A stretch of 36,607 bases of DNA from assembly GCA_020052235.1 (NCBI GenBank), contig JAGVPM010000059.1, forward strand, positions 1 through 36,607. Reading direction: 5' to 3'. A program made the translations under genes and the position numbers. A model generated the notes under the pieces. It made no database searches. It saw only the letters and a program-made list of their open reading frames with translations, and was not told the DNA's origin. The stretch comes from Candidatus Goldiibacteriota bacterium (lineage in GTDB: Bacteria; Oederibacteriota; JAAXVQ01). Position 1 is the first letter of the stretch. Each line of letters opens with the position of its first letter. Below, in pieces: positions 1-36,607 of this stretch.

Positions 1-67
1 AGCAATCTGTTTTTAAGCTCTAAACGCTCCGAAAAAGCGAGATTGCTTCGCTTTGCTCGCAATGACA
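1..67. repeat. Partial copy of the GTCATTGCGAG-type palindromic repeat (family R1), cut by the window edge
   Basis: AGCAATCT...AGATTGCTTCGCTTTGCTCGCAATGAC matches the right half of the copies at 5940-6032, 6338-6368 and 6450-6542. Confidence 0.8.
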
Positions 68-90
68 AATGTAAAGCCATTTAAGAAACA

Positions 91-1899
91 CTACACTAGC
101 GCTTGAAGTTTTTGTACTGTCGGCAACGTGCTGGGTTTGATGGGATCGCTGATGCCCAGCACCCCCATGATCTTTCCCTCCACCGCCAAGTAAACAACCG
201 TATGCCCTGCCTGCTGCAAGGCTTCAGCTGATTTTTCCCAATCCTGAGTACCGACGCCCGCACTCTCAAGATAAGCCCTATTGCCCAACACCACATTTTG
301 GGTTTTCACCTTTCCGGCAATGCCTTGGCCGGTGATGGATTGTACTTCAGTCCCGGTTTCCAATGCGATTCCTTGCGCCGCGCTGACAATGGCCGCGCCC
401 AATAGATGCTCGCTCCCTTTTTCCAAACCGGCGGCCCAGAACAAAACGTCTTGTTCGCTCGTCCCTGGGGCGGGTATCACTTGGCCGACTTTGGGTTTGC
501 CTTGAGTCAAGGTCCCGGTTTTATCCACCACCAACGTATCCACGTTGCGAAGAATTTCAATGGCTTCCGCATTCTTAAACAACACCCCCATTCCAGCGCC
601 CTTCCCAACGGCCACCATGACCGACATGGGCGTGGCCAATCCCAAGGCACAGGGGCAGGCAATAATCAGAACCGCCACGGCATTGACCAGCGCATAGGCC
701 AGCGGCGGTTTGGGTCCCCACCAGATCCACGCGGCAAAGGTCAGCACCGCGGCCAGGACCACGGTTGGAACAAAATATCCCGAAACTTGATCGGCAAGTT
801 TTTGAACCGGAGCGCGGCTGCGCTGGGCTTGTGCCGTGAGTTCCACAATCCTGGCCAACATGGTAGAGGCGCCTACTTTTTCAGCCTGCATGACTAAAGA
901 TCCTTTGCCATTCAGCGTGGCGCCTACCACGCGCAGGCCCCGGCTTTTTTCCACATCCAAAGGTTCTCCGGTCAGCATGGATTCGTCTACCCAGCTGACA
1001 CCCTCCAAAACCACTCCATCGACGGGAATTTTTTCTCCGGGCCTCACACGCAAACGGTCTCCAACGTGTACTTCGTCCAGGGCAACATCTTCTTCATTCC
1101 CATCGGCCCGTAAACGCCGCGCGGTTTTGGGCGCCAAACCCAACAGCGCCTTGATCGCCGCGCCGCTGCGGCTCCTCGCCCGCAGTTCCAACACCTGCCC
1201 TAAAAGAACCAGCGTGATAATCCCTGCGGCCGCCTCAAAATATACAGCCACACGGCCATGCATATCCTTTACGTCGGCGGGAAAAATTTCCGGAAATAAT
1301 ACAGCCGTTAAACTGTAGGTAAAAGCGGTACCGACCCCCAGCCCGATCAAGGTAAACATGTTTAAATTCCGGGTAACCAGTGAGCGCCAGGCACGGACAA
1401 AAAACGGCCACCCGCCCCAAAATACCACGGGCGCGGCCAATGCCAATTCCACCCACGGCTGTAACGCACCCGGCAGCCCGGCCATCCAGGAATGGCCGGG
1501 CCACATGGCGCCCATCGTTAAAACCAACAGCGGGAAAGTCAGCGCCGTGCTAAGGCCTAAACGGCGCACCATGTCTTTCAACTCGGGATCTTCCTGATCC
1601 CCGGATTTGGCGCGCATTGGTTCCAGTGCCATTCCGCATTTCGGGCAATCGCCCGGCCGGTCTTGAATTACTTCCGGATGCATGGGACAGGTATAAATTC
1701 CATCGCTTCCCCGATCATCGGCAGGATGAGGCATGCCTGAAAAATACGGTGCCGGTGTCCTGATAAACTTCCGCTTACAGTGATCACTGCAAAAATAATA
1801 CATCTTTCCCGCATACTCCGTGCGGTACGGGCTGCCGGACGTGGTTTCCATGCCGCACACGGCATCTCTAATTTTGAATGTGAATTCGTCCGGTTTCAT
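91..1899 (-). pseudogene. copA: Heavy-metal (copper) P-type ATPase, C-terminally truncated; start probably MKPDEF at 1899 rather than 1962
   Basis: YHS-like N-term ([19 protein letters not shown]), heavy-metal-binding motif [33 protein letters not shown] and DKTGTLT motifs. ORF stops after [21 protein letters not shown], with no TGDN or GDGxNDAP motifs. Confidence 0.85.
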
Positions 1900-2008
1900 A
1901 AGAGGCTTCCTCTCTGAAAAGACGGCGCGCCGAAATTGTATCCGGCGCGCCACGCCTGCCATGTCCCGTCACCAAACCGTGAAATCATACTCAAACCGGA
2001 AGCGGTGG

Positions 2009-2473
2009 TTATTTTACGTATTTCTCCGGATTTTTTAAAAATAACGGTTTGCAAGCCGCGCAGCAGAAATAATAGGTCTTGCCTTTATAAACCGCAGAAT
2101 CAAAAGCCTGAGATTTTTTAATTTTGGTTCCATACACCGGACAGACCACCATTTCATCCGGATTGGAGGCAGCAGCTTTCGTTTCTGTGAGTTTTTTTGC
2201 ACTGTCCTGAATTTTCTTAACGACAGCCGGATCAGAAGCTGTGATGGTGATGACGGCGCCTTCTTTGGTATTTTGCACCGCATACGCGGCTCCGGCAATA
2301 TGGCCGACACAATTGTCCATGCCTTCATGCTTCGCTGCGTGGCCACCCATCATCATGCCGCCCATGGTCTGATCCGAACTCATTCCAGCGCCATGTTCGT
2401 GTTGCGCTGCTGCAATTCCTGAAACCGCCAAGATAAGCATTGCCGTCAAAATACCGGCTTTTAAATTATTCAT
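2009..2473 (-). CDS. Secreted His/Met-rich YHS-domain protein, putative copper binding
   Basis: Signal peptide, HEHGAGM/MGGMMMGGH segments, C-terminal VCPVYGTKIKK..YKGKTYYFCCAACKPLFLKNPEKY (YHS-like). Confidence 0.75.
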   Translation of the reverse strand: MNNLKAGILTAMLILAVSGIAAAQHEHGAGMSSDQTMGGMMMGGHAAKHEGMDNCVGHIAGAAYAVQNTKEGAVITITASDPAVVKKIQDSAKKLTETKAAASNPDEMVVCPVYGTKIKKSQAFDSAVYKGKTYYFCCAACKPLFLKNPEKYVK

Positions 2474-2509
2474 GATTTGTTCTTCTCCTTTAAATTGATT
2501 GGATGCAGG

Positions 2510-2665
2510 TCAATGGCAGGACATCCCGCCCCCATGACCCGTATGGCCCATATTTTCTTGATTCTGTGTTGATGAATGGCCGCGATGCGAATCGTCCGAT
2601 TGCACGCTCGCGCAACCGGTTGCAAATAAAGCCAAAAGCAACATTCCGATACCCAGCAATTTCAT
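2510..2665 (-). CDS. Small (51 aa) His/Met-rich lipoprotein, putative Cu/Ag-binding
   Basis: Hand translation: MKLLGIGMLLLALFATGCASVQSDDSHRGHSSTQNQENMGHTGHGGGMSCH*. Lipobox-like FATGC, AGGAGG-type RBS upstream; below the ORF track size cutoff. Confidence 0.7.
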   Translation of the reverse strand: MKLLGIGMLLLALFATGCASVQSDDSHRGHSSTQNQENMGHTGHGGGMSCH

Positions 2666-2723
2666 GAATACCTCCTTCCCAGATTGATCCTATTCAATCC
2701 CCCAAAATGCTTGCCCTTCGGTT

Positions 2724-5700
2724 CTAGGCACGTTTTTTATGCCCAAGCGTTGAAACTATTCCCCGCCCTTCGCCTTTAAGCCACTGCTTTCCTTTCCACC
2801 AATAATAAATCACCGGATACACGGCCAGCTCCATGAGCACCGACGTCACCACGCCCCCAACCATGGGAGCTGCAATCCGCTTCATGACATCCGAGCCGGC
2901 CCCGTGACTCCAGAGAATCGGCAGCAAGCCGGCGATGATGACCGCAGCCGTCATGATCTTGGGACGCACGCGCTGGACCGCGCCATGGTCAATGGCCGCG
3001 CGCAAGTCCTCCAGGGAGTTCATCTGTTTACGCTGCACCGCTTCGTCGTACGACCGGTCCAGGTAGAGCAGCATGACCACGCCGGTTTCCGCATCCAACC
3101 CGGCCAGGGCAATGATCCCCACCCACACGGCCAAACTCATGTTGTAACCCAGCAAATACACAAACCCAAAAGCCCCCACCAATGAAAAGGGAACAGCCAG
3201 CAACACAATGGTGGTTTTGGACCATGACTTGGTATTTAAATAGATAATTAGAATAATGATGAACAGCGTCAGCGGAATCACGAGCATGAGCCGTTTCTGC
3301 ATGCGCTGCATGTATTCGAATTCTCCGCTCCAGGTGATCGAATACCCGGTCGGCAGCTTGACCTTTTGCGCAATAGCCTTGCGGGCTCTTTGAATGTATG
3401 TGCCGATGTCAATGCCCCGGATGTCCACAAACACCCAGGCATTGGGCCGGGTGTTTTCGCTGCGGATCACCATGGGGCCTTTTGCCAGGCGAATGTCCGC
3501 CACCTGCCCCAGGGGCACCTGAACCCCGCTGCTCCCTGTCACCAACACGCGCCGAATGGAATCCACATTGTCCCGCAGTTCGCGGCTGTAGCGCAAATTC
3601 ACGGGATAACGTTCCAAGCCTTCCACGGTCGTCGTGATGGTCATGCCGCCCAAGGCTGTTTCAATGACACTGTGCAAATCATCGACATTAATGCCGTAGC
3701 GGGCCGCTTCCGGACGGTTGATGACAATGTCCAAGTAGTTTCCCCCCACGGCCCGTTCTGCAAATGCCGAAGATGTGCCCGGCACCCGGCGCAGGACGCT
3801 TTCGATCTCCTGCCCGATTTGCTGCAGTTGATCCAAGTCCGCGCCGGAAATCTTCACACCCACCGGCGTCTTAATGCCCGTGGACAGCATGTCCGTGCGC
3901 GCCTTTATGGGCATGGTCCAGGCATTGGTCAGTCCCGGGATTTGCACGGCCTGATCGAGTTCGGCGATGAGTTTCTCCACGGTCATGCCTTTGCGCCATT
4001 CCTTTTCAGGTTTGAGCATAATGGTGGTTTCGGCCATATCCAGTCCCGAGGGATCGGTCGCAGTCTCAGCCCGGCCGATTTTTCCGAACACGTGATGGAC
4101 TTCCGGGAAACGTTTGATGATTTTATCCGTCTGTTGCAAAAGCTCTTTGGCTTTGGTAATGGAAATGCCCGGCAGCGTGGTGGGCATGTACAGCAAATCC
4201 CCTTCGTACAAGGGCGGCATAAATTCCGAACCCAAGCGCAAAAACGGCACCAAACCCAACAACACCACCACTCCGGCGGCAATGAATATCGCGCGTGTGT
4301 GTTTCAGCACATATTGCACCACGGGGTGATAGTGTTGGATCAACCAGCGGTTGATGGGATTTTTATCCTCGGAGGGGATATTGCCGCGGATAAAGTATCC
4401 CATCAAAATCGGAACAATAGTCACGGCCAGGAGCGCGGCGGCGCCCATAGCATAGGTTTTGGTAAACGCCAAGGGACGGAACAACCGGCCTTCCTGGGCT
4501 TCCAAACTAAAAATCGGGATAAACGAGACTGTGATTACGAGCAAAGACCAGAAGAGCGCCGGACCAACTTCCTGGGAAGCTTCTTGAATGATCTGCCAAT
4601 GAGGACGCCGTTTGCTTTTGGGCAACGCGCTCTCATGTTCCAAATGCTTGTGCGCGTTTTCAATCATGATAATGGCCGCGTCTACCATGGCGCCAATGGC
4701 AATGGCAATCCCGCCCAAAGACATGATGTTGGCATTGATGCCCTGGGCATGCATGACAATGAACGCGATCAGGATTGCCGTGGGCAATGTGAATACCGCC
4801 ACCAGGGCGCTGCGCGCATGAAACAAAAAGAGTAAACAGACCAAGGCGACGATAATCATTTCCTCGATCAGTTTATCGCGCAGATTTGCAATGGCACGCT
4901 GGATCAAGCTTGAGCGGTCATAGACCGGCACGATCTGAACATCCTTGGGCAAACCGGCTTTAAGTTCCTCCAGCTTGGCTTTCACGCCCTGAATAACCTT
5001 GAGCGCGTTTTGCCCATAGCGCATGACAATGATGCCGCCAGCAGCTTCTCCCTCGCCATTGAGTTCAGACAAGCCGCGCCGCATCTCCGGACCAATCTGA
5101 ATCGTGGCTATATCTTTTAAAAATACAGGCGCATTCCCCCCGCCGCCCATGCCCGTGTTGTTGGCACTGTTCATGCCCACGGGAATGTTGCCCAAATCCT
5201 CCAGGGACTTAATGTAGCCCAAGCCGCGGATCATGAACTCCGCTTCACCCATCTCAATGACTTCTCCCCCAACATCGTGGTTGCCGGCTTTGATGGCCAT
5301 TTCCACGGTTGAGAGCGGCAGGTTGTACGCCTTGAGCCGGGCCGGGTCCACTGTGACTTGATATTGTTTCACGTATCCGCCAATGCTGGCCACTTCTGCC
5401 ACGCCTGAAACACTGGTAAGTTCGTACTTCAAATACCAATCTTGCAAAGACCGCAGTTCCTGCAAGGAGCGCTCCTTGGAAACCAAAGCATACTCATACA
5501 CCCAACCCACCCCGGTCGCATCCGGGCCCAAGGTCGGCACCACGTTCGGCGGCAGGCGTTTTTGCGCATAATTCAAATATTCCAGCACCCGGCTGCGCGC
5601 CCAGTACAAATCCGTGCCATCTTCAAAAATAATGTACACCAGCGAATATCCAAAAAACGAATACCCGCGCACGGCCTTGGACCCGGGCACGGACACCATG

Positions 5701-5915
5701 GCCGTGGTCAGCGGGTACGTCACTTGATCTTCCATGGTGCGGGGAGATTGGCCCGGATACTGGGTGTAGATGATGACCTGTACATCGCTGAGATCCGGGA
5801 TCGCATCCACCTTGGTGTCCAGCATGGAATAAATTCCCAGGCCCATCAACATAACGGTCAGGACGATGACCATGCCTTTGTTGCGAATCGACCAAGCGAT
5901 AATTTTTTCCAGCAT
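2724..5915 (-). CDS. cusA: CusA-type heavy-metal efflux RND transporter
   Basis: 1063 aa, MLEKIIAWSIRNKGMVIVLTVML...DAIPDLSDVQVIIYTQYPGQSPRTMEDQVTYPLTTAM typical of HME-RND pumps. Confidence 0.96.
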   Translation of the reverse strand: MLEKIIAWSIRNKGMVIVLTVMLMGLGIYSMLDTKVDAIPDLSDVQVIIYTQYPGQSPRTMEDQVTYPLTTAMVSVPGSKAVRGYSFFGYSLVYIIFEDGTDLYWARSRVLEYLNYAQKRLPPNVVPTLGPDATGVGWVYEYALVSKERSLQELRSLQDWYLKYELTSVSGVAEVASIGGYVKQYQVTVDPARLKAYNLPLSTVEMAIKAGNHDVGGEVIEMGEAEFMIRGLGYIKSLEDLGNIPVGMNSANNTGMGGGGNAPVFLKDIATIQIGPEMRRGLSELNGEGEAAGGIIVMRYGQNALKVIQGVKAKLEELKAGLPKDVQIVPVYDRSSLIQRAIANLRDKLIEEMIIVALVCLLFLFHARSALVAVFTLPTAILIAFIVMHAQGINANIMSLGGIAIAIGAMVDAAIIMIENAHKHLEHESALPKSKRRPHWQIIQEASQEVGPALFWSLLVITVSFIPIFSLEAQEGRLFRPLAFTKTYAMGAAALLAVTIVPILMGYFIRGNIPSEDKNPINRWLIQHYHPVVQYVLKHTRAIFIAAGVVVLLGLVPFLRLGSEFMPPLYEGDLLYMPTTLPGISITKAKELLQQTDKIIKRFPEVHHVFGKIGRAETATDPSGLDMAETTIMLKPEKEWRKGMTVEKLIAELDQAVQIPGLTNAWTMPIKARTDMLSTGIKTPVGVKISGADLDQLQQIGQEIESVLRRVPGTSSAFAERAVGGNYLDIVINRPEAARYGINVDDLHSVIETALGGMTITTTVEGLERYPVNLRYSRELRDNVDSIRRVLVTGSSGVQVPLGQVADIRLAKGPMVIRSENTRPNAWVFVDIRGIDIGTYIQRARKAIAQKVKLPTGYSITWSGEFEYMQRMQKRLMLVIPLTLFIIILIIYLNTKSWSKTTIVLLAVPFSLVGAFGFVYLLGYNMSLAVWVGIIALAGLDAETGVVMLLYLDRSYDEAVQRKQMNSLEDLRAAIDHGAVQRVRPKIMTAAVIIAGLLPILWSHGAGSDVMKRIAAPMVGGVVTSVLMELAVYPVIYYWWKGKQWLKGEGRGIVSTLGHKKRA

Positions 5916-5939
5916 GATATAAACCTCCCTTATCTGCCT

Positions 5940-6032
5940 GTCATTGCGAGGAACGATTTCTGTGACGAAGCAATCTCAATTTTATATGGACAAATTCAGA
6001 TTGCCGCGCTCCCTTCAGTCGCTCGCAATGAC
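5940..6032. repeat. R1 palindromic repeat, full copy
   Basis: GTCATTGCGAGGAACGATTTCTGTGACGAAGCAATCT...CAGATTGCCGCGCTCCCTTCAGTCGCTCGCAATGAC; near-identical to 6450-6542. Confidence 0.92.
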
Positions 6033-6034
6033 CA

Positions 6035-6325
6035 CTAAAATAAACCGTCATATAAATCTTTAAATTCCTTGTTCGTCTTATTAATCAAATCCAATTTCTT
6101 TTGCCTTGAACCACCTTTAATTTGTTTTTCTCTTTCAATAGCACGATACGGGTCTTCAAAAATTTCAAAATAAACCAACTTGCTAATATTATATTTTTTT
6201 GTAAAGCCTTCAACAATCTTTTGCTTGTGCTCATAAACCCGGCGCTTTATATCCGTCGTAACACCTGTATAGAGCACAGTATTATTCTTGTTCGTAAGAA
6301 TATAAACATAGCTGTTTTTTCGCAT
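6035..6325 (-). CDS. Single-domain GIY-YIG (UvrC/YhbQ-like) endonuclease; start probably MRKNSYVYIL at 6325
   Basis: SYVYILTNKNNTVLYTGVTTDIKRRVYEHK...RAIEREKQIKGGSR; the extra N-term MSLRAKRSNLLGSVS in the 6370 ORF is largely translated repeat. Confidence 0.9.
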   Translation of the reverse strand: MRKNSYVYILTNKNNTVLYTGVTTDIKRRVYEHKQKIVEGFTKKYNISKLVYFEIFEDPYRAIEREKQIKGGSRQKKLDLINKTNKEFKDLYDGLF

Positions 6326-6337
6326 ACTAACACTCCC

Positions 6338-6368
6338 GAGGAGATTGCTTCGCTTTGCTCGCAATGAC
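6338..6368. repeat. R1 half copy
   Basis: CGAGGAGATTGCTTCGCTTTGCTCGCAATGAC, same as the copy at 1-67. Confidence 0.8.
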
Positions 6369-6449
6369 AAACCAAAACCTAATTTCAGCTTGCTCTTCGC
6401 GTTGTCAATGACAAGTTAAAACCCAACTTCGAATTACACTTTTTTTGTT

Positions 6450-6542
6450 GTCATTGCGAGGAGCGATTTCCGTGACGAAGCAATCTCTATTTCTCACAGA
6501 CAAAATCAGATTGCCGCGCTCCCTTCGGTCGCTCGCAATGAC
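6450..6542. repeat. R1 palindromic repeat, full copy
   Basis: GTCATTGCGAGGAGCGATTTCCGTGACGAAGCAATCT...CAGATTGCCGCGCTCCCTTCGGTCGCTCGCAATGAC. Confidence 0.92.
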
Positions 6543-6553
6543 AATAAAAATAA

Positions 6554-7885
6554 TTATTTCATGTCCATGCCTTCCATAGCATCCTGCTTGTCCGGGCTTT
6601 GGGGTTGCGCTTTGGATTTATCCTCAGGCATATCCATGCCCGGCATGCTGCCGCCGTGCTGATGCCCGCTGCCCAACATCCTGACCGCGGATTTTAATTG
6701 GCTTTCTGAATCAATCAAAAATTGGGAAGAGGTCACCACTTTTTCTCCTGCCATCAACCCGTGCAAAACCTGCACATAATCTCCGGCTGACAACCCCAGG
6801 GTAATTTCACGCGGATCAAAATATCCATTGGGCAAGGCAAGCACCACAAGATTGCGTTCACCGGAATGAATGACCGCAGACTCAGGCACGGCCAAATTTT
6901 TCCCGGGAATCGTGGAAACAATCCGGACCGTGGCAAACATGCCCGGTTTGATGGCCGCATCCGGCGTATTGGCCACTTCAATCCGGGCTTGCGCGGTTTT
7001 GGCTTCGCCGCTTAAAACAGGTGAAATAAACGTCACCTGCCCGGTGTACGTCTTTCCGGGTTGATACATCAAATCCACGGTGGCTTGCTGTCCCACCTTA
7101 ACAAACGGCAGGTCCTGCTGGTAAAGATCGGCCATCACCCACACGGTTGACACGTCCGCGATTTTATACACGGCCATGCCGGGCTCAATTTGCTTGCCTT
7201 GCTCGATCATCTTCTCCACCACCACGCCCTGCTCGGACGCGTACAAAGTCATGGTCCGGCCGGGTGTGCCCCGGGTTTCCAGGGCGCGAATCTCGGGTTC
7301 TGAAATATCCCAATTGAGCAACCGGCTGCGGGCACTCTCCAACAGGTTTTGCGCCCCGCGCTTTGACTCTTCCGCCGCATCGGCTGGAAGGGATTGAACA
7401 TAACGGAGCGCTTGCAGATATTCTTGCTGGGTCGAAACCAGATCAGGGCTGTATATTTCCAGCAGTGCTTGTCCCTTGGACACGGATTCGCCCAGGTAAT
7501 TCACGTGCAACTTTTCCACCCAGCCCATGACTTTGGCATTCACGGTATAAACCTTGGGTTCATTGAAAGCCACGGTCCCGCTGGTGCGGATCTCTTTTTT
7601 CAAAACTCTCTCCTGCACGGCCTCGCTCTTTACTCCGATATTCTGCACCACGGCCGGATCTATGCGGATGCCTTTGGCGTTCTTTTCACCCACATACACG
7701 GGCACCATATCCATGCCGCACGGGGCTTTGCCGGGTTTGTCTGTCGTAAAGGCCGGATTCATGGGATCCATGTAATATGCAATGGTCCTTTCCCCTTGAG
7801 CCTGGCTGCCTTTGCCCTTGGCGCAACCCGCAGCAACTGCCAGCATCACGGCAAGTCCTGGGATGATCCACCATTTCCAGTTCAT
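6554..7885 (-). CDS. cusB: CusB-type periplasmic adaptor (membrane fusion protein) with N-terminal heavy-metal-binding segment
   Basis: YYMDPMNPAFTTDKPGKAPCGMDMVPVY plus RND adaptor body; Met/His-rich C-term; adjacent to cusA and cusC. Confidence 0.93.
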   Translation of the reverse strand: MNWKWWIIPGLAVMLAVAAGCAKGKGSQAQGERTIAYYMDPMNPAFTTDKPGKAPCGMDMVPVYVGEKNAKGIRIDPAVVQNIGVKSEAVQERVLKKEIRTSGTVAFNEPKVYTVNAKVMGWVEKLHVNYLGESVSKGQALLEIYSPDLVSTQQEYLQALRYVQSLPADAAEESKRGAQNLLESARSRLLNWDISEPEIRALETRGTPGRTMTLYASEQGVVVEKMIEQGKQIEPGMAVYKIADVSTVWVMADLYQQDLPFVKVGQQATVDLMYQPGKTYTGQVTFISPVLSGEAKTAQARIEVANTPDAAIKPGMFATVRIVSTIPGKNLAVPESAVIHSGERNLVVLALPNGYFDPREITLGLSAGDYVQVLHGLMAGEKVVTSSQFLIDSESQLKSAVRMLGSGHQHGGSMPGMDMPEDKSKAQPQSPDKQDAMEGMDMK

Positions 7886-9303
7886 GGCTTTACCTCTTTC
7901 TTATTAAATTCTGCTTCAATCGTTTCCAGGCTGCAGCCCACGGCCAATTCTAAATCCGCCAGGCTCGTCCAATAATTTTTTTCCGCCATCACATAATTTT
8001 CCCGGGCCATCCAAAGTGTGCGATAAGCATCCAGCAGGCTTAAAAAGTCACGCTGGTTGGTTTGATAGGCAGACAGCGTGGTTTGCCAGGTCTGTTCGGC
8101 TTGCCGCAGTATGGTATCGCGGTTGAGCACCAAAATTTTGTAACTGACTTCCAATTGGGCTGAAATGCGCTGGAGTTGAACATGCAACATATTGCTGCGC
8201 GTTTGATAGTCCGCGCGGCTTTGCCTGACTTGGGCTGAAGTTTGGCTGACGGCTGCCACGGTTTGCGGCAAAGCCCAGGGCGCAAAGGGTATGGTCATTG
8301 CGCCCATCAACGCCCACGCATTATCTGCGCCGCCGCGCATGTCCATGTACATGCCCTTCACCATGAAATCCGGGAAAAACGCCCAGATGCTGGCCGCGTG
8401 TTCCGCTTGTTTCATTTCCACATCCGCTTGTGCTGCTTTTAATTCCGGATGATTTTTTTCCGCCAAGGCCGTCAGTCCGGCCAGCGCGTAGCGGGGTGCT
8501 TGTTTGGGCAGGGCCGGAGGTAAAACCTGAACCGGACTGTCGGGAGCGCGATTGACCAAGACATTAAATTCCGCCAGGGCTATTTTCTGCGCTTGTTCTA
8601 AAATCAGGTTCTGGCTTTGCAGGGTGGAATATTCGGTTTGCACCCGGAATATATCGCTCTGGCTTCCCCGGCCCAAACCATACTGCCTTTCTGTTACGCT
8701 TTGCACCTGCTGCACCAGTTCGCGATTGCGTTGATTATACTCCCGTTTCCGTTCCACTTCGTACAACTCAAAATACATGGCTTTTAAATCCCGCGTGAGT
8801 TGCCGCAGCTTGAGATCCGCTTCCCATTTCAGGCTATCCGCGCGATGGCTCTCGGCTCCCCCCATGGCAATCAATTTTCCCGGAAACATAATGTCTTGCT
8901 GGAGGAAATAATCCACTTCCCTGGCGTCGTTGGCCGGGTTGGGAAACGATGCCAGCGGCGCTTGCTTATATTCCACGCCTGCGCTGGGCGGGTTCAGGCT
9001 GCCGCGAATCCAAGCCGCTGCCCGCGCGGAATCTTCAGCCGCGCGCGCCGAGGCGATTTCCGGGTTGTCTTTTTCCAATACCGCAACCCACTCGGACAGC
9101 GTATAGGCCGAACGTGTCTGTCCCGCTGACTCGACGGAAGAATTCTCGGCGGCCATGCCTATGGCCGCAACCATCGGCCAAGCAAGACACAACAAGCCTA
9201 TATGGATGATCCGTTTCATACGCACCTCGGGTCTGCGGGTCCCATCATTCCATTTTTTTAGTATCGACAATAATACGCTCATGGTCGCCTGCTTCTTTCT
9301 CAA
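7882..9303 (-). CDS. cusC: TolC/CusC-family outer membrane efflux protein
   Basis: Alpha-helical OEP-like sequence, overlaps cusB start by 4 nt. Confidence 0.88.
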   Translation of the reverse strand: MRKKQATMSVLLSILKKWNDGTRRPEVRMKRIIHIGLLCLAWPMVAAIGMAAENSSVESAGQTRSAYTLSEWVAVLEKDNPEIASARAAEDSARAAAWIRGSLNPPSAGVEYKQAPLASFPNPANDAREVDYFLQQDIMFPGKLIAMGGAESHRADSLKWEADLKLRQLTRDLKAMYFELYEVERKREYNQRNRELVQQVQSVTERQYGLGRGSQSDIFRVQTEYSTLQSQNLILEQAQKIALAEFNVLVNRAPDSPVQVLPPALPKQAPRYALAGLTALAEKNHPELKAAQADVEMKQAEHAASIWAFFPDFMVKGMYMDMRGGADNAWALMGAMTIPFAPWALPQTVAAVSQTSAQVRQSRADYQTRSNMLHVQLQRISAQLEVSYKILVLNRDTILRQAEQTWQTTLSAYQTNQRDFLSLLDAYRTLWMARENYVMAEKNYWTSLADLELAVGCSLETIEAEFNKKEVKP

Positions 9304-9806
9304 AATTGCTCTTGCGTACCCTTATGCATGGTGCATTCATTTACTTGGTGCTTCATACGCGCCATGCCCTGGCCCCATTGATTCTGCACAGCTTTCACAA
9401 ACGCCGCACGCTTGGCTTCGGGCAGGCTATCGCGCACGTCCATGATATGCTTCCAGGTCAATATCTCCAGTTGGGTCTGGCTGGCTGTGATTTTTTCCAG
9501 CAGCGCCTGCGACTCCGGATCGTCTGCCTTAGCCGACCCTAAACGCTGTGAAAGCTGTTCCCGCTGCCGGCATAAGGTTGCACATACTTGGGTATATTCG
9601 TTTGTAAACGATTGATCCAAGGCCTGAACCGTGGCTTTAACCTCGGAATTTAGAATGTCTTTCATAGCCAGCGCAGCCACAGTGGAATACTCGCAGTGAT
9701 TTCCACACCTCAAGCCCCGGTGTTCAATCCAGGTTGCCGTACCCCAAAGCGCGATGCCTAATAACACCATTGATGCGCTGGCAATAATTAGCTTCCTAGT
9801 ATCCAT
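9300..9806 (-). CDS. Periplasmic heavy-metal sensor/resistance protein (CnrX/Spy-like)
   Basis: N-term TM anchor, EYSTVAALAMKDILNSEVKATVQALDQSF...EQLSQRL helical architecture; position next to ECF sigma and cus genes. Confidence 0.6.
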   Translation of the reverse strand: MDTRKLIIASASMVLLGIALWGTATWIEHRGLRCGNHCEYSTVAALAMKDILNSEVKATVQALDQSFTNEYTQVCATLCRQREQLSQRLGSAKADDPESQALLEKITASQTQLEILTWKHIMDVRDSLPEAKRAAFVKAVQNQWGQGMARMKHQVNECTMHKGTQEQF

Positions 9807-9820
9807 AACCTAAACGCCTC

Positions 9821-10111
9821 CTATTTCACTATGGTAAATTGCCCTGCCAGTGATCCATCGGACAAGACATGATTTAATTCTGGTCCGGCCAAAGCTGTGT
9901 TTGTGGCTTGAGCTCGGTACTGCCCCACGCCCAACCCCAACAGCAACCCTGCCAATACCGCTCCCACGGGCAGCCATTTCCAACCCGGACGCAATTCCGC
10001 CGCACCATCCACTTGAGCCCAAAACCGTTGTTCGTAGCCCGGACGCGGCCGGTAAATTTTTAGCTCAGAAAAATCTGCCTGCCACTTCTGGTCATCGCCT
10101 AAATGCTTCAT
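9821..10111 (-). CDS. Small single-pass membrane protein, putative anti-sigma factor (CnrY-like position)
   Basis: 96 aa, cytoplasmic N-term then WLPVGAVLAGLLLGLGVGQY TM segment; AAGGAG RBS; between sigma factor and CnrX-like gene. Confidence 0.5.
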   Translation of the reverse strand: MKHLGDDQKWQADFSELKIYRPRPGYEQRFWAQVDGAAELRPGWKWLPVGAVLAGLLLGLGVGQYRAQATNTALAGPELNHVLSDGSLAGQFTIVK

Positions 10112-10200
10112 ATATATACCGCTCCTTTCGCTATCTTCTACTCTATATACGTATGAATTGATTTTTGCTTGCGGGTAAATTTAGTTTTAATTAAAGGCCG

Positions 10201-10351
10201 GGTCTTGGGGGTTTAAAAAACATCGGGTCAGGCCCTCCACAATGTGTCCCCCCGAATTCATGACGGACGCTTAAGATGGTACGTGTGCCGTAACTATGCA
10301 CGGAGTAAAATGTTGGGCTTCGGACCCGATGTTTTTTAAACCCCCAAGACC
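10201..10351. repeat. Element A: ~150 bp palindrome-bounded repeat with 29-bp perfect inverted arms
   Basis: 10201-10229 GGTCTTGGGGGTTTAAAAAACATCGGGTC is the exact reverse complement of 10323-10351; core homologous to the reverse complement of 18425-18543. Confidence 0.95.
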
Positions 10352-10367
10352 TGGCCCGTCATTTAAG

Positions 10368-10910
10368 CTAATTTGTTTCTAAATTTTTTTTCATCCGCTG
10401 CCGGGCGCGGTGCAGGAGGGAGATCACCCCGGATTTGGTGCTTTTCATGACCTGAGCCAATTCGGACATATCCAAATGTTCCACATAATATAGGAAAACA
10501 GCCGTGCGTTGGGCTTCGGGCAGTTGCTGGAGCGCGGATTCCAGGCGCTGGGTTTTTTCCTGATTCAGGGCATTCTGTTCAGGTGATGGTGTTTTCGTGC
10601 TTTGCTCGGCCAAAACATCCGGATTTGCAAATTCACGGTGTTTGCGAAAATAATCGAGTGCGGTGCGGCGGGCTATTTGAAAAATCCAGGGTTGAAATGG
10701 TTTTTGGGCATCGTACTGGTCAAACGCCTGCCAGGCTTTGAGAAACGCGTCCTGGGTCAGATCTTCGGCCGTGGCGGGCCGGCGCACCAGGCGCAGGACA
10801 TAGTTGTAAACTTTGGGGAAGTGAGCCGTCAGATGGACCTGAAATAATTGCCGTCGGGCCTGCAAATCCATAGAATGCTCCGAAACGGAGATGTGATCCA
10901 AGTCGTGCAA
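10368..10910 (-). CDS. ECF-type RNA polymerase sigma factor
   Basis: LVRRPATAEDLTQDAFLKAWQAFDQYDAQKPFQPWIFQIARRTALDYFRKHR ... LPEAQRTAVFLYYVEHLDMSELAQVMKSTKSGVISLLHRARQRMKK (sigma2/sigma4). Confidence 0.93.
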   Translation of the reverse strand: MHDLDHISVSEHSMDLQARRQLFQVHLTAHFPKVYNYVLRLVRRPATAEDLTQDAFLKAWQAFDQYDAQKPFQPWIFQIARRTALDYFRKHREFANPDVLAEQSTKTPSPEQNALNQEKTQRLESALQQLPEAQRTAVFLYYVEHLDMSELAQVMKSTKSGVISLLHRARQRMKKNLETN

Positions 10911-10928
10911 TTATACTATGCTTGAGGC

Positions 10929-10957
10929 TTGACTCCAACGCCTTCCTCTTCTAATAT
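10929..10957 (+). promoter_or_regulatory. Predicted sigma70-type promoter for fixC-like operon
   Basis: TTGACT - 17 bp - TAATAT, followed by AGGAGG RBS just before ATG at 10991. Confidence 0.6.
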
Positions 10958-10990
10958 AAGGGCCATATTTTTAAATATCAGGAGGTAGTT

Positions 10991-12292
10991 ATGGCAGATG
11001 AAAAATTTGATGCCATAGTTGTCGGCGCGGGCCCTTCGGGGTTGGCGGCGGCGATCACGATGGCCAAGGCCGGATTGGAAGTTGCGTTATTGGAACGCGG
11101 TTCCTTTGCCGGTTCTAAAAACGTCATGGGCGGAATTTTCTACCGGCATCCGCTGGATACCATTGTCCCGGAATTTTGGAAAACCGCACCTGTGGAACGT
11201 CCGATTATTGAACAGCGGTATTGGATGCTGGGAGACCAAGGACACGTTGGGGGCGGCGTGCGCAGCCAAACTTTTGACGGCGATAAGCCCAACTGCTGGT
11301 CGGTTTTGCGCGCCAAATTCGACCGCTGGCTGGCCGAACAGGCTGAAGCAGCCGGGGTGATGATCCTGACCGAAGCCAAAGTTGAATCCCTGTTGCAGAA
11401 AGACGGAATGGTGGTCGGCGTTCATACGCTCTTGGATGACGGGGACTTAAACGCCGATGTGGTGGTCATTGCCGAAGGCGTAAACTCAATACTCCTGCGC
11501 GACATGGGCATTCACCCGGAAATCAAACCCAACCAAGTGGCCACGATCGTGAAGGAAGTCATTTCCTTGGCGCCGGAAAAAATCGAAGATCGTTTCAATG
11601 TCGAAAAAGGCCAAGGCATATCCATTGAGCTCTTGGGCACTCCCAGCCAAGGCGGCGTGGGCATGGGCTTTTTATACACCAACAAGGATTCGCTCTCCAT
11701 TGGGATGGGCGTGCTGGTCTCGGACCTGGCCCGCTTGAAACTTAAGCCCAATGATTTATTGGAAAATTTAAAAAACCACCCCAGCATCCGCCCCTTGATC
11801 GCGGGCGGAAAAACCGAGGAATACCTGGCGCACTTTATTCCCGAGGGCGGCTACAATGCCGTTCCGCGCCAGATCCACGGCAATGGCTGGGTCGCCATCG
11901 GCGACTCGGTCATGCTGGTCAACAGCGTGCACCGCGAAGGTTCGAACCTGGCGGTGAAATCGGGTATCCTGGCTGCCGAAGCCATTGTGGCAGCCAAGAA
12001 AAAAGGCGACTTCTCCGCAGCCACCTTGGCTGTGTACCGCCAAGCTTTGGACGCCAGCTTTGTCATGAAGGACTTGGCTAAGTACAAGGGACTTTCGCAC
12101 TTCATGGAAACCAACCCGCAATTGTTTAGCGTGTATCCCAACTTGATTAATGATGCGGCCACGGAAATGTTCACCGTGGATGGTGTGTCCAAGCGTGAAA
12201 AACAGGGACGTATTTTGAAAATGGTGAAAGAGCGGCGCGGATTGTTCGGCGCGGCCCTGGATGCCATTAAAGGGGGTCTTAACGCGCGATGA
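10991..12292 (+). CDS. fixC: Electron-transfer flavoprotein-quinone oxidoreductase, FixC family
   Basis: FAD-binding GAGPSGLAAAITMAKAGLEVALLERG; FixC-type sequence; followed by FixX-like ferredoxin. Confidence 0.88.
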   Translation: MADEKFDAIVVGAGPSGLAAAITMAKAGLEVALLERGSFAGSKNVMGGIFYRHPLDTIVPEFWKTAPVERPIIEQRYWMLGDQGHVGGGVRSQTFDGDKPNCWSVLRAKFDRWLAEQAEAAGVMILTEAKVESLLQKDGMVVGVHTLLDDGDLNADVVVIAEGVNSILLRDMGIHPEIKPNQVATIVKEVISLAPEKIEDRFNVEKGQGISIELLGTPSQGGVGMGFLYTNKDSLSIGMGVLVSDLARLKLKPNDLLENLKNHPSIRPLIAGGKTEEYLAHFIPEGGYNAVPRQIHGNGWVAIGDSVMLVNSVHREGSNLAVKSGILAAEAIVAAKKKGDFSAATLAVYRQALDASFVMKDLAKYKGLSHFMETNPQLFSVYPNLINDAATEMFTVDGVSKREKQGRILKMVKERRGLFGAALDAIKGGLNAR

Positions 12293-12567
12293 AACTCGAA
12301 GACAAACTTTTTCTAGTTACCTTTAATGCCGATACCGAATCGCATTTGAAGATCAAGGACCAAGCCGTTTGCCGCAAGTGCCAGGACAAACCCTGCATCT
12401 CCGGCTGCCCGGCGGCTTGCTATGAGTATGAGCATGAAAAAGACGAGGTCATGGTTTCGTTCGAGGGCTGTTTGGAGTGCGGCACGTGCCGCATTATCTG
12501 CCCTTATGCCAACATCGACTGGCGCTATCCGCGCGGCGGATTCGGCGTGAAATACAAACATGGCTAA
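12289..12567 (+). CDS. fixX: FixX-like ferredoxin
   Basis: CRKCQDKPCISGCPAACYEYEHEKDEVMVSFEGCLECGTCRIICPYANIDWRYPRGGFGVKYKHG. Confidence 0.9.
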   Translation: MKLEDKLFLVTFNADTESHLKIKDQAVCRKCQDKPCISGCPAACYEYEHEKDEVMVSFEGCLECGTCRIICPYANIDWRYPRGGFGVKYKHG

Positions 12568-13141
12568 ACGCCCTGTGCTGGCGGCCCTGCTGGCGAGTCC
12601 CCGCCCGCAGGGCCACAGCGCCTCTTTGCTGGCGGCTTTTTTAAAACCCCTGCGCTCCTCATGGGATATCCGCTTTTTTCATCTTTCCGCTTTAACCATC
12701 AAACCCTGTTTGGGTTGCAACCGCTGTATTCAAACCAAAACCTTCCGCTGTTTCCGGCGTGATGCTTTTCCTAAGCTACTCGCCGCCTGGGACCAGGCCG
12801 ATGCCTTGGTCTTGTCCGCGCCGGTTTATTTCTATGGCTTCCCGGCTCAAGCCAAAGCCGTGATTGACCGCTGCCATCCTTTGTTTCACGATTCACACTG
12901 GACCAAACATATCCGCCGCCCCGGATACTTCCTGGCCAATTGCGATGCGGCTGCGCGCTCGGAATTCAAAGTCATTACCTCCGAAGCACGCGCTTTTATG
13001 AATACCATTGCCTTTGAGTATGCGGGTGATCTGCTGGTTCCGGGCATGAGCAACCGCGATGCGAAAGTCCGGTTGGCCCGCGCTTGCCTCCGCGCCCAAT
13101 CCTTGGGCCGCACCTTGGGCCGCAAAGGGATGACTGAATGA
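12560..13141 (+). CDS. NAD(P)H-dependent FMN reductase / flavodoxin-like (iron-sulfur flavoprotein-like)
   Basis: LLASPRPQGHSASLLAAFL...LTIKPCLGCNRCIQT...ADALVLSAPVYFYGFPAQAKAVIDRCH. Confidence 0.75.
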   Translation: MAKRPVLAALLASPRPQGHSASLLAAFLKPLRSSWDIRFFHLSALTIKPCLGCNRCIQTKTFRCFRRDAFPKLLAAWDQADALVLSAPVYFYGFPAQAKAVIDRCHPLFHDSHWTKHIRRPGYFLANCDAAARSEFKVITSEARAFMNTIAFEYAGDLLVPGMSNRDAKVRLARACLRAQSLGRTLGRKGMTE

Positions 13142-13707
13142 CCACCAAATCCTCGGTCCGCCAGCAATTGCTTAAAGCCCGGCAACTGCTGACATTGGAT
13201 CAAAAAGCCGAAGCCGGCCAAAGCATTGCCGCCACCCTTTTTGCCACAGCCGAATGGAAGAGCGCACGTTCCGTCGGCTGCTACCTGGCGTTGCCCGGGG
13301 AAGTGGCCACCATGAGTATTGTCCAAACCGGCTTGTCGGAAGGCAAACTCATGTCCGCCCCGGTGGTGCTGGGAAAATCCGAACCCATGAAGTTCTTTCG
13401 CCTCACGGCCCACCAAATCCTCGAACAAGGCCCCATGGGCATTTGGCAACCGCCGCAGGATTATCCAATGGCTCCGGAAAAAATCGACCTGCTGATTGTG
13501 CCTGGCGTGGGCTTTGACCGTGCCGGTTTCCGCATTGGCTATGGCGGCGGCTTTTATGACCATTTTCTGGCACACTACCACGGAACCACCCTCGGCCTGG
13601 GGTTTAATTGCCAGATTGTGGAAACCTTGCCCACGCACGCCCATGACCGTCCCATCCAAATTCTGGTTACGGAAACTCAATTCTTGCGATTTTCAAAACG
13701 AGGATAA
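13138..13707 (+). CDS. 5-formyltetrahydrofolate cyclo-ligase
   Basis: DLLIVPGVGFDRAGFRIGYGGGFYDHFLAH motif. Confidence 0.92.
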   Translation: MTTKSSVRQQLLKARQLLTLDQKAEAGQSIAATLFATAEWKSARSVGCYLALPGEVATMSIVQTGLSEGKLMSAPVVLGKSEPMKFFRLTAHQILEQGPMGIWQPPQDYPMAPEKIDLLIVPGVGFDRAGFRIGYGGGFYDHFLAHYHGTTLGLGFNCQIVETLPTHAHDRPIQILVTETQFLRFSKRG

Positions 13708-13720
13708 ATCAAAGGTTGCT

Positions 13721-14140
13721 TCAGGTGTCCTGGGTTTGCTCGGTGAAACCGCGGAGATAGGCTTCGACTTGACGCGGAAACGCCCGGGTGTCTATGGGCT
13801 TGATAATCACCCCCGTGCAGCCGGCTGCCATGGCTTTTTCCCGGTCTCCTTTCATGGCGAACGCCGTAACCGCCACGATCGGTAAAGCTTGAAAACGTTC
13901 CTGTTGGCGTAATTGCCGGACAATCGTGTATCCGTCAATATCCGGCAACTGCAAATCCATCAAAATTAAATTTGGAGTTTCCTGCTCAATATAGGCCAGG
14001 CATTCTTTACCATTAAACGCTTCCCCAACGCGGTAACCGTAGGCCCGTAATATATCCCGGACCAATTCCATATTAATTTCATTATCCTCAACCACCAGGA
14101 TATGCGCCGCGCCCAGAGTGGGCGATTCGTTCCCAATCAC
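13721..14140 (-). CDS. Single-domain (REC) response regulator
   Basis: ILVVEDNEINMELVRDIL...LILMDLQLPDIDGY...AVTAFAMKGDREKAMAAGCTGVIIKPID. Confidence 0.92.
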   Translation of the reverse strand: MIGNESPTLGAAHILVVEDNEINMELVRDILRAYGYRVGEAFNGKECLAYIEQETPNLILMDLQLPDIDGYTIVRQLRQQERFQALPIVAVTAFAMKGDREKAMAAGCTGVIIKPIDTRAFPRQVEAYLRGFTEQTQDT

Positions 14141-16071
14141 TCGGACATACCCCCCTGGCCTGGTTCCTCAGTATCCTGGCTTTGGCCTTTGATGGGCAGG
14201 CTTAGGCTGAACTCGGAGCCCTCTCCGACTTTACTCTTAACCCAAATTTGCCCGCCGTGCAACTCCACCAATTTCCGCGTAAGCGCCAAACCCAACCCCG
14301 TTCCTTCGTACCCTTTCCCGCGCGTTTCTTCGGATTGCTCAAATTCCAGGAAAATGCGCTCCTGATCCTCGGGCTTAATGCCGATCCCCGTATCCCGCAC
14401 GGACAAAAGCAAGGACTTGATGGATATGGTCAGAGGTTTAAACGTTCCACGCTCAATCACCGTATCCGCCAAGAGTTCCTCGGTATGCACGATCACCCTG
14501 CCTTTTTCGGGTGTAAATTTAATGGCGTTGGATAGAAGATTGTATAGAATCTGTTTCAGCTTGGCGGCATCACCGTACATGATTACCTCAGGGCACAAGT
14601 CCAGCAATATTTCGATATTTTTCTTATAGGCCAGAGTTTTAATAATGGTCTGGACTTCGTCGATGATGCGGTTCACTGAAAAAGGTTCGAGATTTAATTT
14701 CATTTTCCCGGCTTCGACTTTGGAGAGATCCAAAATATTATTAATCAATTGCAGCAAATGACGGCCCGAAGTCAAAATATGGGACAGGTATTTTTCCTGG
14801 CGCTCGTTGAAATCACCGAACATTTTATCTTTGAGAATCTCGGCAAACCCGATTATTGAATTCAACGGCGTGCGCAGTTCGTGGGACATGTTGGCCAGGA
14901 ATGATGATTTCAGGCGCGAAGTTTTTTCCAACTGTTCATTCATCCTCACGAGATCTTCCTTTTGAAATTGCAATTCCTCGGAAAGCTCGTACAACTTGAG
15001 ATTTTTCTCCACGATTTCCCGCGTGCGGTCCCGAATGGTCGCTTCCAACGATTGATTAAGTGTCTGCAGCTCCTCGGCCAATTTGGTTTTTTCCTGAGCA
15101 ATCCGGCTTTTATCCGCAATAATTACTTCCAGCCGCGCGTAGGAATCTTCCAGTTTTTTCACCATGGACTGGAAATCATCCGCCAGCTGTTCAATTTCAT
15201 CCGTGGTATCCACTTTTAAATTAAAATCACTAATCCGGCGGAAATGCTGCACCTGCGGCATGCCGTTTTCGTCAAATTCGTTGTGTTCGGACGAAACCAT
15301 TTTCATGGCCTTGGCCAAACGCTGAATGGGATCGACAATCACGCCGGCCAGAAAGATTAAAATGATTAATCCAAACCCCAGGAACAACATGGAAAATGCG
15401 ATGACGATCAGGCTTTTGGTCCGCAACTCCGACTTGATGCTGGCTTCGGAAAAACCCATCCGCACGGTGCCGATGCGCTCCAATGACAATTTATTCGGGG
15501 ATAATAATTTCCGGATTTCTTCGTTGCCCAACCCGCGGTACAAACGCGCCGCCGAAGGCACGGCGCTGACACTTTGCTTGATTTTCCAGATGGGAACGAT
15601 CACATCGCAGACGCTCCCGACTTTTTCCATCCGGATGGCATGCACCAATTCCCCGGAATCATGCATAATTGCATTCGGGACATCCGGGATGGCTCCCAGC
15701 TGCTCATCGGCCTTCATCATGACCAATACGCCTTCGCTGTCCCAAAGGCCCACGTATAAAATTTCCTTGATATCAAACAAATTTTTAAGCAGTATTTTGA
15801 CTTCGGGTGCCAACGGACGAGTTAGGTAGATTTCTACATTGCGCGCCAAATTATTAGCCAATACCAGCGCGCGTTTTTCAAAAGCCTGGGAGAGAAGATT
15901 TTTTTCTTCATGGAAAAAAAAGACAAAAAACACCAAAGAAAGCCCGCCGACCAACAGCATGATCATACCGGCCAGCTTTCGCTTTAAGCCGGTTTTAATC
16001 TGGGTGTTTTTCAACTCCGGCGGCCGGAGACGGCGCTCCATGGCCTTTTGTGTTTCCGAGGACGAATTCAC
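14137..16071 (-). CDS. Sensor histidine kinase (extracytoplasmic sensor, HAMP-like, HisKA, HATPase_c)
   Basis: SSFLANMSHELRTPLNSIIGF H-box; NLLSNAIKFTP; DTGIGI; GTGLGLAL; overlaps RR by 4 nt. Confidence 0.94.
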   Translation of the reverse strand: MNSSSETQKAMERRLRPPELKNTQIKTGLKRKLAGMIMLLVGGLSLVFFVFFFHEEKNLLSQAFEKRALVLANNLARNVEIYLTRPLAPEVKILLKNLFDIKEILYVGLWDSEGVLVMMKADEQLGAIPDVPNAIMHDSGELVHAIRMEKVGSVCDVIVPIWKIKQSVSAVPSAARLYRGLGNEEIRKLLSPNKLSLERIGTVRMGFSEASIKSELRTKSLIVIAFSMLFLGFGLIILIFLAGVIVDPIQRLAKAMKMVSSEHNEFDENGMPQVQHFRRISDFNLKVDTTDEIEQLADDFQSMVKKLEDSYARLEVIIADKSRIAQEKTKLAEELQTLNQSLEATIRDRTREIVEKNLKLYELSEELQFQKEDLVRMNEQLEKTSRLKSSFLANMSHELRTPLNSIIGFAEILKDKMFGDFNERQEKYLSHILTSGRHLLQLINNILDLSKVEAGKMKLNLEPFSVNRIIDEVQTIIKTLAYKKNIEILLDLCPEVIMYGDAAKLKQILYNLLSNAIKFTPEKGRVIVHTEELLADTVIERGTFKPLTISIKSLLLSVRDTGIGIKPEDQERIFLEFEQSEETRGKGYEGTGLGLALTRKLVELHGGQIWVKSKVGEGSEFSLSLPIKGQSQDTEEPGQGGMSE

Positions 16072-16649
16072 AGCCGAATAATCTCCCCTCGAATGGTGCC
16101 TGAATCCAGGGTCAGTATTCCCGCCGAACGGTACTTGGCCACCACGGCATCAGTGGGGCTGCCTGGATTGAAAAACCAGATGCCTTTTTCCTGTCCCCAA
16201 AACGCTTCGTGCGTATGTCCGTACACGATCACCCGGGGGTGATGAAGCTCCCTGCGGCAAGCCGCAGGGTATCGGATATCATGCCCCGAGCGCCCTTTAT
16301 TTATCCCTGCCTCAAGCGGCAGGGTATTGATAGGCGAAAGGGTATGAAATTCACGCGCGATATGCTCCCGGATGTTGTGCCTCGGTCCGCCGTTCCCATG
16401 GATCAAGCCCACGGAAACACCCTCCAGTGTCAGCTCTATTTTCAGCGGCAAGCCGTGCGCCGGGTCATCCATATTCCCCCGGACCGCCGCCACCGGTGCA
16501 ATCGCGGACAATTCATCCAACACCGACATGCGCACAATGTCTCCGGCATGGAGGATTAACTCCACGCCGTGAAAGGCCTCGAACAGCGCTTGGGGTAAAC
16601 GCAACGCGCGTTCTGGAACATGAGTATCGGATAAGACGCCAATGCGCAT
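16068..16649 (-). CDS. YfcE/MJ0936-family phosphodiesterase (calcineurin-like) carrying an in-frame repeat-derived insertion
   Basis: MRIGVLSDTHVPER...LILHAGDI...AVRGNMD...GLIHGNGG...VIVYGHTHEAF...FFNPGSPTD; central HTLSPINTLPLEAGINKGRSGHDIRYPAACRRELH is encoded by a genomic repeat. Confidence 0.88.
   Translation of the reverse strand: MRIGVLSDTHVPERALRLPQALFEAFHGVELILHAGDIVRMSVLDELSAIAPVAAVRGNMDDPAHGLPLKIELTLEGVSVGLIHGNGGPRHNIREHIAREFHTLSPINTLPLEAGINKGRSGHDIRYPAACRRELHHPRVIVYGHTHEAFWGQEKGIWFFNPGSPTDAVVAKYRSAGILTLDSGTIRGEIIRL
16249..16346. repeat. R2 palindromic repeat, intragenic copy
   Basis: CCCTGCGGCAAGCCGCAGGGTATCGGATATCATGCCCCGAGCGCCCTTTATTTATCCCTGCCTCAAGCGGCAGGGTATTGATAGGCGAAAGGGTATGA; closely matches 21352-21449. 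Confidence 0.93.
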
Positions 16650-16729
16650 GACGTATTATATATGAAATGCATTTTCAGGGAAAATTAAATTATGCCGGAA
16701 AAGGAAATGGGACCGGAAGCGGAAAAATG

Positions 16730-16821
<92 letters not shown>

Positions 16822-16919
16822 GTTTTTGAATCAACTCTCGACTTTCCACTTTCGGTTGTTAAACAAATCTAAAATCGAGAGTAGAAAATAGACCGCAAAT
16901 GAGCTTGCTCACTTGCTCC

Positions 16920-16942
16920 GCGGTTCGCTTCCAGCGAACCGC
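16920..16942. other. Perfect 10-bp stem / 3-nt loop hairpin between the two tRNA-Ser genes
   Basis: GCGGTTCGCT-TCC-AGCGAACCGC. Confidence 0.7.
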
Positions 16943-16946
16943 ATGG

Positions 16947-17031
16947 CGGAGGGCGAGGGACTCGAACCCCCATGTCCCGTTAAGGACGGCAGATTTCAAG
17001 TCTGCTGCCTTACCAGTTAGGCTAGCCCTCC
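16947..17031 (-). tRNA. tRNA-Ser (UGA anticodon)
   Basis: Reverse complement GGAGGGCTAGCCTAACTGGTAAGGCAGCAGACTTGAAATCTGCCGTCCTTAACGGGACATGGGGGTTCGAGTCCCTCGCCCTCCG. Confidence 0.93.
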
Positions 17032-17056
17032 CCCTGTCAATTTGAGCGTGCGTATT

Positions 17057-18343
17057 TTATTCGAAATTCCCGTCTTTGCCTATCTTTTTCTTTCCGCCGA
17101 CATAAGGTTGTAAAACTTCAGGAATCAAGATGCTGCCGTCCGGTTGTTGGTAATTTTCCATAATCGCGGGCAACAAACGCGACGTGGCCAGTCCGGATCC
17201 GTTTAACGTGTGACAAAGCCGGGTTTTATTTTCTTTATCCTTAAAACGGATGCCGGCGCGGCGCGCCTGAAAATCTTCAAAGTTGGAACACGACGACACT
17301 TCCCAAAAACGATTCACGCCGGCATGCCATACTTCCAGATCATAACATTTCGCAGCCGAAAAGGAGAGGTCCCCGGAGCACAGCAACATCACGCGATAGT
17401 GCAGGCCCAACCGTTGCAACAGTTTTTCTGCGTCCCCAACCAAACTTTCCAATTCAGCGTAAGATGTTTCAGGGTTTGTGATTTTTACCAACTCAACTTT
17501 GTTGAACTGATGCTGGCGGACAATGCCCTTGGTATCTTTGCCGTACGATCCGGCTTCTTTGCGGAAACACGGAGTGTACGCCGCATATTTAATAGGCAGT
17601 TCCGAATATTTCAAAATTTCGTCGCGATGCAAATTAGTAACCGGGACTTCCGCGGTTGGGATTAAATAGAGGTCCTCATCCTGCACGCGAAACATGTCAT
17701 TGACTAAATTAGGGAATTGCCCCGTACCCTGCATGCTGGCCTGATTAACCATGAGCGGCGGAATTATCTCCGTATACCCGCCCTCCTGCGTATCCGTGTC
17801 CAGCATGAACTGAATCAAGGCGCGTTCCAACCGTGCCCCGGCTCCGCGATAAACCACGAACCGGGCGCCGGAAATTTTGGTGGCGCGTTCAAAATCCAAA
17901 ATACCCAATTGCTCGCCCAATTCCCAATGCGGCTTGGGTGAAAATTCCAGTATCGGCGCAGATCCCCAGCGCCGTACTTCAACGTTTTCCTCAGAGCCGG
18001 CGCCGCGGGGAACGGAAGCGTGGGGAATATTGGGAATGCGCAGCATGACGGCGTTTAATTCAATTTCTAAAACATCCAGGTCATCGCCCAGGGATTTAAT
18101 TTTTTCCCCAAGTACGCGCGACGCTTCTATCTCCGCGGCGGCATCCTCGCGTTTGGCTTTTTTCTTGCCCACGGCTTCACTGACTTGATTTCGTTCCGCT
18201 TTAAGTTTTTCGACTTGCGTCATCAGCTCCCGTTTCCGGTTTTCCTTTTCCAGAATCGGGTCCAATTGAATCGCAGAATGCCTGTCCAGCAATGCCTGCC
18301 GCACAACCTCGGGATTCTCGCGTAAGAGTTTTCTATCCAACAT
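17057..18343 (-). CDS. serS: Seryl-tRNA synthetase
   Basis: [23 protein letters not shown]...[14 protein letters not shown]...[51 protein letters not shown]. Confidence 0.98.
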
Positions 18344-18403
18344 AATCGCCTCTTTGTTCCACGATTAACAAACCAAACCGCTGACGTCTGTGGTTATAAT
18401 TAA

Positions 18404-18564
18404 GGGCCTCGTCATAAGCTTTTTAAAACATCGGGTCCGAAGCCCAACATTTTACTCCGTGCATAGTTACGGTACACGCACTAAATCAACCGCCCGGCAT
18501 GAATTCGGGGGGACACATTAAGGAGGGCCTGACCCGATGTTTTAAAAAGCTTATGACGAGGCCC
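18404..18564. repeat. Element B: ~160 bp palindrome-bounded repeat with 34-bp perfect inverted arms
   Basis: 18404-18437 GGGCCTCGTCATAAGCTTTTTAAAACATCGGGTC is the exact reverse complement of 18531-18564; core homologous to element A in opposite orientation. Confidence 0.95.
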
Positions 18565-18610
18565 ATGAATTCTTTATATTTGCTGCTTTGCCAACAGCAT
18601 AGTTCCGAAA

Positions 18611-21449
<2,839 letters not shown>

Positions 21450-21451
21450 AC

Positions 21452-21700
21452 TTACACAAAACTCTGCGTTTTAAAACGCCGAGCTAATGTCGAAGCATCT
21501 AAAGGAGATAAATATACGGTTCCCTTCTTACAAACCACAGCCGACCGGTAGGGACCCGTTCCGATTTTTCTTCTGCGTTCCAAAGCCCCTTCAAAAAGAA
21601 AGGCATATAAAATAGAATCTTTTGACAAATGGTGCAGATTTAAAATACTCACTATTTGCTTCGACGATATTGCAAAATCATTTCCCAAGTGGAGGGACAT
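21452..21700 (-). CDS. RemA/RemB (DUF370, YaaB-like) family protein
   Basis: MSLHLGNDFAISSKQIVSILNLHH...; position between recF and gyrB as for YaaB. Confidence 0.7.
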   Translation of the reverse strand: MSLHLGNDFAISSKQIVSILNLHHLSKDSILYAFLFEGALERRRKIGTGPYRSAVVCKKGTVYLSPLDASTLARRFKTQSFV

Positions 21701-22052
21701 CAGAGGATAACTCCGACTTTTTTCGGATCATTCCTATTTTAAAGGCAATTTCCTCAATGTTAATTCCATTGTTTGAAAAAGCCTTATTTAAACTTATTTT
21801 AATCTTATCTTTTAAAAAAGTCAACTCATTCATCCACATTGAATTTTCGACCAGAATATGTGCTTTACCTTTGACGATCTTTTCAATGGAGGTATGACCG
21901 GCAACTCGTTCGCCTGCCACTTCTTTCCAAATCGAATCATAAAACTGATCTGTTTTCTGAACTTTTTTCGTCCATTGTGCCAATAGTTGCCGGGCAATTC
22001 CTTTTAATGGCTTGGGTTCCATTCTTTTTTTACGGTCATTTTCCATAGTCAT
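21678..22052 (-). CDS. DUF721 / DciA-like protein
   Basis: LKGIARQLLAQWTKKVQKTDQFYDSIWKEVAGERVAGHTSIEKIVKGKAHILVENSMWMNELTFLKDKI; start taken at MTMEND near recF stop. Confidence 0.8.
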   Translation of the reverse strand: MTMENDRKKRMEPKPLKGIARQLLAQWTKKVQKTDQFYDSIWKEVAGERVAGHTSIEKIVKGKAHILVENSMWMNELTFLKDKIKISLNKAFSNNGINIEEIAFKIGMIRKKSELSSDVPPLGK

Positions 22053-23151
22053 CGATGCTTCCTTGATTAATTTTAAATGTTGCCGCCTGATTAAAAATAG
22101 TTGGAAATTCATCCACGCGCGTTCCGGTTAAAAACATTTGCGTATTACGATTTAAAAGCTCCATAAAATAAGCTTTTCTCTTATTATCCAACTCTGAGAA
22201 GATATCGTCAATCAATAGGATCGGATACTCCCCGGACCGCGCATACATGCACTCTACTTCAGCTAAACGTAAACTGATAGCCACGGTTCTTTGCTGCCCC
22301 TGGGAGCCAATGTGCTTAATATTTTTACCATTTATCTCTATTTTTAATTCATCCCTATGCGGGCCAAACAAACTTATCCCCCGCTTTATTTCTTCACCCC
22401 ATACTCTCTTTTGCTTTATTTTTAACTCTTTTATATACTCCTCAACATCTGAAGTTTGGCCTTTTAAAACATCATCAATATATTTTATTTCTATGTTTTC
22501 CGTTTCTCCGCTTAAAAAAAATGACGTTTTTTTGTTTTTTTCATTTAAATCAATCAAAAAATCTCTTCTTCTTGAGTATATTTCTCTTGAAATGTCTATT
22601 ATTTGCGTATTCCAAGGCTCCAATTCTCTCTCTTTTGCTCTTCCAATCCGAATATACTTTAAAACAGCATTTTTATTTCTCAATACTTTTTGATATTCGA
22701 TTAGATTAATTAAATACACTTTGTCCAGTTGACATAAAGCAATATCAATAAATCTTCTCCGGTAATGTGAATCACCTTTGATAATCTGTATATCTTCTGG
22801 ACAAAGAATTGAAACATTGATTATTCCAAGTATATCCGATATTTTGTTTATTTTTTTATCATTGATAAAAAACAATTTGTTTTTGAGGTCATAATTTATC
22901 TTAACTTTTTTAAATACATCATTTTTTAATATTTCACACTCTATTCTAAAGCTGTTTTCATCGTGTTTTAACATGTTTTCATACTTTACACTTCTGAAAG
23001 ACTTGGTAGTCGCTAATATATGGATGGCTTCAAGTATATTTGTTTTTCCTTGAGCATTATCGCCTATGAATATATTTATAGACTTAGAAAAAGAAATTGA
23101 TGTTTCCCTATAGTTTCTAAAATTATTTAAATGTAAGTTTAATATTTTCAT
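22036..23151 (-). CDS. recF: DNA replication/repair protein RecF; start taken at MKILNLHL, not the TTG-started ORF at 23178
   Basis: NLHLNNFRNYRETSISFSKSINIFIGDNAQGKTNILEAI...GSQGQQRTVAISLRLAE...LLIDDIFSELD. Confidence 0.96.
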   Translation of the reverse strand: MKILNLHLNNFRNYRETSISFSKSINIFIGDNAQGKTNILEAIHILATTKSFRSVKYENMLKHDENSFRIECEILKNDVFKKVKINYDLKNKLFFINDKKINKISDILGIINVSILCPEDIQIIKGDSHYRRRFIDIALCQLDKVYLINLIEYQKVLRNKNAVLKYIRIGRAKERELEPWNTQIIDISREIYSRRRDFLIDLNEKNKKTSFFLSGETENIEIKYIDDVLKGQTSDVEEYIKELKIKQKRVWGEEIKRGISLFGPHRDELKIEINGKNIKHIGSQGQQRTVAISLRLAEVECMYARSGEYPILLIDDIFSELDNKRKAYFMELLNRNTQMFLTGTRVDEFPTIFNQAATFKINQGSIDDYGK

Positions 23152-23161
23152 AAATCCCTTT

Positions 23162-23177
23162 TGTTCCACGTGAAACA
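23162..23177. promoter_or_regulatory. parS site 1
   Basis: TGTTCCACGTGAAACA matches the known ParB-site consensus TGTTNCACGTGAAACA. Confidence 0.92.
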
Positions 23178-23186
23178 AATCAATTA

Positions 23187-23202
23187 TGTTTCACGTGGAA
23201 CT
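23187..23202. promoter_or_regulatory. parS site 2 (inverted, one end mismatch)
   Basis: TGTTTCACGTGGAACT (reverse complement AGTTCCACGTGAAACA). Confidence 0.85.
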
Positions 23203-23926
23203 ATAAAGGCCTCTTTTTAGGAATTCCTATCTTTCTGGGATATTCTTCAGGAGTTTTCCATACCTTTTCCACTACTAATATTGTACGTCTATAATCTGAT
23301 AAAGGTAATATAATTTCGTGCTTTTCAAGTATCTTAGCATGCAATTTATCGAGAGCGTTGATAGAGTTATCCACTTCTTCCTCAATATTTGGACCTTTGT
23401 ATATAACAAGTACTCCTTTTTCCTTTAAGAAAGGAATACCATATTCAATCAAGCTATTTAAACTTGATAAGGCTCTACAAGTTACAATATCATATTTTTC
23501 CCTGTAATCTAAGTCGCGGGCTAACTTCTCTATATTATCCGCTATGATTTCATATTTTTCTATTCCTAGTGAAATACATATAGCCCTTAAAACATTCATT
23601 TTTTTATTTGACGAGTCAAGAAAGGTTATATCCAGATCAGGAAATATAATTTTTAAAGGCAGTCCAGGAAATCCTGCTCCAGTACCCATATCAAGTATTT
23701 TCTGATTTTTAAATGGAATAAACTTTGAACTTGATAGCGAATCCAGGAAATGTTTTAAAACAATCTCTTTTTCATCGGTGATAGAAGTAATGTTTATTTT
23801 ATTATTCCAACTTATCAATTCAGACATATATTTTTTAAAATAAGACATTATTCTTTCATCACTCTGTATACCAAACTCATTAAAACCATCTTTCAATATA
23901 GTTTCCATGGTTACTTCCCAACGCAA
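23201..23926 (-). CDS. rsmG: 16S rRNA (guanine527-N7)-methyltransferase RsmG (GidB)
   Basis: LKHFLDSLSSSKFIPFKNQKILDMGTGAGFPGLPLKIIFPDLDITFLDSSNKK. Confidence 0.96.
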   Translation of the reverse strand: MRWEVTMETILKDGFNEFGIQSDERIMSYFKKYMSELISWNNKINITSITDEKEIVLKHFLDSLSSSKFIPFKNQKILDMGTGAGFPGLPLKIIFPDLDITFLDSSNKKMNVLRAICISLGIEKYEIIADNIEKLARDLDYREKYDIVTCRALSSLNSLIEYGIPFLKEKGVLVIYKGPNIEEEVDNSINALDKLHAKILEKHEIILPLSDYRRTILVVEKVWKTPEEYPRKIGIPKKRPL

Positions 23927-25290
23927 AAATTTTTAAATACATTATCCAAAACATCTTCTGTGGTTATAATCCCTAATATTTTATCCATGCTTGAAATGGC
24001 TGATGTTAAATCATAAACTAATAAATCTAAATTGTTTTTCATTAGGCTAAGATCAATTGAATTCAATGCGGTCAAACAATCAGTTAATTCCGACCTTTGC
24101 CTAAGTGTCATCATTATTAATTCTTCATTACTTGAAAATTTCTTATTTATTAAATCTTCTATAGCCTTTTCAAGCTTATCAATATTTTCTCCTTGTTTTG
24201 CAGAAACCTTTAATATCCATTTAGAATCAATTTCAGATATCAAATAATTAATTGTCTTTGATTCCAATAAATCAGATTTATTCAAGACAACAAGCCCGTC
24301 ATTATCCAAAACATAGCGAATATCCTTTATTTCTTTTTCATCCACATCTTTAGAGATATCTAAAACATAAATTAAAATATCAGCTGCTTTTATCTGCTCA
24401 AACGTTTTTTTAATGGACTCGGATTCAATCATGTCTCCGGTTTCTCTAATCCCGGCAGTATCCGTGAGCCTAACGTTAAAACCATTAATATTTATCAATT
24501 CAGAAATATGATCGCGCGTTGTTCCTGGTTGGTCACATACAATAGCCCGTTGCATCTTAAGGAGTGCGTTAAAAACACTTGATTTTCCAACATTTGGCTG
24601 TCCGTATATAGAAATCCATATCCCGTTATTGACAGAATTGCTCTTCTCAGAGCAAGATAACATTTCTTGAATGATGATCTTAATTTTATTTATATCACTG
24701 GCAACACTGGAAAAGTCGCTGCTCTCATTATCACCCTCAACATCAATATGAAACTGGATATAACTCAAGCTGTCAATTAGTTGCTTCCTAAGGTCATTGC
24801 ATCTATTTGTCAAGCCGCCTTCAAATTGATGCCAGGCCAATTTTAAAGCATTCAATGATGTTGAATTAATAATTTGATAAATGGCTTCTGCCTTAATTAA
24901 ATCAATTTTTCCATTCTCCCAAGCTCGTCTAGTAAATTCACCTGGTTCAGCCAACCGAGCACCGTTTTTTAGTATTCTCTCCAATGCATAGGTTATAACC
25001 GCTATTCCACCATGACAGTTAACTTCAACGGTATATTCTCCAGTAAAAGACTTATCTGGCGGCATTACAGACACTAAAATTTCGTCAATTGGAGAATTGT
25101 TATGATCTAATAAGTGCGCGTAGATTAATTTTCTTGATTTTAATTGAGTTAAAGAAAGTAAATCAATCTTTGAGTGGATAACACGGGAAACTACTTCGAG
25201 TGAAGCATTCCCTGAAACGCGGATAATGCCTATTCCGCTTTTTCCTAAAGCTGTGCTGACAGCTGCGATCGTATCCGATCGCTTTTTCAT
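23911..25290 (-). CDS. mnmE: tRNA modification GTPase MnmE (TrmE)
   Basis: DTIAAVSTALGKSGIGIIRVSG...YGQPNVGKSSVFNALLKMQRAIVCDQPGTTRDHI...LDNVFKNFCVGK (C-terminal FCIGK-type motif). Confidence 0.98.
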   Translation of the reverse strand: MKKRSDTIAAVSTALGKSGIGIIRVSGNASLEVVSRVIHSKIDLLSLTQLKSRKLIYAHLLDHNNSPIDEILVSVMPPDKSFTGEYTVEVNCHGGIAVITYALERILKNGARLAEPGEFTRRAWENGKIDLIKAEAIYQIINSTSLNALKLAWHQFEGGLTNRCNDLRKQLIDSLSYIQFHIDVEGDNESSDFSSVASDINKIKIIIQEMLSCSEKSNSVNNGIWISIYGQPNVGKSSVFNALLKMQRAIVCDQPGTTRDHISELININGFNVRLTDTAGIRETGDMIESESIKKTFEQIKAADILIYVLDISKDVDEKEIKDIRYVLDNDGLVVLNKSDLLESKTINYLISEIDSKWILKVSAKQGENIDKLEKAIEDLINKKFSSNEELIMMTLRQRSELTDCLTALNSIDLSLMKNNLDLLVYDLTSAISSMDKILGIITTEDVLDNVFKNFCVGK

Positions 25291-25340
25291 CTCATTTACC
25301 GCCTAAATTTTTTCCACCCTACTGGGGTAGGATTAATAAC

Positions 25341-25369
25341 GTAGGGAACTTAGCATGCCTGTTCCCTAC
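25341..25369. other. Inverted repeat between mnmE and jag
   Basis: GTAGGGAAC-TTAGCATGCCT-GTTCCCTAC; preceded by CCCTAC-TG-GGGTAGG. Confidence 0.7.
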
Positions 25370-25411
25370 AAAATTTATCACCGCTAATCAAATTACACTT
25401 TTATCCCTATT

Positions 25412-26068
25412 TTACTTAGCTAAAACAACTACATGGCGCATGCTTCCTTCGCCTTCGCTTTGGGTTCTAACAAAATCACTCTCTTTTAAATGCAAATGAA
25501 TAATGCGCCTATCGTATGCATTCATGGGTACTAATTTTACTTCTTCATTAGATTCTTTGACCTTTTTAACTGCAACATCAGCAATTCTCTTCAAGTTTTG
25601 CTTATGTTTCTCCAAATATCCGCCAATATCAATAAAAAATCTGGTCTTTTCTTTTTCTTTTGGATTAATTATTTTATTTATTAAATATTGAAAAGCTTCT
25701 ATTGTCTTTCCGTGATGTCCAATCAAAAGACCTTCAGATTCACTTACAATTTCAAAAACAGCATATTCTCCTTCTTTTGAAATCCTTATTTCTTCATATT
25801 TAATGCTCATCAATGATAATAATTTTGTCAAAATTTCGTGTATTTTTTTATATTCATCACCATTTATATCAATTTCAACAACTTCTGTGTTCTTTTCTCT
25901 GTTTTTAAAGGATGCTTTTATCTTTGCCGACTTTACCAAACCAAAGATTCCCTTCACTGGTTCCTGTAATATCTCGATATTTAAATCATCTTTGGTACAT
26001 CCCAACTCATCTAAAACAAGCGCTATTGCGCCCTCAACGGTTTTTGCCTCTTTAACTATCTCTTTCAC
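25412..26068 (-). CDS. jag: Jag/KhpB-type RNA-binding protein (Jag-N, KH, R3H)
   Basis: EAKTVEGAIALVLDELGCTKDDLNIEILQEPVKGIFG...EGLLIGHHGKTIEAFQYLINKI...MNAYDRRIIHLHL. Confidence 0.94.
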   Translation of the reverse strand: MKEIVKEAKTVEGAIALVLDELGCTKDDLNIEILQEPVKGIFGLVKSAKIKASFKNREKNTEVVEIDINGDEYKKIHEILTKLLSLMSIKYEEIRISKEGEYAVFEIVSESEGLLIGHHGKTIEAFQYLINKIINPKEKEKTRFFIDIGGYLEKHKQNLKRIADVAVKKVKESNEEVKLVPMNAYDRRIIHLHLKESDFVRTQSEGEGSMRHVVVLAK

Positions 26069-26084
26069 TTAAAATCACACTCCT

Positions 26085-27620
26085 CTATGATTTTCGATTA
26101 ATAATTACTTGTTGTGCAATTGAAGCAATATTTGATACAACCCAATACAGCAATAAACCAGATGGCCACATAAAGGCGAAAAATGTAAGCATAGCAGGCA
26201 TTAAATAGAGCATTATCTTTTGCTGAGTCTCGGCTTCAGGTGTGGCAGCTGGTGGCGTGGACATCTTTTGTTGAATAAACATCGTTATGCCCATCAAAAC
26301 CGGTAAAATGTATAACGGGTCTTTTAAGGACAAATCTTTCCAAATCCAGATAAATCCAGATCCCTTTAACTCAACCGCACTGTTTAATGTGGCGTATAGA
26401 GCGAAAAAAACAGGCATTTGCAATAACATGGGCAAACACCCACCCATGGGATTAATCTGATATTCTTTATATAATTTCATGGTTTCTTCATTTAATTTTT
26501 GGGGATTATCGCGATATATTTCCTTTAATGTCTTTAACCGCGGCTGCATTTTATTCATTGAGGTTTGCATTTTTTTCATTGAAGTATAACTTTTTTGTGT
26601 CGGCCACCATAGTATGGCACGAATAAGAATCGTCAACAAAATAATGGCCAAACCATAATTTTTCGTGACACTATAAAAAAACTTAAGGCAATAAAGCATT
26701 GCCACACCAATAAATTGGAAAAAACCAAAATCAACTATTTTGTGGAATTTGTACTCGCTTTTCTTCAATTCATAATAACTTTGAGGTCCAAAATAACAAT
26801 TTATATCAATATTTTGGCTGCTTTTTGAAAGCAATTGTATGTCTTTAAATTTTAGATAAACATCTATAGTTTGATTTGAATTATTTTTAACTAATACATT
26901 TTCTATATTATTTGAACTAAAAATATAACAAAAATATTGATCTCTTATACCAATCCAACCATTTTTTATATCAAATTCCTTAGTTTCATCCTTTTTATTT
27001 GGTTTAACCCTGGTTATCTTACCTTCGGAAAAAATTACTACCTGATGATATACGCTGGACTTTGAATCTTGCGATAATCCAAAATGCAACTTAAGATTGC
27101 TTAAATTAGCTGTCTCCCCGGATATATTCTTAAAACTTAATTTTACTTTTCCAAAATAATTTTTATCTATCCATAATTCCTTAGCGATCTTTAATTTATT
27201 TAAATAAGTAAAATCATAAGCAAGTTTACTATCTTGCAAAGACAAGGCCCAATTTTTGTTATTTAATGATAAATCCGAATTATTATAATCAAAATTTAAA
27301 GCAAACGAGTCAAAATCACCAAAATTAGAATAAATATCAACAAATGAGTCTTCCTTTTTAAACTTTTTGACAACAATACTATTAATTTTAGCACCGAAAG
27401 AATCAGCGTCAATACGCATAACATCATTATCATAGGCAATTTTTTCGCTCTTAGTATTTTCAATCACTTTGGCAATTTGTTTGATGGCGGGGGCAGGTAT
27501 AACCGTTTCTTGTTTAATCGCTTTATCAACAATCTTCTTAGGGTTTTTATTCATAAAAAAATTAGAAAAATATAGAACTAAAACCGATATTAAAATAAAT
27601 ATTATAAATCGCCTATCCAT
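26085..27620 (-). CDS. yidC: Membrane protein insertase YidC
   Basis: MDRRFIIFILISVLVLYF...YGLAIILLTILIRAILWWPTQKSYTSMKKMQ...NPMGGCLPMLLQMPVFFALYATLNSAVEL. Confidence 0.97.
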   Translation of the reverse strand: MDRRFIIFILISVLVLYFSNFFMNKNPKKIVDKAIKQETVIPAPAIKQIAKVIENTKSEKIAYDNDVMRIDADSFGAKINSIVVKKFKKEDSFVDIYSNFGDFDSFALNFDYNNSDLSLNNKNWALSLQDSKLAYDFTYLNKLKIAKELWIDKNYFGKVKLSFKNISGETANLSNLKLHFGLSQDSKSSVYHQVVIFSEGKITRVKPNKKDETKEFDIKNGWIGIRDQYFCYIFSSNNIENVLVKNNSNQTIDVYLKFKDIQLLSKSSQNIDINCYFGPQSYYELKKSEYKFHKIVDFGFFQFIGVAMLYCLKFFYSVTKNYGLAIILLTILIRAILWWPTQKSYTSMKKMQTSMNKMQPRLKTLKEIYRDNPQKLNEETMKLYKEYQINPMGGCLPMLLQMPVFFALYATLNSAVELKGSGFIWIWKDLSLKDPLYILPVLMGITMFIQQKMSTPPAATPEAETQQKIMLYLMPAMLTFFAFMWPSGLLLYWVVSNIASIAQQVIINRKS

Positions 27621-27634
27621 TTTTATCTCCTAAT

Positions 27635-27856
27635 TTAAGGTACAGGATCGTATCCACCGGGATGAAAAGGATGGCAGCGAAATATTCGCCGGATACCCAT
27701 CCAACCTCCCTTAAAAATACCATTTTTTAAAATAGCGAATGCCATATATTCAGAACACGTTGGTGTAAACCTACAAGCGGCTGGTAAAATAGGAGAAACA
27801 TTATTATGATAAAAAAACAACATTCCGGCTATTATTTTCCTAAATTTATCATTCAT
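27635..27856 (-). CDS. yidD: Membrane protein insertion efficiency factor YidD
   Basis: [50 protein letters not shown]. Confidence 0.97.
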
Positions 27857-28208
27857 TGATTAAAAGGACTTTTGCATTTCTTAAAAGTCCCAAAATTTCT
27901 GCTTGAATATGATCAATATCTATTTTATTATAAGACGCGGGAACGTTAATAACTATTTTCCAGCCGCTTTTTATTTGTGGCTGCGTATTTCTTAAAATTT
28001 CCCGAATAATACGCTTATAGTAATTACGCACCACCGAACCCTTAATTTTCTTGCTTAAGGTTATTCCAAACACGGTTTTTGATGCATCACCGGCCAGGAA
28101 AAAAAGTCGGAGCCCTCTTCCATTTAGTTTTTTACCGTTCAAAAAAATACTTTTAAAATCATCGTTTTTAAGTATTCTTTGCCCTTTTCGCCAAATTAAA
28201 GAAGGCAT
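27849..28208 (-). CDS. rnpA: Ribonuclease P protein component
   Basis: [31 protein letters not shown]...[21 protein letters not shown]. Confidence 0.94.
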
Positions 28209-28213
28209 CCGAT

Positions 28214-28348
28214 TTAAGCTGATAAACGCTTGCGTCCCTTGGTGCGGCGGGCTTTAATCACATTTCGCCCATCAACGGTTTTCATGCGTTTCCGAAAACC
28301 ATGATCTTTTTTGCGTTTAGCATTGTTGGGTTGAAACGTTCTTTTCAT
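28214..28348 (-). CDS. rpmH: 50S ribosomal protein L34
   Basis: Hand translation [44 protein letters not shown] (44 aa; not in ORF track). Confidence 0.97.
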
Positions 28349-28715
28349 AAAAACACTCCTTTCCTTTCAACAAAAGTATTTTTCATGATAATTAATTTTC
28401 AAATTATTGTCAAGAAAAATGCCTGTACCAAACTATGTTTCTCCGTTTACCTCCCGAGGGATCAAACTTCTTTAATGCTGTTCAAACGATATTCAAGTAA
28501 AAATAAAAATAACTTGTTCCTAATTATAGATGTTGTTATAATCTAAAAGTTATCCACAAGCATAACAGTACATTTTATTTATTTGATTCAGGCGATTCTT
28601 TTTTGATTTAGATTTTAATTTAGATTGTTCATTTTTATCCTTTGTTCATAAACATTTTCGTAGTTATCCACATTTGTTTATAATTGTGTGGATTACTCCT
28701 TTAAGGCTGGCTTTT
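28349..28715. other. oriC: Predicted oriC (rpmH-dnaA intergenic): AT-rich with DnaA boxes
   Basis: TTATCCACA at 28550-28558 and 28664-28672; TGTGGATTA at 28687-28695; AT-rich tract 28560-28660. Confidence 0.85.
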
Positions 28716-30092
28716 ATGGATCATTCTCAATTATGGACGTCGATATTAAAAGAATTGAATACATCCAATTCAATTTCCAAGCAAAGCTTTGACACTTGGT
28801 TTTCACCAACGCGTGCAGTATCCTATCAAATTCAAGAAAAACAGTTAAACGTAGAGGTTCCCAGCCGTTTTTTCAGTGACTGGCTGACTGAGCACTACCT
28901 TTCTATATTACAAAATCTTGCTGCGCAAATTCTCCAAGACTCCATCTCAATTAAATTTATTGTATCGTCTGATCTCCAAATTAAGCCGCCTGAAGCATTT
29001 ACACCCAATGAAGACATCAGGCTTTCACCGCGCATGGATGGCATTAAGGGATCACATATCCCCAGTGTAACTCCTTTAAATTCAAAATATACTTTTAACA
29101 GTTTCGTGGTGGGCAATAACAACCGCTTTGCCCACGCAGCCTCTTTAGCCGTAGCTGAAGCTCCGGCCAAGTCGTATAATCCCATGTTTATTTATGGTGG
29201 AGTCGGCCTGGGAAAAACCCATCTTTTACATGCTATTGGCAATCATATCAATCAAACTACACCGGAAAAACGTGTGGTTTATGTTTCCTCTGAAACGTTC
29301 ATGAATGAGATGATTTCATCCATCGGCGCCGGTACCATGCGTGCTTTCCGTGATCGTTTCCGAACTGTGGATGTTTTGCTCATTGATGATATTCAATTTT
29401 TGGTCGGAAAAGAAAGTACCCAGGAAGAATTTTTTCATACTTTCAATGATTTATACAATATGCACAAACAAATTGTGGCAACATCGGACTCGCATCCTAA
29501 AGAAATCAGTTTAGAAGAACGTTTGCGTTCCCGTTTTGAGTGGGGTTTGGTTGCGGATATTCAACCTCCGGATTTTGAAACACGCGTGGCAATCCTTAGT
29601 CAAATGGCTGAAGCGGAAAGAGTTTTTTGCCCCAATGATGTTTTGGCCTATATTGCCAATCAAATAAAATCAAACATTCGTGAATTGGAAGGGTCATTAA
29701 CCCGTGTTTTGGCTTTTGCTTCATTAACCAAAAGAGAAATAACCATGGATTTGGCCCGGGAAGTCTTGCGGGATATGCTGACGGAGGATTATCGCCCAAT
29801 TACCATTGAGCGAATCACGGATCTGGTTGCCAAGGAATTTAACTTAAAAACATCCGATTTGAAAGCCAAACGCCGTACTGCCTCCATTGTGTATCCCCGG
29901 CAAATAGCCATGTATTTGGCCCGGGAATTAACGGATTTCTCACTTCCTGAAATAGGAAGATTTTTTGGTGGAAAAGATCATACAACGGTTATTTATGGTT
30001 ATGATAAAATAAAGGATAAAGTGGCGGCGGACGAAAAATTTAGAAATTTAATTAATCGGTTCATACGTTTATTGAAAGAAAACGCCGATTAA
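28716..30092 (+). CDS. dnaA: Chromosomal replication initiator DnaA; start probably MDHSQLW at 28716
   Basis: FIYGGVGLGKTHLLHAIGNH; LLIDDIQFL; FNLKTSDLKAKRRTASIVYPRQIAMYLARELTDFSLPEIGRFFGGKDHTTVIYGYDKI. Confidence 0.98.
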   Translation: MDHSQLWTSILKELNTSNSISKQSFDTWFSPTRAVSYQIQEKQLNVEVPSRFFSDWLTEHYLSILQNLAAQILQDSISIKFIVSSDLQIKPPEAFTPNEDIRLSPRMDGIKGSHIPSVTPLNSKYTFNSFVVGNNNRFAHAASLAVAEAPAKSYNPMFIYGGVGLGKTHLLHAIGNHINQTTPEKRVVYVSSETFMNEMISSIGAGTMRAFRDRFRTVDVLLIDDIQFLVGKESTQEEFFHTFNDLYNMHKQIVATSDSHPKEISLEERLRSRFEWGLVADIQPPDFETRVAILSQMAEAERVFCPNDVLAYIANQIKSNIRELEGSLTRVLAFASLTKREITMDLAREVLRDMLTEDYRPITIERITDLVAKEFNLKTSDLKAKRRTASIVYPRQIAMYLARELTDFSLPEIGRFFGGKDHTTVIYGYDKIKDKVAADEKFRNLINRFIRLLKENAD

Positions 30093-30337
30093 AAATTGTT
30101 TTTATTATGTGGATTAATTCAATAAATTATGTGAATAAGTAGTGTCGTCTGTGGATGATTTAATTTTCGTCAATTTTAAATTATAGATTGTGCATAGGTG
30201 TGGATAAATATAATATTTATGCACATCTTGTTATGGTGATAACAAATGATTTTGTAACCCTTTTATCACCTTTACACAAATTAACATGCCCTACTACGGT
30301 TACTTCTATTTATTTATTTAAGGAGGTATTATTAAGA
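30093..30337. promoter_or_regulatory. dnaA-dnaN intergenic region with a second DnaA-box cluster
   Basis: TGTGGATAA at 30199-30207; near-matches TGTGGATTA 30108-30116, TGTGAATAA 30130-30138, TGTGGATGA 30150-30158. Confidence 0.8.
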
Positions 30338-31438
30338 ATGAATTTTTCATGCAAAAAAAGTGATCTGTTACATGGCGTACAAACCGTATTTAATGCAGTA
30401 TCCAGCAGGAATACTTTACCGATACTTTCAAATATTTTATTTGAGACGGGCAAAGATTCAATTAAATTATCGGCAACGGATTTGGAAGTTTCAATAATTT
30501 GCACTATTCCCGCAATGATATCCGCTCAAGGCAGCATCACTATTCCTGCTAAAAAGTTTTCCGATATTGTGCGGGAACTGCCGGATAAGGATATTAATGT
30601 AAAAGTAACGGATAATAATTTAATAACGTTAAATTGTGATAAATCCATATTTAAGATCAATGGATTGCCAAAAGATGAATATCCGGTTTTACCAAAAACC
30701 AAAGGCGATGATGGAGCTAATTTTTCGCAAACATTATTATTGGATATGATTCGTAAAGTTATTTTTTCAGTTTCAACGGATGAAACACGTTATGTTTTAA
30801 ACGGCGTGCTTATGGTATTGGAAAATGACATTATGCGCATGGTTTCAACGGACGGTCATAGGTTATCCTTTATTGAACAAAAGTTATCCACTACCACATC
30901 GCAAAAAATAAATAATATTATTCCGGCAAAAGCACTTCAGGAACTAATTAAAATTTTAAGTTCCGAAGGTGAATTAAATATTCAATTAAATGAAAATCAA
31001 ATTATTTTTTCCACTCCCGATATTACTTTAATGTCGCGCCTAATTGACGGCCAATTTCCAAATTATGAACAGGTAATTCCTAAAAAGGTTGAGAAAAAAA
31101 TAAATTGTTCCACGGATAAATATTTATCAGCAACCCGGCGTGTGGCTTTAATGGCTTCCGATAAATCAAATTCAGTTAAATATATGTTCAGTCAAAATCA
31201 AATGTTGGTAACGGCCAATACGCCCGAGATAGGCGAAGCGCAGGAAGAAATGGAAGTTGATTATTTAGGAGACAGCATTACGGTAGCATATAATGCAAAA
31301 TATATTTTAGATGTCATGAAAAATTTGGGTACTGATGAATTTATTTTGGAATTAACCTCCAATTTAAATCCCGGGGTATTTAAACCTAAAACTGATCAAT
31401 ACAATTATTTATGCGTTATCATGCCAATGCGGATTTAA
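30338..31438 (+). CDS. dnaN: DNA polymerase III beta sliding clamp; start taken at MNFSCKK after AAGGAGG
   Basis: Beta clamp sequence, C-term NYLCVIMPMRI; position after dnaA. Confidence 0.96.
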   Translation: MNFSCKKSDLLHGVQTVFNAVSSRNTLPILSNILFETGKDSIKLSATDLEVSIICTIPAMISAQGSITIPAKKFSDIVRELPDKDINVKVTDNNLITLNCDKSIFKINGLPKDEYPVLPKTKGDDGANFSQTLLLDMIRKVIFSVSTDETRYVLNGVLMVLENDIMRMVSTDGHRLSFIEQKLSTTTSQKINNIIPAKALQELIKILSSEGELNIQLNENQIIFSTPDITLMSRLIDGQFPNYEQVIPKKVEKKINCSTDKYLSATRRVALMASDKSNSVKYMFSQNQMLVTANTPEIGEAQEEMEVDYLGDSITVAYNAKYILDVMKNLGTDEFILELTSNLNPGVFKPKTDQYNYLCVIMPMRI

Positions 31439-31480
31439 TTATATAAGTTTATTAATTGAAGGAAAGGATTTAAATAACGC

Positions 31481-33925
31481 ATGGATTCACATGAAACACT
31501 AAAAATAGCGCCTATTTTAGTTGAAGAGGAGATGAAGCGCTCCTACATCGACTATTCCATGAGTGTTATTGTAGGGCGCGCTTTACCCGATGTACGCGAC
31601 GGTTTAAAACCCGTTCACCGTAGAATTTTATACGGCATGCATTCCATGGGTCTGCACCATAATAAACCTTATCGTAAATCAGCCAAAATCGTCGGTGAAG
31701 TTATGGGTAATTTTCACCCGCATGGTGACTCAGCCATTTACGAAACCATGGTACGTATGGCTCAAGATTTTTCGTACCGTTATCCGGTGGTGGACGGTCA
31801 GGGTAATTTCGGTTCTGTTGACGGTGATTCGGCTGCCGCCATGCGTTATACCGAAGCCCGCTTGGCCAGCATCTCGGATGAATTATTGGCGGATATTGAA
31901 AAAGATACGGTTCCGTTTGTTCCTAATTATGATGACTCGCTGACTGAACCGTCGCTATTACCTGTAAAATTTCCCAATTTGTTGGTAAACGGCAGTTCGG
32001 GTATTGCCGTTGGTATGGCTACCAATATTCCCCCGCACAATCTTACGGAGATCATTGATGGTGTTTTGGCGTTAATCGAAAATCCGGACGTTAAAATTGA
32101 AGACTTGATGAAAATAATTAAAGGCCCTGATTTTCCCACCGCGGGCTATATCTTAGGCCGCGATGGAATCCGCGATGCCTATAAAACCGGGCGCGGCTCG
32201 ATTAAAATGCAAGCCAAAGCCAAAGTTGAGCAAATGAAAAACGGCAAAGAGCGGATTGTGGTTACTGAATTGCCGTATCAAGTCAACAAAGCGCAATTGA
32301 TCGAAAACATGGCAGATTTGGTTAGAAATAAAAAAATTGAAGGCATCACTGATTTGCGGGATGAATCCGACCGCGATGGTATGCGGATTGTTATTGAACT
32401 CGGACGAAATGAAAATTCTCAAGTTATCCTAAATAATTTATTTAAATTTACTCAGTTACGGACTAGCTTTGGCGCAAATATGCTTGCTTTGGTGGATGGC
32501 AAGCCCAAAACTTTGAACCTTAAGCAATTCCTGGAATATTTTATCAGCCACCGGCGCGAAGTCATTGTACGCCGTACACGGTTTGAATTGGATAAGGCGG
32601 AACGCCGAGCGCATATTTTGGAAGGCTTGAAAATTGCGCTGAAATTTTTAGATAAAGTGATCCGTATTATTCGCGCAGCGGCAACAGTGGATATCGCCCG
32701 CCTGGAATTGATTAAACAATTTGAGCTTTCGGAACTCCAAGCGCAAGCTATTTTGGATATGCGTTTGCAGCAGCTCACGAATCTCGAAAGTAAAAAAATC
32801 GAGGATGAGTATTTAGGACTGATCAAACTTATTGAACAGTTAAAATCTATTTTGGCCAGCGCGCGCAAGGTTTTGGATATCATTTGCGAAGAACTGCAGG
32901 CCGTGAAGAAAAAATTTGGGGATGCGCGCCGCACGGAAATTATCGGCGCGTTGGTGGATCTTTCCATCGAAGACCTTATTGCCGAAGAGGATATGGTCAT
33001 CACCATCTCGCATCAAGGCTACATCAAACGCCTGCCCGTTTCGACCTATAAATCGCAACGGCGGGGCGGGAAGGGTATTGCCGGGATGGGGACCAAGGAA
33101 GATGATTTTGTCGAGCATCTCTTTATTGCCACGACGCATCAATATATCCTGCTCTTTACCAGCCTGGGGCGCATGTATTGGCTGAAAGTGTACGAAATTC
33201 CGGAAGCCAGCCGCACGGCGAAGGGCAAGGCCATCGTCAATTTGATCCGGCTGCAACAGGGAGAAACCGTCGAAGCCATGATCCCGGTGAAAGCTTTCGA
33301 CGAGAAACGGTTTTTGTTGATGGCCACGGAAAAAGGCGTCATTAAGCGCACGCGGCTGACGGCGTTTTCGAATCCGCGCGCCGGTGGAATTATTGCCATT
33401 ACCCTGGAGTCGGGCGACCGCCTCCTCCAAGTCAGCGAAACGACCGAAGACACGGAAATCATCATGGCAACGCTTATGGGCAAAGCCATCCGTTTCAATG
33501 CGGGTCAAATCCGGGAAATCGGACGCGTCGGCAAAGGCGTGCGCGGCATGAAGCTTCGTCCCAAAGATAAAGTGGTGGGCATGGAAGTTATGACCAATGC
33601 CGACAGTTTGCTCACGGTTACAACCCGGGGATTCGGCAAGCGGACCGTGTTCGATGAATACCGGGCACAAAGCCGCGGCGGCCAAGGCACCATCAATATT
33701 AAAACCACCGAGCGCAACGGGGAAGTGGTTTCGATCCGCGCGGTCAGCGATAAGGATGAATTAATGATCATCACGTCGTCGGGCAATATCATCCGCATGG
33801 AATTGAAAAATTTCAAAGCAGTCGGACGAAATGCCCAAGGCGTGCGCATGATCAAATTGACGGATGATAAGGATTTTGTCGGCGGCGTGGCCCGTGTCAT
33901 TAGCAAGGAAGAAGAAGAGGAATAG
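31481..33925 (+). CDS. gyrA: DNA gyrase subunit A
   Basis: [36 protein letters not shown]...[41 protein letters not shown]. Confidence 0.98.
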
Positions 33926-33957
33926 ATTGCTTTGAAGGCCGCCAAGGAGGAAGCGCG

Positions 33958-36246
33958 ATGAAATTTAAAGGCCGACTGAGCGCAAGTCTGGTTTTGGTGC
34001 TGAGCCTGACGGGTACGCTGGCTTTATTTTTTTATGCCGGCCAGTTTAAAAAGGATAATGTCCAATCGCTGCAAGCCAAAGTCCAGGAAATGGAAATGCA
34101 GCGCTTGGAAGATGAAAAAGGCAAGCAAGCCGCCCAAGTGGCAGTGGAGATGGCGGATAATTTTAAAAAAATAGTCGAACAAATTCAAAAAAAAGCCGAA
34201 GCCACGGCCGATGCGGGTAGTTTGCGTCAACCCCACAACAAACCCGCCTTGAGGCAGAACAAGGAGCGGGCGTTTTTACTGTTGGTCAAAGGCGAACCCA
34301 CCTGGTTAAACGCCAGCCTGGCCGATGAGACCGGGGCACTGATTGCCTCGACCTCCTCCGCTACACCCAGGATGCTGGGCGGAACTCCCGAATTCAAAGA
34401 AGCCTCCAAACAACGCATGACAGCCTTGCGCCTGCAGGAAAGAAAAGGACGGGAATTGGTTTTACAGATCACCGTTCCCTGCCTGACCGACTTGGGTGAA
34501 TTTTTGGGTATTTTTCAAGCCGAGGTGGGATTAACGCCCGCGATTTTAGCGCGGCTTCCGAAAAAAACCGGGGTTTTTATTTTATTGGGAACTCCCACCG
34601 GAAGGCGTTTGAGCGACATTACGTTGGAAAATTTCCCCAATAATTTGGGCGCCTTGATGGGAAAAAATCTTCAGGAAATGGAAAATTTCATAGCCCAAAC
34701 GCAAACGAGTTATTTTAAAGCCGATTGGGCCGGTATTCATTATCTTATTGGGAGTGCCCAAACCTCGATACCCGGGCTTATGATTTTTTCCCTACTGGAA
34801 GTTTCCAGCTTGCAAAAATTGATTGTTTCCCAGGCCGGTACTGATTCTTTCCTAAAGGATCCGGTCATTGTGGGCGGGTTGATCGTGATCCTGGTGGTGG
34901 GGCTGCTGATTACTGTTTTTCTTTCCGGGTCCTCAGGTCATGGAGACACCGGGGGAAACGCCAAGCAGCTTGAGCAAGCCTTATCCGAAACCGTACACGC
35001 CGGCATTCCCTGGACACCCATTCAAGGGCCGGAGGAGGGTGTTTGGGGTGAGATCCGGGAACTTGTCAATTCTCTGATCCGGCAGTTTAACCAGGAAATT
35101 TCAAAAGCATCTGTAATGAAGGTTGACAACCAAGCCGTGGAACGTTTAAACCGGGAATTGGAAAAACTTAACCTAGAGCGCAACCGGTTGGAGACACAAA
35201 ATCGTGAATTGGACAACCGGCTGGAAACGCTCACTTCGCAAAACCAACAGATGGGCGCGGCCGCAATAGCGGCCGCCAATGCCGCGAAAGAAGAGAAGGT
35301 TTCAAGTTGGCCGTGGGCCGAGGCCAGTCAAATCCGCATAGAGGCCATTGTCAATATGTCGGATGATTTAAAAGCCACTCTGACTGTGATTAAAAATTAC
35401 ATATCCTCCATTTTAGCCTCGGAAGAAGGCAAGATCACGGATACCCAACAGGAATTTTTGGGTGTCGTTATAAATAAAAGCGCGCGGCTCGAGCGCCAAA
35501 TCAATGATTTCCTGGATTTTTCCCACTTGGAAACCGAAGCTTCGCAAATGTTTTTAATACCCACGGATGTCGTGGCCATGCTGCAAGATGTCATTTTCAA
35601 CGTACAACCGCAAGCCGACACCAAACAAATCCGTTTGGTCCAGGATATTTCCACGCATTTGCCGAAAATTATGCTCAACAGCGACCGGTTGGGACAAGTG
35701 TTTATTAATTTGGTGCAACACGCTTTGCGTGTAACCCCGGTAGGCGGAGAAGTCCGTTGCTCGGTGATGCAAGTGGGAAATGAAGTGGTGGTTAAAATCG
35801 CGGACGGCGGCGCCTCATTAACCCCGGAGCAGGCAGAGCAGGTTTTTATTAATTTCCATGGACAGGATTCCAGAGTGGGGCAATTGATTACCGGGACCGG
35901 TTTGCGCTTCCCCATTATGAAAGGCATTATCGATGCCCATCGAGGTACGATTTTGGTTCGGGGGCTGGGAGACAAAGGCAATGAAATGGTGATAAAGCTT
36001 CCAATCGCAGCCGAGGAAAAAGTTGCGGAATCCGAACCCGGCGTTGTTCCGGAAGCCGCCGCGCCCATGGCCGGGGAATCCGCTGAAGGCATGGCGCCTG
36101 AAGGCGATAAATTTTTTGATCTTTCCTCTTTCATGGAATCGAAAATCAGCGGGGGCGGGGAAAATACCGCTGTTCCGGGCGCGGATGATAATTTGGATGA
36201 TTTATTAAGGAACATAGAAAATTTGGATGAAAAAACCGACAGTTAA
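33958..36246 (+). CDS. Membrane-anchored degenerate sensor histidine kinase (possible pseudokinase)
   Basis: N-term TM, extracytoplasmic region, second TM LIVILVVGLLITVFL, coiled coil, HisKA/HATPase-like C-term lacking canonical H-, N- and G1-box residues; acidic C-terminal tail. Confidence 0.75.
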   Translation: MKFKGRLSASLVLVLSLTGTLALFFYAGQFKKDNVQSLQAKVQEMEMQRLEDEKGKQAAQVAVEMADNFKKIVEQIQKKAEATADAGSLRQPHNKPALRQNKERAFLLLVKGEPTWLNASLADETGALIASTSSATPRMLGGTPEFKEASKQRMTALRLQERKGRELVLQITVPCLTDLGEFLGIFQAEVGLTPAILARLPKKTGVFILLGTPTGRRLSDITLENFPNNLGALMGKNLQEMENFIAQTQTSYFKADWAGIHYLIGSAQTSIPGLMIFSLLEVSSLQKLIVSQAGTDSFLKDPVIVGGLIVILVVGLLITVFLSGSSGHGDTGGNAKQLEQALSETVHAGIPWTPIQGPEEGVWGEIRELVNSLIRQFNQEISKASVMKVDNQAVERLNRELEKLNLERNRLETQNRELDNRLETLTSQNQQMGAAAIAAANAAKEEKVSSWPWAEASQIRIEAIVNMSDDLKATLTVIKNYISSILASEEGKITDTQQEFLGVVINKSARLERQINDFLDFSHLETEASQMFLIPTDVVAMLQDVIFNVQPQADTKQIRLVQDISTHLPKIMLNSDRLGQVFINLVQHALRVTPVGGEVRCSVMQVGNEVVVKIADGGASLTPEQAEQVFINFHGQDSRVGQLITGTGLRFPIMKGIIDAHRGTILVRGLGDKGNEMVIKLPIAAEEKVAESEPGVVPEAAAPMAGESAEGMAPEGDKFFDLSSFMESKISGGGENTAVPGADDNLDDLLRNIENLDEKTDS

Positions 36247-36287
36247 ACTTGTAGTCAATCAACACTACGGTTGGTTTTCAATAGTAT

Positions 36288-36361
36288 GTCATTTCGAGGA
36301 GAGCTAGCGACGAGAAATCTGAAAATGTATGAATTAGATTTCTCGCTTCGTTCGAAATGAC
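36288..36361. repeat. R3 palindromic repeat (GTCATTTCGAGGAG type), variant architecture of R1
   Basis: GTCATTTCGAGGAGAGCTAGCGACGAGAAATCT...AGATTTCTCGCTTCGTTCGAAATGAC. Confidence 0.88.
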
Positions 36362-36377
36362 AATTATTTATTTAGCG

Positions 36378-36550
36378 TTACGGGGTTTGAATTGGGGGCG
36401 AAATTTCGGCCCAGCCGTTTTCAGCAAGGGTAATTTGTGTTCCCCAGGGAAGTGAACGTTGGGACAATAAATGATAAACATTATCCGCAAGCCGGCCCGA
36501 TAGCGGTGTGGGTACGTGCGCCGGTCCAAGGCGGCCACCCGCTACGATTC
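36378..36550 (-). pseudogene. 3' fragment of an unidentified CDS, no start codon supported
   Basis: Minus-strand reading ...GRLGPAHVPTPLSGRLADNVYHLLSQRSLPWGTQITLAENGWAEISPPIQTP*; frame closes (TGA) on entering the tandem repeats. Confidence 0.4.
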
Positions 36551-36607
36551 ATGACGGCCACCTGTTACGATCCAAGGCGGCCACCCGTTACGATTCATGA
36601 CGGCCAC
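36530..36607. repeat. 23-bp tandem direct repeats, possible IS21-family terminal repeats at window edge
   Basis: GGCGGCCACCCGCTACGATTCAT / GACGGCCACCTGTTACGATCCAA / GGCGGCCACCCGTTACGATTCAT / GACGGCCAC... Confidence 0.75.

What the first reader, a model, noticed from the sequence alone, without database searches (positions are those of the whole stretch)
10201..10351. Element A: mobile-looking core closed by locus-specific perfect inverted arms (terminator-loop insertion?)
Seen: arms 10201-10229 and 10323-10351 are perfect reverse complements (29 bp). The innermost AAAACATCGGGTC and the ~93 bp interior are shared with element B, but the outer GGTCTTGGGGGTTT is unrelated to B's outer arm. Read on the minus strand, the hairpin starts ~7-17 nt after the ECF sigma stop codon. 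Its distal arm ends ...CCCCCAAGACCCGGCCTTTAATTAAAA, which looks like an intrinsic terminator. Inference: a small non-autonomous element (core AAACATCGGGTC...GACCCGATGTTT) inserted into the loop of an existing terminator hairpin. An alternative is that the arms are kept identical by hairpin-templated correction. The core motifs CGGGTCAGGCC and TGTGTCCCCCCGAATTC vaguely resemble REP/RAYT-associated sequences, but I cannot confirm that. Insertion of IS elements into REP/PU palindromes is a known precedent; a ~100 bp passenger targeting terminator loops would be new to me.
Basis: partly seen in the sequence, partly recalled or inferred. Interest (0 to 1): 0.88.

Follow-up and report, generated by a model that had tools for sequence, protein, structure and literature searches.

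The report
Miniature transposon with self-matching flipping hairpin
Element A is one of about fifteen copies, found so far in one bacterial genome only, of a small non-coding jumping element whose inner hairpin arms differ from copy to copy yet match within each copy, and whose centre has flipped and been swapped between copies; most likely DNA-copying errors at the hairpin keep the arms matched.

Summary
In detail: 29-bp perfect arms, 93-bp core, and copy B with a related core but different outer arms. The genome (candidate phylum FCPU426) holds 15 complete copies plus fragments. None was found in the one congener held, in other phylum members, or in the viral, phage and plasmid collections.

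The element is not a passenger in terminator loops. Ten copies carry, at a near-constant distance (61-69 nt outside the core, usually 64), a terminal inverted repeat CGGAACTATGCTGTTGGCAAAGC on one or both sides, and the best-preserved copies have exact 8-bp target duplications. It is a miniature transposon of about 250 bp with two nested inverted repeats. A and a few others have lost the outer ends but kept the inner hairpin, usually just after a stop codon.

Unusual are (1) inner arms that differ by ~48% between copies but pair >98% within a copy, while outer ends of the same copies decay; (2) a core whose orientation is unlinked to its frame (A versus B; frame-identical L002 versus L011); (3) cores exchanged between frames. 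Polymerase template switching at inverted repeats is known to homogenise arms and invert spacers; with inter-copy recombination it explains all three. Selection for an RNA hairpin remains the main rival. No mobilising transposase was found.

The parts
10201..10229 (+). Element A, left inner arm: copy-specific GGTCTTGGGGG, then TTTAAAAAA, then conserved CATCGGGTC
10230..10322 (+). Element A core (93 bp), 'A-type'; 5-6 differences in 93 from cores L002, L003 and L004
10323..10351 (+). Element A, right inner arm, perfect complement of 10201-10229
10178..10200 (+). Element A, 'a'-side spacer (AATTTAGTTTTAATTAAAGGCCG), homologous to the a-side of L002, L006 and L011; the outer terminal repeat beyond it is no longer recognisable
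10352..10374 (+). Element A, 'b'-side spacer (TGGCCCGTCATTTAAGCTAATTT); runs into the ECF sigma stop codon (10368-10370)
18404..18437 (+). Element B, inner arm (34 bp) on the a-side
18438..18530 (-). Element B core (93 bp), A-type, in the opposite orientation to A's core although A and B have their frames the same way round (a-side left, b-side right)
18531..18564 (+). Element B, inner arm on the b-side, perfect complement of 18404-18437
18585..18607 (-). Element B, outer terminal inverted repeat on the b-side (CGGAACTATGCTGTTGGCAAAGC); the partner end on the a-side is missing

Best explanation
A and B are copies of a non-autonomous miniature transposon of about 250 bp: 23-bp terminal inverted repeats (CGGAACTATGCTGTTGGCAAAGC), about 20-30 nt AT-rich asymmetric spacers (sides a and b), a 30-32-bp inner inverted repeat, and a 93-95-nt core. 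SHOWN: the element inserts into AT-rich DNA with an 8-bp target duplication; outer ends decay while the inner arms stay paired; inner arms change on both sides together; core orientation is independent of the frame; cores and frames have been re-assorted. INFERRED: the inner palindrome extrudes as a hairpin or cruciform during replication, and polymerase template switching between its arms copies one arm onto the other (homogenisation) and sometimes turns the spacer round (core inversion). Homologous recombination between copies, through the shared TTTAAAnCATCGGGTCAGGCCCTC blocks in either orientation, replaces cores. INFERRED, weaker: copies that remain after the ends are lost, such as A, are tolerated or kept as 3'-end hairpins behind genes, because most gene-following copies are read from the b to the a side.
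For: 15 complete copies in the genome. Terminal repeats at 61-69 nt from the core edge, mostly 64. Over 8 copies the 8-bp flanks match at 50 of 64 positions against 29 when re-paired, P = 0.00016; L002, L011 and L014 match 8/8. Inner stem: 98.5% of cells paired, 18 of 32 pairs with changes on both sides, covariation score 0.42 against 0.10 in shuffles and <=0.06 when slid. Variable arm differs 0.48 between A-type copies while loop edges differ 0.026 and loop middle 0.17; in pairwise comparisons both sides differ 653 times and one side 96; the few mismatches show no strand preference (4 G-T against 4 A-C/C-A), as expected of DNA rather than of one RNA strand. In the same 8 copies terminal-repeat mismatches are 33/184 against 6/254 in the inner stem, Fisher P = 2e-8; without L007 16/161 against 4/222, P = 7e-4. 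Core inversion: L002 and L011 have identical 52-column frames but opposite cores; A against B likewise inverted. Module exchange: Mantel test and AU test, p = 0.0006. Precedent: template switching between inverted repeats gives both 'homogenization of IR arms' and 'IR spacer inversion' (PMC8604942), and one-step compensatory changes and loop inversions (PMC8794818).
Against: Published spacer inversions and corrections involve short spacers (the yeast survey was limited to <=70 bp, PMC8604942); 93 nt is longer. The loop also looks conserved within the A-type, so selection on the hairpin is not excluded. Only 8 informative mismatches bear on the strand test. No transposase with these ends was found; IS1595, ISL3 and IS256 families are absent from the assembly. 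The a/b side assignment of L005, L007 and L008 is by eye. The genome is a 200-contig assembly, probably a metagenome bin, so chimeric joins or misoriented loops cannot be fully excluded.
Confidence: 0.62

Rival explanations
1. The inner hairpin is a functional RNA (3'-end processing or stabilising hairpin, terminator or small RNA). Arms are free to drift but must pair, so they change by compensatory mutation under selection, while the core is conserved for function.
For: The pattern of conserved loop edges and covarying stem is that of a structured RNA. Ten of 15 copies lie just downstream of a stop codon; in L001, L015 and L016 the hairpin starts within about 15 nt of it. By my reading 8 of 9 such copies are read from the b to the a side (binomial P = 0.039). 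Copies without terminal repeats keep the hairpin.
Against: No strand bias in G-T against A-C mismatches and few single-sided intermediates; pairwise double changes are mostly transversions, 454 against 199, which cannot pass through G-U. Core orientation relative to the upstream gene is mixed (A and L010 against the rest), so one strand's loop cannot be what is selected. No Rfam family. No canonical terminator by rule.
Confidence: 0.22
2. One reading: a mobile core inserts into the loops of pre-existing terminator hairpins.
For: Arms are locus-specific and the core moves between frames. G001 has GC-rich hairpins downstream of the two orthologous genes looked at.
Against: Arms have fixed length and register and are enclosed by a conserved terminal repeat and target duplications. 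Spacers beyond the arms are shared between loci. Intact terminators lie beside copies. No empty site with the same arms was found.
Confidence: 0.05
3. A site-specific recombinase acting at CATCGGGTC/GACCCGATG inverts and exchanges cores (an inverton or cassette system).
For: Inverted conserved blocks flank the core, orientation is mixed, and cores are exchanged.
Against: Arms outside the block are homogenised too, which strand exchange at a core site does not do. No promoter-like signal was recognised in the core. The number of copies in each orientation and the frame mosaic are also explained by homologous recombination.
Confidence: 0.06
4. Core inversion and mosaicism are assembly artefacts of a short-read genome with near-identical copies.
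For: 200 contigs; several copies lie near contig ends (L006, L008, L021, L026).
Against: Frames differ strongly between most exchanged copies, and shared exact stretches are short compared with usual assembly k-mers. A and B sit well inside one 36.6-kb contig. Copy-specific complementary arms cannot arise by misassembly.
Confidence: 0.05

Closest known systems
Prokaryotic MITEs, e.g. QMITE2 of Coxiella burnetii and Chunjie of Geobacter (review PMC10969869)
   Same: Terminal inverted repeats of 23-29 bp, direct repeats of 7-9 bp, total 190-235 bp, AT-rich targets, no coding capacity; truncated copies that lost repeats and ends look like plain palindromes (QMITE2)
   Different: A second, nested inverted repeat whose arms are copy-specific and stay paired after the ends have decayed; core orientation and frame re-assort. 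Such features were not seen in the passages of the review that were read.
Correia repeat enclosed elements of Neisseria
   Same: Small intergenic palindromic mobile elements; inversion has been reported (cited in PMC10969869)
   Different: That report concerns the element as a whole; here the core turns within its own frame. Sequence unrelated.
Template switching at quasi-palindromes (PMC8604942, PMC8794818)
   Same: Arm homogenisation and spacer inversion, the two signatures seen here
   Different: There they are single events in yeast genes and rRNA hairpins with short loops; here both recur in a repeat family with a ~93-nt loop, and decaying outer ends in the same copies give an internal control.
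REP/REPIN with RAYT (PMC3733652)
   Same: Intergenic palindromes behind genes; Y1 transposases occur in the genome
   Different: REPs are 20-40 bp with a GTAG or CGTC tag and short loops; here ~250 bp with terminal repeats and target duplication, and no link to the Y1 genes examined.

Membership tests
MITE (non-autonomous DDE-type miniature transposon) | Terminal inverted repeats shared by dispersed copies | tested here: met
   CGGAACTATGCTGTTGGCAAAGC at 61-69 nt from the core on one or both sides of 10 copies; 21 pattern hits in the genome (15 with <=2 mismatches) against 2 for the reversed control. Not met for A itself, L005, L015 and L016, whose ends are lost.
MITE (non-autonomous DDE-type miniature transposon) | Target-site duplication of fixed length | tested here: met
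   8 bp; exact in L002, L011 and L014, 7/8 in L006, 6/8 in L003; overall P = 0.00016
MITE (non-autonomous DDE-type miniature transposon) | A transposase with the same ends in the genome or relatives | tested here: inconclusive
   No terminal-repeat pair around a transposase was identified (hits not all inspected); IS1595, ISL3 and IS256 families absent; other families not searched
MITE (non-autonomous DDE-type miniature transposon) | Absence from orthologous sites in relatives | tested here: met
   No copy in congener G001; orthologues of the A- and L016-adjacent genes there lack it. G001 is 84% complete.
REP/REPIN (RAYT-mobilised) | 20-40-bp palindrome with terminal GTAG or CGTC tag | tested here: not met
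   Inner arms of 29-34 bp with a 93-nt loop, no constant tag (definition from PMC3733652)
REP/REPIN (RAYT-mobilised) | RAYT gene flanked by the repeat | tested here: not met
   Five Y1_Tnp genes; the four retrieved loci have neither core nor terminal repeat
Intrinsic terminator | Short GC-rich stem, loop of 3-8 nt, T-run | tested here: not met
   None at A or B by rule
Structured RNA family | Match to a described family or covariation within the loop | tested here: not met
   No Rfam match to the element; covariation confined to the main stem
Template-switching substrate | Arm homogenisation together with spacer inversion | tested here: met
   The mechanism itself is not observed.

The most novel reading that the evidence does not exclude
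The core is itself a minimal mobile cassette (about 110 bp, bounded by CATCGGGTC/GACCCGATG) that homes into hairpin loops of resident palindromes in either orientation, replacing the previous core. The A-type would be a recent sweep over older B/C-type cores, driven by a dedicated recombinase.
Probability: 0.08. Interest if true: 0.82.

Novelty: new variant of a known kind. Interest (0 to 1): 0.5.

Why it matters
How long DNA and RNA stems stay perfectly paired without passing through broken intermediates is an open question. Here one genome holds a natural replicate series: about 15 copies of one palindrome with arms that have drifted to near-random differences yet stay paired, loops that flip, and decaying outer ends in the same copies as a built-in control. 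It could be used to measure template-switch correction and loop inversion in a bacterium at a loop length (93 nt) beyond the published short-spacer cases. It also warns that covariation alone, even 18 covarying pairs, does not prove a functional RNA when the sequence is a mobile palindrome.

Tried and rejected
Terminator-loop insertion: rejected on terminal repeats, target duplications and shared spacers. REP/RAYT: rejected. Known RNA family: none. A maintained secondary structure inside the core: only a few extra invariant or nearly invariant pairs in the consensus, and by eye the internal hairpin GTGC...GCAC of A-type is broken in L002, L009 and L011. Hypermutation of arms: not needed, since in the recent group (L002, L006, L009, L011) arms change about as fast as cores. 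Spread by virus or plasmid: no hit by exact core pattern in IMG/VR, nor by distant BLAST in phage and plasmid records. Other genomes: no hit in GTDB 220 by exact core pattern, nor in 145 relatives by BLAST and 59 by covariance model; one weak covariance-model hit in G033 (E = 0.019, 82 nt) was not pursued. Autonomous partner: not found. Empty site for B: no DNA match in G001, uninformative.

Full report
OBSERVATION. The arms of A (10201-10229 / 10323-10351) are perfect over 29 bp around 93 bp. B (18404-18564) has 34-bp perfect arms around 93 bp and an 88% related core in inverse orientation. This is far beyond chance.

COPIES. A search of the window's own genome (3.17 Mb, 200 contigs) with the core gives 12 copies at >=89% identity plus diverged ones. 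A covariance model of the inner 157 nt finds 15 complete copies and a partial one, all in this genome; apart from one weak, unpursued hit in G033 (E = 0.019, 82 nt), none in the congener G001 or the other relatives searched. BLAST over 145 relatives, an exact core pattern over GTDB genomes and IMG/VR, and distant BLAST of phages and plasmids were negative. The nearest FixC homologues place the host in candidate division FCPU426.

ANATOMY. Outside the inner arms, 10 copies carry CGGAACTATGCTGTTGGCAAAGC on one or both sides, starting 61-69 nt (mostly 64) from the core edge. Flanking 8-mers are identical in L002 (TTTTTTTA), L011 (TAATTAAA) and L014 (TTTATCTT), and near-identical in L006 and L003. 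Over the eight copies tested 50 of 64 positions match, against 29 when left and right flanks of different copies are paired, P = 0.00016. So the full element is a miniature transposon of about 250 bp, and A is an old copy whose outer ends are unrecognisable. Between ends and inner arms lie two different spacers, side a (GGCCTTTAATTTAAA or GCCTTTCAATAAAA) and side b (GGCCCATGAATTC or GCCGCMC). A's own spacers belong to these series, so its outer arm is not a captured local terminator.

ARMS. Between A-type copies the variable 12 bp of the arm differ at 48%, against 2.6% at loop edges and 17% in the loop middle; within copies non-Watson-Crick pairs are rare. Of 32 stem pairs 18 show changes on both sides and 98.5% of cells pair. 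Double changes are mostly transversions and the residual mismatches show no strand preference. In the same copies the outer ends have drifted apart: 33 mismatches in 184 against 6 in 254 in the inner stem. The inner arms are therefore kept equal after insertion, whether by correction or by selection.

CORE. Taking the a and b sides as reference, the core lies one way in L001 (A), L004, L006, L007, L010, L011 and L014 and the other way in L002, L003, L009 (B), L012, L015 and L016 (L005, L007 and L008 are assigned with less certainty). L002 and L011 have identical 52-column frames with opposite cores. In the window itself A and B have frames the same way round and cores opposed. Core and frame histories disagree: L002 and L003 have cores 3/93 apart but different frames, while L003 and L015 share arms and spacers but have cores 31/93 apart. 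The Mantel correlation of core with frame is nil, while the a-side and b-side agree (P = 0.001), and the core data reject the clade of frame-type L003/L004/L012/L015/L016 (AU p = 0.0006).

CONTEXT. The copies whose flanks could be read lie between genes; ten lie just behind a stop codon. By my reading transcripts enter the b side in A, B, L003, L005, L010, L012, L015 and L016, against L011, with L004 between convergent genes (8 of 9, P = 0.039; post hoc). A stands between an ECF sigma gene and the next genes of a metal-efflux cluster; B between gyrB and serS. At the L016 locus the G001 orthologue (acylphosphatase followed by a sigma factor gene) lacks the element, and a separate palindrome stands next to L016. 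At the A locus the ECF orthologue of G001 has other DNA downstream. Canonical terminators stand intact beside L007 and L011.

MECHANISM. Template switching of DNA polymerase between arms of an inverted repeat homogenises arms and can invert the spacer (PMC8604942), and can make compensatory changes in one step (PMC8794818). Both signatures occur here together. Core replacement between copies needs in addition recombination through the shared inner blocks, possible in either orientation because the blocks are inverted. What is shown is the pattern; the mechanism is inferred. Selection for a 3'-end RNA hairpin could act as well, and would explain why A, L015 and L016 keep the hairpin next to stop codons after losing the ends.

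VERDICT. Real, well above chance, and not a terminator-loop insertion. A lineage-restricted miniature transposon with an unusual nested palindrome; the biology is mostly explicable by known processes, but the combination is a useful natural experiment.

Noticed in passing
window 2724-10910 (-): ECF sigma gene, 96-aa protein without a Pfam match above cut-off, Metal_resist-like protein, OEP, CusB/HlyD and AcrB-type pump in one direction: order reminiscent of Cnr/Cus metal efflux; element A separates the sigma gene from the rest.
   Followed up: partly
window 39-82 and 6341-6384: Repeat GAGATTGCTTCGCTTTGCTCGCAATGACA (86%); the same repeat abuts truncated element copies L008 and L021.
   Followed up: no
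window 16259-16354 and 21362-21457: 96-nt direct repeat, 85% identical.
   Followed up: no
window 36522-36607: Tandem array of a 23-bp unit at the contig end.
   Followed up: no
L016 1640-1700: Separate near-perfect palindrome AAATTTACAGGGAACGGGCATGCCTGTTCCCTGTAAATTT next to the element, upstream of a sigma-factor gene.
   Followed up: no
L026 (C103), L035 (C161), L039 (C61): Solitary element ends without the inner hairpin; L039's end abuts the palindrome GTAGAGACGCAAAATTTTGCGTCTCTAC.
   Followed up: partly
L162-L165: Y1-type transposase genes in the genome, no relation to the element seen.
   Followed up: partly
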